From Marinoscillum furvescens DSM 4134 (GTDB lineage Bacteria > Bacteroidota > Bacteroidia > Cytophagales > Cyclobacteriaceae): a DNA stretch of 64,000 bases. The notes beneath the pieces are model-generated. The model was not told the DNA's origin. It saw only the letters and a program-made list of their open reading frames with translations, and made no database searches. The stretch lies in assembly GCF_003386095.1 (NCBI RefSeq), contig NZ_QREG01000017.1, positions 62,001-126,000 on the forward strand, in the 5' to 3' direction. The position numbers and the translations under genes were made by a program. Shown here in pieces: positions 1 through 64,000 of the stretch (its first letter is position 1; each line of letters begins with the position of its first letter).

Positions 1-2060
1 ATGGTCGTGAACTGGTAAACCAGGATCATCCGCTAGTAGTGGAGATTTGGAACCTCGTTTTCATGCAGTTTAACCGCCAGGCTGACGGTAGTTTGAAAAA
101 CTTGCCTCAGCAGCATGTAGACACCGGTATGGGCTTTGAGCGGCTGGCTATGGCCGTGCAAGGCAAACAATCCAATTATGATACCGACGTTTTTCAGCCG
201 TTGATCCAAATGGTAGCCAAGCGTGCAGGTGTTACGTATGGAAAAGATGAAAAAATTGATATCGCAATCCGCGTGATAGCTGATCATATCAGGGCGATTT
301 CTTTTACCATCGCTGATGGGCAGCTGCCCGGAAACGCCAAGGCGGGCTATGTAATTCGCAGGATCCTTAGACGAGCGGTTCGGTATGGCTATACCTTCCT
401 CAACTTCAAAGAGCCATTTCTTACAGATTTGGTGAGCTTGCTTGCAGATCAGTTTAAAGAAGTGTTTCCAGAATTGGATGCGCAGCGAGCATTTGTGGCA
501 AAGGTGGTTCGTGAAGAAGAAGTTTCCTTCTTACGCACCCTCGATAAAGGCCTGAAACGTTTCGAAGGGATAAAAGCTGAAATGGATGGCAAAGTCATCG
601 ACGGTCAGAAAGCATTTGAGCTGTATGATACCTATGGCTTTCCTTTAGATCTTACTTCGCTGATCGCTCGTGAAAACGGGCTTTCGGTAGATGAATCGGC
701 ATTCCAGCAGGAAATGGAAAAGCAAAAGGCACGCTCGAAAAGTGCTGCACAGCAATCTACAGGTGACTGGATCGTAGTGCACGAAGCAGATACTTCTGAG
801 TTTTTAGGCTATGAGCAGCTACAGGCTACATCTAAGATCACCCGATACAGAGAGGTAAAGCAAAAGAATAAATCCTTTTTTCAGATCGTCCTGGATCAGA
901 CACCCTTTTATGCAGAAAGTGGAGGCCAGGTAGGAGACACAGGTGTGCTGGAAACTGCGGACGAAAAAGTTGTCATTTTTGATACTAAAAAAGAAAATGA
1001 CCTTATCGTGCATTATGCGAAAGCTTTGCCTAAAAACCTGGAAGCTACTTTTGAGGCAAAAGTAAATGCAACAAGGCGTAAACTTACTGAGAACAATCAC
1101 TCAGCAACACACTTGTTACATGCAGCTTTGCGTGAAGTGCTGGGAGATCATGTGCAGCAAAAAGGCTCTTTGGTAAATGATGAAGTGCTTCGCTTTGATT
1201 TTTCGCATTTTGCCAAAGTCACAGATGAGGAGATTGCTCAGGTAGAGGCTATAGTCAATCGCAAGATTCGTGAAAACATAGCACTGGGAGAAAAGCGAAA
1301 CGTCCCCATTGCTGAAGCACAGGAGATGGGAGCCATGGCCTTATTTGGTGAAAAGTACGGTGAGTTTGTTCGGGTAATTACCTTTGACCCTGAGTACTCT
1401 GTAGAGCTTTGTGGTGGTACACACGTGCCGGCTACAGGGCAGATAGGTTTGCTGAAAATAGTCAGTGAGAGTTCGGTAGCTGCTGGCGTGAGACGGGTAG
1501 AGGCCATCACTGCAGACAAGGCTGAGGCTTATGTACAAGGTCAGTTAAACCTACTCGCTGAGCTTAAAGAGCTCTTGAAAAACCCTAATGATCCTAAAAA
1601 GGCTGTAGCTTCACTGCTCGACGAGCGCAATCAGCTGCAAAAACAACTCGAAGAACTGAACCTGCAACAAGGAAGTGCCCTGAAAAAGGAGCTTCTGGAT
1701 GCTGCACAGGAAATAAATGGTGTCCGGTTAATCACCCAGGAAGTAAAGTTGCCAGACGCCAATGTGCTAAAACAACTGTCATTTGAACTCAAAAATGAAG
1801 TTTCCAATGTACTGGTAGTGCTTGCTGCCAACCTGAACGAAAAACCAATGCTTAGCGTCATAATGGACGAGAGCCTGGTGAAAGCTCATGGACTCAATGC
1901 CGGAGAAATGGTGCGGGCTATGGCTAAAGAAATTCAGGGTGGAGGAGGCGGACAGCCATTTTATGCCACGGCTGGTGGTAAAAATGTGGCTGGTTTAGCT
2001 GCTGCACTTCAAGTAGGGAAACAACTTATTGGAGAAAAACTGAACACAGAGATCAAATGA
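1..2060 (+). CDS. alaS: Alanyl-tRNA synthetase, 5' end cut off by the window edge
   Basis: Class II synthetase that charges tRNA-Ala in the cytoplasm. The frame is open from base 3, so the apparent GTG start at 39 is internal; about 686 residues are present and roughly 190 N-terminal residues (most of the catalytic core) lie outside. Seen: the end of the aminoacylation domain (EIWNLVFMQFNR), the editing domain with the zinc-site motifs HSATH and CGGTH, a coiled linker, and the C-terminal C-Ala domain with a glycine-rich GGGGGQP motif. The stop overlaps the gatB start by four bases (ATGA), so the two translation genes are probably translationally coupled. The family assignment is secure. Confidence 0.98.
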   Translation, partial: GRELVNQDHPLVVEIWNLVFMQFNRQADGSLKNLPQQHVDTGMGFERLAMAVQGKQSNYDTDVFQPLIQMVAKRAGVTYGKDEKIDIAIRVIADHIRAISFTIADGQLPGNAKAGYVIRRILRRAVRYGYTFLNFKEPFLTDLVSLLADQFKEVFPELDAQRAFVAKVVREEEVSFLRTLDKGLKRFEGIKAEMDGKVIDGQKAFELYDTYGFPLDLTSLIARENGLSVDESAFQQEMEKQKARSKSAAQQSTGDWIVVHEADTSEFLGYEQLQATSKITRYREVKQKNKSFFQIVLDQTPFYAESGGQVGDTGVLETADEKVVIFDTKKENDLIVHYAKALPKNLEATFEAKVNATRRKLTENNHSATHLLHAALREVLGDHVQQKGSLVNDEVLRFDFSHFAKVTDEEIAQVEAIVNRKIRENIALGEKRNVPIAEAQEMGAMALFGEKYGEFVRVITFDPEYSVELCGGTHVPATGQIGLLKIVSESSVAAGVRRVEAITADKAEAYVQGQLNLLAELKELLKNPNDPKKAVASLLDERNQLQKQLEELNLQQGSALKKELLDAAQEINGVRLITQEVKLPDANVLKQLSFELKNEVSNVLVVLAANLNEKPMLSVIMDESLVKAHGLNAGEMVRAMAKEIQGGGGGQPFYATAGGKNVAGLAAALQVGKQLIGEKLNTEIK

Positions 2061-3523
2061 TTTCACCTGAAGTAAGGGCAAAGTATAAACTCGTAGTAGG
2101 GCTGGAGGTGCATGCGCAGCTGCAGACAGCTACGAAAATCTTTTCATCAGACAATAATTCCTTTGGGGACGCTCCCAATACGAATGTGAGTGTGATTTCT
2201 TTGGGGCATCCCGGAGTAATGCCAAAGCTGAACGAAAAAGCGGTGGAGTACGCGGTTCGCATGGGCTTAGCCTGTAATTGTGAAATTACCGAATACCAGT
2301 ATTTCGATCGCAAAAATTACTTTTACCCGGATTTGCCAAAAGGCTATCAGATCACACAGGACAAAACCCCCATATGTGTCGGTGGTGAAGTGCCAGTAGT
2401 GTATGATGAAACCAAACACAGCACTGTAAAGCTCAATAGAATTCACCTCGAAGAAGATGCAGGCAAATCCATTCACCTGGAGGGAGAGCCTGATTCTTTG
2501 ATAGATCTCAACAGGGCAGGAGTACCGCTGATCGAGATTGTAACCGAGCCTGTGATACACTCGCCTGAAGAAGCGGGTGCGTTTGTGGCGGAAGTTCGAC
2601 GAATTGTAAGGTACTTGGGGATTTGTGATGGCAATATGGAGGAAGGTTCACTACGCTGTGATGCCAATGTGTCCATCATGCCAGTGGACGCTACCGAGCT
2701 CGGTCGCAAAGTGGAGCTCAAAAACATGAATTCCATCAAACATGTGATCAGAGCTATCTACCATGAGATGGACCGACAGATTCGCATGACCGAAAATGGA
2801 GAAGAAATCATCTCCGAGACGCGTACCTATGATGTGGCTACCGGAGATTCTACGGGTATGCGCACTAAAGAGGAGCTAAACGACTACCGGTATTTTCCAG
2901 AGCCAGACTTAAGTCCTCTGCATATTACAAAAGACTGGTTGGAGTCTGTTCGGTCTGCCATGCCTATGCTACCTGCTGGTTTCAGGGAAAAGTTTAGAAA
3001 AAGCTATGGCCTTAGCGAGTACGATGCTCAGGTAATTACAGATAGAAAAGAAATGGCTTACTTCTTTGAGTCCTTGTGTCAGGCCACAAACAATTACAAA
3101 GCTGCCGCAAACTGGACCATGGGACCAGTCAAATCTTATTTGAATGAAAGCGGTAAAACCATAGATCAGCTGCCCATTTCTGTAGAATCTTTAGCTGGAG
3201 TGATTACACTAGTGGAGAAAGGCACGGTGAGTTTCTCGGCTGCCAGTCAGCAGCTCTTTCCTTATTTATTGGAGCATGCAGAGGTATTACCAGATCAGGC
3301 TGCGGAAAAACTTAACCTGGTGCAGGATTCGGATTCAGATAGTATTCAGCCAATAATTGATGAAGTGATTGCTGCCAATCCAGCTAAAGTGAAAGAATAC
3401 CTAAAAGGCAAAAAAGGATTGATCGGCATGTTTATGGGGGAAGTCATGAAGAAGACGAAAGGAAAGGTAGACCCCAAGGTGGCGAATAAACTTTTAAGAG
3501 AATCGTTAGAGACAGTAAAATAG
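2057..3523 (+). CDS. gatB: Aspartyl/glutamyl-tRNA amidotransferase subunit B
   Basis: GatB is the kinase/transamidase and tRNA-binding subunit of GatCAB, which converts Glu-tRNA-Gln or Asp-tRNA-Asn to the amidated form using ATP and ammonia delivered from GatA. The 488 residues match the usual family length. Seen: the N-terminal GLEVHAQL signature, a catalytic cradle with RKNYFYPDLPKGYQ and GSLRCDANVS, and a C-terminal YqeY-like tail (GLIGMFMGEVMKKTKGKVDP). It starts on the ATGA overlap with alaS; gatA and gatC are not in the window. The next gene begins five bases after its stop, so all three may share a transcript. Confidence 0.98.
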   Translation: MISPEVRAKYKLVVGLEVHAQLQTATKIFSSDNNSFGDAPNTNVSVISLGHPGVMPKLNEKAVEYAVRMGLACNCEITEYQYFDRKNYFYPDLPKGYQITQDKTPICVGGEVPVVYDETKHSTVKLNRIHLEEDAGKSIHLEGEPDSLIDLNRAGVPLIEIVTEPVIHSPEEAGAFVAEVRRIVRYLGICDGNMEEGSLRCDANVSIMPVDATELGRKVELKNMNSIKHVIRAIYHEMDRQIRMTENGEEIISETRTYDVATGDSTGMRTKEELNDYRYFPEPDLSPLHITKDWLESVRSAMPMLPAGFREKFRKSYGLSEYDAQVITDRKEMAYFFESLCQATNNYKAAANWTMGPVKSYLNESGKTIDQLPISVESLAGVITLVEKGTVSFSAASQQLFPYLLEHAEVLPDQAAEKLNLVQDSDSDSIQPIIDEVIAANPAKVKEYLKGKKGLIGMFMGEVMKKTKGKVDPKVANKLLRESLETVK

Positions 3524-3528
3524 TTAAT

Positions 3529-4653
3529 ATGAAGTCGATACAAACAGCATTAATAGTGCTCACACTTACAATTTTTATAAGCTCTTGTAATGATGGCGGG
3601 AGTAGTAGTGATGGAGTACGGGTATTTGGTAAAGTAGAAAACCCCATAGAAGGTGAGCAGGTTGTTTTCAGTGAGTTTAAAGACGGAGGGCTCTTGCCTT
3701 TAGATACTCCTACTGTAGACATGTCTGGAGCATTCGAATTTTTTGTATCAGCTGAAGGGCAAAGCTTCTATCGTTTGAACTTTTACAATCGACAGCAAAT
3801 GAACCTGATCCTGGATGGTACTGAAGATGAAGTAGAGATCCTTTTGGAAGGAGACAATCCACAAGGGGAAGTTTCCGTCAAAGGGTCTAAGCACACGCAG
3901 TATTTGAAGCAGATAGAGGGAATGGTGCGCGATCAGCGACAAGACATACAGGACTTAAATCAGGAAGCCATTCAAGCTAGAATGGATAATGATCAGCAAA
4001 CCCTTGAGCGCCTTACAAATGAATATTATGACTTGATGCGCGTGCGTCAGGGCGAACTCAAAGAGCTTATTTGGAATGTAACTCCTTCGTTAGCCGTATT
4101 CTATGGGTTGGAAAATTTGAGCATTGAAGAGAATTTTGAGTTTTACGATAGTGTAGCTCAAAAAATGAATGCCGGGCTACCTGAGCATGAGTTTACCAAA
4201 CAGCTTGTAGCAAAGGTGGACGGTGCCCGAAAGCTGGCTGTAGGAGCTGAAGCTCCGGAGATAGAGTTGCCAAATCCTGATGGAGAGATGATTTCGCTGA
4301 GTTCGCTGAGAGGAAACTATGTGCTCGTCGATTTTTGGGCTGCCTGGTGCAAGCCATGTAGAGCCGAAAACCCTAATGTGGTAAGGTTGTACAATCAATA
4401 CAAAAATGAAAACTTTGAAATCTTGGGCGTGTCTTTGGACAGAACAAAAGATGCCTGGGTAAAAGCCATCGAGCAAGATGGACTTCCGTGGAAGCATGTG
4501 TCGGACCTGAAGTATTTCAACTCAGAGGCCGCAGCTACTTATCAGATCTCAGCGATACCTGCTACTTACCTGATTGGTCCTGATGGTAAAATCATTGCCA
4601 AGGGGCTCAGAGGTGCAACGCTCAGAGCCAAGCTCGAAGAGATTTTTGGCTGA
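3529..4653 (+). CDS. TlpA-family thioredoxin-like lipoprotein with N-terminal DUF4369-like domain
   Basis: Probable periplasm-facing thiol-disulfide reductase of 374 residues. The N-terminus is a lipoprotein signal (hydrophobic run followed by ISSC, Cys about residue 20). Residues about 30-125 look like the beta-rich DUF4369 domain common in Bacteroidota, followed by a charged helical stretch, then an AhpC/TSA-thioredoxin domain from about residue 235 with the redox motif WCKPC after LVDFWAAW and the cis-proline region SAIPATYLIG. The family usually reduces disulfides in cytochrome c maturation or other envelope proteins; the specific partner is not visible. Five bases separate it from gatB, so it may be cotranscribed, with no functional link obvious. 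Confidence 0.9.
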   Translation: MKSIQTALIVLTLTIFISSCNDGGSSSDGVRVFGKVENPIEGEQVVFSEFKDGGLLPLDTPTVDMSGAFEFFVSAEGQSFYRLNFYNRQQMNLILDGTEDEVEILLEGDNPQGEVSVKGSKHTQYLKQIEGMVRDQRQDIQDLNQEAIQARMDNDQQTLERLTNEYYDLMRVRQGELKELIWNVTPSLAVFYGLENLSIEENFEFYDSVAQKMNAGLPEHEFTKQLVAKVDGARKLAVGAEAPEIELPNPDGEMISLSSLRGNYVLVDFWAAWCKPCRAENPNVVRLYNQYKNENFEILGVSLDRTKDAWVKAIEQDGLPWKHVSDLKYFNSEAAATYQISAIPATYLIGPDGKIIAKGLRGATLRAKLEEIFG

Positions 4654-4663
4654 TAAGCACCAA

Positions 4664-5185
4664 TTATAAAAACATCTTCTGAAGCGCCTCCCACAGGCGC
4701 TTTTTTTGTGCCGGATCGGCTGCAAGGTCAGCTGGTGAAACCGATACCAAAATGCGGTGCCCTTTGGTCTCTACTGGAGTATAAGTAGCGATGCTTTCTC
4801 CCAGTTTCAGCTCTAGCTCTTTATGATAGCCAAAGCACAGCAGTTGCTTGTAGTGAGGATCGTAGCTGTTGATGCCTTCCATGAGGTGAGCTGCGTTGAA
4901 GTCTTTCTTGATGGCCAGTAAAATCTTTACGAGCAGCTCTTTGTCTGTAGAGGTCAACGGAGGCGTCCAGATCGCCAATTCATGGGTTTTCGGCGCAATC
5001 TTAGGGATAGTAGGTGTCGGAGTTGCCTTATCCTCTTTTGGAGTTGCAGGCACCGGAGCTTTGGCAGGCTCCTCGTTTTTGGAAGGAGGAGTAGCGGCAG
5101 GACTTTGCTCTTCAGTATGTGCTCCTTCATCTACCAGGTAGATAGGTTCTGTGATAAAAAGCGGTAAATGTTGGTCCTCTGTCAT
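4664..5185 (-). CDS. Small proline-rich protein with a possible DNA polymerase III psi (HolD)-like C-terminus
   Basis: 173 residues, no signal peptide or membrane segment. Residues about 20-75 are a low-complexity Pro/Ala/Thr/Lys-rich linker. The C-terminal 90 residues look folded: a helix (LLVKILLAIKKDF), a strand region (KQLLCFGYH), then ILVSVSPADLAADPAQKKR followed by LWEAL. That last segment resembles the end of HolD psi subunits (pattern L-x-P-x-x-L-x-x-x-P-x-x-K-x-x-LW). This is a resemblance judged by eye, so the function remains open. The start overlaps the thioesterase stop by four bases, so they are cotranslated. Its 3' end lies ten bases from the convergent TlpA-like gene. Confidence 0.6.
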   Translation of the reverse strand: MTEDQHLPLFITEPIYLVDEGAHTEEQSPAATPPSKNEEPAKAPVPATPKEDKATPTPTIPKIAPKTHELAIWTPPLTSTDKELLVKILLAIKKDFNAAHLMEGINSYDPHYKQLLCFGYHKELELKLGESIATYTPVETKGHRILVSVSPADLAADPAQKKRLWEALQKMFL

Positions 5186-5703
5186 CCTATTTTAAAGATT
5201 TCTTTTAGCTCTGTAGCATCTTCAGGTTTCATGCGCTTGCCTAGTACGAGGCGTAACTGACGTCTTCTCAATGCCCCTGCGTAGAGCTCCTTTTCAAACT
5301 CGGTTTCTGGCTTCACTTCAGGTACGTCTATTGGTCTGCCTGTCTGATCTACGGCTACAAAAGTGAAGAATGCACTGTTGGTCTCTATTTTTTTACTCGA
5401 AGGGATATCTTCAGCTGTCACTTCGATGTATACTTCCATGGAAGAGCTGAAGGCCCGCGTTACAAAAGCATTTAGTGTTACTACATTACCCAGCTGAATA
5501 GCTTTTGAAAACGAAATGTTATCTACAGAGGCAGTGACTACAATGCGATTGCTATGCCGCTGCGCAGCTATGGCAGATACTATATCCATCCAGTGCATCA
5601 GTCGACCTCCCATGAGGTTGTTGAGGGTATTGGTATCATTGGGAAGGACCATTTCGGTCATAGTCACAAAAGAGTCCTTACAGGTTTTTATCTTTTTTGC
5701 CAT
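5182..5703 (-). CDS. Acyl-CoA thioesterase, hotdog fold (YciA/BACH type)
   Basis: Hydrolyses acyl-CoA thioesters to free acid and CoA in the cytoplasm. About 173 residues with the family signature NDTNTLNNLMGGRLMHWMD, the Asn/Asp-Thr-Asn and GG motif of YciA/acyl-CoA hydrolase hotdog proteins. I start it at ATG 5703 rather than the in-frame GTG at 5727, because a good -7 promoter box (5732-5739) would place the transcript start at about 5725. It follows pcm by four bases and overlaps the next gene by four. The chain-length preference cannot be read from sequence. Confidence 0.9.
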   Translation of the reverse strand: MAKKIKTCKDSFVTMTEMVLPNDTNTLNNLMGGRLMHWMDIVSAIAAQRHSNRIVVTASVDNISFSKAIQLGNVVTLNAFVTRAFSSSMEVYIEVTAEDIPSSKKIETNSAFFTFVAVDQTGRPIDVPEVKPETEFEKELYAGALRRRQLRLVLGKRMKPEDATELKEIFKIG

Positions 5704-5707
5704 GGGG

Positions 5708-6355
5708 TTATTTCCAGCCTTTTTCACCTCGCAAAGGTACGAAGCTGAAGTTTTTAAATGTTTTTTTTGAGATTTTGTTTGGGGCCACTTTGGTGAGTTT
5801 ATACATCACCTGGCTTTTGTTGTTTCCTACAGGTATTACCAGTTTGCCTCCCACTTTGAGTTGTCTCACCAGATCTTCCGGTAGACTAGGTGCACCAGCG
5901 GTGACTATGATGCCATCATAGGGTGCCTGCTGTGGAAGGCCTTTGGAGCCATCCCCGTGATAAAAATGTGGGCGATAGCCCAGCTGAGGAAGAAACTGTC
6001 GGGTCCGGTCGTGCAGCACGCGGTTGTACTCTATGGTGTGTACCTCAGCCCCAAGCTCTAGCAATATACTCGCCTGATAGCCAGAGCCTGTTCCTATTTC
6101 TAAAATCTTGTCCCCTGATTGAATTTCCAATAACTCAGTTTGAAAAGCCACTGTGTAGGGTTGGGAGATCGTTTGGCCTTCACCTATCGGAAAAGCTTTG
6201 TCTTCGTAGGCATGGGTTACGAAAATTTCGTCAAAGAAAAAGTGGCGTGGTAGCTTGAGCATTGCCTTGAGAATACGCTCATCACGTATTCCTTTAGCGG
6301 CTATTTCTTTTACCAGCTGTTTGCGCATGCCCTTATGGCGATAACTATCTTCCAA
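5708..6355 (-). CDS. pcm: Protein-L-isoaspartate O-methyltransferase
   Basis: Repairs isoaspartyl residues in damaged proteins by SAM-dependent methylation in the cytoplasm. 215 residues, normal for the family. Seen: the substrate-side motif IGEGQTISQPYTVA, SAM motif I ILEIGTGSGYQA, the acidic motif IEYN, GDGSKGLP, IIVTAGAPSLP, and the C-terminal FVPLRGEKGW that closes most bacterial Pcm proteins. It is followed on the same strand by the thioesterase after four bases. The divergent riboflavin synthase start lies 54 bases upstream, so both promoters must fit in that gap or inside the neighbours. Confidence 0.97.
   Translation of the reverse strand: MEDSYRHKGMRKQLVKEIAAKGIRDERILKAMLKLPRHFFFDEIFVTHAYEDKAFPIGEGQTISQPYTVAFQTELLEIQSGDKILEIGTGSGYQASILLELGAEVHTIEYNRVLHDRTRQFLPQLGYRPHFYHGDGSKGLPQQAPYDGIIVTAGAPSLPEDLVRQLKVGGKLVIPVGNNKSQVMYKLTKVAPNKISKKTFKNFSFVPLRGEKGWK
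5732..5739 (-). promoter_or_regulatory. -7 promoter box for the thioesterase gene
   Basis: The minus strand reads TACCTTTG, a perfect match to the Bacteroidota -7 consensus TAnnTTTG. It lies inside the last codons of pcm, 28 bases before the chosen thioesterase ATG. No convincing -33 TTTG was found. It implies the thioesterase and its partner can be transcribed separately from pcm. Confidence 0.5.
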
Positions 6356-6409
6356 TTACTTATTATTGCAGAAATGAGGTTAAACGAACTTACCGAAGAC
6401 GACAACTCC

Positions 6410-7000
6410 ATGTTTACAGGCATCATCGAATCATTGGGCAATCTTACAGAATCTCGTAGAGAAGGGACCAACCTGCATTTGAAAATTTCTTCGAATATTA
6501 GTTCAGAGTTACAAGTAGATCAAAGCGTAAGTCATAATGGTGTGTGCCTGACTGTAACGGCCGTTGAAGGGGACGCTCACTGGGTAACGGCCGTGGATGA
6601 AACTTTAGCTAAAAGTAATATTGGAGGTGTGAAGGTAGGGGATCAGGTCAATCTTGAGCGCTGCCTTCAGATGAATGGAAGATTTGATGGGCACATTGTA
6701 CAAGGACATGTAGATACTACTGCTCGGGTGGTAGATATAAAAGATGAAGGCGGCTCCTGGTTGTTTACCTTCGAACTGGCTCATACAGAGCTGATGGTAG
6801 AGAAAGGTAGTGTTTGCATCAATGGGGTGAGTCTTACTTGTTTTGATGTCTCTGATGATCGGTTTAGTGTCGCCATTATACCTTATACTTTTGAGCATAC
6901 AAATTTTAATATGTTAGAAAAAAACAGTATTGTTAACATCGAATACGATATTGTAGGGAAATACATTCAAAAACTAACCAAAACCCGGCTGCACCAATGA
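6410..7000 (+). CDS. ribE: Riboflavin synthase, alpha subunit type
   Basis: Dismutates two 6,7-dimethyl-8-ribityllumazine molecules into riboflavin plus a pyrimidinedione, the last step of riboflavin synthesis. 196 residues made of two lumazine-binding barrels; seen: the N-terminal MFTGIIES that fixes the start at ATG 6410 (upstream in-frame ATGs at 6335 and 6374 would add residues not found in the family), SHNGVCLTVTAV in barrel one, GHIVQGHVDTTA and KGSVCINGVSLT in barrel two. The stop overlaps the LytTR regulator start by four bases. No FMN riboswitch is apparent in the 54-base upstream gap, which is too short for one. Confidence 0.97.
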   Translation: MFTGIIESLGNLTESRREGTNLHLKISSNISSELQVDQSVSHNGVCLTVTAVEGDAHWVTAVDETLAKSNIGGVKVGDQVNLERCLQMNGRFDGHIVQGHVDTTARVVDIKDEGGSWLFTFELAHTELMVEKGSVCINGVSLTCFDVSDDRFSVAIIPYTFEHTNFNMLEKNSIVNIEYDIVGKYIQKLTKTRLHQ

Positions 7001-7698
7001 TCCTTAATTGCATGATTGTGGATGATGACGAAATGTCACGTCTGCTCGTAAGTAAATTTGTAAAGGAAACAGATTTTTTGAACTTGAGCCACGTGCTCGA
7101 AGACACGCTTGAAGCACAGAATATACTCATCAATGAGAAGCACAACGATGTAGACCTGGTGTTTTTGGACATAGAGATGCCTGAAATGTCAGGGCTTGAA
7201 TTGGCTAAAAAACTTCAAAATACGTATCCAATTATCTTCATCACTTCCAAAAAGGATTATGCTATTGAAGCGTTTGAAGGTGATGTGTTGGATTATTTGG
7301 TAAAGCCTATCGAATACCCGCGATTTGTCAAAGCTGCCACTAAAGCAAAGGAACATCGCGAAAAGGAGTTGTTACTAGCCGAGCAGGAAGACCATATTTT
7401 TGTAAAGTCTGATTCACGGTTTGTGCGCATTCCTTATCAGGATTTATTCTTCGTAGAAGCACTGGCAGACTATGTGATTTTCAACACGGTAAAAGGAAAA
7501 TTTATCGTGCACCACACCATGAAGGGAATCGAAAAACGATTGCCAATTAGTATGTTTAGTAGGGTGCACAGGAGCTATATCATCAATCGCAGCAAAATCA
7601 ATCAAATTGAAGATTTTAATATATCAATTACAGATAAGATCATTCCTATAGGGGCATCTTATAAGGAAGAGTTTTTAAAACGCATCAACATGCTCTAA
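6997..7698 (+). CDS. LytTR-family response regulator
   Basis: DNA-binding response regulator of 233 residues. The receiver domain occupies about residues 1-125 with the acidic pair DDD near residue 9, phospho-acceptor Asp58 in VFLDIEMPEMSG, and Lys in DYLVKP. A LytTR DNA-binding domain covers about 135-233 (FVKSDSRFVRIPYQDLFFVE, RVHRSYIINRSKI). Such regulators normally pair with a histidine kinase of the LytS/YpdA type; none is adjacent. It overlaps ribE by four bases and the convergent PAP2 gene by 14. Targets are unknown. Confidence 0.95.
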   Translation: MILNCMIVDDDEMSRLLVSKFVKETDFLNLSHVLEDTLEAQNILINEKHNDVDLVFLDIEMPEMSGLELAKKLQNTYPIIFITSKKDYAIEAFEGDVLDYLVKPIEYPRFVKAATKAKEHREKELLLAEQEDHIFVKSDSRFVRIPYQDLFFVEALADYVIFNTVKGKFIVHHTMKGIEKRLPISMFSRVHRSYIINRSKINQIEDFNISITDKIIPIGASYKEEFLKRINML

Positions 7699-8242
7699 AC
7701 TTTGGGTAGAGGGTGATGAGCCCTCTGCACCAGACGTATCCAAAAGTGATGCCTATCAATGCACCTACAGTGACGTCCGTGGGGTAGTGCACGCCCAGGT
7801 AAATGCGGCTATAGCTGACCAGGGCAGCCCATACAAGTAGTGCTATAGCTAACGGTGATTTTTCCAAAAAATAGAAAAAAGCAGCCAGACCAAATGTATT
7901 GGCGGCATGGCCAGAAGCAAAACTGAACCCTCTACATTTTCCCACTGTGTAGACCAAACCCTCCAGCAATGGATCTTTGCAAGGTCTCAGTCGTTCAAAA
8001 TAAGGCTTAAGAATGCTCGCGGTAATCTGGTCAGTGCACACGATGACCAAAATAAGTGCAAGCAATGGAAGGTAAAATGACCTGTTGTGACGTTGATATA
8101 ATCTGAATATCAGGTATAAGTACATCGGTATCCATACATACTTGTTGGATAAGAAGGACATAGTCTGGTCCAGGTGGGGTGTTCCCAGACCATTCAATGC
8201 TAGAAACAGGTCAGTATCCCATTGTAATAGGGTTTCAAGCAT
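7685..8242 (-). CDS. PAP2-family membrane phosphatase
   Basis: Integral membrane phosphatase acting on lipid or isoprenoid phosphates such as phosphatidylglycerol phosphate or undecaprenyl pyrophosphate; the exact substrate is not decidable here. 185 residues with about five to six hydrophobic segments and all three PAP2 motifs: KPYFERLRP, SFASGHAAN and SRIYLGVHYPTD, containing the catalytic histidines. It overlaps the end of hemF by eight bases and belongs to the tamL-hemF-PAP2 run. Its 3' end overlaps the convergent LytTR regulator by 14 bases. Confidence 0.93.
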   Translation of the reverse strand: MLETLLQWDTDLFLALNGLGTPHLDQTMSFLSNKYVWIPMYLYLIFRLYQRHNRSFYLPLLALILVIVCTDQITASILKPYFERLRPCKDPLLEGLVYTVGKCRGFSFASGHAANTFGLAAFFYFLEKSPLAIALLVWAALVSYSRIYLGVHYPTDVTVGALIGITFGYVWCRGLITLYPKFRAC

Positions 8243-9155
8243 GTGCTATCCAATTGATGTCTTTTTGAAGCCATTTCAGCGTTTCGGCTTCAGCGCTACC
8301 TGCTGCTGGCTGGTGATCGTAGTGCCATTGGGCTTGTGGGGGCATACTCATGAGTATAGATTCTGTACGCCCATCTGTATCCAACCCAAACTTGGTGCCT
8401 TTGTCCCATACCAGGTTAAACTCTACATATCTTCCCCGGCGTACCATTTGCCAGTTTTTATGCTCGTCGGTATAGGGCTTTGATCGGTATTTATTGGCAA
8501 AGTGTTCATAGATTGGGACAAAACGCTCACCTACACTTTGATGGAATTGCCACAGTTCATCAAATGATTTCTTTTCCTTTTGCTCGTTTAGCTGGTCATA
8601 GAATATGCCTCCAACTCCCCGGGTTTCTTTTCGATGACGAATGTAGAAATAATCGTCTGCCCACTTCTTGAATCGAGGGTAATAAGAGCTGTCCGTTTGG
8701 TCACACACCATTTTGAGTTGCTGGTGCAAATACCCGCCATCTGCTGGATCTACATAATGAGGTGTGAGGTCTATGCCTCCCCCAAACCAGTAGGTACCCT
8801 CGTCGGAGTTTTTTGCTTTGGTCTCAAAATACCGAACATTCATATGGATAATAGGTACCCAGGGGTTTTGTGGATGAAGTACGATGGATACTCCTGTGGC
8901 ATAAAAGGTAGATTTTCCCATTTTCAAGGCCTGCTGAATCTTCTCAGGTAAGTCGCCATGCACGGCAGAAAAGTTTACCCCACCTTTTTCTATCAGGTCG
9001 CCATTGGTGATCACTCGTGATCTGCCACCACCTCCGCCAGCTCGTTCCCACTGGTCTTCGCGAAATGATGATTTTCCGTCTAATGAGATTAGGGAATTGC
9101 AAATGCTACCCTGAAGTGATTTCATCCAGGTTTCAATCAAATCTTTTCTTTCCAT
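8235..9155 (-). CDS. hemF: Oxygen-dependent coproporphyrinogen III oxidase
   Basis: Converts coproporphyrinogen III to protoporphyrinogen IX using O2, a heme synthesis step that marks an aerobic lifestyle. 306 residues, normal length. Seen: the GGGGRSRVI loop near residue 40, NPWVPIIHMNVRYFE, WFGGGIDLTPHY, ETRGVGGIFYD, and the C-terminal GRYVEFNLVWDKGTKFGL and RTESILMSMPP motifs. It begins three bases after the TamL-like gene and overlaps the PAP2 gene, so the three are probably one transcription unit. Confidence 0.98.
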   Translation of the reverse strand: MERKDLIETWMKSLQGSICNSLISLDGKSSFREDQWERAGGGGGRSRVITNGDLIEKGGVNFSAVHGDLPEKIQQALKMGKSTFYATGVSIVLHPQNPWVPIIHMNVRYFETKAKNSDEGTYWFGGGIDLTPHYVDPADGGYLHQQLKMVCDQTDSSYYPRFKKWADDYFYIRHRKETRGVGGIFYDQLNEQKEKKSFDELWQFHQSVGERFVPIYEHFANKYRSKPYTDEHKNWQMVRRGRYVEFNLVWDKGTKFGLDTDGRTESILMSMPPQAQWHYDHQPAAGSAEAETLKWLQKDINWIAHA

Positions 9156-9157
9156 AC

Positions 9158-11596
9158 TTAAAAAGGGTATCCGATACCGATATTAAATGCGCCGTAGTTG
9201 TTGAAGTCCCAAAGGTACTTGAGCTTGTAGTCGTCTAGCAAGAAACGCTCCCCTTTTGGGTATGCCGGGTCCACCATTTTGTAAGCAAGGTCTAGGCGGA
9301 GAATCAAAAAAGAAAAGTCCATCCGTAAACCAAAGCCAGCGCCTACAGCAATTTCCTGTGGAAATTCAGAAAACTTAAACACACCATTGTCATTGGAGTC
9401 ACCATCTGATGCTGAAGATACGTTTTGGCTTCTCCAAAGCCAGGTATTGCCCGCGTCTACAAACAGGGCATAGTCTACAAATCCCACCAGATCTGCGCGG
9501 TATTCCACAGAAGTCTCTAAAATAATGTCTCCCGGTTGCTCTCGAGTATAGTCTATATTGGGCTTGCTCTCGTTTTCTACAGATGCGTCATAGGGAGCAT
9601 AGGCTCCAGGTCCTAGTCTACGGGGTCTCCAGGCGCGTATACTGTTGCTACCTCCCGCAAAAAAATACTTTTCATACGGCAGTGCCCTGTTGGTTCCATA
9701 GGCATAGGCTGCTCCTACATGAAACCTGTATGCCAACGCCGACTTAGAGGTCAGCCGGTGGTTTTGACGAAACTCTATACTTGCTTTGATGTATTTGTAA
9801 TATTCTAGAGAGTCACCAAAAATGTTGTCTTTGGTCAGGTTATTCAGATTGCCTCCCGTCTCCAAATACCCTTGCAGTAGCATAGAATTTACATTGCCTA
9901 CTCCATATTTATTCTTATTAAAGCTTGCCGTAAAGGCTGAAAAGCTCACAAAAGAGGATTCGAAGGCACTCACCAATGACTGATTTCCTTGCCTTGCCAG
10001 CGAGTCTAGTCGGTCACTAAAACTTTGGCTATTGTTGGACTTAATGTAGCTAAGGTCGAAGGGCTTAAAAGAAAACTGAGAGTTGTCTCTTACCTGCCAG
10101 ATGTACGACATGCTGCCATTGAATGTCGTACGTTCGTATTCACCCCGCCGATCTTCAAAGTTCACTCCAGTAGCTACTTTTGTTCGTGGATTGTAGCGTC
10201 CTATAGCAGAGCGTTTACTTTCTTTTAATGGAAACAAGAACTGCGGGAAAGTCACTGAGAGCTGACCCCCATACTGAAGGCGTGAATAATTGTTTTCTTC
10301 CTCACTCACACTGGATATGCCTTGAATACTGGCTGTACCATCGAATTGAAAGATTTCAAGGCCACCAAAAATGTTTCGGCTTTTTGCGTTGAAATTAAAA
10401 AATGGCCCTGGTAGTCCATTCGCTTCATCAAACACCGATAGTCCAACTTCCGTGGAGGTTTGGTATTTCTTTAGAGGACTTGTGAAAATGTTGGCAATAA
10501 ACTTACCACCTGTGCTGTCATAGTTGATGTTGACAAATTTGAAGATATCGAGATATGAAAGCTGTTTTTGGGTCTCGAGAGTTAGTTTTTTGCTGTAAAG
10601 ACTGTCTTTCTCCAAAAACACTCGCCAACTTAGGAGTCTTTCAGGGTATTTGTTTTTACTGAAATTAAATGTGATGTCATTATGTGTTGTGACACGTCTG
10701 AATCTTCCTTCATTGCTACCAGTGGTAAATATCACTGAGTCGAGTCGATGAGTACGATGCCCACTTTTGCCCGGAGGGTTGGCTATGGTTTCTCGTACCA
10801 CCAGACGATGATCATCTAATATGGTGGAGTCTACTTCAAACAACACATATTGGCGTTTAAAATTGTAGTACCCATGGTTGGTCATCAGGTCATAAACCCG
10901 GTCGCGCTCCTGCGTAAATAAACTCTGGTCATATTGTTCGCCTATCAGTAACTGCTCCTCCAGATTATCTTTAAACAGGGTGTCTAGTTTTGGGTCTTTG
11001 ATTACGTAAATCATGGAGTCTACCTCGTATGGCTTGCCTTCATGAACGATATAGGTGGTTTTTACCTTTTTATCGCTTTTACGATTTACTTCTGCTTCCA
11101 CGTGTCCATTGAAATACCCTTTAGTAAATAGGTACTGTTTTAGGTTTGTAGCTGATGCTTTTACCTTAGAGCTGTCAAAAACAGCCAGCTTTTCACCCCA
11201 ACGCATCAGTTGATTACCTTCTTTTAATTTGCGTTCTATTCGCTCCAGCTTTTGAATCTTTTTACTATTGAGTGTAGCCTTTCTTTTGCTGGATTTAGCA
11301 CGAGCTATTTTCTTGTTAAATTTTTTTTCGATACGCTGTTGCTTGCTTTCGAGCTGAGCCGTGTCAAACATAGAAAGTCCTAGTCTGCGCAAATGCACCA
11401 AATGGGCAATGGGCAACTGCATAGGACGTGAGTTGGGGTGCTGACTGAGCTGTCCGTTTAGTTCATCTGCAGAGATTTCTCCTTCAGATTTTATTTGTTG
11501 CTTGACGAGGAGCGATTGATCCTTTTTTAGATATTTTGTACCCAAACAAGAGGAAAGGACCACTGACAATACGAATACGACTACTTTTGCTTTCAA
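9158..11596 (-). CDS. TamL-like lipoprotein, BamA/TamA-family outer-membrane barrel
   Basis: Predicted Omp85-superfamily protein of 812 residues that helps insert or move proteins at the outer membrane. The N-terminus is a lipoprotein signal ending LSSC (Cys about residue 17), as in TamL, the lipid-anchored TamA relative of Bacteroidota. POTRA-like segments cover about 130-330 (YFNGHVEAEVN, YDQSLFTQERDRVYDLM), and a C-terminal barrel runs from about 400 with SIRAWRPRRLGPG, the conserved lid/loop-6-like motif. The start codon is TTG at 11596: an in-frame TAG lies just upstream and no other start fits the signal peptide. No tamB homologue is visible. Only 14 bases separate it from the divergent methyltransferase. 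Confidence 0.88.
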   Translation of the reverse strand: MKAKVVVFVLSVVLSSCLGTKYLKKDQSLLVKQQIKSEGEISADELNGQLSQHPNSRPMQLPIAHLVHLRRLGLSMFDTAQLESKQQRIEKKFNKKIARAKSSKRKATLNSKKIQKLERIERKLKEGNQLMRWGEKLAVFDSSKVKASATNLKQYLFTKGYFNGHVEAEVNRKSDKKVKTTYIVHEGKPYEVDSMIYVIKDPKLDTLFKDNLEEQLLIGEQYDQSLFTQERDRVYDLMTNHGYYNFKRQYVLFEVDSTILDDHRLVVRETIANPPGKSGHRTHRLDSVIFTTGSNEGRFRRVTTHNDITFNFSKNKYPERLLSWRVFLEKDSLYSKKLTLETQKQLSYLDIFKFVNINYDSTGGKFIANIFTSPLKKYQTSTEVGLSVFDEANGLPGPFFNFNAKSRNIFGGLEIFQFDGTASIQGISSVSEEENNYSRLQYGGQLSVTFPQFLFPLKESKRSAIGRYNPRTKVATGVNFEDRRGEYERTTFNGSMSYIWQVRDNSQFSFKPFDLSYIKSNNSQSFSDRLDSLARQGNQSLVSAFESSFVSFSAFTASFNKNKYGVGNVNSMLLQGYLETGGNLNNLTKDNIFGDSLEYYKYIKASIEFRQNHRLTSKSALAYRFHVGAAYAYGTNRALPYEKYFFAGGSNSIRAWRPRRLGPGAYAPYDASVENESKPNIDYTREQPGDIILETSVEYRADLVGFVDYALFVDAGNTWLWRSQNVSSASDGDSNDNGVFKFSEFPQEIAVGAGFGLRMDFSFLILRLDLAYKMVDPAYPKGERFLLDDYKLKYLWDFNNYGAFNIGIGYPF

Positions 11597-11610
11597 ATCC
11601 TGTTCACCCT

Positions 11611-12354
11611 ATGGTTTCCAAAAAACAATCAAAATTCATCAAATCGCTGAAGATAAAAAAGTACCGTACGAGGGAAAAGTGTTTCATAGCAGAAGGACGC
11701 AAAAATGTGTTGGAAGCCATTGCCTCTGGCATGGATTTAAGATATCTATTGGCCACTGACCAATTTATCGATAACAACGAACTACCTCGGTCAATTGTTG
11801 AAGGTAATCTTTTAAATGTCGACCAGAAAATTCTGGAGGAGTTGGGTACGTTTACCACCAATCAGGACTGTCTCGCAGTACTGAAAATGCCCGACAATGT
11901 GCAACGTGTTGATTTTAAGGATCATGTAGTGGTGTTGGATGGGGTGTCAGACCCAGGAAATCTAGGCACGATCATACGCACAATGGATTGGTTTGGTATT
12001 CGGCATTTGGTATGTTCATTGGATACTGCAGATTTTTACAACCCTAAGGTGATCAATGCCACTATGGGGTCTTTTGCTCGGGTGATTCCTTATTATACTG
12101 ATGTTCCAACCTTTTTGGCAGACTGCCCTTTGCCTGCGTTTGGTGCAGACCTCCATGGGGTAAATGCTCCGGATTGGCAGTCTGATGGGGCAGTAGCGTT
12201 GGTGATGGGCAGCGAATCACATGGTATTTCAAGCTCACTAGCCCAACATCTGGAAGGGAAGGTGACCATTCCTAGAATAGGAGAGGCAGAGTCCCTGAAT
12301 GTCGCTATCGCCACAGGGATACTCTGCCATCATATGAGATTTAACTTTTCTTAA
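11611..12354 (+). CDS. TrmH/SpoU-family RNA 2'-O-methyltransferase
   Basis: SAM-dependent SPOUT methyltransferase modifying a ribose in rRNA or tRNA; the target base is not predictable. 247 residues from ATG 11611, chosen because [13 protein letters not shown] matches the usual family N-terminus; the longer upstream extension overlaps the divergent gene. Seen: an N-terminal substrate-binding domain (about 1-90) and the three SPOUT motifs [27 protein letters not shown] and [18 protein letters not shown]. It converges on pgi with a 14-base overlap. Confidence 0.95.
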
Positions 12355-13996
12355 AAGCTTTATAAGCATTGATAAGTCCATTGGTAGAAGCATCGTGATC
12401 GGTCACGTCTTCATCTCCAGATAGTTTAGGAAGGATCTGTTTTGCAAGTTGTTTACCTAGCTCCACACCCCACTGATCAAAGCTGTAGATGTTCCACACC
12501 ACACCTTGTACAAAAATCTTGTGCTCGTACATAGCAATCAGTGCTCCTAAGGTATATGGTGTCAGTTTCTTGAACAAGATACTATTTGTAGGACGGTTGC
12601 CTTCAAATACCTTGAAAGGAGCCAGTTTAGCTATTTCCTCATCTGACAATCCAGAGTTTGCAAATTCTGCTACCACTTCGTCGTAGGTTTTACCCTTCAT
12701 GAGTGCCTCTGTTTGAGCAAAGAAGTTCGCTATTAGTTTTTCGTGGTGGTCGTCTAGCGGGTTTTGACTTTGGGCTGCAGCCAAAAAGTCACAAGGGATC
12801 AGCTTAGTACCTTGATGTATCAACTGGTAAAAAGCATGTTGGCCATTGGTGCCCGGTTCTCCCCAAATGATGGGGCCGGTTTCGTAAGTGACTTTTTCGC
12901 CATCACGTGCTACATACTTGCCATTAGACTCCATGTCTCCTTGCTGTAGATATGGCGCAAATGCGTGCATGTACTGGTCATATGGCAGGATGGCCTGTGT
13001 TTCCGCTTTGTAGAAGTTATTGTACCATATACCGATCAGCGCCAGAAGTGTTGGTAAGTTTTCTTTGGTTGGAGCATTTAGAAAATGCTGGTCCATGGCT
13101 TCAGCACCTTTGTGAAGCGCTACAAAATTGTCATATCCTATGGCACACGCTATTGACATTCCGATGGCCGACCAGAGGGAATATCTTCCACCTACCCAGT
13201 CCCAAAACTCAAACATGTTGTTGAGGTCAATACCAAAGTCTGCTACTGCTTCTTTGTTGGTAGAAATGGCTATGAAATGGTCCTTGACAAATTTTTCATC
13301 ACCTGCAGCTTTCAAAAACCATTTTTTAGCCGAAAGCGCATTGGTCATGGTTTCTTGAGTGGTGAATGTTTTAGACGATATGATAAACAGAGTGGTTTCA
13401 GGATCCACCTTTTTCAGTACGTTGACAATATGGCTACTGTCTACATTGGATACAAAATGAGATTGGATACCATCTACCTGGTAGGGCGTAAGGCATTCTG
13501 TTACCATAAAAGGTCCCAGGTCAGAGCCTCCAATGCCGATGTTTACTACGTGTTGGATGGCTTTACCTGTATAGCCTTTTAATGTTCCATCGTGTAGCTT
13601 GGTGGTAAAATCTTTTATACGGCCTAGTACACGATGAACGTCAGGCATAACATCCTTACCATTCACTTCTATAGTACCAGGAGAGTGTTTTCTTAGGGCT
13701 ACATGAAGTACGGAGCGGTTTTCGGTTGCATTGATTGCAGCTCCTGCAAACATCTTCTGTTTGGCTTCATCTAGTCTTACCTCATCAGCTAATTCAGCTA
13801 ATAAGTCTATAGTTTCTTCAGTGATTCGGTTTTTAGAATAATCCAGTAAGATATCTTCGAATTGCACTTTGAATTTATCAAAGCGGTCTGGATCTTGATC
13901 AAACCACTCTTTCATGTGGGTTTGATGCGTGGCCTGAAAGTGATCGGTTAGTTTTTTCCAGGCCTTAGTTTTAGTTGGATTGATAGTAGGAAGCAT
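12341..13996 (-). CDS. pgi: Glucose-6-phosphate isomerase
   Basis: Interconverts glucose-6-phosphate and fructose-6-phosphate in glycolysis and gluconeogenesis. 551 residues from ATG 13996; an in-frame start at 14020 would add eight residues not typical of the family. Seen: [57 protein letters not shown] and the C-terminal [11 protein letters not shown]. The region upstream contains CATGTTTG, one mismatch from the -7 consensus, a weak promoter candidate. It lies near a phosphohexomutase (15240-16964) that may act on the same sugar phosphates. Confidence 0.98.
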
Positions 13997-14105
13997 GTTC
14001 TGTTGTAAAGTTTGACGCAAACATGCTTCAAAACCGTCGGATTTACAATAAATAACGCTCTATAGAACGAATTCTGCTAATGATCTTTGGCGCTGATAAG
14101 CTGCT

Positions 14106-15128
14106 TTAAAAGAAAATCCCGAATCCCATGCCTTCACGCTCAAAGAGTATATACATGTAGGCTACAAAACCGAGTAAGTACAGAAAGCCTTCTGAGCGGT
14201 CCAGTTTGTATTTGGCAAACGTGAACATGAATAGGAATAACAGGAATGTGCCTCCCATAACGAAATAAAGATCGAGATTTAGTGCTGGAGGAAAGCCCAG
14301 TGGGGCATGGATGAAACCAGTGGTACCGATAACTAATAGTAGGTTGAAGATATTGGAACCTACAATGTTGCCTACAGCAAGGTCAGATTTCTTTTGAAAT
14401 GCAGCTACTGCAGAGGTTGCTAACTCCGGAAGAGAAGTCCCAGCTGCGAGTATAGTAAGTCCGATGAGTTTTTCACTTACATCGAAAGCCTTAGCTATTT
14501 CTACTGCATTGTCTACAATCATTTTACCACCAAAGATCAATCCGGCAATACCCAGAACAATCATGACGGTAGTTTTTACACTTCCAAAAATCACAATGTC
14601 TTCTACAAGTTCACTATCATCTGGGTTTCTCGTGAGATTCATGAAGATGTATACAAGAAAGATCAGGAACATCACAATGAGTATTCCTGCGTCTATTACA
14701 CTGAGTGCATTGTGGTCCTTGCCAAAGAATATCTGATCATTCACTAGAATGAAAAAGACAAACGTGGCTAAAAGTGAATACGGGATTTCTTTCCAAAGAG
14801 CGTTACGCTGCACCGTGAGTGGGTAAATAACGCTGGAAACCCCTAGAATTAAGAAAATATTGAAGATGTTAGAACCGATGATGTTGCCAAACACAATGTC
14901 GTGAGTAGCAGCACCACCGGCACTTTCTGTAGTTACCGATCCGGATATAATATTCACCACCAACTCTGGTGCTGATGTGCCCATGGCTACTACTGTAAGT
15001 CCTATTGCAATGTCGGAGACATTGAATCTTTTAGCCAATGAGGAAGCACCATTTACCAAGAAATCTGCTCCTTTTATAAGGAGAACAAATCCCACTGCTA
15101 CTAATAATAAGTTGATTATTACTGTCAA
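14106..15128 (-). CDS. Calcium/sodium antiporter, YrbG family
   Basis: Inner-membrane Ca2+/cation antiporter of 340 residues with about ten transmembrane helices in two inverted halves. Both alpha-repeats are intact: GTSAPELVVNI in the first half and GTSLPELATSAVAAF followed by GNIVGSNIFNLLL in the second, containing the ion-binding acidic residues. The start is TTG at 15128: an in-frame TAA lies four codons upstream and the next ATG would remove the first helix. Gaps of about 110 bases on either side suggest separate transcription. Confidence 0.93.
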   Translation of the reverse strand: MTVIINLLLVAVGFVLLIKGADFLVNGASSLAKRFNVSDIAIGLTVVAMGTSAPELVVNIISGSVTTESAGGAATHDIVFGNIIGSNIFNIFLILGVSSVIYPLTVQRNALWKEIPYSLLATFVFFILVNDQIFFGKDHNALSVIDAGILIVMFLIFLVYIFMNLTRNPDDSELVEDIVIFGSVKTTVMIVLGIAGLIFGGKMIVDNAVEIAKAFDVSEKLIGLTILAAGTSLPELATSAVAAFQKKSDLAVGNIVGSNIFNLLLVIGTTGFIHAPLGFPPALNLDLYFVMGGTFLLFLFMFTFAKYKLDRSEGFLYLLGFVAYMYILFEREGMGFGIFF

Positions 15129-15239
15129 GGCGGTTTCAGGTTAAGTTAATGATATTAAATATAACAATATCCAGATCGAATTTTAAAATTCCCTGCAAGA
15201 TAACTAGATCAAAAGATTTAAACAATATGGGCTAAAAAG

Positions 15240-16964
15240 TTAAATTCCAAGGTCTTTTATGATATTATTTGTCTTTTCTTTTAGCTGTTTAATCGCACTA
15301 TCGTATTCATTGATATTGTCAAATTGTGCGTTGACAGAAAAGTAGAATTTAATTTTTGGCTCTGTCCCAGAGGGCCTTACAGATACTTTGCTGCCATCTT
15401 CAGTGAAAAACTGGAGTACATTGCTAGCGGGGTAATCTATAGGTTTGGATGTGTTGGTGGTCAGGTCTGTGGCAGTGCCAGCTTTATAATCTATCAGTTG
15501 CACCACTTTGGAGCCTCCCAATGAATTTGGAGGAGTTTCGCGAAAACGGACCATCATTTCGTTGATTTCCTCAGCACCACTTTTACCTTTTTTAGTAAGT
15601 GATTTGAGTGATTCCTGATACAGGCCAAACTCCTGGTGGATTTGCTGTAGTAATTCGTACAAGGTGGTGTTGCTGGCTTTAGCCCAGGCGGCCATTTCAG
15701 CTATCATAGCGCAAGAAGCGATCGCATCTTTGTCACGTACGTCATCACCTATCAGGTAGCCATAGCTCTCTTCTCCACCTCCAATAAACTGTTCGCTACC
15801 TTCCAGTTCACGGATTACTTCAGCGATGTATTTAAACCCTGTTAGGGTGTTGTATAGTTTTACGTCATACTTTGCAGCTATTTTCTCGATAAGGTCTGTA
15901 GTTACTATGGTTTTTACTACATACTGCTTACCATCTAGCTTGCCGTTTTCCTGCCATTTTCTGATCAGGTAATAGAGTAGGAGAGAGCCGGTTTGGTTGC
16001 CGTTGAGTAGCTGAAAATCACCTTTATCATTTTTTACTGCTATTCCCACGCGATCCGAATCAGGATCTGTGGCCATTACCAGGTCAGCGTCTATTTCTTC
16101 AGCTTTTTTGAGGGCGAGGCTCAGTGCTTCTGCTTCTTCCGGGTTTGGATAGACTACAGTGGGGAAGTTGCCGTCTGGTGAGGATTGCTCCTCTACTTCT
16201 GTGACATTTGTGAAGCCAAATTTTTCTAAAACTGGACGAACCAATGTAGTACCTGTGCCGTGGATGGCACTGAAAACGATTTTTAGGTCTTTTTCCTTTG
16301 CTATCGCTTCAGGCGAAAGTGATAAGCCCTTGATCATGTCCAGATAGGGCTCGTCTATCTCCTTGCCTATGGATGAAATAAGGGATTGGTTGGCGTCAAA
16401 TTTCACTTCGTCTATAGAGGTGATGTTGCCTACTTCTGTAATGACATTTTTGTCATGTGGAGGCACTAGCTGTGCTCCATCATTCCAGTAGGCTTTGTAG
16501 CCGTTGTATTCTTTGGGATTGTGAGAGGCTGTTAAGACTACACCACTTTTACACCCTAATTTACGAATGGCATAAGATAGCTCAGGTGTAGGTCTAAGGT
16601 CTTCAAAAAGGTATACTTTGATGTTGTTTGCAGAGAAAATGGCAGCGGTAGTTTCAGCAAAAAAGCGGCTGTTGTTTCGGCTATCGTGAGCAATAGCCAC
16701 GCTGATTTCCTCTCCCGCAAATGTTTGGTTGAGGTAGTTTGCAAGGCCCTGGGTGGCCATGCCTACCGTATATTTATTCATTCGGTTGGAGCCGATCCCC
16801 ATGATACCTCTAAGGCCACCTGTGCCAAACTCCAGGTCTTTGTAAAAGCATTCTGTGAGTTCGGTCTGATCAGTGTCATTGATCATTTTTTCTATCGCGG
16901 ACTTGGTCTCTTGATCCACTTTTTGGCTATCCAGCCACTTCTGAGCTTTTGCTACAATTTCCAT
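15240..16964 (-). CDS. Phosphoglucomutase/phosphomannomutase (alpha-D-phosphohexomutase)
   Basis: Moves phosphate between C1 and C6 of a hexose, feeding glycolysis or nucleotide-sugar synthesis, including the surface polysaccharide genes later in the window. 574 residues from ATG 16964. Seen: an FGTGGLRGIMG N-terminal motif, the phosphoserine loop TASHNPKEYNGYKAYW, the metal loop ATDPDSDRVG, the sugar-binding loop GGEESYGY and the phosphate-binding loop SVRPSGTEPKIKF. The length and motifs fit the PgcA/PGM2-like branch rather than the shorter GlmM. Glucose versus mannose preference cannot be settled by eye. Confidence 0.95.
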   Translation of the reverse strand: MEIVAKAQKWLDSQKVDQETKSAIEKMINDTDQTELTECFYKDLEFGTGGLRGIMGIGSNRMNKYTVGMATQGLANYLNQTFAGEEISVAIAHDSRNNSRFFAETTAAIFSANNIKVYLFEDLRPTPELSYAIRKLGCKSGVVLTASHNPKEYNGYKAYWNDGAQLVPPHDKNVITEVGNITSIDEVKFDANQSLISSIGKEIDEPYLDMIKGLSLSPEAIAKEKDLKIVFSAIHGTGTTLVRPVLEKFGFTNVTEVEEQSSPDGNFPTVVYPNPEEAEALSLALKKAEEIDADLVMATDPDSDRVGIAVKNDKGDFQLLNGNQTGSLLLYYLIRKWQENGKLDGKQYVVKTIVTTDLIEKIAAKYDVKLYNTLTGFKYIAEVIRELEGSEQFIGGGEESYGYLIGDDVRDKDAIASCAMIAEMAAWAKASNTTLYELLQQIHQEFGLYQESLKSLTKKGKSGAEEINEMMVRFRETPPNSLGGSKVVQLIDYKAGTATDLTTNTSKPIDYPASNVLQFFTEDGSKVSVRPSGTEPKIKFYFSVNAQFDNINEYDSAIKQLKEKTNNIIKDLGI

Positions 16965-17107
16965 ATTCAAATTAATGATTTGATAATCTAGTTGGATTTA
17001 TTGATAGTAATTGTGTGAAAATTAAAATTTATAATTGCTAAAATTTTGAATTATTTAAAATTTATAGGTGTTTCACACCAGAATACTTTTACAAACATAA
17101 AGTGGGT

Positions 17108-17524
17108 ATGAAGTTAAAAAATCTTGATCAGGCATTTATCGAAATAGCTGAAAAGAAAAGCGAATTGGCACAATTAGAAATGCAAGATCCAAAACACGCA
17201 GCACTACAGCGCGAAATTGAAAAGCTGGAATCTGAATTTCAGTATGCGTATGGTTCATATATAGAAGAAGCTTTGTTTAACGTCCATGATGAATACTGTC
17301 CTGACAATGAAGTCTTACGGCCGGTTTCTTATTTGGCTACAAGCTATCGCAAAACGCGTGATAACGAATTAGAGTTTGATGTGGATCCTCAGGAAGGTAT
17401 ACCTGTAGATGCAGACGACTTTCCCGGGATCAAAGCCCGGCTCGTATTAGTGCCGGGGCCAACGCGCCTTATTTTACAAGGACAGCAAGAGCCCTTTAGA
17501 GAAACAGTCTGGGTTGCTAGTTAA
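17108..17524 (+). CDS. Conserved hypothetical protein, 138 residues
   Basis: I do not recognise the family. From ATG 17108 (a GTG two codons earlier is possible) it encodes a soluble protein without signal or membrane segment: a coiled-coil-prone N-terminus (about residues 5-50, rich in Glu, Lys and Leu), then an acidic, probably beta-rich C-terminal half with FNVHDEYCPDNEVLRPVSYL and ARLVLVPGPTRL. TACTTTTA at 17084-17091, one mismatch from the Bacteroidota -7 box, is a possible promoter. Its stop overlaps the convergent trpS end by four bases. Codon use looks like the neighbours. Confidence 0.75.
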   Translation: MKLKNLDQAFIEIAEKKSELAQLEMQDPKHAALQREIEKLESEFQYAYGSYIEEALFNVHDEYCPDNEVLRPVSYLATSYRKTRDNELEFDVDPQEGIPVDADDFPGIKARLVLVPGPTRLILQGQQEPFRETVWVAS

Positions 17525-18489
17525 AATCCGATTTTGGTTTTAACCCGATCCAGCACACTGGCAGCTATTTCGGTAGCCCGTTTTTCCCCTTTTTGGAGTT
17601 TTTCTTCGAGCTCAGGCAGATTGTTGATGTAGTAATCAAATTTCTCTCTGGGCTCTTTGAATTTCTCCACGATTAGCTCAAATAGCTCCTGCTTCGCATG
17701 GCCGTACCCGAAGTTTCCCGCTTCGTAACGTGCTCTCAAATCAGCTGTTTGGGTTTCTGAAGCCAACAATTTATAAATGGCAAAGACGTTGCAGGTGTCC
17801 GGATTTTTGGGCTCTTCCAGTGGAGTGCTGTCCGTTATAATTGCCATGATGTTTTTTCTGAGCTTTTTGTCTGTCTGAAAGATGTCGATGGTGTTTCCGT
17901 AAGACTTGCTCATCTTTTGGCCGTCTGTACCCGGGATGGTCATGATTTTTTCATCGATACGTGCCTCTGGCAATACAAATGTCTCTCCATATTGATGGTT
18001 GAAGCTGGATGCCACATCACGGGTCATTTCCAAGTGTTGTTTTTGATCTTTCCCTACAGGCACAATTTCGGCATCATATATCAATATGTCTGAAGCCATC
18101 AATACAGGGTAGGTGAATAACCCCGCATTTACATCCGACAGCCTGTCAGCCTTGTCTTTGAAGGAGTGCGCGTTGGCCAACATGGGGAAAGGTGTATAGC
18201 AGTTGAGGTACCAGGTGAGTTCACAAACAGCAGGCACTTTGGATTGTCTGTAGAACAGGTTTTTATCTGTATCAAAACCACAGGCTATCCACGCTGCAGC
18301 CACTGCATTTACGTTATCCTGGCGCGTTTGTGCATCCTTGATAGTAGTGAGTGAGTGGAGGTCTGCTATAAAAAAGAACGATTCATTTTTTTCGTCTTTT
18401 GACAACTCAATAGCTGGCAGGATGGCCCCAAGTAGATTGCCTAGATGAGGTTTGCCTGAGCTTTGAATTCCGGTGAGTATTCTGGCCAT
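17521..18489 (-). CDS. trpS: Tryptophanyl-tRNA synthetase
   Basis: Class I synthetase charging tRNA-Trp. 322 residues, normal length. Seen: the N-terminal GIQSSGKPHLGNLLGA containing the HIGH-equivalent, YDAEIVPVGKDQKQHLEMTRD for tryptophan and ATP binding, and the KMSKSYGNTI loop. A good -7 box lies 17 bases upstream of the ATG. The neighbours are unrelated, as is usual for this gene. No T-box or trp leader structure is visible. Confidence 0.98.
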   Translation of the reverse strand: MARILTGIQSSGKPHLGNLLGAILPAIELSKDEKNESFFFIADLHSLTTIKDAQTRQDNVNAVAAAWIACGFDTDKNLFYRQSKVPAVCELTWYLNCYTPFPMLANAHSFKDKADRLSDVNAGLFTYPVLMASDILIYDAEIVPVGKDQKQHLEMTRDVASSFNHQYGETFVLPEARIDEKIMTIPGTDGQKMSKSYGNTIDIFQTDKKLRKNIMAIITDSTPLEEPKNPDTCNVFAIYKLLASETQTADLRARYEAGNFGYGHAKQELFELIVEKFKEPREKFDYYINNLPELEEKLQKGEKRATEIAASVLDRVKTKIGF

Positions 18490-18505
18490 TGGTTATTTTT
18501 TGTTG

Positions 18506-18513
18506 CAAACCTA
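18506..18513 (-). promoter_or_regulatory. -7 promoter box for trpS
   Basis: The minus strand reads TAGGTTTG, a full match to TAnnTTTG, ending 17 bases before the trpS ATG. No clear -33 element is seen. The implied leader is only about ten bases, leaving no room for attenuation. Confidence 0.5.
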
Positions 18514-18584
18514 AATAATTTGAATCTTTGTCTGCCAGTATCGTTAGTGTAAAAAGTTAGGCTGACATTTACCAGATGGAAATC

Positions 18585-19661
18585 ATGAAAAAAGCGCTGT
18601 TTACGATGTGTTGTATGCTGTTGATCACCAGGGTGTGGTCTCAGGCTGTTGAGTTTATAAAAACGACCCATGATTTTGGGGAGGTTAAAGAAGAAGGTGG
18701 AGCCATAAGTTATACTTTTCAGTTTGTAAATCAGGGTGATGAACCTGTGCAGGTGACAGGAGTAAAAGCTTCTTGTGGCTGTACTACGCCTGATTGGACG
18801 CGGGAGGCTGTGTCTCCGGGTGATACGGGGAAAATTGTGGCACAGTACAATCCATACAATCGACCTGGAAAGTTTAAGAAATCACTTTCGATGAATTACA
18901 AAACAGGTGAAATTAGCGACGGAGCTACACTGTATATAGAAGGTATAGTACAGCCCAAACCTAAAACCATAGAAGATGAGCTGCCCACCAGGATCGGGGC
19001 CATACGTCTGCAGTATAAGGCACTAAATCTCGGTAAGATTACCAATGAATCGGTGGTGAAGAAATCGTTTCAGGTGTACAATGAATCGGACTCAGTGGTG
19101 ATCTTTCAAGTAGATAAAAGCAAAATCCCTGCGCATGTGAGGGTACAATTCTCACCTGATACCCTTCCTCCCAAAACCCTTGGAGCATTAGACCTGATAT
19201 TTGATCCAGTACTGAAGGATGATTTAGGCTTTGTGACAGACGAACTGAGGTTGGTGACAGACGAACCTGAGGATTCTATAAAAGACCTGACTGTAATGGC
19301 CACAATACAGGAGTATTTTCCTCCTATGAGTGATGAAGAGCTGGCTTTGGCGCCCCGATTGGCGTTTGATCGTACTCAGCATGACTATGGAAGGGTAACA
19401 CAGGGCAATGCAGTAGCCACCACCTTTGAGCTTACCAATACTGGTAAGCAATCATTAAAAATCAGGAAGGTGAAAACTAACTGCGACTGTGCAGTAGGGG
19501 AGTTGGAGACTAATGAGCTTGCTCCTGGGGAAAGTGCCCAGCTGGAGGTAACATTCGATACTTCAGGAAGAAGGGGACGACAGTATAAGACAATTACGGT
19601 GTTTTCCAATGACCCTACAGCATCTACTCAGATGATAAGCGTCAAAGCCATTGTTGACTAA
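18585..19661 (+). CDS. Exported DUF1573-domain protein with two domain copies
   Basis: Secreted or periplasmic protein of 358 residues from ATG 18585 (GGA six bases upstream); an in-frame ATG at 18576 adds only three residues. A signal peptide ends at about VWSQA. Two DUF1573 Ig-like domains flank a middle beta-rich part: the first with the cysteine motif ASCGCTTPDW, the last with NCDCAVGELETNELAPGE and VFSNDPT. DUF1573 proteins are widespread in Bacteroidota and have no proven function. A strong terminator follows 50 bases downstream. Confidence 0.9.
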   Translation: MKKALFTMCCMLLITRVWSQAVEFIKTTHDFGEVKEEGGAISYTFQFVNQGDEPVQVTGVKASCGCTTPDWTREAVSPGDTGKIVAQYNPYNRPGKFKKSLSMNYKTGEISDGATLYIEGIVQPKPKTIEDELPTRIGAIRLQYKALNLGKITNESVVKKSFQVYNESDSVVIFQVDKSKIPAHVRVQFSPDTLPPKTLGALDLIFDPVLKDDLGFVTDELRLVTDEPEDSIKDLTVMATIQEYFPPMSDEELALAPRLAFDRTQHDYGRVTQGNAVATTFELTNTGKQSLKIRKVKTNCDCAVGELETNELAPGESAQLEVTFDTSGRRGRQYKTITVFSNDPTASTQMISVKAIVD

Positions 19662-19710
19662 TAGGTGTTGTGGACCCGGTGATTGATTGTTGATCAATCT
19701 GCTAAATATA

Positions 19711-19748
19711 AAAAAAGGCCGCTTCAGCATGCTGAAGCGGCCTTTTTT
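19711..19748. terminator. Bidirectional rho-independent terminator
   Basis: A perfect 38-base palindrome, six A, GGCCGCTTCAGCA and its complement, six T, centred between the convergent DUF1573 and M1 peptidase genes. The A and T tracts on both sides let it stop transcription in either direction. Confidence 0.92.
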
Positions 19749-19767
19749 ATCTGCTCGTTTACTTTGT

Positions 19768-21630
19768 TTAGTTTTCGCTACCAGAGGTAGTGTAAGTGTC
19801 ATTGTCCTGGTTTATATCAGCAATTCTGCCTTCTGGATTGAGGGTGATTTTTGATATTTCAGACAGAGGTATTTCTACTTCCAGTTGATACTCAGGATGC
19901 GTCCATGGCCAGTCATTAGCCGTAATCCAGTTTGTCTGATTTGCAGGCTTTTCTCCTCTCATGATGGTGAGTGGGATGTGATAGGTGACTTTGCTGCCAT
20001 CTTTTTTCTCGATCACCACATCCTGAGGCATTGGCATTTGACCTATTCTTTCCAGACTCACGAGTGTTTTTGACCCGTTTTTCACTACATCAGTTATTCC
20101 ATAGTCTATTGTAGCAGTGGTGTTTACCCAATACTCGTAGTACCAGTCTAGCTCCAGCCCTGATTGCTTCTCCATTACACGGATAAAGTCGTTTAGGTCA
20201 GGGTGTTTAAATTTCCATTGGTTGTAATAAGCTCTGAGTCCTTTATCTCTGTTTTCCACACCTATAATGTGTGCCAGCTGTTCCAGAGAAATTGCTCCTT
20301 TGGTGTAGGAGCCAATGGAGTAGGCTTTGTTTAGTGTGAAATGATCTGCATGGGTGCTTAGAGGCTCTTCCAAACCTGTTTTGGCCCAGCTCTTGTAGCT
20401 TTTGTACATGCTGCTAGTAGGAAGGTCTTGCTTCTTTTTCCAAACATGGTCTTCTGTATAAGCAGAGGCAAAGGAAGTGAATCCCTCATCCATCCAGGGG
20501 AAGTAGCTTTCGTTGGTGGCAAGCATGCCCTGATACCAGCTATGCAATGCCTCGTGTATGGTAACCCCAACTAAAGATTTGAGCGATCTGACACCACTCA
20601 ATTTTTTATTGGCAATTAGTGTAGCCATAGGGTATTCCATGCCGCCATCTCCTCCTTGTATTACAGCATACTCCTTCCATCCGTATTTCCCATAGTTGGC
20701 TTCTATAAATTCGAAAGCTTTGACCGTATAAGCCGGGAGTTGCTCCCAGGTGTCGTTGGTTTCAGGTCCGGGAATGTAGAAAAACCGAAGGAGTGGACCG
20801 TCTGGAACCTGTGCGGTAAGTTGCTTATAATCAGGGTCCGCTGCCCATACAAAATCGTGTACATTGTTGGCTACAAAGTTCCATGTGAGTGTTTTGCCCT
20901 TACGCTTAACCTTTGTGCCTTCATCTTCATAGCCATACCCAATTTCGTTGGCGTTTTGCAATATGCCGGTACCGGCAAGTACCCAATCTTTATCTATAGT
21001 AATTGAAACGTCAAAGTTGCCCCATGGAGCATAAAACTCTCGTCCAACATAAGGAGGTGTGTGCCAGCCCATTTCATCATATTCAGCCATTTTAGGAAAC
21101 CACTGAGCCATGCTGTAGTCTACACCGCCCAGGTTGTGTCGTCCGCTACGTCTAATTTGCAGTGGCACCTGACCTTCAAACTCCATAGCAAGTGTGGCAG
21201 ACTCCCCGGGGAGGATGGGCGTGGCTAACTGCACTTCCAAAACGGTTTCTGATAATTCGTAGTTGAGAGGCTTCCCGTCTTGAAGCAATGAAGTAGCTCT
21301 GAGGTAACCAATTTCGTCTTCTTTCAGCGCAGCAATGCGATCGCCCACTCGTTTGTCAGGATCGTCTATGGTACGGCTCCGTACGTCCATCATGCTATTG
21401 GGTTGAAATGCATTGAAATACATGTGATAATATACGCTGTAGAGCGTATCGGGTGAGTTGTTGGTGTATACCAGTCGCTCACTGCCCGTGTATTGGTGCT
21501 TTTTTACATCAAAATCGATTGCAATTTTATAGTCGACTTTTTGTTGCCAATAGCCTTGAGCTATTGAATTGTTGAGGAATATGAAAATAAAGGGTAAGAT
21601 CAGTGTGATCTTCTTAAAATGTTGTTTCAT
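19768..21630 (-). CDS. M1-family zinc metallopeptidase, exported
   Basis: Gluzincin aminopeptidase-type enzyme of 620 residues. The signal peptide ends at about NNSIAQ, so it is periplasmic or outer-membrane associated. Seen: the exopeptidase-type motif GGMEYP at about 329-334, and the zinc site HEALH (His359, Glu360, His363) with Glu382 in DEGFT, 19 residues after the second His, as the family requires. An N-terminal beta domain precedes the catalytic part, and the C-terminus is beta-rich. The likely role is trimming peptides taken up or produced outside the cell. It ends at the shared terminator. Confidence 0.94.
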   Translation of the reverse strand: MKQHFKKITLILPFIFIFLNNSIAQGYWQQKVDYKIAIDFDVKKHQYTGSERLVYTNNSPDTLYSVYYHMYFNAFQPNSMMDVRSRTIDDPDKRVGDRIAALKEDEIGYLRATSLLQDGKPLNYELSETVLEVQLATPILPGESATLAMEFEGQVPLQIRRSGRHNLGGVDYSMAQWFPKMAEYDEMGWHTPPYVGREFYAPWGNFDVSITIDKDWVLAGTGILQNANEIGYGYEDEGTKVKRKGKTLTWNFVANNVHDFVWAADPDYKQLTAQVPDGPLLRFFYIPGPETNDTWEQLPAYTVKAFEFIEANYGKYGWKEYAVIQGGDGGMEYPMATLIANKKLSGVRSLKSLVGVTIHEALHSWYQGMLATNESYFPWMDEGFTSFASAYTEDHVWKKKQDLPTSSMYKSYKSWAKTGLEEPLSTHADHFTLNKAYSIGSYTKGAISLEQLAHIIGVENRDKGLRAYYNQWKFKHPDLNDFIRVMEKQSGLELDWYYEYWVNTTATIDYGITDVVKNGSKTLVSLERIGQMPMPQDVVIEKKDGSKVTYHIPLTIMRGEKPANQTNWITANDWPWTHPEYQLEVEIPLSEISKITLNPEGRIADINQDNDTYTTSGSEN

Positions 21631-21701
21631 GTGGATAACTTTTATGCAAACATTTCAATTAAATGTTTATTTTAATGATATAAATGTAACGGCTGAAAGA
21701 A

Positions 21702-23887
<2,186 letters not shown>

Positions 23888-23941
23888 TCATGGGGTGGCT
23901 CGTAATGGCCCAAAATTGGCGGGAAAATGCGTTGTGAATTT

Positions 23942-24316
23942 TTAGTAAGTTCCTGCGCTGAGCATAACCAGCGTGCAGCCATAAACAGTCTCGATTCCTG
24001 CGTTTTTTGCTTTTTCTACCAGGTCAGGGTTTTCGGTGCCGGGGTTGAAAATGATGCGATCAGGGCTGAGACTCAGGATATAGTCTTCCCATTGCTTTTG
24101 ATGTGAAGGGTTGATGTAAAGGGTAATGGTGTGCACCTCTGGTATTTCGGGGTGGTTTTTAAGATTGAGAATGGGTTCTCCCAGGACTTCTCCTTTTTTG
24201 ATGCTCACCGGTATAAAGGAGTGGTCGTGAGCAGCCAGTCGCTCAGCTGCGAGGTAAGCATACCTGGAAGGATTGTTGGTGGCTCCGATGATTACGGTTT
24301 TTTTGTTGTTGTGCAT
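23942..24316 (-). CDS. CoA-binding (Rossmann) domain protein, YccU type
   Basis: Single-domain protein of 124 residues similar to the CoA-binding domain of succinyl-CoA synthetase alpha. Seen: the nucleotide loop VIIGATNNPSRYAYLAAERL near the N-terminus and the C-terminal FNPGTENPDLVEKAKNAGI and GCTLVML. The family binds CoA or related nucleotides, and its biological role is not established. It starts two bases after the stop of the MORN-repeat gene, so it is the last gene of the kynA-MORN-CoA-binding run. Confidence 0.9.
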   Translation of the reverse strand: MHNNKKTVIIGATNNPSRYAYLAAERLAAHDHSFIPVSIKKGEVLGEPILNLKNHPEIPEVHTITLYINPSHQKQWEDYILSLSPDRIIFNPGTENPDLVEKAKNAGIETVYGCTLVMLSAGTY

Positions 24317-24318
24317 GT

Positions 24319-26124
24319 TTAGAAACTAGTGGTTCTACGTTTTGGTCCTGCAAATCCGATGTTTAGTGTAAACACAACTGGTAAATAAAAGGCATCTTGA
24401 TTTAGTTCACCGAAAGGGTCATTTGTTGACTTAGAATTGTTAGAAAATAGTCTTTTGCCCACAGCAAAGCCAAAATTAAAGTCTACGGTAAGTCCAGAGT
24501 CTTCTACACGCTGCATCCAGCGATCACCGATGAATAGTCCATAAGCAAATCGCATTTCATCTGCTTGGGCAGGTGAGGGGCTCGGAGATAAAGCAGTAGC
24601 TTCATGGTACAAGTAGCCTCCCTGAATTTGGTGACCGAAGTAGAACATGCCCAGGTTGGTGTCACGATGGTAAAACTTTTGGCGTAAAGCCAGGTCTGCA
24701 CCCACAGAGGTAACATCCGTATTGCTGCTTGATGCAAACATGGGTTTTTTATGTAGGGTAATTTGTGCTTCGTAACCCTGCCGTTCCTGGATATAATACT
24801 CAAAGGCAATGGGGATCTGGCCAATCACCGACCATACAGGATTGGTACCAATAATAAAGCCTGTGTATTCATTGATACGTGGGTTGAAATACCTGAGCCT
24901 TTTGTTTCTGTAACGGTATTCAGGTTTTTCGTTATTTCTTTTTTCACTTTTGAGCTTTAAGGACTGGCTGGTGCGAAAGATTGGTTTGTCCTCCTCGTAG
25001 ACGGGTTTGTAAGTTCCGGCTACCGAGCCATCTGGCTCATACAATGTCCATTCACCTACGCGTTTGTTGTCTTCTATTGTACCGGTCATCTTTAGAGATC
25101 CATCGGGGTAAAACCCCGAGTAGTGACCTGTACCGTTTTCAAATTTTGCGGTTCCGTCTTCTACACCTTCTTCATTGAAATATGTCCATCGACCATGCTT
25201 TTTGCCTGCTTTCATTGGGCCTGTAGCTTTCTTTTTGCCGCTAGCATAGTATTCGGTGTGCGTACCGGTGCCTAGATTCAGGTTGGCTTCTCCTTTTACC
25301 TCACCAGTAGGGTAATACAGCTTCCAGAATCCATTCTTATGATCTTCGAGCATTGGACCCTGGCTGCTTAGTGAGCCATCATCATAGTAGTATTTCCATA
25401 CTCCGGATTTGTCTCCATGGCTGTATTCTCCCTGGCCTGCCAGCTGACCGTTTTCGTGATAATAGGTCCATTTTCCATCCTTTAAGCCATCCCGATAGAC
25501 GCCTTCAGCTTCTATAGCACCGGACTCATGGTAGTAGGTCCACTGGTCTACACTTTTACCTTCTTGTATAAAACCTTCTATTTTGAGTTTACCATTTGGA
25601 TAAAACTCTTTGTAAAGTCCTTTGTCGGCTGTAAAATAGGCTTGTGCTTTTAACGAACCTTCCTCATAAAAATAGTTCCAGATGCCTTCTTTCTTGCCTT
25701 GAAAATACATGCCAATGCTTTTCTCCTGTCCACTCTCAAAATAGTAAGTCCACTGGCCATGTGGAATGTCAGACTGGTAGGATCCTTTGGCTTTAGGGTT
25801 GCCATTCTCGAAGTAGTATTCCCAGGATTTATGCTTTTTATTGTTTGAGAAATAGCCTTTAGTGCTGATTTTCCCGTTTTCGTAATAATATACCCAGAGA
25901 CTGTCCGAAGCTCCCAGGTGGTAATAGCCCGTTACAGACAGGGATCCATTGCTGTACATCGCCTGATACAAGCCATGCAGTGTAGAGTCTGCTTTCAGTA
26001 CAGAAATAATTTCTTTGATGTGTGTTTTACCCTCGTCGTAGTAGGTTTTTAGCAGTACTGTATCCTGCGCATGAGCTGCAGGAGTTGCGAGTGCAAATAA
26101 TACTATGGTCCACCACTTAGACAT
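24319..26124 (-). CDS. Exported MORN-repeat protein with C-terminal barrel-like domain
   Basis: 601 residues with a signal peptide ending AAHAQ. Residues about 60-375 are some 13 consecutive MORN_2/YwqK-type repeats, each of about 23 residues with the pattern G-x-W-x-Y-Y-x-x-(D/E/S)-G-x-(L/I), forming a flat beta-sheet rod. Residues about 395-601 are beta-rich with NPVWSVIGQIPIAFEYY and a final QDAFYLPVVFTLNIGFAG, like a small outer-membrane barrel. It is probably surface- or periplasm-located; the function is unknown. It lies between kynA (eight bases) and the CoA-binding gene (two bases). Confidence 0.85.
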   Translation of the reverse strand: MSKWWTIVLFALATPAAHAQDTVLLKTYYDEGKTHIKEIISVLKADSTLHGLYQAMYSNGSLSVTGYYHLGASDSLWVYYYENGKISTKGYFSNNKKHKSWEYYFENGNPKAKGSYQSDIPHGQWTYYFESGQEKSIGMYFQGKKEGIWNYFYEEGSLKAQAYFTADKGLYKEFYPNGKLKIEGFIQEGKSVDQWTYYHESGAIEAEGVYRDGLKDGKWTYYHENGQLAGQGEYSHGDKSGVWKYYYDDGSLSSQGPMLEDHKNGFWKLYYPTGEVKGEANLNLGTGTHTEYYASGKKKATGPMKAGKKHGRWTYFNEEGVEDGTAKFENGTGHYSGFYPDGSLKMTGTIEDNKRVGEWTLYEPDGSVAGTYKPVYEEDKPIFRTSQSLKLKSEKRNNEKPEYRYRNKRLRYFNPRINEYTGFIIGTNPVWSVIGQIPIAFEYYIQERQGYEAQITLHKKPMFASSSNTDVTSVGADLALRQKFYHRDTNLGMFYFGHQIQGGYLYHEATALSPSPSPAQADEMRFAYGLFIGDRWMQRVEDSGLTVDFNFGFAVGKRLFSNNSKSTNDPFGELNQDAFYLPVVFTLNIGFAGPKRRTTSF

Positions 26125-26132
26125 GCTTAGGT

Positions 26133-27077
26133 TTAATCCAGGTGCTCTCGAGCACCCCAGTTAGCAAGTTCTTCTTCAGACCACAGCTCGGGATAAAAAA
26201 CGATCTGCTGCCTTCTGGGAGGAAGGTACTTTTGCCAGTTGGTGCCACCTGTAGCCTTGATCATAGCCGGGTCTTTTTGTAAATACCGTACAGCAGATTT
26301 GTAGTGCATTAGAGGCCACTCTACGTTGGCTTTATGGTCCAATTTCCTCAGGGCTTCAATTATTTCCTGATCGCCTTCAAAGTTTGTCAAATACAATTGA
26401 CGAAGGTTTGAACTTTTGACGTTTTTAGCTCTTGCTAAAAAGTCCTCCGTGTACTTCTTTTCAAATTGCTTTAACGTCAGCGTTTTCTTGCCTGTAGCAA
26501 GCTCAGTTGCTCCTTTTTTCCAGTACAAGTGCTCATACACTTCTTCCAGACTGTCTGTTGCTGATGCTTCTTTTCTGTAGTTTGCATCGGCTAGCAGGTG
26601 AAAATCAGTAGCCCCGATTTCTATTTGTCTAAACTGCCCCGATTGGAAACCTGAAGCAGGTAGCAGTGACATGCGGAAGTTGAGAAACTGCTCATGGTCC
26701 ATACCTTCTATCATCACATCAAAGGAATCCACCAGGTGCTCAAAATAGCGGTTGATTCGTTTTATACGTTTTAGAAAAGTAGCTCGATCGGGAGCTTCTT
26801 CGGCAAGTATGAGCTGATTTTGCTCATTTAGGATAAGCTTGAAATATAATTCGGTAATCTGATGGTAAAGAATGAAAATTTCTTCGTCAGGAAAGTGCGT
26901 GCGAGGCGTTTGGAGACTGAGCAGCGTATCTAATCGGATGTAATTCCAATACGTTAAATAATCAGCGTGTAACAGTCCATCAAGGTAGGCCGATAAATCC
27001 TGGCCCATTGCATCAAATTTCTCTTCCAGCTTTTCTAGTTGTGCCAGAACATCCTCACTAAAGTGCTTGTTTCCCAT
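26133..27077 (-). CDS. kynA: Tryptophan 2,3-dioxygenase
   Basis: Heme dioxygenase opening the indole ring of tryptophan to N-formylkynurenine, the first step of the kynurenine pathway. 314 residues, all helical. Seen: LHADYLTYWNYIRLDTLL and FILYHQITELYFKLIL in the N-terminal substrate region, the heme-ligand segment VEWPLMHYKSAVRYL (His258 by alignment with animal TDO), and ATGGTNWQKYL, the flexible GTGGS-like loop over the active site. It is divergent from a glutaryl-CoA-dehydrogenase-like gene 61 bases away, consistent with tryptophan breakdown. It is the first gene of a three-gene run. Confidence 0.93.
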   Translation of the reverse strand: MGNKHFSEDVLAQLEKLEEKFDAMGQDLSAYLDGLLHADYLTYWNYIRLDTLLSLQTPRTHFPDEEIFILYHQITELYFKLILNEQNQLILAEEAPDRATFLKRIKRINRYFEHLVDSFDVMIEGMDHEQFLNFRMSLLPASGFQSGQFRQIEIGATDFHLLADANYRKEASATDSLEEVYEHLYWKKGATELATGKKTLTLKQFEKKYTEDFLARAKNVKSSNLRQLYLTNFEGDQEIIEALRKLDHKANVEWPLMHYKSAVRYLQKDPAMIKATGGTNWQKYLPPRRQQIVFYPELWSEEELANWGAREHLD

Positions 27078-27098
27078 TCGTTACTTCTCTTTGTGTTG

Positions 27099-27106
27099 TA
27101 AATTTG
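27099..27106 (+). promoter_or_regulatory. -7 promoter box for the acyl-CoA dehydrogenase gene
   Basis: TAAATTTG matches TAnnTTTG exactly, 32 bases before the ATG at 27139 and inside the 61-base divergent gap. It supports that ATG over an upstream in-frame start at 27067, which would precede the transcript. Confidence 0.5.
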
Positions 27107-27138
27107 ATCCAATTAAACTGATTAACCAAAACAACTCT

Positions 27139-28362
27139 ATGTCAACTGACACATTAACCCAAAATGGTCAGGCAGCAAAAAGGAGTTTTACAGATGATTT
27201 TGAGTCTCCGGACTTTTATCAGCTGGATGACTTGCTGACTGACGAACATAAACTCATCAGGTCTTCGATTCGAGATTTTGTAAAAAAAGAAATCACCCCC
27301 TACATCGAAGATTGGGCCGAGAACAATCAATTTCCTGCTGATATTGTATCCAAGTTTGGAGAGATTGGTGCCTTCGGGCCAACGGTACCCGTGGACTATG
27401 GTGGAGGTGGGCTTGATTACACCTCTTATGGACTAATCATGCAGGAAATAGAGCGGGGAGATTCAGGCATGCGTTCTACTGCCTCCGTGCAAGGGTCCCT
27501 GGTGATGTATCCCATCTATGCTTACGGCAGTGAAGAGCAACGTAAAAAATACCTTCCCAAGCTAGCTTCAGGAGAGATGCTAGGCTGCTTTGGGCTTACC
27601 GAACCCAACCATGGCTCAAACCCTGGAGGCATGGAGACACATATCAAAGACATGGGAGATCACTTCCTCTTAAATGGTGCGAAAATGTGGATTTCCAATG
27701 CACCCAAAGCTGATATTGCTGTGGTTTGGGCCAAGAATCAAGATGGCAGGATCAAAGGACTTATAATAGAAAGGGGTATGGAGGGTTTTACTACTCCAGA
27801 GACACATGGCAAATGGTCGCTGAGGGCTTCGTGCACAGGAGAGCTCGTTTTTAGCGATGTAAAGGTGCCCAAAGAAAATGTGCTGCCTAACAAGGATGGA
27901 CTGGGAGCACCCCTGGGCTGTTTGGACAAAGCCAGGTATGGAATTGCATGGGGAGTGGTAGGTGCCGCTATGGATTGCTATGAATCTGCTAGAAAATATG
28001 CGTTAGAACGCGAGCAATTTGGGAAGCCAATTGCATCGTTTCAGCTTGTGCAGAAAAAGTTGGCCGAGATGCTAACCGAAATCACCAAAGCTCAGCTGGT
28101 AAACTGGAGGTTGGGCAAGCTAATGGATGAAGGTAAGGCCACCAGCGCACAGATATCTCTCGCCAAACGCAACAATGTAGAGATCGCACTCAATATTGCC
28201 CGTGAAGCTCGCCAAATTCATGGAGGGATGGGGATCACAGGAGAGTACCCCATGATGCGACATATGATGAACCTCGAATCTGTGGTGACCTATGAAGGTA
28301 CCCATGACATTCACCTGCTCATACTGGGGCACAAGATCACCGGCATTCCGGCATTTGGGTAA
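27139..28362 (+). CDS. Acyl-CoA dehydrogenase, glutaryl-CoA dehydrogenase type
   Basis: FAD enzyme of 407 residues that in this subfamily oxidises and decarboxylates glutaryl-CoA to crotonyl-CoA in lysine and tryptophan breakdown. The assignment rests on many segments shared with animal GCDH: LGCFGLTEPNHGSNPGGMET, LRASCTGELVFSDVKVP, ARYGIAWGVVGA and VTYEGTHDIH, where Glu386 is the catalytic base. The divergent neighbour is tryptophan dioxygenase, which fits the pathway. ATG 27139 is preferred because the promoter box lies just upstream. A different short-chain acyl-CoA substrate is possible. Confidence 0.93.
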   Translation: MSTDTLTQNGQAAKRSFTDDFESPDFYQLDDLLTDEHKLIRSSIRDFVKKEITPYIEDWAENNQFPADIVSKFGEIGAFGPTVPVDYGGGGLDYTSYGLIMQEIERGDSGMRSTASVQGSLVMYPIYAYGSEEQRKKYLPKLASGEMLGCFGLTEPNHGSNPGGMETHIKDMGDHFLLNGAKMWISNAPKADIAVVWAKNQDGRIKGLIIERGMEGFTTPETHGKWSLRASCTGELVFSDVKVPKENVLPNKDGLGAPLGCLDKARYGIAWGVVGAAMDCYESARKYALEREQFGKPIASFQLVQKKLAEMLTEITKAQLVNWRLGKLMDEGKATSAQISLAKRNNVEIALNIAREARQIHGGMGITGEYPMMRHMMNLESVVTYEGTHDIHLLILGHKITGIPAFG

Positions 28363-28371
28363 TACTTTTTT

Positions 28372-28435
28372 AAAGCTAGAATCGCCTCCAAACGCCGTTG
28401 GTATAAAATCGGCTGGGTGTTTCTAGCTTTATTTT
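28372..28435 (+). terminator. Possible terminator after the acyl-CoA dehydrogenase gene
   Basis: AAAGCTAGAA at 28372-28381 pairs perfectly with TTCTAGCTTT at 28421-28430, followed by ATTTTT. The 39-base loop is long, so this could also be a leader structure of the amidohydrolase gene that begins 50 bases later. Confidence 0.5.
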
Positions 28436-28484
28436 TACCTATGTCAGATAATTAGAATAGTCTAAAAACAAACTACTACTTAAT

Positions 28485-31400
28485 ATGAATAAACTACTAC
28501 TAGCGATGCTGATGGTGGTAGCTCATTTTTCCTATGCTCAGGAGACTTTTCCTGTAAATGGAGTGAAAGATGAGCGGCCTGGAAGGTTCGCACTCACCAA
28601 TGCCACAATTTTTGTGGACTATCAAACAACTCTTGAAAATGCCACTTTGCTCATCACAGATGGTAAAGTGGAACGTGTAGGGACGGATATTTCCGTGCCT
28701 TCAGGCTATACCATTGTGGATTTGTCTGGAAAATATATCTACCCGGCCATCGTGGAGCCATACACCAACTATGGCGTGCCGGCAGCTAGCAAAAAGAAAA
28801 ACGGAAATGGTCCGCAATATGAAAGTGAACGTAAAGGGCCTTATGGCTGGAATGATGCCATTCAGAGTACTTACCATGCGGTGAGTGAGTTTGCTCCTAA
28901 TGATGATAGTGCCGATGAGCTTCGAAAGTTGGGAGTTGGGACCGTAAACGCTTTCCGTGCAAACGGACTCATGAGAGGAACCTCAGTAGTGGCTACGCTT
29001 GCAGGTTTGCCAGCACAGGAAGTAGTTGTGAAAGAAAAGGGTGCTGTACATTTCTCTTTCCAAACTGGAACTAGCCAACAAGAATATCCCAATTCTATTA
29101 TGGGAAAAGTGGCTCTTTTACGACAGACCTACTATGATGCCAAATGGTATCAGAATCAGTCTGAGCAGGTAAACCTAAGCCTGCAAAGTTTTAATGATGC
29201 TCAAGACTTACCGCAGGTTTTTGAGGCGAATGGTGGAAAACTCAGAGTTTTACTTGCAGACAAAGTAGGGGATGAGTTTGGTGTTCAGTATATCATCAAA
29301 GGAAATGGTGACGAATATCAACGACTAAATGAAATCAAGAAGACAAATGCAAGGTTGATTTTGCCGTTAAATTTCCCTGCAGCTTATGACGTTTCAGATC
29401 CATTGGATGCACTGGATGTGTCACTAGCCGATATGAAACACTGGGAGTTAGCTCCGGCAAACCCATCTTTTCTGGCTAAAGCGGGTGTGGAATTTGCACT
29501 TACAATGGATGGCTTAAAAGATCGTTCGACATTTTGGAAGAATGTGCGTAAAGCTGTCTCCTATGGCCTTTCAGAAACTGATGCATTGAAGGCAATGACT
29601 CAAACACCTGCCAGTATGCTCAGAGTGGACAATCAGGTGGGTAGTTTGAAATCAGGTAAGTTGGCTAATTTCTTTGTGGCAGATAAATCCATTTTCGAAG
29701 AGGACGCCAGCATAGAGCAAACCTGGGTGCAAGGTGTACAACACGAATACAAAAAACCGCAACTTCCGGATTATGCGGGCAAATATGAGCTCAATGTAGG
29801 AGCACAGTCGTGGGTGATGGAAGTGTCAGGAAAACCGGGAAGCCAGTCAGCAAAGCTGGTAATCAATGATTCCACATCCGTGAAAGTAAAATCCAAGTTT
29901 ACAGATACGCAGGTGTCGTTTACCTATAAGCAGGAAGATGATGAATCTGAGACACGGTTGAGTGGATGGGTTACGGATGCAGGTTTTTCTGGAAATGGAA
30001 GTACGCCTTCCGATACCTGGATTAGCTGGAAAGCTGAGCGGGTGGGAGATCTGGATGAAAAAGAGTCTGAGGAAGCTAAAGAAGATGAAGAAGAGAAGCC
30101 TGAATTGGGAGATGTTATTTATCCTTTTGTGGCTTATGGCTGGAAAACTGCCCCACAGCAGGAAAACATACTCTTTAAAAATGCTACAGTGTGGACATTG
30201 GAAGATGACGGAAAACTAGAAAATGCGGATGTGCTCATCGAAAATGGGAAAATAGCTGCTGTAGGGACAGATCTAGAGACCAACGGTGCTAAAGTGATAG
30301 ATGCATCTGGAATGCACTTGACGCCAGGTATTATCGATGAACACTCTCACATCGCATTGTCGTCTGTAAATGAAGGGAGCCATGCCATCACCGCGGAGGT
30401 ACGTATGTATGATGCGGTAGATTCAGAAGATATAGACATGTACCGTCAGCTGGCGGGGGGAGTTACTGCGGCTCAGCTCCTTCATGGATCGGCTAACCCT
30501 GTAGGGGGACAGTCTGCACTGGTCAAATTCCGGTGGGGTGCTAGTCCTGAAAAATTGAAAATAGCAGGAGCTGATGGATTTATCAAATTTGCCCTAGGAG
30601 AGAATGTGAAGCAGTCCAACTGGGGTAGCGACTATCGTACCAGATTTCCTCAAACACGGATGGGTGTAGAGCAAGTTTATATGGACGGTTTTACTCGCGC
30701 AAAAGAATACGGGGAAGCAAAGGCGCGCTATGCTGCACTGAGTAAGAAGGTACAAGCCAAAACGGCGGCTCCACGTACCGACCTTCAAATGGAAACCTTA
30801 CTGGAAATCATCAATAAGGAGCGGTTCATTACCTGTCACTCCTATGTACAGTCGGAGATCAATATGCTCATGAAAGTGGCCGAAAAGTTTGATTTTCGGG
30901 TAAATACCTTCACTCATATACTGGAAGGCTACAAGGTGGCAGACAAGATGGCTGCTCATGGAGCCGGAGGATCCACATTTGCAGATTGGTGGGCTTACAA
31001 GTTTGAAGTGAAAGATGCCATCCCGTACAATGCCTCGCTCATGTCCATGGCAGGAGTGGTTTCGGCTATTAACTCCGATGATGGGGAAATGGCCCGAAGA
31101 CTTAATCAAGAAGCTGCCAAATCGATAAAATATGGTGGGATGAGTGAAGTAGAAGCACTAAAACTGGTGACACTCAACCCTGCGAAGCTTTTGCATCTAG
31201 ACGATCAAATGGGTAGCATCAAAGTAGGGAAGGATGCGGATGTGGTACTTTGGGACAACCACCCGCTATCTATTTATGCCCAGGCTGAGATGACACTCGT
31301 AGACGGTAAAGTGATGTTTAGCCGTGAGCGTGATGCAGAACTGCGCAAAGAGATTGCTGCGGAGCGTGCACGACTCATTGCTAAAATGATAGCAGCCAAA

Positions 31401-31487
31401 AACGGTGGTGCCAAGACACAAAAGCCGAAGAAAAAAGAAAAGCATTATTTCGAATGTGAAGACATTATTCACAGCCAAATCCACTAA
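28485..31487 (+). CDS. Exported protein with two tandem amidohydrolase-like domains, the first degenerate
   Basis: 1000 residues with signal peptide ending HFSYAQ. Residues about 30-420 form an amidohydrolase/imidazolonepropionase-like domain in which the usual HxH metal motif is replaced by EPYTNYG. Residues about 435-535 are beta-rich with an acidic Glu/Lys patch. Residues about 550-980 form a second amidohydrolase domain with an intact site: HSH (His620, His622) in GIIDEHSHIA, HSYVQ, FTHILEG and the Asp of NSDDGE. The role is probably extracytoplasmic hydrolysis of a cyclic amide or peptide-like substrate; the substrate is unknown. It is eleven bases upstream of a related gene and probably cotranscribed. 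Confidence 0.88.
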   Translation: MNKLLLAMLMVVAHFSYAQETFPVNGVKDERPGRFALTNATIFVDYQTTLENATLLITDGKVERVGTDISVPSGYTIVDLSGKYIYPAIVEPYTNYGVPAASKKKNGNGPQYESERKGPYGWNDAIQSTYHAVSEFAPNDDSADELRKLGVGTVNAFRANGLMRGTSVVATLAGLPAQEVVVKEKGAVHFSFQTGTSQQEYPNSIMGKVALLRQTYYDAKWYQNQSEQVNLSLQSFNDAQDLPQVFEANGGKLRVLLADKVGDEFGVQYIIKGNGDEYQRLNEIKKTNARLILPLNFPAAYDVSDPLDALDVSLADMKHWELAPANPSFLAKAGVEFALTMDGLKDRSTFWKNVRKAVSYGLSETDALKAMTQTPASMLRVDNQVGSLKSGKLANFFVADKSIFEEDASIEQTWVQGVQHEYKKPQLPDYAGKYELNVGAQSWVMEVSGKPGSQSAKLVINDSTSVKVKSKFTDTQVSFTYKQEDDESETRLSGWVTDAGFSGNGSTPSDTWISWKAERVGDLDEKESEEAKEDEEEKPELGDVIYPFVAYGWKTAPQQENILFKNATVWTLEDDGKLENADVLIENGKIAAVGTDLETNGAKVIDASGMHLTPGIIDEHSHIALSSVNEGSHAITAEVRMYDAVDSEDIDMYRQLAGGVTAAQLLHGSANPVGGQSALVKFRWGASPEKLKIAGADGFIKFALGENVKQSNWGSDYRTRFPQTRMGVEQVYMDGFTRAKEYGEAKARYAALSKKVQAKTAAPRTDLQMETLLEIINKERFITCHSYVQSEINMLMKVAEKFDFRVNTFTHILEGYKVADKMAAHGAGGSTFADWWAYKFEVKDAIPYNASLMSMAGVVSAINSDDGEMARRLNQEAAKSIKYGGMSEVEALKLVTLNPAKLLHLDDQMGSIKVGKDADVVLWDNHPLSIYAQAEMTLVDGKVMFSRERDAELRKEIAAERARLIAKMIAAKNGGAKTQKPKKKEKHYFECEDIIHSQIH

Positions 31488-31498
31488 CACACAGAAAG

Positions 31499-32797
31499 AT
31501 GAAAAAACTATTTTATAGCTACATAATCCTGATGGTTTGTGCAGTGGCTGTATATGCGCAGGTGCCAGCACCTGCCCCAGCACAGAGCGAACCTATCGCC
31601 CTGATGAACGGCACGGCACATTTGGGCAATGGCGAGGTAATCGAAAACTCGATCATTACCTTCAGAGAAGGAAAAATAGAAACAGTGGCACCTGCAGCCA
31701 ATGTACGTGTGGACCTCACGGAATATCGTCAGATAGATGCTGAAGGTAAGCACATTTACCCTGGTCTGATCAATGCCATGACGAATTTGGGTCTGGAGGA
31801 AATAGCCGCGGTTCGTGCTACGCTAGATTACTCCGAGACAGGGAGTTTTAAACCACATGTTCGCACGGCTATTGCATACAATACCGACTCGGAATTGATC
31901 CCCACGATGAAATTTACTGGTATACAGATAGCGCAAATCGCACCACGTGGTGGACGTATAGAAGGGACAAGTAGTGTGATGCAACTCGATGCCTGGAACT
32001 GGGAAGACGCCCTGTACAAAGAAGATGATGGTGTGCATATGAACTGGCCCAACCGATCGTTTGGTCCTCGCTGGTGGTTAGGCGAAACCAAAAGGCGCGA
32101 GAATAAAAAATACGATGAGCAGGTAGAAGAGCTGGTGAAGTTTATCGAAGACACCAAAGCCTATATGGAGTCACCTACCCCTGCTAAAAACCTTAAACTG
32201 GAAGCCATGGTGCCCGTACTTACAGGTGAAAAGCAGCTGTATCTTTTTGCCAACAGGCCCAAACAAATCTTGGAGGCCATACAGACATTGAAGCGACTGG
32301 AAATACCAAAGCTCGTGCTCACAGGAGCTGAAGACGTATGGTATGTGAAGGACTTGCTGAAAGCGCATAATGTGCCGGTACTGCTCGAAAATGTACACCG
32401 CGTACCCAATCGTCCAGAAGAAGACATTGATTTGCCCTATAAGCTGCCTCGTTTACTTCACGAAGAGGGAATTTTGGTGGGACTAACGTATAGTTCAGGT
32501 ATGCTGGCCAATTCGCGCAACTTGCCGTTTTTTGCAGGGACGGTGGCAGCTCATGGGCTGGACAAAGAGGAGGCACTCAAGCTGATTACCTCTAATACAG
32601 CCAAAATATTGGGCATAGACGATCGTACAGGTACGCTGGAAGAAGGAAAAGACGCCAACATCGTAGTGAGCGATGGGGATCTATTGGATATGGGTAGCAA
32701 TCAAATTGCCTATTCTTTTATCCAGGGCAGGGAGGTGGAGCTCGAAGCGCTCCAGCAGCGACTCTATGAGAAGTTTAAGGCAAAGTATGAAGATTAA
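31499..32797 (+). CDS. Exported amidohydrolase-like protein lacking the metal site
   Basis: 432 residues, signal peptide ending AVYAQ, then a Pro/Ala stretch. It has the amidohydrolase frame (GKHIYPGLINAMTNLG at the usual HxH position, TGTLEEGKDANIVVSDG at the C-terminus) but the HxH is replaced by NAM-TNLG and the terminal Asp region reads LTYSSG, so no metal ligands remain there. It resembles the degenerate first domain of the preceding protein more than its active second domain. It is probably a non-catalytic partner or a binding protein. The gene ends at a strong terminator. Confidence 0.85.
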   Translation: MKKLFYSYIILMVCAVAVYAQVPAPAPAQSEPIALMNGTAHLGNGEVIENSIITFREGKIETVAPAANVRVDLTEYRQIDAEGKHIYPGLINAMTNLGLEEIAAVRATLDYSETGSFKPHVRTAIAYNTDSELIPTMKFTGIQIAQIAPRGGRIEGTSSVMQLDAWNWEDALYKEDDGVHMNWPNRSFGPRWWLGETKRRENKKYDEQVEELVKFIEDTKAYMESPTPAKNLKLEAMVPVLTGEKQLYLFANRPKQILEAIQTLKRLEIPKLVLTGAEDVWYVKDLLKAHNVPVLLENVHRVPNRPEEDIDLPYKLPRLLHEEGILVGLTYSSGMLANSRNLPFFAGTVAAHGLDKEEALKLITSNTAKILGIDDRTGTLEEGKDANIVVSDGDLLDMGSNQIAYSFIQGREVELEALQQRLYEKFKAKYED

Positions 32798-32813
32798 TTT
32801 GTTTTGATGATAC

Positions 32814-32851
32814 AAAAAGGCCGCCCAGCACTTGTGCTGGGCGGCCTTTTT
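32814..32851. terminator. Bidirectional rho-independent terminator
   Basis: AAAAAGGCCGCCCAGCAC, loop TT, then the exact complement ending in TTTTT. It sits between the convergent amidohydrolase-like and SulP genes and can serve both. Confidence 0.92.
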
Positions 32852-32891
32852 AATTTATATACCATCGTTTCTAGCGGATGATGTCCGCGTA

Positions 32892-34505
32892 TTAAACTTC
32901 CCGGTCTACCAGATCAGTTACCACGTAGTACCTTGGATCATCTATCGATTTTTTTATGATGTTTTGGAAGTCAGGGTCTGATTTTACCAACAAGTCCTGG
33001 CATTCTGGACTCAGATGTGTGAGTTGTACTTCTTTGCCCTGGTCCAGATATTTCTTCACCAGGTTGCTCAGTGCCTCAATGCCAGAGTGGTCGCTGACTC
33101 TTGACTCTATGAAATCTATCTCTACTTTTTGTGGATCTTCTCTCGGATCAAACTTTGAGTTGAATGCCTGTACCGAACCGAAAAACAATGGACCCCAAAT
33201 TTCATAGACCTTTGTGCCGTCTTCATTGAAGCGCTTGCGAGCACGAATCATGGTGGCATTCTTCCATGCAAAAACCAGGGCAGAAATAATCACACCCGCG
33301 ATAACCGCTATGGCAAGATCTTGCCATACAGTAATGGCCGAAACTGCTACCAGTACAAATGCGTCGGATTTAGGAATTTTATTGATAATGCGGAAACTAC
33401 TCCAGGCAAACGTGCCTATCACCACCATAAACATCACACCTACAAGTGCTGCAATAGGGATTTGTTCGATAAGCGAAGCTCCAAATAGGATGAAGCAGAG
33501 AAGAGCTACAGCTGCTACAGTACCCGATAGCCTGCCACGGCCACCAGAGTTGACGTTGATTATGGACTGGCCAATCATGGCACAGCCACCCATGCCACCA
33601 AACAAGCCATTGATCAGGTTGGCACCACCTTGAGCTACACACTCTCTGTTGCCACTTCCTCTGGTCTCAGTCATTTCATCGATCAAGTTGAGTGTCATTA
33701 ACGACTCTATGAGCCCTACGGCTGCTAGCAATACCGCAGTGGATATGATCAGTCCCCAGTGCCCCTGTAGCGTATCGAACAAAGTGAAAATTTGAAACTG
33801 GAAAGAAGGCAGTGAGCCTTCAAGGCCTGAGCCGCCTCCGTCTTTTATAAATGACCCTACAGTACTCACATCCAGACCACCGAAGATGGTGATAGCAGCT
33901 ACTACTATTATACCTGTAAGAGCAGCTGGAATTTTGGTCGTGATTTTAGGTAGAAAAAACATAATGGCCATGGTCAGCCCTACCAGCCCAAGCATTATGA
34001 ATAGCTCCTGGCCTTGAAGCCATTGTTTTTGTCCGTCTACAGTTTCAGTAAACATCCCCAGCTGTGAAAGAAAGATCACAATAGCTAAGCCATTTACAAA
34101 TCCCATCATCACAGGATGCGGGATAAGGCGTACAAATTTTCCAAGCTTGAGGACGCCAGCGGAAATTTGAATGGCACCTACTATGAGCAATGTGATAAAC
34201 AGCCATTGAAGTCCCAGGTTTTCGATGGGTTGAGGTAGACTGTCTCCTACGAGGTTGCCCTGCTGGATCATATGGACCATTACGACAGCCATCGCACCCG
34301 TAGCCCCTGAAATCATTCCTGGCCTACCACCAAACAGGGAGGTGATCAACCCCATCATAAAAGCTCCATAGAGCCCAACCAAAGGATCTATCCCGGCCAC
34401 AAAGGCAAATGCAACAGCCTCAGGTACCAAGGCCAGAGCTACGGTGAGTCCTGAGAGGATGTCATTTTTTGGGTTGCTGGTGAAGTTGTGAAAGAGTCTC
34501 TTCAT
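32892..34505 (-). CDS. SulP-family anion transporter with C-terminal STAS domain
   Basis: Inner-membrane SLC26/SulP transporter of 537 residues, with 12-14 transmembrane helices and a cytoplasmic STAS domain from about residue 440. Seen: the N-terminal VALALVPEAVAFAFVAGI and GLYGAFMMGLITSLFGGRPG core motifs, GGMGGCAMIGQSIINVNSGG in the middle, and a STAS part with VEIDFIESRVSDHSG. Substrates in the family are sulfate, bicarbonate, chloride or dicarboxylates; the sequence does not decide. Sulfate would fit the sulfotransferase at 62151-63116, but the two genes are 28 kb apart. A clear -7 box lies upstream. Confidence 0.93.
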   Translation of the reverse strand: MKRLFHNFTSNPKNDILSGLTVALALVPEAVAFAFVAGIDPLVGLYGAFMMGLITSLFGGRPGMISGATGAMAVVMVHMIQQGNLVGDSLPQPIENLGLQWLFITLLIVGAIQISAGVLKLGKFVRLIPHPVMMGFVNGLAIVIFLSQLGMFTETVDGQKQWLQGQELFIMLGLVGLTMAIMFFLPKITTKIPAALTGIIVVAAITIFGGLDVSTVGSFIKDGGGSGLEGSLPSFQFQIFTLFDTLQGHWGLIISTAVLLAAVGLIESLMTLNLIDEMTETRGSGNRECVAQGGANLINGLFGGMGGCAMIGQSIINVNSGGRGRLSGTVAAVALLCFILFGASLIEQIPIAALVGVMFMVVIGTFAWSSFRIINKIPKSDAFVLVAVSAITVWQDLAIAVIAGVIISALVFAWKNATMIRARKRFNEDGTKVYEIWGPLFFGSVQAFNSKFDPREDPQKVEIDFIESRVSDHSGIEALSNLVKKYLDQGKEVQLTHLSPECQDLLVKSDPDFQNIIKKSIDDPRYYVVTDLVDREV

Positions 34506-34532
34506 TGTGCTGTTTTAGTATCAAAAAGGCCG

Positions 34533-34540
34533 CAAATTTA
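34533..34540 (-). promoter_or_regulatory. -7 promoter box for the SulP gene
   Basis: The minus strand reads TAAATTTG, a full TAnnTTTG match 27 bases before the ATG. TTTG-like triplets upstream are spaced 15 or 24 bases away, neither ideal for a -33. Confidence 0.5.
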
Positions 34541-34605
34541 GCCTTTTATTTGAACCAAAACACTCAAAGCATCAAAATGCTAATAATTTGACAATATGTG
34601 AAGGC

Positions 34606-35385
34606 TTAGACTGCTGTGGGTTGAGCCATGCTTTCAGCTATGCTATCCCATAAGGCCAGCCGCATGGTTAGTGCTTTTTCTGCCACGAGAGTAGCTTCTT
34701 CCCACTTTACCGGGTCGTTTTCACAAAGCTCTGTGACCATTTGTAGAGCTAGTGGTCCGTGGTGGTCTCCGTCTAGTTCGATGTGCCGCTCCAGGTAGTA
34801 GCGCAGTTGCTGGTAGGAAGTGTTGTCACGCTTTTCGGAAGCTTGCAAAATCTCAATGAACATGTCAGGAATCAGGTCTTCACGTCCGAACGTGAAGGCC
34901 GAAGCTATTTGGTGTGGAGCACCCGTGGCTATAATTTCGAAGGTATAGTTTACGAATGATTGAGTAGCATAGGGTAAATGCTGGGATGCGAGAGCTTCGG
35001 ATACATTCCTACCATTGCGAATGCTCGATAAAAAGTCAAGAATTTGAGAGGTGTCGGCTCCTATTTCCTGCATGGCGTCCAGGTACATTTCAAAATGGCT
35101 ACGAGGTACTCCCTGGGCATTTACATCACTCTCTTCACCTAGCACGATCTCATTGATAAAACGAGCCAGTTCTGGATTTTTGGTAGGTACCCAGGGCACA
35201 TCAGTACATGTGAGCTGCCGTTGTAGCGCTTTGAGCAAAGACATAAAATCCCAAACGGCAAATACATGCTGCTCCATGATCGTTCGAATGTCTGATAAGC
35301 TGTGCAGGCTTTTGTATAGAACGTGACTTTTAAGTGCATTCCGGTGTGGAACAAGTGCTTTTTCCAGGTTTTCTGCGTAATTCAT
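34606..35385 (-). CDS. DUF3050 protein, heme-oxygenase-like fold
   Basis: Soluble, all-helical protein of 259 residues matching the DUF3050 family, assigned by the recognisable segments MEQHVFAVWDFMSLLKALQR near the N-terminus and RYYLERHIELDGDHHGPLA near the C-terminus. The fold belongs with heme-oxygenase/TenA-like proteins. Glu/His pairs at EQH, HFEMYLD, FGREDLIPDMF and ERHIELDGDHH resemble the metal ligands of the heme-oxygenase-like diiron oxidases, so a metal site is plausible but unproven. No neighbour explains its substrate. It lies 100 bases upstream of SulP on the same strand. Confidence 0.85.
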   Translation of the reverse strand: MNYAENLEKALVPHRNALKSHVLYKSLHSLSDIRTIMEQHVFAVWDFMSLLKALQRQLTCTDVPWVPTKNPELARFINEIVLGEESDVNAQGVPRSHFEMYLDAMQEIGADTSQILDFLSSIRNGRNVSEALASQHLPYATQSFVNYTFEIIATGAPHQIASAFTFGREDLIPDMFIEILQASEKRDNTSYQQLRYYLERHIELDGDHHGPLALQMVTELCENDPVKWEEATLVAEKALTMRLALWDSIAESMAQPTAV

Positions 35386-35521
35386 TTCAGTGATAAACTT
35401 GTCTTTAGCTTTTGATAAAATTTTTCAAAACTAATACGAACCATTCCATTGAAGCGGATTTAATCCAAAAGGAATTTTTTCAAACAAGCAAATATCTGTG
35501 GAGCCAGAATGTTTTTGATTT

Positions 35522-36217
35522 TTAATGGTATTCGAAAATATAATTGCGATGTGTATCGGCTTTCCTATACGGATATTGTGCCCAGTGGCTGAGGGGGAGG
35601 CGCGTACCCCGATGGAAAAATGTGCCTTGATATCCCTGTGATTTTAAAAATTCAAACAATTCTCCTGATCGGGCGAGTTGGTCGTGGCACTCAATGATCA
35701 ATGTTGGGTGGTATCTTTTTAGGGTGGATGTTGCTCCTTTCAAACACTGTAATTCGTGGTTTTCTATGTCGCATTTGATCAGCGAAACAGGGTGTTTTGG
35801 AGGGTGATCCTTTACTACATCATCCAGGCGCTTGAGTCGGACCTTTACTTTTTCAGGCTGGTTGGTCACTTCCAGACTAGCACCACCATGGCCGGTAGCT
35901 TTTCTGTAGAGCCAGGCTGTAGTATGCTGGTTAGATAGCCCATAATCAAAAATGCGGAGTGAAGAGAGTGAAAAGACCTGTGAGATACGGTGCAGGTGGT
36001 CTTTTAGCTCTGGTTGTGGTTCAAAAGCCCAAATAGCTCCTGTATGTAACATTTGTTGGGCAAAGAAAAGTGAATAGATGCCTTTGTTGGCCCCAATATC
36101 TAATACGGTTGTGTTTTTCAGGTCGAGAGATCGGATGTATTCAAACGTATCACGTTCTGTTTTTCTTTGGTAGCGATTTAGCCGTACCTTCATTCTGACC
36201 CATAGCCACCAGTTCAT
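35522..36217 (-). CDS. FkbM-family SAM-dependent methyltransferase
   Basis: 231 residues with SAM motif I at TVLDIGANKGIYSLFFA, the following acidic position in AFEPQPELKDHL, and the FkbM features SLIKCDIENHELQCLKGA and PTLIIECH. Members O-methylate sugars in polysaccharides, lipids or antibiotics; the target here is unknown. It starts three bases after the stop of a single-domain response regulator, so the two are probably cotranscribed, an odd pairing. The 136 bases downstream hold no clear feature. Confidence 0.9.
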   Translation of the reverse strand: MNWWLWVRMKVRLNRYQRKTERDTFEYIRSLDLKNTTVLDIGANKGIYSLFFAQQMLHTGAIWAFEPQPELKDHLHRISQVFSLSSLRIFDYGLSNQHTTAWLYRKATGHGGASLEVTNQPEKVKVRLKRLDDVVKDHPPKHPVSLIKCDIENHELQCLKGATSTLKRYHPTLIIECHDQLARSGELFEFLKSQGYQGTFFHRGTRLPLSHWAQYPYRKADTHRNYIFEYH

Positions 36218-36220
36218 GCT

Positions 36221-36637
36221 TTACATCTGATTAGCAAAGTGCTCTTCTAAAATAGCTGTTAGCATTTCTTTTGTTAGTGGTTTGTTTTTGAAGCCATTTA
36301 CGGCTTTTAAGTCGCGAGCTCTGTCCATGTCCGCGGGGTTAGGGGAGGTGGTGAGCATCATGAGTATGACTCGACCTTTTTGTCTGTTTTCTAATTTTTC
36401 ATATTCCTCTAAAAACTCCCACCCATTCATTTTTGGCATGTTGATGTCCAAAAAAATGAGATCAGGCTGCGGGTCGCCAATAGACTCTCGTGATTCTAGA
36501 TACTCCAGAGCTTCCAGTCCATTGTTTTTTACAACGATCTTTTCAGTGCATTCCATTTTATTGATGAGAATCTCGTGGATGAAGTTGGTGGCTTTGTCAT
36601 CATCGATCAGGAGAATACTTTTGAGTTTTGTTGTCAT
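36221..36637 (-). CDS. Single-domain response regulator (CheY-like)
   Basis: 138 residues, receiver only: acidic triad IDDDKAT near residue 12, phospho-acceptor Asp64 in IFLDINMPKMNG, Thr/Ser region MMLTTSP, and Lys in FKNKPLT. The pattern fits the RcsB/CheY-like receivers that Bacteroidota place beside hybrid kinases. No kinase is adjacent. Without an output domain it must act by protein contact or phosphate relay. TAAGTTTA upstream near 36663 is a one-mismatch -7 candidate. Confidence 0.92.
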   Translation of the reverse strand: MTTKLKSILLIDDDKATNFIHEILINKMECTEKIVVKNNGLEALEYLESRESIGDPQPDLIFLDINMPKMNGWEFLEEYEKLENRQKGRVILMMLTTSPNPADMDRARDLKAVNGFKNKPLTKEMLTAILEEHFANQM

Positions 36638-36721
36638 GTAGTTAGGAGTGATGGATTACGATTAAACTTAGGTAAGAAATGTCGGTTTGTAAAATCAGGG
36701 GTGAAAAATTGTGAAGATATT

Positions 36722-37612
36722 TTAAAGTAAGGCAGCGCCAAATACACCTGCGCTATCCCCTAGTTTGGGCTTGATAATAGGCGTATGAAACGATGGATTA
36801 AACACGTGTTTTTTTACAGATTCCACTCCCAGGGTATAGAGGATATCCAGGTTGCTTACTCCACCTCCCAGCACGATCACATCCGGATCTAATACATTGA
36901 TAATATTGCTCAGTCCTAAACCAAAAAAGTGGATAAGTCGCTCCATGGTTTGGTTGGCCACTTCATCAGTGCCGGCGTTGTAGGCAGCATAGATGTCTTT
37001 CAGTGATCGCTTTACTCCTGACTGTTCTTCGTAGAATCGTTCTAGAGATGGTCCTGCCAGTATTCTTTCAGTACAGCCCGTGTCACCACAGTAGCATTTA
37101 CCCCCACTAGCATCCAGGTGAGCATGGCCCCATTCGCCACCGATACCGTGTCGTCCGTTTAGTACTTTCCCATCGATAACGATGCCTCCACCCGTGCCTG
37201 TGCCCATAATCACCCCAAACACCACACTGGCATCAGGGTATTGATCCTTTACTGCACCCATTTGCGCTTCTGCAAGTGCAAAGCAGTTGGCATCATTGGC
37301 TATTTTTACGGGTATGCTCAGCGCCTTTTGAAGTTCTGAGTAAAACGGTTGATTGTTGATAGCTTGCGTGTTGCTGTTTTTTAGTAGACCAGTTTGAGGG
37401 TCTACAGAGCCCGGAGTGCCAATTCCTAATTGCTTGGGGCTTGATCCTGTTTCAGTGCGACACAGGTCTATGGCCAGTCCTATTTGAGAAATGATATGTT
37501 GCATGCCCTTTGCTGCTTCAGTGGGCACACGTTTCCGAGCCAATACCTGATGTTGTTCATCCAGTACTGCACATTCGATTTTTGTTCCTCCCAGGTCTAC
37601 TCCCCAATACAT
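36722..37612 (-). CDS. ROK-family sugar kinase
   Basis: ATP-dependent kinase of glucose, fructose, mannose or N-acetylhexosamine, 296 residues. Seen: the phosphate-binding WGVDLGGTKIECAVLD at the N-terminus, GTPGSVDPQTG, VFGVIMGTGTGGGIVIDG, the substrate-loop EWGHAHLD and the zinc motif GGKCYCGDTGCTE with three Cys and the His of GHAHLD. There is no helix-turn-helix, so it is a kinase and not a ROK repressor. The exact sugar cannot be told. It is monocistronic, with a long gap upstream. Confidence 0.92.
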   Translation of the reverse strand: MYWGVDLGGTKIECAVLDEQHQVLARKRVPTEAAKGMQHIISQIGLAIDLCRTETGSSPKQLGIGTPGSVDPQTGLLKNSNTQAINNQPFYSELQKALSIPVKIANDANCFALAEAQMGAVKDQYPDASVVFGVIMGTGTGGGIVIDGKVLNGRHGIGGEWGHAHLDASGGKCYCGDTGCTERILAGPSLERFYEEQSGVKRSLKDIYAAYNAGTDEVANQTMERLIHFFGLGLSNIINVLDPDVIVLGGGVSNLDILYTLGVESVKKHVFNPSFHTPIIKPKLGDSAGVFGAALL

Positions 37613-38068
37613 GGCTATTCTGTTGATTTCTATCGGCGAAATTATACCAAAAATTGAAAGAAGTTATTTACAGCAAATCATGTTTCTGGTAAATATATTT
37701 TCTAAATAATGGTCTAATTGCTGCTTATGTGAATTTACTGATAGTCTATAACACCATTTGACCATTAAATTCTACCAGGTCACCCTACTTGTTACGGGTG
37801 AACGCGTGATTTAGCCCATCTTTGAAGTAGGTTTTTTCATAGTGAAGTTGTTTGCCTTCTTGATTGGTTAGGTTAGGAAAAAGACTTGAAGGCAGACTCG
37901 CCCCGAACATCCTTGTTCGGGGTAATTTATTTGTGGTATTTGGGTTTACCCAAACGGAAAAACTTTCTACTGGTAGGGTAAAGTGGGTGTCTTGACGAAC
38001 AATGTTGTCATTTTGATTCATCAGCATGTAAATTGTAGGTGCTCTTGGGTATAAGAGCATTAGCGGAA
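37613..38068. other. 456-base gap with a hairpin and a weak minus-strand reading frame
   Basis: Between the divergent ROK kinase and histidine kinase genes. The only strong structure is the hairpin at 37902-37923. A minus-strand frame from ATG 38021 to stop 37785 would give 78 residues starting MNQNDNIVRQ and ending GLNHAFTRNK; it has no recognisable domain, no ribosome site and runs through the hairpin, so I do not call it a gene. A second small hairpin (GCTCTT at 38041, AAGAGC at 38053) lies just before the kinase ATG. It may hold a decayed insertion or dispersed repeat. Confidence 0.4.
37902..37923. repeat. Perfect hairpin, 9-base stem
   Basis: CCCCGAACA, loop TCCT, TGTTCGGGG. Strong GC stem without a T tract on either side (TAATTTATTT follows on the plus strand), so it is not a standard terminator. 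It may mark a dispersed repeat or a leftover of one. Confidence 0.6.
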
Positions 38069-40021
38069 ATGAGCAGATTGGAGAAGTTGAAGAAAACGAA
38101 AAAGCCAGCTACAGTAGCGGTGGTATCAGCCATGTTATTGTTGCTGATGGGTGCCTATGCCACCTATCTGAGTTACAAGATAGGGTGGAAGGAGCATGAG
38201 CGTGAGACTGTGCGCACACTTCAGCGTTTGGAAGAGCAAGTGGAGCATGCCTTAAGCTACTGTAATTCTGCTGCATTGCTACTGGCCTATACTGTGGATG
38301 ACAATGGTGTGGCTACCAACTTCGATTCGGTAGCCAAAAGTCTCATGACAGCTGCTAGCTACTACGATGTTTTAGAACTTCAAGCCAATGGAGTAATTAC
38401 GCATATCTACCCTATGACTGGCAATGAAAGTGCCATGGGCTACGATATTCTCCAGGATCCCAATCGAAATAAAGAAGCCCTAAAGGCGATCGAGCGAAAG
38501 CACATGTACTATGCTGGGCCATTTGAGCTAAAGCAAGGGGGGCAGGCCATAGTAGGACGGCTTCCTATTTTTATAGATAATAATTTTTGGGGCTTCTCGG
38601 CCGTGATCATCAGTTTGGAGAAATTTCTAAACAACTCAGGTATAGATCAGGTAACCGGTGGTAAGTATCATGTGCAGTTTGCAAAGATTAATCCCAATAC
38701 CGGCGAAGAAGAGTTTTTTTTACCTAGAAAAGAAGGGTATCCCAACTCAGCCAGCGAAAAGGTAGTAATTAGTCAGGGAGGCTGGGTCTTATATGTGGAT
38801 CCTGTAGGAGGGTTTACAGGTTGGGTTTTTGTTATCCCAATGGGTATTCTTAGTATGTGTTTGGCTATTGTTGGCGGTTTTTTCATCAATGAATTATTAA
38901 AAAGGCCACGTGAGCTCGAAAGGCAATTGGTGGAGCACTCCGAAGAGCTCATCAAGAGTGAGCGAAAATTCAGATCTATTTTTGAGCAGGCTGCCATAGG
39001 TGTGGCCCATGTCAATGTGATGACCGGCCATTACCTGGCTGTGAATCAGCGCTTTTGTGAAATGCTCGGCTATAATGAGGAGGAGATGATGTCATTGTCT
39101 TTTTCTCAAATTACCCATAGGGACGATCTGGAAGAGAGTATCAACAACCTAATGGATCTGCGAAATGGAGACATACTGGAGTTTTCACTTGAAAAACGGT
39201 TTATTCGTAAGAATGGTACTCAGGTGTGGGCGAATGTTACCGTATCTCCCATGTGGAAGCAGCCCGAGCTTCCATCTTCATACATAGCCATAGTAGAGGA
39301 CATCTCTGAGAAAAAGAATTTTCAGGAACGCATACTGGAAAGTTCACTACAGGCTCAGGAACGCGAGAAAAACAGGATAGCTCGTGAGTTGCATGACGGC
39401 ATAGTGCAGGAGCTTGTAGCTTGTGGTATTCAGGCGGAGAGTCTGGTCAATGTTTTGAACTCACCGCCAGACTTAATGGAGCGCATTGCGCAATTGATAG
39501 CTACCATCAAGAAAGTGACAAACGACACGCGCGGGCTTTCTCATAACCTGTTGTCGGCAGATATGAACGAAATGACGCTTGTCGACTTATTAAATCGCCT
39601 GGAGCATCAGCTCAAAAGCCTGTCTGCTGTAGACTTGCGAATGGAGGTACACCTGGAATGTGACGATGACCTGATTTCTAAAGCTGTAAAAATCAATATA
39701 TACCGGGCCGTTCAAGAGCTCACGACCAATATAATCAAACATGCTTCTGCTACGTTCGCAGTTATTAGCGTAGAGCAAATTGGAGATCAGATATTTGTTA
39801 CAGTTCGTGACAATGGAGTTGGCCTCAAAAACGAGCCGCGAGAAGGTATAGGGTGGTACAATATCAAAAGCAGAATCAGTAAAATAGGAGGTAGATTAGA
39901 GTATAATCAGCCAGATAGTGGTGGTTTGGAAGTTAGCTTTCATGTACCCATTTTAGAGCCTGCCGTATATTCTACGCTACATCAGCCATCATCACCCAAT
40001 GAAGCACGGCCTCTCATTTAA
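38069..40021 (+). CDS. CHASE-PAS sensor histidine kinase, NarL/DegS type
   Basis: 650 residues from ATG 38069 (GCGGAA upstream; an in-frame GTG at 38039 adds ten residues). Order: transmembrane helix at about 20-38, extracytoplasmic CHASE-like domain about 45-230 with YYAGPFELKQGGQAIVGRLP, second helix about 255-280, PAS domain about 300-420, HisKA_3 box with phospho-His442 in ARELHDGIVQELVA, and HATPase with DNGVGL. HisKA_3 kinases normally phosphorylate LuxR-type regulators, but none is adjacent, so it is an orphan. The ligand is unknown; CHASE domains bind small molecules. Confidence 0.92.
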   Translation: MSRLEKLKKTKKPATVAVVSAMLLLLMGAYATYLSYKIGWKEHERETVRTLQRLEEQVEHALSYCNSAALLLAYTVDDNGVATNFDSVAKSLMTAASYYDVLELQANGVITHIYPMTGNESAMGYDILQDPNRNKEALKAIERKHMYYAGPFELKQGGQAIVGRLPIFIDNNFWGFSAVIISLEKFLNNSGIDQVTGGKYHVQFAKINPNTGEEEFFLPRKEGYPNSASEKVVISQGGWVLYVDPVGGFTGWVFVIPMGILSMCLAIVGGFFINELLKRPRELERQLVEHSEELIKSERKFRSIFEQAAIGVAHVNVMTGHYLAVNQRFCEMLGYNEEEMMSLSFSQITHRDDLEESINNLMDLRNGDILEFSLEKRFIRKNGTQVWANVTVSPMWKQPELPSSYIAIVEDISEKKNFQERILESSLQAQEREKNRIARELHDGIVQELVACGIQAESLVNVLNSPPDLMERIAQLIATIKKVTNDTRGLSHNLLSADMNEMTLVDLLNRLEHQLKSLSAVDLRMEVHLECDDDLISKAVKINIYRAVQELTTNIIKHASATFAVISVEQIGDQIFVTVRDNGVGLKNEPREGIGWYNIKSRISKIGGRLEYNQPDSGGLEVSFHVPILEPAVYSTLHQPSSPNEARPLI

Positions 40022-40164
40022 GGTCGGTCATGAAGGTACGTGAGCATTCAAGTAAATTTTGCATATCCTATCACAAAACTTGTAGATATTCGTTTACTTG
40101 GTAGAAAATCTAAATAGAATCACAGGGAAACATCTGTGTGTTTTTAAATTAACAACCAATGCAT

Positions 40165-40764
40165 ATGAAAAAAGGATTATTACTCGCTACAGCTTTGTTG
40201 CTTTCTGTTTTTGCTTTTTCTCAGGCTAAAGTTGAATTCGGATTAAAAGGAGGGCTAAACCTGGCCAAAGTAAATACTGAGGATGCTGTCGCCAATTATG
40301 AAAATGCTACGGGCTATCACGCTGGTGCGTATTCGTTGATCAAAGTGGCTAACGTAGGGATCCAGCCTGAATTGCTGTACTCCACGCGTGGTACCGAGGT
40401 GGATTTTAATTCCGTGTCACAGGATTTTAAGCAGGAGTATGTGTATTTAGACATTCCTGTTATGTTAAAACTGTACGCTGTTGCAGGCCTTAATTTACAA
40501 GTAGGACCTCAGTTTGGTATGCTGCTATCTGTAGATGGAAAGACGCAGGATGCCAATGGAAATACGGTAGCTATCAGCAAGGACAGCTATAAAAATTCCG
40601 ACATCAGCGCTGCTTTTGGAGCAGGATGGGATGCACCTTTCGGGCTCAACTTTTCTGCACGATACATTCTTGGACTTACTGATGTAAATAGCGGTGATGA
40701 AGAAGCCAAGAATCGCACATTTCAGGTCTCTTTAGGATTTAGACTCTTCAAAGTAGGGAAGTAG
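40165..40764 (+). CDS. Outer-membrane beta-barrel protein, PorT/OmpW-like
   Basis: 199 residues from ATG 40165 (an ATG two codons earlier is equally possible). Signal peptide ends FAFSQ. The mature part starts VEFGLKGGLNLAKV, the hallmark of the Bacteroidota eight-strand porin-family barrel, followed by alternating strands (GIQPELLYSTRG, YVYLDIPVMLKLYA, NLQVGPQFGMLLS) and a C-terminal strand with terminal aromatic-hydrophobic pattern FQVSLGFRLFKV. The function is not defined. A terminator follows. Confidence 0.9.
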   Translation: MKKGLLLATALLLSVFAFSQAKVEFGLKGGLNLAKVNTEDAVANYENATGYHAGAYSLIKVANVGIQPELLYSTRGTEVDFNSVSQDFKQEYVYLDIPVMLKLYAVAGLNLQVGPQFGMLLSVDGKTQDANGNTVAISKDSYKNSDISAAFGAGWDAPFGLNFSARYILGLTDVNSGDEEAKNRTFQVSLGFRLFKVGK

Positions 40765-40796
40765 ATTAGATAAATACGAAATCAGGATATATGATG

Positions 40797-40829
40797 CCGC
40801 CACAAACCTTGATTTGTGGCGGTTTTTTT
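40797..40829 (+). terminator. Rho-independent terminator after the barrel gene
   Basis: CCGCCACAAA, six-base loop, TTTGTGGCGG, then seven T. The T tract is on the plus strand only; it ends the barrel transcript before the convergent receptor gene. Confidence 0.9.
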
Positions 40830-40833
40830 ATTT

Positions 40834-43557
40834 CTAGATGTCTTTGAAATCTTCCTCAGTGGTCCCAGCACTAAAATGGCGGATATTATATGTAAAGGTC
40901 AGCATGAAATACCGCTCCAATACAGTGGACTCTCTGTCTTCCACATAAAGCTCCGAAAACTGTCTACTCACGTTGTTGTTTTGCGCAAATAAGTCGTAGA
41001 CATTGATGCTGATCTCGGCTTTGTCATCTTTAAGGAATTTCTTGCCAGCACTCATGTTTAGTAAGAAAGAGGTGTTGTCATATCCTTCTGCAAGACCTGT
41101 GTTTAACTGGTGTTTCAAGTCTGCTCTGTACACAAACCCATCCCCAAAGACCCAGCGATATTTAAAGCGAGTGGTTTGATAGAAAAACCGATTATCTATA
41201 CTTGGTCTAAGAGAGTTTTCCACTCTCCTGAAGTTTGAGCGTGTAGATAGGTTAAAGTCTAGCCGCTCACTAATGTTGCTATTGATTGAGAACCCAAGTC
41301 GATAGTTGCTGGAGATGGTATTGCTGATTTGTTCGTTTACTACCCCAGGGTTTTGCATAAAAGTATATCCACCGTTCACACGAAAATTTGATTGCAATAG
41401 CTCCACAGGTTCTCCATAGCTGAAATAGCTGTGAATTTTATAATACCCGTCCACATTGATAGGCCGGGTAAATCGTGTTCCATTATCTATTTCCACACCG
41501 TCAGCTACTTCTGTTTTTTCGGTAGCTATCATGGTGGCACTTCTGATCAGGTTGGTAGCAAAACTGGTGGAAACTGAAGCATACATGCTTTTGCCAGTTT
41601 CCATATCGTTTGACCAGAAGCGTGTGCGTGCCCAATGATGGAAGGACTGGTCCAGGTCCGGGTTTCCTGTTTGTATATGAAGCGGATTAGAGTTGTCAAT
41701 TACACTTTGCAATTGGCCAATAGATGGCTCCTGAGTCCAGGTGTTGTAATTGAACTGAACACGCTGATTGTCATTGAACTGGTAGTCAACTCTCGCAGAT
41801 GGCAACAAGCTGATAAATACCCTGCTTTGGTGAAACTTCTCAGGAAATACCTGGTCGTTGCGCATATCGGTCATTTGGTATTCACCTTCTACCTGTAGTC
41901 TTAGTTTGTTTTTGTTAAACTGATAGCCAACTTCTATTTGCTGTTGCATGTATTGGCTCTGAAAAGTGTTGCTCAATGCAGTGTCCAATACCTTTTGCTC
42001 CTCAGTAGCCAGCTCATAGGTGAGTTTGTTTGAGTCGTTGATTTTGTCACCTATCTGGTACTCCAGCTCCATCATGCCGTGTTTCCCTACGGGTTCTGTA
42101 TATGACGTCTGTACACGCCAGGATAGCGCACTACGATCTCGCGTGGTTTCCTGGTTGAGGAGGTCTACACTGTCTTCTTCGGCATAATAGATGTTTTCAG
42201 CCTGTCTGCCAGAAAAGTCTTCATTGGTATGCCATCCGGTATGTAGGTGCGTGGTAAGTGTCCTTCCTTGTTTATCAAATTTTTTGCTAAAGAAGAGACT
42301 GTTGTTGTAGTCGTAATCCTGAAAATTACCGATTGCCGTATTCTCAGTTTCATTAATAGGAGCACCATTGCTGGTTGTTTTTCCATCAAAATTGTTGATG
42401 CGGTTTTGATGCTTTAGAGAGATCACCGGACGCATGAGGAAGGTGGTCTGCTCGTCATGTTTGTATTCTATTTTCCCCCTGAACCTGTGTTCCCACGCTG
42501 TTCTGTTGTAATAGCTATTCTCATCATAAATCTGCCCAGAATCAGAAGTGATGGTGTAGTCTCGAAGCTTTTGTTGGTTTTCTTCACGATTTTGATGTGA
42601 AAACTGATAGCTCGCGTTCACTTCTAATTTGTCCCCGATATCGTCACCAAAGTTGATGCCTATGTTGTTTGTTTTGATGAGTCCGTTTTGATCCAGTCCG
42701 TCACCTATATTCGTGGGGTCTGCTGTATATCTCGTAGTGTTGATGTTGTTGCTAAGGCCTGTTACAGTTACGCGTCGGTCGTTGTTAAAAAAATTGACGC
42801 TGGCTCCAGCGCGGTAGGTGCCGTTGGTGCCAACTCCTGCGTTGGATTTTCCAAATTGACCAACTCTACGGCTTGGTTTGGTAATGATGTTGATGGTTTT
42901 TTGTTGGTTGCCATCATCAAACCCACTTAATGCCGCCTTATCACTTTTTTTATCGAAAATTTGTACACTAGCCACTACATCCGCGGGGAGGTTTTGAAGA
43001 GCCGTTTTTACATCTCCCCCAAAGAAGGGTTTTCCATCCACAAGGATGACCTGTATATCTTCTCCGTTGGCTTGTAGTTTGCCATCCTCTGTAGCGATTC
43101 CCGGTAGCTTTTCTATGAGCTCCTGACTTGATGCATCTGGAGCCGTTTTGTAGGCTTTGGCACTAAACTCCGACGTGTCACCTTTCTGCATGGCTGCCAC
43201 TGCTGGTGCGGATATTTGAACGGCATCCAGTACTTTGGTGTTTTCTACCAGCAATATATCACCCAGGTTGGTATCCTTAGTGATGGCTATTTGTTGTTTA
43301 TAGGCATGAAACCCAACAAAATTGGCCTGTAAGATGTATTCTCCTTTCTGGATATCAGAAATTTTAAATTTCCCATCCAGGTCGGTAACGGTTCCTTTTA
43401 CTGTGGTAGAGTCTTTAGGACTAAGGAGCACCACCGATGCTCCGGGAAATGTGGAGTTGTCTGATTCGCTTTTTACGACTCCAGATATGGAATACTCTTG
43501 AGCAAAAAGTGATGTGATGCAAGACAGGCAGGTCAGGGTTGCCAAAATGTACTTCAT
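40834..43557 (-). CDS. TonB-dependent-receptor-like outer-membrane protein
   Basis: 907 residues, signal peptide ending ITSLFAQ. Order: carboxypeptidase-regulatory-like domain about 21-105 (SISGVVKSESDNSTFPGASV), plug-like domain about 110-225 (LIEKLPGIATEDGKLQANGE, VILVDGKPFFGGD), and a large OMP_b-brl_3-type barrel to the C-terminus. This branch differs from SusC and lacks an adjacent SusD. It may import a small ligand or act in secretion or sensing. No TonB box is clear between signal and the first domain. Confidence 0.9.
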   Translation of the reverse strand: MKYILATLTCLSCITSLFAQEYSISGVVKSESDNSTFPGASVVLLSPKDSTTVKGTVTDLDGKFKISDIQKGEYILQANFVGFHAYKQQIAITKDTNLGDILLVENTKVLDAVQISAPAVAAMQKGDTSEFSAKAYKTAPDASSQELIEKLPGIATEDGKLQANGEDIQVILVDGKPFFGGDVKTALQNLPADVVASVQIFDKKSDKAALSGFDDGNQQKTINIITKPSRRVGQFGKSNAGVGTNGTYRAGASVNFFNNDRRVTVTGLSNNINTTRYTADPTNIGDGLDQNGLIKTNNIGINFGDDIGDKLEVNASYQFSHQNREENQQKLRDYTITSDSGQIYDENSYYNRTAWEHRFRGKIEYKHDEQTTFLMRPVISLKHQNRINNFDGKTTSNGAPINETENTAIGNFQDYDYNNSLFFSKKFDKQGRTLTTHLHTGWHTNEDFSGRQAENIYYAEEDSVDLLNQETTRDRSALSWRVQTSYTEPVGKHGMMELEYQIGDKINDSNKLTYELATEEQKVLDTALSNTFQSQYMQQQIEVGYQFNKNKLRLQVEGEYQMTDMRNDQVFPEKFHQSRVFISLLPSARVDYQFNDNQRVQFNYNTWTQEPSIGQLQSVIDNSNPLHIQTGNPDLDQSFHHWARTRFWSNDMETGKSMYASVSTSFATNLIRSATMIATEKTEVADGVEIDNGTRFTRPINVDGYYKIHSYFSYGEPVELLQSNFRVNGGYTFMQNPGVVNEQISNTISSNYRLGFSINSNISERLDFNLSTRSNFRRVENSLRPSIDNRFFYQTTRFKYRWVFGDGFVYRADLKHQLNTGLAEGYDNTSFLLNMSAGKKFLKDDKAEISINVYDLFAQNNNVSRQFSELYVEDRESTVLERYFMLTFTYNIRHFSAGTTEEDFKDI

Positions 43558-43620
43558 TGCGTTTTCCTTTTATTTGATTCGTTAATTTGGTGGTTTACGA
43601 ATGCTCATTTTCGGGAAATA

Positions 43621-43654
43621 AAGACACTCAAGTCAACTAAGCATCAAGTGTCTT
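43621..43654 (-). terminator. Possible terminator of the MFS transcript
   Basis: AAGACACT at 43621-43628 pairs with AGTGTCTT at 43647-43654 around an 18-base loop. The minus strand continues TTTATTTCCC. A second small stem (AGGCAA/TTGCCT, 43673-43689) lies between it and the MFS stop. Either could also be an operator for the receptor gene. Confidence 0.4.
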
Positions 43655-43713
43655 CAAGGGTATAACGATTATAGGCAAAAACCTTGCCTCAATTTGAGAT
43701 ATTATGCAAAAGG

Positions 43714-44880
43714 CTAATTTTTTCTCGATTTTGCGTATAGTCCCACCAGTCCCACGGTCGGTCCTATGCACATCAATAGAAAATTTAGAGGAGAGCTAAT
43801 TATGGCTTCCAGATAGGCGAGGAGCTGTAGGCTGACGATCGTGATGCCAAATCCAATGCTGTTGACAATGGTCAGCGCGCTGCCTCGCAGGTGGGCGGGT
43901 GCATTTTGAGCAATCAGCGTAGAAAACAGTGGTGAGTCCGCTACTACACTGATGCCCCAAATCATAATTACTACGATCGATATCATTGGGAAATTTAAAC
44001 AGTAGATAATAGCCGCGCAGCATATTCCTGAAATAGCCAGAGCCCAGGTTGCAATGGTTTTGCTGCCAAAAGGTACTGCCAGATAGCCTGCCAAAATACA
44101 GCCAATACCACCGGACCCAATGACTATGAAGGAAAGTAAAGAGATGTCTGCGTCGGGCAATGCATAGCGGAGGAGCATAGGGACAAAAGCCCAAAAAGTA
44201 TATAATTCCCACATATGGCCAAAGTACCCTACAGCGGCTTGTCTAAACTTGACTTGCAGAAATAGTCTTGCAATGGCTGTAGGGTTCATTGATTTCGACG
44301 CATGTCGGTAGGGGCCGTCAGGTACCGCAGTGCCAATAGCCAACCCACCAATGATCGCGAGCAATGAAGTACCGTAGAAGACATACTCCCATGGGGTCTG
44401 GCTAAGGATGCTTCGCAGTAGGTGAGGGAAAGCCGTTCCGAGCACCAGGGCGCCCACCAAATAACCAAGCGATTTACCTAAGCCACTTTGGAAGTGATCA
44501 GCTGCGATTTTCATACCCACAGGATAAATGCCGGCGAGACAAAAGCCCGTAATGAAACGAAGCAATAGAATAGAATAATAGCTATTGATAGGTAGGGGAC
44601 AAAGCAAGTTGAATATCGCCCCTAGAAAAGCACAAAGCATGAAAACTTTAGAAGGAGAATATCTATCTGCAATCAGGAAGAAAGCAAATACCAGCGTGCC
44701 CACAATAAAACCTAGCTGCACGGAAGATGTGAGGTTTCCTACAGCAGTGGAGGTCATATTAAAGACCTCCTGAAGCTGGGGAAGAACAGCATTGCCAGCA
44801 AACCACAAGGAGGTACAGGCAAACTGACTACAAACAATTATGGGCAAAACACTGACAGGAGCAGAGGCTGATTTTGACAT
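43714..44880 (-). CDS. MFS transporter, CynX/YbfB-like
   Basis: Twelve-helix major facilitator protein of 388 residues. Seen: the conserved loop-2/3 motif ADRYSPSKVFMLCAFLG, the FITGFCLAGIYPVGMKIAAD segment in helix 4, and the half repeat AGYLAVPFGSKTIATWA. The substrate cannot be inferred. The gene lies 27 bases after the stop of the barrel protein gene on the same strand and may share its transcript. Confidence 0.88.
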   Translation of the reverse strand: MSKSASAPVSVLPIIVCSQFACTSLWFAGNAVLPQLQEVFNMTSTAVGNLTSSVQLGFIVGTLVFAFFLIADRYSPSKVFMLCAFLGAIFNLLCPLPINSYYSILLLRFITGFCLAGIYPVGMKIAADHFQSGLGKSLGYLVGALVLGTAFPHLLRSILSQTPWEYVFYGTSLLAIIGGLAIGTAVPDGPYRHASKSMNPTAIARLFLQVKFRQAAVGYFGHMWELYTFWAFVPMLLRYALPDADISLLSFIVIGSGGIGCILAGYLAVPFGSKTIATWALAISGICCAAIIYCLNFPMISIVVIMIWGISVVADSPLFSTLIAQNAPAHLRGSALTIVNSIGFGITIVSLQLLAYLEAIISSPLNFLLMCIGPTVGLVGLYAKSRKN

Positions 44881-44907
44881 GTCCCCGCAAAGATAACTCC
44901 TCAGGCC

Positions 44908-46140
44908 TTATAGCCGGGTGTTCAGAATGTTGTTGTAAATAGAGCCAAACGTATAGCTCACGCCAGCGCCTACAGACAGGCGATAGTTGGTAGCGATCGC
45001 CCGTTGTTGGAGGATGATGTCCTCCAATGATGCATCGCCCTGTTCCAGGTTGATTTGGTCGCGAATCATATCGAAACTTGCGTTTACCCGTACCGAGAAC
45101 CCTTTGAAAACCCGCACAGCAGCACTGTTGTTCATGCTAAGTCGGTTTTTAGAGAAATCGTTTAAAAAGTTTGAAGCACTTACTCCAGAATAGAGGTTGC
45201 CCCAGTTTTTACGAAAGCGTACATTGAGAGAAAAAGACTGGCTTGGGTAACGATCCTCGTTTACGTCGTATATCGTGGTTTTGAGGTATTTCTGATGGTT
45301 GTATCCTACTTTATATGCCAGTGTAACCTCCTTGGTGAGCACCTCTCTATAGTCAAAGAAGCTATATTCTACAGCTGGTGAGATATTGGTTTTCACCTGA
45401 ATATTATCCACCGTGTTCGAGCTGATACTGGAGAAAATTCCTGCAGACCAGTGATCGCCCAGACTTTTCACTACGCTGGCAGCGGTATACTTCCAGTCAC
45501 GAATGCTTGTAAACTCCTCGTCGTTCTCATCTATTTTTAGGATGTTTCTATTGAAATGCGCATCCAGTCTTACTCTCCAGTTTTCGGTCACCTTATCACC
45601 TTCGGCACCCATGCGGGTATTTAGTTCGTTCCTGGTGTCCTGATCTCTCATGTTGAAATTACCATAGATTTCAAAAATCCAGTTGTTCCAGGGGTCATCC
45701 ACAGTGGTGCTATTGGCTTCTTCGCTTTGTAAAACTTCTACTATCAGCTGATCAGCCATATTGGTGTGCATCATGTAGGGGATAAAACCATTGATAACCG
45801 CTTTGAGTAGCTTATCCCGCAATTCATTGGAGGTTAGCGTGCGAGAGAAATCTACATCAAAGGTGTTGTTGATTCCTTCAAACTGGCCTTTGCCCGTATA
45901 TTCCAGGTTGTAAATTACGCTGGAAGGATTTCCTGAGGTATTGACCAAAAGGTATACATCTGCAAGATTTTGATCACGGACATGGTCCAAAAACAGTGTG
46001 TTTTGTCGGATGTAACTGTCATTGCAGCCGCGGCAATCTATGTTGACTTTAAGTTTTGATGAAGATTCTTGAGCAGTGCCTAAAAAGGTGAAAAAAAGGG
46101 CCAAACCCGTTAGCATGGCCGGAAGTGCTTTGTAAGTCAT
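44908..46140 (-). CDS. Exported protein with N-terminal Cys-motif domain and C-terminal beta-barrel
   Basis: 410 residues from ATG 46140, chosen because a good signal peptide (LPAMLTGLALFFTFLGTAQ) follows; an in-frame start at 46197 would put polar residues first. Residues about 28-130 form a mixed domain with VNIDCRGCNDSYIRQNTLFL and RDQNLADVYLLV, a pattern I have seen in unnamed outer-membrane proteins of environmental bacteria. The rest (about 150-410) consists of amphipathic strands typical of a barrel, ending YTFGSIYNNILNTRL. I cannot name the family or function. It lies upstream of the MFS gene. Confidence 0.7.
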   Translation of the reverse strand: MTYKALPAMLTGLALFFTFLGTAQESSSKLKVNIDCRGCNDSYIRQNTLFLDHVRDQNLADVYLLVNTSGNPSSVIYNLEYTGKGQFEGINNTFDVDFSRTLTSNELRDKLLKAVINGFIPYMMHTNMADQLIVEVLQSEEANSTTVDDPWNNWIFEIYGNFNMRDQDTRNELNTRMGAEGDKVTENWRVRLDAHFNRNILKIDENDEEFTSIRDWKYTAASVVKSLGDHWSAGIFSSISSNTVDNIQVKTNISPAVEYSFFDYREVLTKEVTLAYKVGYNHQKYLKTTIYDVNEDRYPSQSFSLNVRFRKNWGNLYSGVSASNFLNDFSKNRLSMNNSAAVRVFKGFSVRVNASFDMIRDQINLEQGDASLEDIILQQRAIATNYRLSVGAGVSYTFGSIYNNILNTRL

Positions 46141-46368
46141 TGGTTGGTAAAATTGAGTTTTTTCGATGTTTCGCAGGTTTACAGCGAAAAATGTCAAATT
46201 GACATCAAATACCGTGCCTTTATTGGTGGTTGTTCGATTGTGAATTGATTTTATCGTGCTTTAGCCAATTATAAGTGGGTGTAAGGTATTTGTAAGCTCC
46301 TTTAAAAGCTTCTTTTGATTTCTTCTAGCCAACTTCACAATTGCTCATAGCGACCAAAACACCAAACT

Positions 46369-47559
46369 ATGTTTGAATTTATATGGCTTTTATGTTTCAT
46401 TGGCTTTTGGAGTGGATTGCTGATCCTCTTATATACTTACTTAGGCTACGGAGGGGTAATCTATTTGATCAATACCTTTCGACCTTCAGCAAAAAACGCT
46501 AAAAACTTCATGAAGGAATGGCCACAAACCACTTTCCTTATCGCCGCGTACAACGAAGAAGCCTACATACGGGATAAAATCATCAATACGCTCAACCTGG
46601 AATACCCCAAAGACAAAATGGATATTTGGGTGGTAACAGATGGCTCTTCAGACAATACAGCTGCTATTGTAAGGGAGTTTCCGGCAGTAAAACTATTCCA
46701 CAAAAATGAACGCAGAGGGAAAATTCACGCCGTAAATCGTGTAATGCGTTTTGTGAAAAGTCCCATCGTGGTGTTTTCAGATGCCAATACCATGCTAAAT
46801 GTACAAGCACTACAAAACATGGTAAGACACTATTCGGACCCTAAGGTAGGAGGTGTTTCAGGGGAAAAGCGCATAGTAGACTTAGAAGAAGATAACGCAA
46901 GCGGCTCTGGTGAAGGGCTGTACTGGAAGTACGAATCATTTCTAAAGAAAATGGATTCTGACTTAAACTCTATTGTAGGCTCTGCTGGAGAACTCTTTTC
47001 AGTAAGAACATCACTTTATGAATACCCTCCGTCGGATATGGTTATAGAGGATTTCTTCATTTCAATGAAAATAGCAGCCAAGGGATATCGCTTCGTTTAC
47101 GAACCAGCGGCTATGGCTACTGAGACAGCATCCGCTACTGTGGAAGATGAATGGAAGCGTAAAGTGCGAATTTCTGCAGGAGGACTTCAAGCCATAGCCA
47201 GACTGAAAGACTTGCTCAATCCCTGGAAGTATGGAGTACTCACTTTCCAGTATGTATCTCATCGAGTACTTCGGTGGACATTAGCACCTTTGGCATTACT
47301 GGTGGTGTTTATTACGAACATTTGGTTGGCCGTGGAGGCACCATTCGTTCTTTATGACTGGTTATTGATTGGTCAGTTGCTTTTCTATAGCCTGGCATTC
47401 GTAGGATTCCTTTTGCGAAACGAAAAGGTGGGGATCAAGGGTTTTTTTGTTCCTTTTTATTTCTCCATGATGAATTTTTCGGTGTATGCGGGCTTTATCC
47501 GCTATGTCAGAAAAGAGCAGGCAGTAACCTGGGAAAAAACACGTAGAGCTGCCGCTTGA
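46369..47559 (+). CDS. Membrane-bound family 2 glycosyltransferase
   Basis: 396 residues. An N-terminal helix (about 5-30) and three C-terminal helices (about 305-385) flank a GT-A domain with FLIAAYNEEAYIRDKI, WVVTDGSSDNT, the DxD-like VFSDANTML, and the catalytic ED of VIEDFFIS, followed by RKVRISAGGLQA in the place of QxxRW. This is the arrangement of processive or hyaluronan/cellulose-like GT2 synthases that extrude polymer, though non-processive transfer is possible. It opens the polysaccharide-related part of the window. It is transcribed toward the giant hybrid kinase with 266 bases between. Confidence 0.92.
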   Translation: MFEFIWLLCFIGFWSGLLILLYTYLGYGGVIYLINTFRPSAKNAKNFMKEWPQTTFLIAAYNEEAYIRDKIINTLNLEYPKDKMDIWVVTDGSSDNTAAIVREFPAVKLFHKNERRGKIHAVNRVMRFVKSPIVVFSDANTMLNVQALQNMVRHYSDPKVGGVSGEKRIVDLEEDNASGSGEGLYWKYESFLKKMDSDLNSIVGSAGELFSVRTSLYEYPPSDMVIEDFFISMKIAAKGYRFVYEPAAMATETASATVEDEWKRKVRISAGGLQAIARLKDLLNPWKYGVLTFQYVSHRVLRWTLAPLALLVVFITNIWLAVEAPFVLYDWLLIGQLLFYSLAFVGFLLRNEKVGIKGFFVPFYFSMMNFSVYAGFIRYVRKEQAVTWEKTRRAAA

Positions 47560-47825
47560 CCGTGGGGGTAGTTCCAAAAAGTTCTTGAAACTATTTAGTC
47601 GGAGAATTGTTACCCCCATGACGGCTGGTCTAAGGTTAAGCGGTTTATTACCACATAAGTGGTTTTAAACAATTAGAGAGTATAAATAAATCGAAATAGT
47701 TAAAACGCAATAAAGTAGGTGTACCTATTAGTTACTTCATTTTAGGTGAAGTATTATGCCTGTAGTGGAAATACCCAACAATTCATTGCAGAGCATACGT
47801 TACCGCAAAACCAGAGCACACATTT
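47560..47825 (+). promoter_or_regulatory. Leader of the giant hybrid kinase with three inverted repeats
   Basis: TGGGGGTA at 47563-47570 pairs with TACCCCCA at 47611-47618, possibly ending the glycosyltransferase transcript. TAGGTGTACCTA at 47716-47727 is a 12-base palindrome suited to a dimeric repressor or activator. TACTTCA at 47733-47739 pairs with TGAAGTA at 47747-47753. No TAnnTTTG box is seen. The palindrome lies about 100 bases before the kinase ATG. Confidence 0.4.
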
Positions 47826-50800
47826 ATGGAACCTAAGCCCAGCCAGGATCAATCTGCAGAATCCCAACCTCAAGATATAGACGAACATCATCGAGAAGGT
47901 CTTTCTGACGCGGAGCTTTATGAAAAGCTTCTTCATATTCGCAATGGAGATTTTTCCGTTCGCTTTCCCGTAGGTGAAACAGGACTAACCGGAAAAATCT
48001 GCGATACCCTCAATGAAATCGTGGAAATGAACGAGACCATGTGTACAGAAGTGACACAGGCTCGTGACATGATCGGGAAGCGAGGGAAATTCACCAAAAA
48101 AGTAGAAATACCCGGAGCCAAAGGTTCTTGGCAAACATCCACAGATGCAGTAAACAACCTGATTTCTGATCTGGTGCAACCATTTATGCAGATCGCCATG
48201 GTGATCAGCTCAGTGGCAAAAGGAAACCTTTCGGAGGAAATGCCTTTATCCATTGATGGACACCCGCTAAGAGGAGAGTTTTTGCGCATAGCCAAGGATG
48301 TAAATGCCATGGTAAAACAGCTTAACCTGTTTTCCATGGAGGTAACGCGTGTGGCTACAGAAGTAGGTACTGAAGGTAAGCTCGGTGGTCAGGCCAAAAT
48401 CAAGGGCGTGGCAGGGGTTTGGAAGGACCTGACAGACAGTGTAAATCAAATGGCGGGTAACCTTACTGCTCAGGTTAGAAATATCGCCGAAGTGACCACT
48501 GCAGTAGCACAAGGAGATTTGTCTCGGAAAATTACTGTGGACGTACGAGGTGAAATCGCCCAGCTCAAAGACACCATCAATACCATGGTGGATCAGCTCA
48601 ATAGTTTTGGTTCGGAGGTAACTCGGGTGGCTCGTGAAGTGGGCTCGGAGGGAAAGCTCGGAGGACAGGCGAATGTACCTGGTGTGGCAGGTACCTGGAA
48701 AGACCTCACGGACAGTGTAAACCAAATGGCGGGAAACCTTACGGGCCAGGTGCGAAATATCGCAGAAGTGACCACAGCAGTTGCTAAAGGGGACCTTTCC
48801 AGGAAAATTACGGTAGACGTAAAGGGAGAAATCGCTGAGCTCAAAAACACGATCAACACTATGGTGGACCAGCTCAACTCCTTTGCTTCCGAGGTGACAC
48901 GTGTGGCCCTGGAAGTGGGCACAGAAGGGATACTGGGCGGACAGGCCAAGGTACGTGGTGTAGGCGGTGTGTGGAAAGACCTTACGGATAGCGTAAACCA
49001 AATGGCCAGCAACCTGACTTCACAAGTGCGAAACATCGCAGAAGTGACTACAGCTGTTGCCAAAGGAGATTTGTCCCGAAAAATTACAGTAGACGTAAAA
49101 GGTGAAATTGCTCAGCTCAAAGGCACCATCAATACCATGGTGGATCAGCTCAACAGCTTTGGATCTGAGGTAACTCGTGTAGCGCGAGAGGTGGGCTCTG
49201 AAGGAAAACTCGGTGGTCAGGCAGATGTGCCGGGTGTGGCAGGTACCTGGAAAGACCTTACCGACAGTGTAAACCAGATGGCTAGCAACCTGACCGACCA
49301 GGTGCGAAACATTGCTGAAGTAACCACTGCAGTAGCCGAAGGTGATCTTTCTAAGAAAATCACCGTGGATGTGGAGGGCGAGATTGCGGAGCTCAAAAAT
49401 ACGATCAATACGATGGTAGATCAGCTCAACAGCTTTGGCTCGGAGGTAACTCGTGTGGCTCGAGAAGTGGGGTCTGAAGGTAAGCTTGGAGGGCAAGCCA
49501 ATGTGCCCGGTGTAGCAGGCACATGGAAGGATCTGACCGATAGTGTAAACCAAATGGCCGGCAACCTTACCGATCAGGTGCGAAACATTGCAGAGGTAAC
49601 CACAGCCGTGGCAAAAGGTGACTTGTCCAGAAAAATTACAGTGGATGTAGAGGGTGAGATAGCCGAGCTTAAAAACACCATCAATACCATGGTGGAGCAG
49701 CTCCGATCTTTTGCATCAGAGGTGACACGTGTAGCCCGGGAGGTTGGTACTGACGGAAAGCTGGGAGGACAAGCAAATGTGCCTGATGTGGGGGGAACCT
49801 GGAAAGACCTCACAGACAGTGTAAACCAAATGGCCGGCAACCTTACTGATCAGGTACGAAACATCGCCGAGGTAGCTGTGGCAGTAGCCAATGGGGATTT
49901 GTCACGAAAAATTACCGTGGATGTTCGAGGTGAAATCTTACAACTCAAAGAAACCATCAACACCATGGTGGATCAGCTGCGTGCCTTTGCTGCAGAGGTG
50001 ACGCGTGTAGCCCGGGAGGTGGGTACAGATGGTAAGCTAGGAGGCCAGGCCTTTGTGCCAGGTGTGGCAGGCACGTGGAAAGACCTTACCGACAGTGTAA
50101 ATCAAATGACTGGAAACCTCACCGATCAGGTACGAAACATCGCTGAGGTGACCAAAGCGGTGGCTAGTGGTGACCTTTCTAAAACTGTAACCATCGATGT
50201 GAAAGGGGAGATTTTGGACCTGAAAAATACCATCAACACGATGGTGGATCAGCTCAACAGTTTTGCTTATGAGGTGACCCGAGTAGCACGTGAGGTTGGT
50301 ACTGAGGGCGAGCTGGGTGGTCAGGCCAATGTACGAGGCGTGGCAGGAACCTGGAAAGACCTTACCGACAGTGTAAATATGATGGCATCAAACCTTACGA
50401 GTCAGGTGCGTGGAATAGCAAAGGTGGTGACTGCCGTAGCCAATGGTAACCTTCGCCAGAAGCTGTCCATTGAGGCGAAAGGAGAGGTAGCCTCTCTCAC
50501 CGAGACCATCAACGAAATGATAGACACCCTTGCTGTATTTGCAGATCAGGTGACCACAGTGGCACGTGAGGTAGGGGCTGAAGGTAAGCTGGGAGGACAG
50601 GCCCATGTGCCGGGAGCTTCAGGTATTTGGAAAGATCTCACTCAGAATGTAAACCAACTGGCTGCCAACCTTACCACCCAGGTTCGGGCGATTGCAGATG
50701 TAGCAAGCGCTGTAACAAAAGGTGATTTCAGTGGAACGATTAATGTAGGTGCTAAGGGAGAGGTAGAGGCTCTGAAAGATACCATCAATCAAATGATTGC

Positions 50801-53543
50801 CAATCTGAAGGCAACTACTACTCGAAACGAAGAGCAAGATTGGCTTAAATCCAACCTGGCCAAATTCACTCAGATGCTGCAAGGGCAAAAAGAGCTTGGA
50901 AAAGTGTCTGAAAAAATTCTCAGCGAGCTGGCTCGGGTGATTTCTGTACAGCACGGGGTTTTTTACATACTCGAAAACAATCAGGAAGTACCAAAATTGA
51001 AGCTACTGGCTTCCTTTGCGGCAGAGAAAAAAGAAAATCTGGTTCAGGAATACCGTCTGGGAGAGGCACTGATAGGTCAGTGTGCACTTGAAAAAGAGCG
51101 TATTATGCTTACCAATGTGCCTTCAAATTATCTGAAAATCAGTTCAGGCCTTGGTAAAGGGCGGCCGGTCAACATCATTGTTTTTCCGATCCTGTTTGAA
51201 GGAGAAGTAAAAGCTGTGTTTGAATTGGCATCATTTTCAGAATTTAGCCAGACTCATCTCAACCTACTGGAGCAACTCACAGTAAGTATTGGTATCGTGC
51301 TCAACACCATAGAGTCCAACACCCGGACTGAAGAACTCCTGGGGCAATCTCAGAAACTGGCTCAGGAACTTAAAATGCAGCAGGAAGAATTGCGCGTGAC
51401 CAATGACGAACTGGAAGAAAAGGCAACCTTACTTGCCAAACAAAAAGAAGAGGTAGAGAAAAAGAATCAGGAAATTGAATTTGCCAAAAAATCTCTGGAG
51501 GAAAAAGCCGCACAGCTTACCATTACCTCGCAGTATAAGTCCGAGTTTTTGGCCAATATGTCGCACGAGCTGCGTACACCACTCAACAGTTTGTTGATGC
51601 TTTCTCAGCAGCTGAAAGAAAACAGTGAAGGCAACCTCAGTGACAAGCAAGTCAACTATTGTGAAATCATTCATTCATCAGGAAGTGAGCTGATCAACCT
51701 GATCAATGACATATTGGACCTTTCCAAGATTGAGTCAGGAGTAGTTACGGTAGACATTGCGCCGATATTTTTCTCTGATATCCTGGACTATCTCAAGAGT
51801 TCTTTTCAGCACATGGCTGATTATAAAGATTTGGAGTTTGAGATCGATGTAGCCAGCGATTTGCCTTCATTTATCGAAACGGATATTCAGAGATTAAAGC
51901 AAATTCTGAAAAACTTACTATCCAATGCCTTCAAGTTTACCGAAAAAGGCTCCATTTCGATCAGCGTATATACTGTGGATGAGCTTTATGGTGAGGCGCT
52001 GGATACCAACCAATTGTATGCTGCTTTTAAGATAAAAGATACAGGTCTGGGAATATCTAAAGACAAGCAGCGCATCATCTTCGAGGCATTTCAACAAGCC
52101 GAAGGATCTACCAGTAGAAAGTATGGAGGTACCGGACTGGGGCTTTCTATCAGTCGTGGACTGGCAAATCTGCTGGGAGGTTTTATTGATCTGGAAAGCG
52201 AACTCAACAAAGGGAGCATCTTTACACTGTATTTACCACTCAAGACACATAGCTACAGCCTCTCCGAAACAGAAGAGCTAATGCCAAAAAATGAAGTGCT
52301 GCTATCGCCGCCTGCAGAGGCAACCAACAGCGAAATAGTGGCACCCTCTGCCGGACAGAGTGCGGTCATTTCTGATGATAGAAAAGACATAGCTACGTCA
52401 GACGATGTGATTTTGCTTATCGACAATGAGGTGCGTACGTCCAAATTGCTCACCGGCGAAGTGCACAGGTACGATGCGAAAATCATTATCAGTGACAATT
52501 CGAAGAACATTACGCATCTGCTCTATGAATTCAAGCCCGTTGCCATTGTCGTCAATTTTGATACTGGAGATCTCATAGGACAGAAAATTCTCAATCAGAT
52601 CAAGACCAACCTGGATTTGAGGCATATTCCTACAGGGATTATCGCCAAGACTTCCGGGCATTTTGATATCAAAAAGTATGGTCACACGTTTATGTCCAGG
52701 ACTTCTGAGGAAGAGGACATAAAGGAAATGATGAAACGACTCATGAGCTACGTGGAAAAGGATACACGAAGGCTGCTGGTTGTTGATGCTGATGATAAAC
52801 GATTTGCACGCTTTAAAGCTGCGCTGAATGATACGGGAGTAAAACTGATCAGAAGTACTCCTGAGGAGTTGAAAGCTATAGATCCCCATGATTTGGATGG
52901 AGCAGTGGTGAGTATGGACCATGCGTCCATTGCAGAGCTCAAAGAGCTAAACCAGAAAAACGCCCATGTGCCGCTTATTGTAAGCTGCTCTAAGCCGCCT
53001 TCGAAAACATCCATGAAAGAACTCACAGAACTAGGGCAGGCAGTAGTGATTGGCAATGGATCTGCAGATCACAGGTTGATCGATCAGTTGGTGCTCAACA
53101 TGCACATCCCTTTTCAAAGCCTCTCCAGTGAAGGTCAGGATATGGTTAGCCGGGTGCATAACTCCAAAGACTTTTTGCAGGACAGAAAGATACTGATCGT
53201 GGATGATGACATCCGCAATATTTTTGCACTCACCTCTATTTTTGAGCAATATCAGAGCAACATCTTTTCTGCAGAAGGAGGTAAGAAGTCATTAAAAGTT
53301 TTACGCAAACATCCAGATATGGATGTGGTGCTGATGGACATCATGATGCCAGATATGGATGGCTATGAAACTATCAGAAAGATCCGAAGGATGGAGGAGT
53401 TCGAGTCGTTGCCCATTATAGCGGTGACAGCAAAAGCGATGCCCGAAGATCGTGAAAAGTGTATCAAGGCTGGGGCGTCAGAGTACATAACCAAGCCTAT
53501 AGACACAGAAGAGTTGATTTCAATTATTAAATACTTTGTATAA
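47826..53543 (+). CDS. Giant hybrid histidine kinase with poly-HAMP array
   Basis: 1905 residues, with no signal peptide or membrane helix, so cytoplasmic. Order: short N-terminus; tandem HAMP domains about 35-1000, including nine 92-residue units each holding two HAMPs ([19 protein letters not shown] type and [19 protein letters not shown] type); GAF-like domain about 1010-1160; coiled coil about 1175-1235; HisKA with His1247 in [12 protein letters not shown]; HATPase with DTGLGIS and [10 protein letters not shown]; two degenerate receiver-like domains about 1515-1780; and a full receiver with Asp1838 in [12 protein letters not shown]. The architecture recalls poly-HAMP group III hybrid kinases of fungi, which sense osmotic stress. 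A receiver-kinase gene follows nine bases later. Confidence 0.95.
48333..50810 (+). repeat. Nine tandem 276-base repeats encoding HAMP pairs
   Basis: The codons for WKDLT recur at 48420, 48696, 48972, 49248, 49524, 49800, 50076, 50352 and 50628, exactly 276 bases apart each time, with no insertion or deletion in nine units. Inner units 3-6 are the most alike at the base level; the last two diverge. Exact length conservation keeps the helical phase of the HAMP stack. Confidence 0.97.
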
Positions 53544-53552
53544 GGCTCCGAT

Positions 53553-54797
53553 ATGCCCGTAAAAATATTAATAGTAGACGATCGCGAGGAAAACCACCTT
53601 TCGCTAAAATCGGTGTTTGAGCATACCAACTACACCTTTGTGGATGCTTATTCGGGAGAGGAGGCACTCAAAGTGCTGTTGGAAGATACCCAATTTACCT
53701 TGATCATCATGGATGTAATTATGATCGGGATGGATGGTTTCGAGACGGCTTCCTACATCGTGCAGCGAGAGCGCTTACGCAACATCCCGATTATCTTTCT
53801 CACAGCTCGGGATACTGAAAATCAGATTTTCAGAGCCTTTGACCTGGGTGCTGTCGACTACATCAGCAAGCCTGTAGTGCCAGACCTGTTGAGAGCCAAA
53901 GTAAAAGTATTTGTAGAGCTCAGTAGGAAAAACCTGGAATTGGAACGACAAAAGCACAAACTGAAGTTGATGAACCAGGAGCTCATTACTGAAGTGCAAG
54001 AGCGTAAATCTTCAGAGTTGAAAATCAAACAACTCAATGATCAGCTAAGTAGTCGCTTGCGCGAGCTCGAAGCATTGGATGCATTTTCCTATTCCGTAGC
54101 TCATGACTTTAAAACTCCCCTCAACAACATCGCTATGATTGCACATATCCTCAAACGAAATGCATGTGTTCAAAATGATGAGGAGGCCAGTGACCATGTA
54201 GAGAAAATTGATGGGCAAATTGGGTTGCTCACTAGTCTAGTAGATGATTTGCTGATATTTTCGAGAGATGATGTGGTGATCAAGCGCGAAATGGTGGACA
54301 TGTCCAAAATCGTGAGACAGGTGATAGAAGAGCAAACTTTTGCCTATGGCGGAGCTAAAAACTATCAAATAGAAGTGAGCGATCTCCCGGAGGTATACTG
54401 CAATCCTGGTCTGATCAAGCAAGTTTGGTCAAACCTGCTTTCCAATGCTTTTAAATATAGTAGCCATCGGGAAAGACCCGAAATTGCGATCACACATGAA
54501 GAGGAGGAAGAGCTAGCGATTTTTTCGGTTACCGATAATGGTGTTGGGTTTGGAGAAGAAGAGTCTCACAATTTGTTTAAAGTATTTAAGCGGCTCGATT
54601 CCGCTAGTGGATTTGAGGGTACAGGTGTAGGACTGGTGCTGGTAAAGCGAATTATCGAAAAGCATGGTGGAGAAATCTGGGCAGAATCCCAACCGAATGT
54701 TGCCACCAGGTTTACTTTTTGCCTGTGCCAGCAAACCAATGGAGTTTCTACCATGCAGACTAAGTCCACAGAAAGTATAAACCGGCGTTATAATTAA
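53553..54797 (+). CDS. Receiver-histidine kinase protein (reverse hybrid)
   Basis: 414 residues, soluble. Receiver domain 1-125 with acidic VDDREENH, phospho-acceptor Asp54 in IIMDVIMIGMDG and Lys in YISKPV; a coiled coil about 128-170; HisKA with His184 in YSVAHDFKTPLNN; HATPase with LLSNAFKYSS, DNGVGF and GTGVGLVLVKRI. A receiver ahead of the kinase suggests that phosphate arriving from a partner controls the kinase. The partner is most likely the giant hybrid kinase encoded nine bases upstream, whose terminal receiver resembles this one. It ends at a hairpin. Confidence 0.94.
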   Translation: MPVKILIVDDREENHLSLKSVFEHTNYTFVDAYSGEEALKVLLEDTQFTLIIMDVIMIGMDGFETASYIVQRERLRNIPIIFLTARDTENQIFRAFDLGAVDYISKPVVPDLLRAKVKVFVELSRKNLELERQKHKLKLMNQELITEVQERKSSELKIKQLNDQLSSRLRELEALDAFSYSVAHDFKTPLNNIAMIAHILKRNACVQNDEEASDHVEKIDGQIGLLTSLVDDLLIFSRDDVVIKREMVDMSKIVRQVIEEQTFAYGGAKNYQIEVSDLPEVYCNPGLIKQVWSNLLSNAFKYSSHRERPEIAITHEEEEELAIFSVTDNGVGFGEEESHNLFKVFKRLDSASGFEGTGVGLVLVKRIIEKHGGEIWAESQPNVATRFTFCLCQQTNGVSTMQTKSTESINRRYN

Positions 54798-54813
54798 TAG
54801 CGGGTATGCCTAA

Positions 54814-54845
54814 AAACCTGTCAAGACATCAGTCTTGACAGGTTT
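54814..54845. terminator. Bidirectional hairpin terminator
   Basis: AAACCTGTCAAGAC, loop ATCA, GTCTTGACAGGTTT. The minus strand gives GGTTTTTAGG after the stem, the plus strand GGTTTAAAAA. It separates the convergent receiver-kinase and beta-helix genes and favours the minus transcript. Confidence 0.8.
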
Positions 54846-54866
54846 AAAAATAGGGAACGAGATGTT

Positions 54867-56309
54867 TTAGTAACCTTCCTGAGCACCTATGTCAAAAGCA
54901 CCACCATCTGGTCTGCCCCGGCCGTAGATGTCATCCAATATGCCAAAGGAACTAAGGTCTGCACCCGCATCTACTACACTGCCAAGTCCCAATATGTCTT
55001 CTACGCTTTTTACCAACCCATAGATTGATAAGTTCGGAACGTCATTGGTAAACACATTATTAGAAGCTTCCAGCTCAGCACCATTTTTCGTAAGTGTTCC
55101 GGCATTTGCTACCAGATTGTTGACAAATCGTTTGGGGCCACCATCGTTGTTGTAAAACACAAATCCATATTTCTGCGAATTGATCACGGAATTGTTCATG
55201 ATGTTGAAATAACCCTCTTTGAGGCGCTTTACATATTTGCCATGACTAGCGTAGATGCCGTGTTCACCGGAGTTGTAGAAGATATTATTATAGATATCCA
55301 GGTTTCCAATGCCTTGAATCTGGCATCCATTGCCAGTTCCGGTATCTACCAGGTTGTTGTAAAACTTTCCAGTGGTGCCTTCACCTATGAATAGTCCTTC
55401 ATTGTGTGCAGAGTGATTTTTTGTGCCGTAGTTTCGTATCACGTTGTTGTACACGCGCACATTTTGATTGGCATTTTTTATCTGAATACCATCATAGCCT
55501 ACATTTTCGATCAGGTTGTTGTAGATCTTTACCCCTCTGATGGAGTGACTGTAGGTTATAGCGGGGCATTTGCTTTCTTTTCTGCCGGTATAAAACCCAT
55601 GGCCCATGTAGATGCCTTCTCCACCTGTGTCGTGGATATAGTTGTCGTGGATGCTAATGTCTCGCATAACCCAGGCTTGGCGGGTGTGGTCAGTAAATAA
55701 CTCACAGTCCTGATAGGGGCTGGTCTTCACGCCTATGCCTGCAAAGCCTGCACGGTCTCCTTTGCCTTCAGGTGTACTGCCTGCTACTTCTATTCGTGCC
55801 ATTTCTACATCTGTAGTGAAGCGTTCCATGGTCACATAAAACCCCTTTTCAGTAGTCACACGGATGCCGTATTGATCGTCTGTGCCATCTCCGATGAGTT
55901 TAAAATCCTTACTGTTTTCAAATTTTAAGCCGAATGATGCGTCGGAGTATATCTTGGCTATTCCTCCACAGTTTCTAATGATCACAGGGTTGTTTCGGGT
56001 ACCTACGATGTTGCGAAACACCAATCGATTGTAGTCTACAGATGCATCCAAACAGATGATATCTCCTGGCTGGATGTTGAGCTGCGTGCCGTCGGTTACA
56101 TAGTTGTTTACTACATGATCACAGTCCGCGCATGTAGTTGAGGTGGAGGGGGAGTATGAAGCGCTTTCGGTATTAGGACTTGCTTCGGTGGAGATTTCCT
56201 GCTCGTTGGCCATGTCACATTGCGTGAAAAGAAACGGGAGGGTGAGAATAAGCGAACATATCAGAGTTGTTACGTTGCGTTGCTGTCCATTGCTGTTGTT
56301 CTTTTTCAT
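54867..56309 (-). CDS. Right-handed parallel beta-helix lipoprotein
   Basis: 480 residues. Lipoprotein signal ending LFTQC (Cys about residue 31), then a Ser/Thr/Glu-rich linker (about 32-60), then a CxxCDH motif (CADCDHVVNNYV), then a pectate-lyase/NosD-like parallel beta-helix with repeated Asn-rich coils (IHDNYIHDTGGEGIYMGHGF, VRVYNNVIRNYG, LDIYNNIFYNSGEHGIY). Such folds bind or cleave polysaccharide; a catalytic site cannot be named by eye. The ladder Gly-Asn-Gly in GTGNGCQIQG is strongly conserved with the next gene. It faces away from the kinases and sits within the polysaccharide region. Confidence 0.9.
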   Translation of the reverse strand: MKKNNSNGQQRNVTTLICSLILTLPFLFTQCDMANEQEISTEASPNTESASYSPSTSTTCADCDHVVNNYVTDGTQLNIQPGDIICLDASVDYNRLVFRNIVGTRNNPVIIRNCGGIAKIYSDASFGLKFENSKDFKLIGDGTDDQYGIRVTTEKGFYVTMERFTTDVEMARIEVAGSTPEGKGDRAGFAGIGVKTSPYQDCELFTDHTRQAWVMRDISIHDNYIHDTGGEGIYMGHGFYTGRKESKCPAITYSHSIRGVKIYNNLIENVGYDGIQIKNANQNVRVYNNVIRNYGTKNHSAHNEGLFIGEGTTGKFYNNLVDTGTGNGCQIQGIGNLDIYNNIFYNSGEHGIYASHGKYVKRLKEGYFNIMNNSVINSQKYGFVFYNNDGGPKRFVNNLVANAGTLTKNGAELEASNNVFTNDVPNLSIYGLVKSVEDILGLGSVVDAGADLSSFGILDDIYGRGRPDGGAFDIGAQEGY

Positions 56310-56398
56310 TTTCTGTCTGGTTGTTAAAAACTTCTATAAAAGCTGTGGTAGATCTTGCACATTACTTGTGGAAAATACTACTACACTGACTTTTGTCG

Positions 56399-56406
56399 CA
56401 AAGCTA
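56399..56406 (-). promoter_or_regulatory. -7 promoter box for the beta-helix lipoprotein gene
   Basis: The minus strand reads TAGCTTTG, a full TAnnTTTG match 89 bases before the ATG, giving a leader of about 80 bases. The same octamer precedes the stand-alone receiver gene at 59625-59632. Confidence 0.5.
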
Positions 56407-56578
56407 ACGCAGATGTTGTGTGAAAAAGTGCCTGTTGATTCTTAGGGGGTCGTGTGAAGGGTTAGGTTTTGGGGTTGTAAAAGGTTATAAGTATCAGAAA
56501 AACAGACAGATATAAGATTTTTGTGAGTGGTGATAAAGTTGAAAAATTGGGTGTTTTGCCTAGAGTAGAGTGGTGAGT

Positions 56579-56653
56579 GTATGTAGTTGAAATGACTACA
56601 AATTGTCATAAAAAAAACTACATACTAGAGTTACGCACTACAAAAGCTGTAGT
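56579..56653. promoter_or_regulatory. Cluster of ACTACA motifs and nested inverted repeats
   Basis: ACTACA occurs at 56595, 56617 and 56637, and its complement TGTAGT at 56582 and 56648: five sites in 72 bases. GTATGTAGTT (56579-56588) pairs perfectly with AACTACATAC (56616-56625), with ATGAC/GTCAT (56592-56596, 56605-56609) nested inside; ACTACA/TGTAGT (56637-56653) makes a further hairpin. It could be a multi-site operator or a structured RNA, in the 478-base gap between the two beta-helix genes. The rest of that gap, 56407-56578, is AT-rich and shows nothing clear. Confidence 0.5.
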
Positions 56654-56694
56654 AGTTAGTATGACAGAGAAAGAAAATTGGAACAATTGGATTC

Positions 56695-56732
56695 AAAAAA
56701 AATAGGCCCATCGCTTACAAGTACGACGGGCC
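56695..56732 (-). terminator. Rho-independent terminator of the second beta-helix gene
   Basis: On the minus strand GGCCCGTCG pairs with CGATGGGCC (one G-U pair), closing a ten-base loop, and the following bases run TATTTTTTTT. It lies 55 bases past the stop of the gene at 56788. Confidence 0.85.
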
Positions 56733-56787
56733 CACACGGCATCAACGAAATTCTGAAGAGGGAAATTGAGAACGATGCGCGTGAATT

Positions 56788-58056
56788 TTAGGGAGAAAGT
56801 TGATTGTTGCTGAGTAAGTATTTTTGCACGCGTTCCACGATCTGGTGATTGCTGATGCCTGTGCCTTTCAGCTGAATGATTTCAGAAGATGCCAATGCCA
56901 GGTTTGTAGACAAGGTATTGTCTTCAAAGGAGGCTTCACACCCTTCTTTGGTGGGTTTCTTGCTTAAAATCAGGTTTTGAGACACGCGCTTTTCACCACC
57001 TTTTTCATTATAGAGCACCAGGCCCGCATTATGGGCCATGAGTATGGTGTTGTTATGAATGTCAAAAGCCCCATCAGGTAATCGTACAACATATTTGCCA
57101 TGAGTGGCATAAATGCCATGTTCACCAGCATTTAAAAACAGGTTGTTGTGCAATTCAATATTTCCAAGTCCCTGAATCTGGCAGCCATTGCCTGTTCCCG
57201 TGTCGATGATGTTGCCATAAAACTCGCCCGTGGTGCCTTCACCAATAAATAGCCCTTCATTGTGGGCTTTTTTGTTTTTTGTGCCGTAGTTGAGAATGGT
57301 GTTTTTAAACACCTTTACATCCCTGTCTGCATTTTTGATTTGAATACCATCGTAGCCTACGTTGGCTATTTTGTTGTGATGGATCCTTACTCCCCGAATG
57401 CTGTGCGAATAGCGCTTTCTGGAATCCTTGCATTTTGGTTCGGGCCTGCCTTTATAGAAGCCATGGCCAATATATAAGCCTTCTCCACCAATGTCATGAA
57501 TGTAGTTGTCATGTATGTGGATGTTTTTCATGACCCAATCCTCCCGGTTTGGATCCAAAAACCGAGTACAATCCTCGTAAGGACTTGTTTTGGCAGCTAT
57601 GCCTGCAAAACCTGCACCGGCGCCTTTTCCATTGGGGTTGGTTCCACGTATTTCGATGTTTTCTATTTCAAAATCAGAGGTAAAGCTTTCCATGGTGAGG
57701 TAAAACCCCTTTTGGGTAGTGATGACTATCCCATATTCATGAGTGTCACTTCCCGTGCCAGACAGCTTGATGTGTTGGCTGTTTTGAAACTTCATGCCAA
57801 AGGCATTCTGAGCATAAATACGTGTTTGACCGTTACAGTTTTGAATAGTAATAGGCTGCTCACTAGTTCCTTGGAGATTTTTGAGGGTAATGCGTTTGTA
57901 TCGTCTGGGTGCCAGGCAGATAACATCGCCTGGTTGTACATTCTGTTTGCTACCATCAAACACATTGGAAGAAATGAGGTGATCGCATTCGGTGCATGGT
58001 AGTGCCTCCGCAGGAGTCAGCAATGTAGAAGCGATTAGTATAAAAAGAGAGATCAT
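56788..58056 (-). CDS. Secreted parallel beta-helix protein, paralogue of its neighbour
   Basis: 422 residues. Signal peptide ending PAEAL, directly followed by CTECDHLISSNV, the same CxxCDH motif as in the neighbour but without the lipid anchor and linker. The beta-helix shares most coils with the 54867-56309 product: DGIQIKNADRDVKVF, GTKNKKAHNEGLFIGEGTTG, GTGNGCQIQGLGN and GEHGIYATHGKYV. It lacks the C-terminal Gly/Asp-rich segment seen in the neighbour. The pair is therefore one anchored and one released form of the same fold. It lies just upstream of the sugar transferase on the opposite side of a hairpin. Confidence 0.9.
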   Translation of the reverse strand: MISLFILIASTLLTPAEALPCTECDHLISSNVFDGSKQNVQPGDVICLAPRRYKRITLKNLQGTSEQPITIQNCNGQTRIYAQNAFGMKFQNSQHIKLSGTGSDTHEYGIVITTQKGFYLTMESFTSDFEIENIEIRGTNPNGKGAGAGFAGIAAKTSPYEDCTRFLDPNREDWVMKNIHIHDNYIHDIGGEGLYIGHGFYKGRPEPKCKDSRKRYSHSIRGVRIHHNKIANVGYDGIQIKNADRDVKVFKNTILNYGTKNKKAHNEGLFIGEGTTGEFYGNIIDTGTGNGCQIQGLGNIELHNNLFLNAGEHGIYATHGKYVVRLPDGAFDIHNNTILMAHNAGLVLYNEKGGEKRVSQNLILSKKPTKEGCEASFEDNTLSTNLALASSEIIQLKGTGISNHQIVERVQKYLLSNNQLSP

Positions 58057-58094
58057 TCCATTTGATTTTATATAGTAAAAGAAAGAAAGAGGCC

Positions 58095-58134
58095 GGCCCG
58101 AAGGGGGGAGAGTGAGGGAGTATGCCTTCGGGCC
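58095..58134 (-). terminator. Hairpin between sugar transferase and beta-helix genes
   Basis: GGCCCGAAGG at 58095-58104 pairs perfectly with CCTTCGGGCC at 58125-58134. The minus strand continues GGCCTCTTTCTTTC, pyrimidine-rich but not a clean T tract, so it may be a weak terminator or a leader element that lets part of the transcript read through. Confidence 0.55.
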
Positions 58135-58141
58135 GTGTGGG

Positions 58142-59182
58142 TCAAACTGCCTCTTTCTGAAGCATAGCTGGTATTGTGTTGATCAGCAATCGCATGTCAT
58201 AGATCATAGAATGCTTTCGAGCATACTCGATATCCAGATTGATGCGTTCTTCATCACTCATATCGTCTTTGCCCCGTTTGGTGACCTGCCATAGTCCGGT
58301 CACACCTGCCGGAGCCAGAAATCGCTTGGCCACCTCATCCTGCGTTAGCTGTTCGGCTTCATACAGCGGTAGTGGTCGGTTGCCCACGATAGACATGTCA
58401 CCTTTGAGTACATTAATGAGCTGTGGCACTTCATCCAGACTCGTCTTGCGCAAAAAACGACCAAATGGGGTGACTCGTGGGTCGTTTTTGATCTTGATAA
58501 AAATGCCATCACCATACTGGTTGTGAGTGGAAAGTTGCTGCAGACGGGCATCAGCATCCTGGTACATAGATCTGAATTTGATGAAAGGAAACACGTTGTA
58601 GTTATGACCTGCACGTCTGGAGACATAGAAGATGGGTCCTCTGGACTCTAGCTTGATGATAAGCGCAATCAATAAGAGGAGAGGAGAAAGCACGATCAGC
58701 GCACTGGCCGCTACCAGGATGTCAAACATGCGCTTTGCGGGTGGGATTTTCACCCCTGCAGGTTCTTCGACAGGTTCTTCTTCGGTGTCTTTGTATTCTT
58801 TCATTTTTTGAATCATATCGAATTTCCGCTCCAGGTTGTCGCTTAGTTTACCGAAGTGGTAGTCATCAAACTGGTATGTGGTGGCTACTTCTCTGGCCTC
58901 AGCATCTTCCTCCACACTGTAGAGCACTATCGGCAGAGCGAGATTGTCGGCCTTGTCTTTAATCTCACCAAATTTGGCATGCTCTTCCAGCCCTGAGCGG
59001 TATAAAACCGTAATGGCTGTTGGTTCCATTTTTTCAAGTGCTTTGGGCGCTGCTGCGATATCTATACACGTAAAATCCATGCCTTTGAGGTGAAATTCAC
59101 TTTTGATGTGAACTTCGTGACCTACTACCCACATCACATTGTGGGGGTGTTGAGGAGAGTTTTGCTGGTTGTGATTATACAT
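58142..59182 (-). CDS. Initiating phosphoglycosyltransferase with N-terminal receiver-like domain
   Basis: 346 residues. The C-terminal part (about 145-346) is a WcaJ/WbaP-type bacterial sugar transferase that moves a sugar phosphate to undecaprenyl phosphate, starting a polysaccharide repeat: one re-entrant helix (about 155-178), [15 protein letters not shown], the catalytic Asp-Glu pair in [19 protein letters not shown], and GNRPLPLYE. The usual four-helix or NTP-binding N-terminus is replaced by a soluble domain (about 15-125) with receiver-like alternation of strands and helices but no phospho-acceptor Asp at the expected place (ITVLYRSG). It overlaps the stand-alone receiver gene by eight bases. 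Confidence 0.93.
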
Positions 59183-59564
59183 GATTTGCTTGGTTTAAGG
59201 TTTGATCAATAGTTTCCAGAAGTTCTTCCGGGTTAAACGGCTTAGCAACGATGCGCTCGATGTTCCAGATCTGGGCGTGTTCTTCCAGGTCAGGATCTGA
59301 ACTGCCCGTAAGCACCACTATAGGGATGTCTCGAAACAGCCCGCTGGTGCGCAGGTTTTCAGTAAGCTCCATACCATTGACGAATGGCATTTTAAAATCC
59401 GTAAGGATAAGGTTTGGGAAATTGCCGGCACTAAGCCAGTCCCAGGCGTCCATAGAATTATGAACAGCATGTACCTGATAGACAGGCTCCAGGTAAGTAG
59501 TGAGTAGTGCACACAGCGCTGTGTCATCTTCTACTATCAAAATGGTGTTTTTTGCGCCTTCCAT
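59175..59564 (-). CDS. Stand-alone response regulator linked to the sugar transferase
   Basis: 129 residues from ATG 59564, since MEGAKNTILIVEDD is the normal receiver start; an upstream in-frame start at 59651 would lie before the likely transcript. Acidic VEDDTALC, phospho-acceptor Asp56 in LILTDFKMPFVNG, Thr/Ser VVLTGSSD, Lys in AKPFNPEEL: all active-site residues are present. There is no output domain. The eight-base overlap with the phosphoglycosyltransferase implies coupled translation and probable physical contact with its receiver-like domain. Confidence 0.92.
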   Translation of the reverse strand: MEGAKNTILIVEDDTALCALLTTYLEPVYQVHAVHNSMDAWDWLSAGNFPNLILTDFKMPFVNGMELTENLRTSGLFRDIPIVVLTGSSDPDLEEHAQIWNIERIVAKPFNPEELLETIDQTLNQANHV

Positions 59565-59624
59565 GGTTGTGATCTTCGTTGGGTTTAGAGGTATTGGCTT
59601 ATCGTTTTTCTGATGATGACGATT

Positions 59625-59632
59625 CAAAGCTA
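59625..59632 (-). promoter_or_regulatory. -7 promoter box for the receiver-sugar transferase operon
   Basis: The minus strand reads TAGCTTTG, a full TAnnTTTG match 60 bases upstream of ATG 59564 and identical to the box of the beta-helix lipoprotein gene. It favours the shorter start. Confidence 0.45.
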
Positions 59633-59742
59633 AGGCGCTCTTGTACACCATTGAATGATGCAGTGGTTACATAAGAATTACCCTACACCTTACACTTCAA
59701 TTACAAGATAAAATCAATGATTATCAAGCCATTAGCGCATTC

Positions 59743-59766
59743 TATATTTGGGTCATAACAAAGGAG
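59743..59766 (+). promoter_or_regulatory. -7 box and strong ribosome site of the co-polymerase gene
   Basis: TATATTTG at 59743-59750 is a full -7 match, and AAGGAG at 59761-59766 lies five bases before ATG 59772. A perfect Shine-Dalgarno is unusual in this window and fixes the start over the in-frame codon at 59748. Confidence 0.65.
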
Positions 59767-59771
59767 AAACT

Positions 59772-62084
59772 ATGGAAATTCAGGACGTATTTAATAATCT
59801 GTGGAGGCGAAAATGGGTAGTGTTGATCACGCTGGTAGTAGGTGCTCTAGTGACACTTTTCTTTCTGCAATTTCGGGAAGAGACCTTTAAGTCCACTGCA
59901 CGCATTTCCACAGGATATACCATCACTGATCAGGTAGATCTCAACGAGCCATCAGAGCGCATGAGAGACCAGGACGTCAGATTCAATAATTTATTGGAGC
60001 TTATGAAGTCACCTGTAAGCTTCAACTTATTGTCGTACCGGCTGTTGCTACATGATCTAAATCATGATCAGGAGCAAACATTTAGGTATCCCAAAGATCC
60101 CTCGGTGATATTAGAGGAGGATCGTTTCACCCGAATGGGTAAACAGCTCAACGCTAAAATGCGGGCACTTACCTCAGACTACCAGCCGTCGCTTTATTCG
60201 TTTTTTGAAGATGCGGAGATCGAGCTGGTCAAAAAAGAAGTAAAAGAGAAGCTTCGTGCTCATGAGGCGTTGGACCCTTCGGATCCAAATTTCGACCTCA
60301 TACGTAAGTTTCTGCTTGCGTTTGGTTATGATTATCAGGCCGTGAGTGATGCTCTCAATATTTACCGTGTTTTTGGTACAGATTATATCAATGTGGAGTT
60401 TGAATCTCATGACCGGGAATTGTCTGCATTTGCAGCCAATACTTTTAGTAAGGAGTTTATAGACTACTATGCAACCATTCGCGGAGAGCACTCCAATGAA
60501 TCTGTGGCATTTCTGAAAGAGGTAGCAGCAGAGCGAAAGGCTATTTTGGACAATAAGCTCTCCCAGCTGGAAGGCTATGGCGTATCTGATGCCATGGGAG
60601 AGGGCGAGCGTGCCAGTCGATACAGTCAACTGGTGGATCTGGAGCGCCGCAGAGATGAACTGCGCAGTGCTGTGCAGGAGCACAGACTCACTATCAACCA
60701 ATTAGAGCAGGACGTATCCGGCTCTGGAGGAGGTAGTCAGCAAAACCAACGTGTAGTAGCACTTCAGGATCAAATACGAGCACTACAGCGCCGCTATGTA
60801 TCCACAGGATCTACTAATCGTGAGTTGTCAGATTCTCTGGCTTATCTCCGGGGCAGGTTGCGTTCGCTTATCGCCAGATTAGATACCGATACCGAAACGG
60901 TGGGTACGTCAGATCTGGAGCAGCAGCTAAAGACCGCTCGTATAGACTATCAGGTAGCTCAAAATGACCTCCAGCAGGTCAACGCGCGAATTAATCAGCT
61001 ACAATACGGATTTTCGAATGACGAGGAGCAGAGTGATGAGGTGGCTGCCCTTAAAAATGAAATAGAGGTAGCCAAGCAGGATTACAACGAAGTATTGAGA
61101 AAACTTAATCAGGCAAAAAATCAACAGGTTACAGAAAGTTCGCTTCGTCAGGTACTGGCTGCCACTCCCGCACTCAACCCATCTTCGATGAAAAGCATCT
61201 ATGTGCTCTGCATTTCGGTGTTTAGCTGCTTTGCTTTAGCTGTTTTGGTCATCATACTAGGAATGATCACGGATGACACCATTCGTACACCTTACCGTTT
61301 TCAGAAGATGGTAAACCTCAAACTTCAGGCAGTGCTCAACAAAGTGAGCCTGAAGAAGCTTGACTTTCATAAGATTTTTATCTCGGAGTATAGTCCCAAG
61401 CGTGAAGTGGAGTTTTACAAATCATCACTTCGCCATTTACGTTACCAGATAGAGGGGATGAATTCAAAAATTTTCTTGTTTACCAGCCTGAGGCCTGGAG
61501 CCGGTAAAACCTCTATCATCAATTCGCTGGCCTACGTTTTTAGTTTGCTCAAAAAGCGCGTGTTAATTATCGATACCAACTTTAAGAATAATTCGCTCAC
61601 ACAGATCTACGGATCCGGGCTGAAGGAGGTGAAGGTAGTGCAAAAGCGGATGGTCTCTAAGCGATCACCACGCATGGCCAAAGTAACCGCCAATGGTGCT
61701 GGGGCTGAGGACGAAGAGCTCGTAGAAATGAAGAGTTCACTGGACCTGGTAAACCCTACAGACTATGATGACATCTTTTTCGTAGGCAATAGCGGTATCA
61801 CGGGAAACTCACCATCAGAAATGCTTTCACGACGAGATTTTAAAAAATTTGTCTTGATGATGGCTGAGCAGTTTGATTATATTTTCCTGGAAGGTCCGGC
61901 ACTCAATGATCATTCGGACAGTAGGGAGCTGGTAAGCTTTGTGCAGCGCGTAGTTACGGTGGTCAATGCTCAGGATACCGTTCGCCCTGTAGATGAGCAG
62001 TCTATTGAGTTTGTAAAATCTCTGAAAGGCAAGTCTGCAGGCGCAGTGCTCAATCAGGTAGTGCTCGAAGATATACGCGATTAG
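59772..62084 (+). CDS. Polysaccharide co-polymerase with BY-kinase-like domain, altered Walker residues
   Basis: 770 residues. A Wzz-type chain-length domain lies between two helices (about 16-36 and 470-495), with a long coiled coil in the periplasm (about 265-450). The cytoplasmic ATPase domain has Walker A at about 574 (RPGAGKTS) but Walker A' reads IIDTNFKNN instead of the usual IDADxR, and the Walker B region reads IFLEGPALN where most have an Asp. No C-terminal tyrosine cluster is present. The family controls export and length of exopolysaccharide; autokinase activity is doubtful here. Opposite in direction to the receiver-transferase pair. Confidence 0.9.
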   Translation: MEIQDVFNNLWRRKWVVLITLVVGALVTLFFLQFREETFKSTARISTGYTITDQVDLNEPSERMRDQDVRFNNLLELMKSPVSFNLLSYRLLLHDLNHDQEQTFRYPKDPSVILEEDRFTRMGKQLNAKMRALTSDYQPSLYSFFEDAEIELVKKEVKEKLRAHEALDPSDPNFDLIRKFLLAFGYDYQAVSDALNIYRVFGTDYINVEFESHDRELSAFAANTFSKEFIDYYATIRGEHSNESVAFLKEVAAERKAILDNKLSQLEGYGVSDAMGEGERASRYSQLVDLERRRDELRSAVQEHRLTINQLEQDVSGSGGGSQQNQRVVALQDQIRALQRRYVSTGSTNRELSDSLAYLRGRLRSLIARLDTDTETVGTSDLEQQLKTARIDYQVAQNDLQQVNARINQLQYGFSNDEEQSDEVAALKNEIEVAKQDYNEVLRKLNQAKNQQVTESSLRQVLAATPALNPSSMKSIYVLCISVFSCFALAVLVIILGMITDDTIRTPYRFQKMVNLKLQAVLNKVSLKKLDFHKIFISEYSPKREVEFYKSSLRHLRYQIEGMNSKIFLFTSLRPGAGKTSIINSLAYVFSLLKKRVLIIDTNFKNNSLTQIYGSGLKEVKVVQKRMVSKRSPRMAKVTANGAGAEDEELVEMKSSLDLVNPTDYDDIFFVGNSGITGNSPSEMLSRRDFKKFVLMMAEQFDYIFLEGPALNDHSDSRELVSFVQRVVTVVNAQDTVRPVDEQSIEFVKSLKGKSAGAVLNQVVLEDIRD

Positions 62085-62116
62085 TTTTCGACTCCTATGT
62101 CGGATGTATAGTGTGG

Positions 62117-62151
62117 CAGGCGCCTGTAGTTTCAGGCGCCTGTTTTTTTTT
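62117..62151 (+). terminator. Rho-independent terminator after the co-polymerase gene
   Basis: CAGGCGCCTG, loop TAGTTT, CAGGCGCCTG, then nine T. The T tract touches the stop codon of the convergent sulfotransferase gene. Confidence 0.93.
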
Positions 62152-63116
62152 CACCACCAGTGGCTCAGGTTTTTACCTGTTAGTTTTTGTAAGTTTTGGA
62201 TGTCCTCACCGTAGATGTCCCGAGTAAGTATTTGCTTGATTTCTGGATCCATGGCTGGTTTTTCCAGGTTACGCTTCCTAAGCTTTACAAGTAGGCTTTG
62301 CAGCTGTGGACTTTCTTTTAGCTCTTGATAGTACTTGCCAAACACGCGTTTAGACAGCTTTGGCAATAAGCCATGGTTGCCGATAAGTCCGTCCAACGAT
62401 TTGTTTTTCACAATGCCTGATTGATTAAGGGCCACGAGTTTATCTACCTGAAAGTCTGTATCTACGCCTAAAAATGCATAAATGTCTTTTAACACTTCGG
62501 GGCCATTTGCCTTGAATTCGTCAAACAGGTATACCTTAATTTGGTCTGCACCAAAGAGCTGGTAATACCTGCTGAGGTTTTTGTAGTAAAAGCCTTCACG
62601 TATGAGATCGTTTCGTTTCCACCAAATGCTGCTTTGGTCCAGACAATCAGAAAAGTGACGAGTTGGTAGCCGGTTTTCACGTGCCAAATGCATGTACCTG
62701 GACCATAGGCGTTCTGCGGGTTGTCTGAAAATGGCTATTAACTTCATGTTTGGATTGTGATAGCGAATACGCTCAGGAGCCATTTGGTGGTACAGGTAAG
62801 TGTTGGAGGTTTCGCCGCTCACTTGTTCGGAAGTGGCCCCATCAAATAGTGTCTGGTAGTCTTCCAGATTGGTGACGGATTGCCGGTAGTGCCATTGTTC
62901 TCCTGGTCGTGCCGCCAGGTCTGCTTCAGAGAGCATTTCATACCCAAAGAAGTTGGGTTCCTTTACCGGGGAAATATAGATTTCGGGGTGTTGTTTCAAG
63001 TAGTTGTCGAGAGATGTGGTACCGCACTTACCAGCCCCAATCACCAAAAAGTCTGGCATCCATTCATGGGATTTTTGAGTGTATAGCTGATTGTCTTTCG
63101 CTTTAGTGGCTTGCAT
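62151..63116 (-). CDS. PAPS-dependent sulfotransferase
   Basis: 321 residues, soluble. Transfers sulfate from PAPS to a hydroxyl or amine, here most likely on a polysaccharide. Seen: the 5'-phosphosulfate loop VIGAGKCGTTSLDNYL at about residue 25-40, the 3'-phosphate motif MKLIAIFRQPAERLWSRYMH, and SPVKEPNFFG, together a bacterial heparan-type sulfotransferase arrangement. The neighbours on both sides are polysaccharide export genes, supporting a sulfated surface polymer. PAPS synthesis genes are not in the window. Confidence 0.93.
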   Translation of the reverse strand: MQATKAKDNQLYTQKSHEWMPDFLVIGAGKCGTTSLDNYLKQHPEIYISPVKEPNFFGYEMLSEADLAARPGEQWHYRQSVTNLEDYQTLFDGATSEQVSGETSNTYLYHQMAPERIRYHNPNMKLIAIFRQPAERLWSRYMHLARENRLPTRHFSDCLDQSSIWWKRNDLIREGFYYKNLSRYYQLFGADQIKVYLFDEFKANGPEVLKDIYAFLGVDTDFQVDKLVALNQSGIVKNKSLDGLIGNHGLLPKLSKRVFGKYYQELKESPQLQSLLVKLRKRNLEKPAMDPEIKQILTRDIYGEDIQNLQKLTGKNLSHWW

Positions 63117-63278
63117 TTGTGTGTTGCTTTATGGTTTTTTTAAAAGTAACCATGACAATGGGCAGTACTTATGCTCTCGGACTTACAATTGCCTTACAAG
63201 GCAGAGGTTTTTGGCTAGAGGGCTGCATTAGCAACATTTTAGCCTCTTCATTTGCTGCTGCACCAAGGCAAAACATTT

Positions 63279-64000
63279 ATGGGAAAGCAATCATATTGGA
63301 TACAAGCAGGGAAGCTTACGCTTTTTCAGCGCCTGGCTATGCTAGGGTTTGGTGTGCTTAATTTTTACCTGCTAGTACGTATGCTTCCCCAGGAAGGATA
63401 TGGCGTATGGATGCTATTCGTTTCTGTGACTACTCTCATACACACCATACGCGAAGGTTTTTTTAAAAAGCCGCTGATTCGGTTTTTGGGTAAACTTGAA
63501 GGTGTTGAGCGAAGACGGTTGCAGGGGTCTTCATTTATTTTAAACCTGGCCTTTGCAGGGGCTAGTAGCTTGATTTTGGCTGTTGGTGCCAATGGTTTGC
63601 AGCGTGTCTGGGATGCCCCGGGATTGGAACAGCTATTTTATATCTACATACTTACCAATTGTTGCTGGGCAGTATTTGCGCATTACAACAACGTGCAGGA
63701 GGCTCATTTTCGTTTTATAGGGCCAATGACTTCCGGGGTGCTCAAAAATGGAGTGTTGTTCGTGGGAATTGTAACGTACTATTTTTCTAATTGGCAGATA
63801 GATATCGTTACACTTGGGGTCTTGGATTTGGTTGCCACAGGTATAGCTGCTGTTACTGCTTATTGGTTTGGAAAAGGACTGGCCAAGCGTAAGGTGTTTT
63901 GGAGTAAAAGCTGGGCTTATCGGTTGTTTCACTATGGGAAATATACGCTGGGCACGAACATTAGTGGGATAATTCTGCGAAATACTGATAGCTGGATGCT
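63279..64000 (+). CDS. Oligosaccharide flippase (Wzx/MATE-like), 3' end outside the window
   Basis: Starts at ATG 63279 with MGKQSYWIQAGKLTLFQRLA and stays open to the last base, about 240 residues. Hydrophobic helices alternate with short basic loops; LVRMLPQEGYGVWMLF and REGFFKKPLIRFLG are typical of polysaccharide-synthesis flippases that move lipid-linked repeats across the inner membrane. It fits the initiating transferase and co-polymerase nearby. The 162 bases upstream hold a small GCCTT-AAGGC hairpin near 63190 but no clear promoter box. Confidence 0.85.
   Translation, partial: MGKQSYWIQAGKLTLFQRLAMLGFGVLNFYLLVRMLPQEGYGVWMLFVSVTTLIHTIREGFFKKPLIRFLGKLEGVERRRLQGSSFILNLAFAGASSLILAVGANGLQRVWDAPGLEQLFYIYILTNCCWAVFAHYNNVQEAHFRFIGPMTSGVLKNGVLFVGIVTYYFSNWQIDIVTLGVLDLVATGIAAVTAYWFGKGLAKRKVFWSKSWAYRLFHYGKYTLGTNISGIILRNTDSWM

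Follow-up and report, generated by a model that had tools for sequence, protein, structure and literature searches.

In the 64,000-nucleotide stretch of Marinoscillum furvescens DNA analyzed here (the window), a small-type monotopic phosphoglycosyltransferase (PGT) carries a degenerate receiver at its N-terminus, and its gene overlaps that of a complete stand-alone receiver. We propose that the pair is a two-component output acting directly on an enzyme, in which the lone receiver probably docks via helix α3 on the pseudo-receiver of the PGT and switches initiation of polysaccharide synthesis. For the family as a whole we lean, with somewhat less assurance, toward a broader reading: pseudo-receivers serve as sockets in a Bacteroidota-wide PGT family, α3 docking switches initiation without transcription, and cis, trans and socket-less forms interchange.

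The PGT gene (58142..59182, minus strand) is an ORF of 346 aa. Residues 150–341 form the catalytic domain (58160..58735, minus strand), which matches PF02397 in a Pfam profile search (E 1.2e-60). Both the DX12P motif of the re-entrant helix (D154...P167) and the D250-E251 dyad, whose roles are described in the passages of PMC12802240 cited here, are invariant in a 27-row alignment of relatives. The AF2 model of the enzyme, built from 27 rows (pLDDT 82.2, pTM 0.62), lacks an N-terminal TM bundle, and Foldseek matches its catalytic part to PglC (8e37, TMt 0.80). By catalytic domain, motifs and bundle-less model, the window PGT is a small monotopic PGT of the PglC type. Assignment to the large monotopic PGTs (WbaP/EpsZ type) was rejected: at 346 aa the protein has neither the four-helix TM bundle nor the WbaP-type DUF, and hhalign gives a probability of 0.9 for the pseudo-receiver profile against the N-termini of 22 large PGTs.

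Immediately upstream lies the stand-alone receiver gene (59175..59564, minus strand), assigned from its PF00072 match and conserved adjacency. Its ORF can be read from further upstream (59175-59651, minus strand, 158 aa), and the inner ATG at 59564, which gives a product of 129 aa, is near the receiver start in relatives. The product matches PF00072 with E 4.6e-21 and 75.5 bits (cut-off 30.2) and has all of the key residues (E, D, D56, T and K); by these features it is a receiver domain. The codon of D56, the phospho-acceptor, occupies 59397..59399 (minus strand), in a column that is Asp in 301 of 314 partnered receivers. As the original prediction had it, this complete lone receiver overlaps the PGT gene by eight bases (59175..59182, minus strand).

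The PGT N-terminus is a pseudo-receiver, homologous to receivers and devoid of the phosphotransfer residues. In a profile search, residues 1–149 matched no family in Pfam or NCBIfam. Nine members of the 27-relative alignment do match PF00072, and since an intact fused receiver occurs in 3 of the 27, at least six of these nine matches come from degenerate domains. Profile-to-profile comparison by hhalign of 139 pseudo-receivers with 157 stand-alone receivers gave a probability of 99.8 and an E value of 3e-29. In the AF2 model, residues 14–133 (58784..59143, minus strand) have the receiver order of strands and helices, with α1 not predicted, and below the PGT matches the Foldseek list consists mainly of receivers. 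The window domain has an acid at none of the five key positions, where it reads G, H, L, S and G; a second alignment places a gap at the third. Profile comparison, predicted fold, structural matches and key positions thus confirm the earlier claim of a degenerate receiver without a phospho-acceptor Asp at this N-terminus.

The same division holds throughout the family. Among the 314 partnered receivers, 281 keep all five key residues (two acids, the Asp, T/S and Lys) and 13 lack the Asp; all five are also present in each of the 9 receivers fused in cis and in 20 of the 21 next to PGTs without a socket. Among 325 pseudo-receivers, none has four or more of these residues, 64 have an Asp at the phospho-site and a single one combines Asp with Lys. 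Function lost in the fused domain and retained in the neighboring receiver is therefore the rule.

These counts come from loci gathered by PGT similarity alone, which were thus not selected for the presence of a receiver, and all family counts refer to a part of the matches listed. Among the matches listed, 51 of 59 relatives had one at 1e-3, and searches gave 98 at 1e-40 for 291 genomes of the order and 62 at 1e-38 for 395 genomes of the class; in other orders, 300 and 22 genomes gave 193 and 7 at 1e-42, and 348 and 64 genomes gave 93 and 24 at 1e-43. A scan of named genomes kept 80 loci of 588 relatives. The 423 loci analyzed comprise 384 from the family and 39 with other PGTs; removal of 15 identical PGTs left 369 family members. 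Three loci with ORFs cut short (L052, L062 and L074) were placed in the family regardless of score, and L001–L003 and L032–L033 were left out of the family analysis. Four of the 369 are uninformative, L172, L052 and L295 with a broken or unclear frame and L364 at a contig end; L074 was counted as a receiver without a socket and L256 as having neither.

Among the matches listed, 325 distinct PGTs carry a pseudo-receiver, and 314 of these have a receiver gene on the same strand no more than 152 bp upstream, with a median gap of 6 bp and overlapping genes in 95 pairs. The remaining 11 have no receiver within 300 bp, although two of them have one at 503 and 643 bp; for 9 of the 325, no receiver was found in the locus DNA examined. 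An intact receiver is fused in cis in nine PGTs, none of which has a separate receiver gene (Fisher p 1.3e-12). Of the PGTs without an N-terminal domain, 21 have a receiver next door and 10 do not. The degenerate domain thus accompanies a separate receiver, the intact fused receiver stands without one, and the 21 PGTs with a receiver and no pseudo-receiver indicate that the socket is not obligatory. No receiver gene was found by any of the 39 PGT loci outside the family; chance adjacency was ruled out on this comparison (314 of 325 against 0 of 39), and the adjacency, whose lack of conservation would have contradicted the original prediction, is conserved. All 41 named family loci belong to Bacteroidota, including Pedobacter, Mucilaginibacter, Chitinophaga, Flavobacterium, Hymenobacter, Dyadobacter, Prevotella and Bacteroides fragilis, and all 35 named non-family loci come from other phyla.

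Several loci depart from the common arrangement. The cis-fused intact receivers are those of L102, L104, L109, L111, L082, L079, L050, L047 and L368; in L082, a small protein that is HPt-like by motif match is encoded 200 bp upstream, which hints at a phosphorelay. Six loci (L083, L094, L099, L101, L103 and L178) have a PGT without an N-terminal domain and no receiver in the locus DNA examined, and in these control seems to have been lost as a whole; the L094 PGT is identical to a Roseivirga PGT, and L178 is Algoriphagus. In L052 and L172, the frame of the pseudo-receiver PGT is interrupted, by an in-frame TGA in the former and probably by a frameshift in the latter, with a receiver gene upstream in each. 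L060 (2372-5248 in reverse-complement coordinates; G215 contig 33) has an ORF of 958 residues in which ~600 extra N-terminal residues precede the pseudo-receiver and PGT; the preceding ORF resembles a MoxR-type ATPase by eye, and a receiver is on the other strand. In Bacteroides fragilis (L169:2727-4253), receiver and pseudo-receiver PGT follow one another without a gap, the receiver α3 has H-N-E-L-F instead of S-S-G-F-Y, and by eye the two ORFs that come next resemble a membrane protein of glycosyltransferase type and an acetyltransferase.

Where would the two domains touch? Across 314 receiver/pseudo-receiver pairs (Neff 249 at 80% identity), receiver α3 with pseudo-receiver α5 is the top of 110 blocks of structural elements, both by plmDCA (26.7; next block 18.6) and by a mean-field calculation (24.5; next 16.9). 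When pairs were shuffled 60 times among close relatives, the largest value of any block was 24.4, which the mean-field score exceeds only narrowly (z 2.7); two weaker blocks, α4 with β2 and β2 with α3, have z of 2.8 and 3.0 against their own nulls. In a 223-pair run shuffled within coarse clades, α3 with α5 scored 21.7, and the highest value among 40 shuffles was 20.6. Receiver α5 with pseudo-receiver β1, in the top three with 223 pairs, is absent from the best 8 of 110 blocks with 314. Covariation of either the receiver or the pseudo-receiver with the PGT domain gave scattered pairs and no readable interface.

The clearest single pair of columns shows charge swaps. Receiver column 66 and pseudo-receiver column 117 bear opposite charges in 103 pairs and like charges in 4 (weighted, 61.8 and 4.0, with 30.8 and 28.7 expected). 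No other of the 423 column pairs in which 50 or more rows are charged at both positions has so high an opposite share. The opposite pairs divide into 76 of +/- form and 27 swapped to -/+, and the window has the swapped form: receiver E69 in α3 (codon 59358..59360, minus strand) is the proposed partner of PGT R119 in pseudo-receiver α5 (codon 58826..58828, minus strand). On the PGT tree, the signs of columns 66 and 117 change 12 and 11 times, and their joint state only 14 times. Independent pairs on the best tree favor opposite charges 9:0 in 11 of 20 pairings and 6:0 to 8:0 in the others, 3 being undecided. Restriction to supported branches leaves 3 pairs (2.8:0), a number that cannot reach 0.05. 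Other charged pairs are weaker: 66-114 has 4 with and 1 against, and 75-114 has 3 with and 0–2 against.

Partnered receivers also tend to close helix α3 with S-G-[FLY]-[YF], which in the window is represented by the putative docking motif S74-G-L-F-R78 (59331..59345, minus strand). This signature of serine plus aromatic occurs in 263 of 314 partnered receivers, in none of 9 fused receivers, in 2 of 21 socket-less ones and in none of 45 other receivers from the same loci. On a tree built from PGT and receiver sequences with the motif columns removed, seven independent pairs on the best tree place the serine with the socket 7:0 in 26 of 30 pairings and 6:0 or 8:0 in the rest; supported branches alone leave 3 pairs (2.2:0, median p 0.5), which cannot reach 0.05. 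Loss of the α3 motif along with the partner domain is what docking predicts, with thin phylogenetic support.

A tethered AF2 fold is consistent with contact between the domains. From 59 loci with the two genes in frame, L280 placed first and intergenic stops read as Gly, receiver, linker and pseudo-receiver folded with pLDDT 91.2 and pTM 0.87 and with linker residues 132–145 disordered, in a single uncontrolled fold run. For two undocked domains of this size we would estimate a pTM near 0.5, so that AF2 appears to place both domains firmly. Foldseek fits the domains of this model singly to the PleD tandem, with TMq 0.41–0.42 and rmsd 13–15 overall, and the predicted arrangement thus appears to differ from that of PleD. 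Taken together, the data point to an interface of receiver α3 on the α5/α4-β5-α5 face of the pseudo-receiver.

We propose the following sequence of events. First, a histidine kinase or phosphorelay would phosphorylate the lone receiver (59175-59564) on D56. Second, the C-terminal part of its α3 would dock on the α5/α4-β5-α5 face of the pseudo-receiver, forming a physical complex in cells that may depend on phosphorylation. The pseudo-receiver would act as a socket that takes no phosphate and holds a detachable receiver, filling the role played elsewhere by the cis-fused intact receiver. Finally, docking would reposition the membrane-bound catalytic domain or alter its oligomeric state and thereby turn on the step in which the first sugar-1-phosphate is passed to undecaprenyl phosphate; that docking would activate the enzyme and not inhibit it we infer from the EpsW/EpsZ case.

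Helix α3 is not the classic phospho-responsive face of a receiver, and docking could therefore be constitutive. This gives the main rival to our proposal, which we regard as rather unlikely: the receiver would be a permanent subunit held through α3, and its free α4-β5-α5 face, when phosphorylated, would dimerize enzymes or contact the catalytic domain. We mapped the four charges of the OmpR/PhoB-type dimer onto the receiver columns, with positions 91 and 111 placed where we take them to lie. At least three of the four are present in all 21 socket-less receivers, in 5 of the 9 fused ones and in 151 of the 314 partnered ones, compared with 8 of 45 other receivers, and to this extent a dimerizing role fits. 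They are missing, however, from about half of the partnered set and from the window receiver, which has E91, E111, R101 and T115. The central Asp-Arg pair of such dimers is described in the passages of PMC4117788 and PMC2586830 used here. A second, phospho-dependent contact would also accord with the proposal that EpsW promotes an EpsZ dimer; against it, small PGTs are said to function as monomers (both in the cited passages of PMC12802240). Our own reading of the charge pattern is that the interface may have changed when the socket arrived.

The original prediction paired the two partners as a symmetric receiver-type heterodimer through α4-β5-α5 of both. Of this, docking of the receiver on the degenerate domain is supported by covariation, charge swaps, motif and AF2 model, and the symmetric geometry is not. 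Pseudo-receivers do retain what looks like the central dimer pair, with the acid at 101 kept by 315 of the 325 and the base at 115 by 305, and PleD is a precedent for pairing of a receiver with a pseudo-receiver. The symmetric face pair nevertheless has no excess covariation over the shuffled null in the 314 pairs (z -0.2), the dimer charges noted above are gone from roughly half of the partnered set, and the tethered model fits PleD domain by domain only. We therefore dropped this geometry as first choice; the present data disfavor it, and we consider it improbable.

An equally improbable explanation is mere co-transcription, in which the receiver would act elsewhere, as a phosphate sink or on a Wzz/Wzc-like protein, and the pseudo-receiver would be a passive stabilizer or would bind a ligand such as c-di-GMP. 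Binding of receiver to PGT is a prediction, which leaves room for such a role, and ligand-binding pseudo-receivers are known in ShkA and CikA (PMC12632262, in the passages cited). Exchange with cis-fused receivers in 9 of 9 cases, charge swaps between the domains and the rarity of the α3 signature where the pseudo-receiver is absent argue against it. Finally, we rejected a shortened WbaP/EpsZ-type nucleotide-binding-like domain at the N-terminus, the fold whose presence would have contradicted the original prediction, as very improbable indeed: both are α/β folds adjoining the same catalytic domain and Foldseek ranks WbaP 8t53 fourth, but hhalign gives 99.8 for receivers against 0.9 for large-PGT N-termini, and the model has no TM bundle and, below the PGT matches, resembles mainly receivers in the PDB.

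Within 12 kb of the PGT, the window encodes a GT2, a sulfotransferase, a Wzz-like protein and two β-helix proteins, along with a hybrid kinase and a receiver-kinase. The region thus resembles a locus for polysaccharide synthesis, with the two kinases as candidates. The hybrid histidine kinase (47826-53543, 1905 aa) has about ten HAMP-like repeats, GAF, HisKA and HATPase domains and a C-terminal receiver, and the receiver-kinase (53553-54797) follows it directly. Both are candidate upstream partners of the lone receiver, adjacency being no proof. In other loci, the kinase usually appears to be encoded elsewhere: among 280 with enough upstream sequence, a same-strand ORF of at least 90 aa lies within 350 bp of the receiver in 118, and by simple motif search 3 of these are kinase-like and 2 HPt-like, with one locus having both, so that a kinase-like ORF directly precedes the receiver in only 3 of 280. 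About eight loci have a further receiver 0.7–1.5 kb upstream that probably belongs to a hybrid kinase. In the window, two similar right-handed β-helix proteins (54867-56309 and 56788-58056) adjoin the PGT and possibly modify or bind polysaccharide; given the sulfotransferase at 62151-63116, the polysaccharide may be sulfated.

Control of a PGT by a lone receiver is already known, and in outline our idea is not new. Schwabe et al. (mBio 2025; PMC12802240) report that phosphorylated EpsW acts post-translationally on the large PGT EpsZ of Myxococcus xanthus, propose that EpsW promotes an EpsZ dimer and suggest, in the passages cited, that the idea may extend beyond myxobacteria. As there, the window has a single-domain receiver encoded in the locus of the initiating PGT, and by analogy direct, post-translational, allosteric control of initiation may apply. 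In contrast, EpsZ is a large monoPGT with a TM bundle and WbaP-type DUF, and EpsW is modeled on the DUF and catalytic domain in the same passages; our pair combines a small-type PGT with a pseudo-receiver, belongs to another phylum and has a different predicted interface. The NCBIfam models of EpsW/EpsZ orthology (NF041866, NF041877) likewise place it outside, at 48.3 of 200 bits (EpsW) and 172.8 of 800 (EpsZ). Receiver domains in small monoPGTs were described by O'Toole et al. (PNAS 2021), as cited in PMC12802240; in these forms receiver and small PGT are fused as in our nine cis-fused proteins, which may be among them, and the citing passage mentions no degenerate domain, separate partner receiver or cis/trans exchange.

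There are also parallels among pseudo-receivers. In PleD of Caulobacter, which joins receiver, pseudo-receiver and diguanylate cyclase, the phosphorylated receiver controls an enzyme through the pseudo-receiver (PMC12632262, in the passages cited); unlike the window pair, PleD is a single chain with a diguanylate cyclase output and an apparently different domain arrangement (TMq 0.42). The FrzS pseudo-receiver binds SgmX by α3-β4-α4, likewise an α3-side surface, which in FrzS belongs to the pseudo-receiver and here would belong to the receiver (PMC12632262). In the passages of Bourret et al. 2025 cited here (PMC12632262), no report is known of a receiver using its α3-β4-α4 surface, receiver/pseudo-receiver heterodimers are raised as a possibility and the mechanisms of pseudo-receiver regulation are called the central unanswered question. 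Among the matches listed, the open-access literature contains no Bacteroidota case of a receiver-controlled PGT, and within that literature the pseudo-receiver socket, the enzyme class, the spread through Bacteroidota and the interface appear to be new.

More broadly, the 325 distinct PGTs constitute a large natural set whose sequences alone reveal the partner, the candidate interface residues and the swapped charges, so that the question of pseudo-receiver regulation becomes a simple mutant test. The idea developed for EpsW and the large PGT EpsZ would extend to the small-type enzymes, and Bacteroidota such as Pedobacter, Flavobacterium, Chitinophaga, Prevotella and Bacteroides fragilis gain a candidate means of directly switching the committed step in making an exported polysaccharide. 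Many Bacteroidota appear to switch the first step of surface polysaccharide synthesis by docking a receiver on a built-in, dead look-alike.
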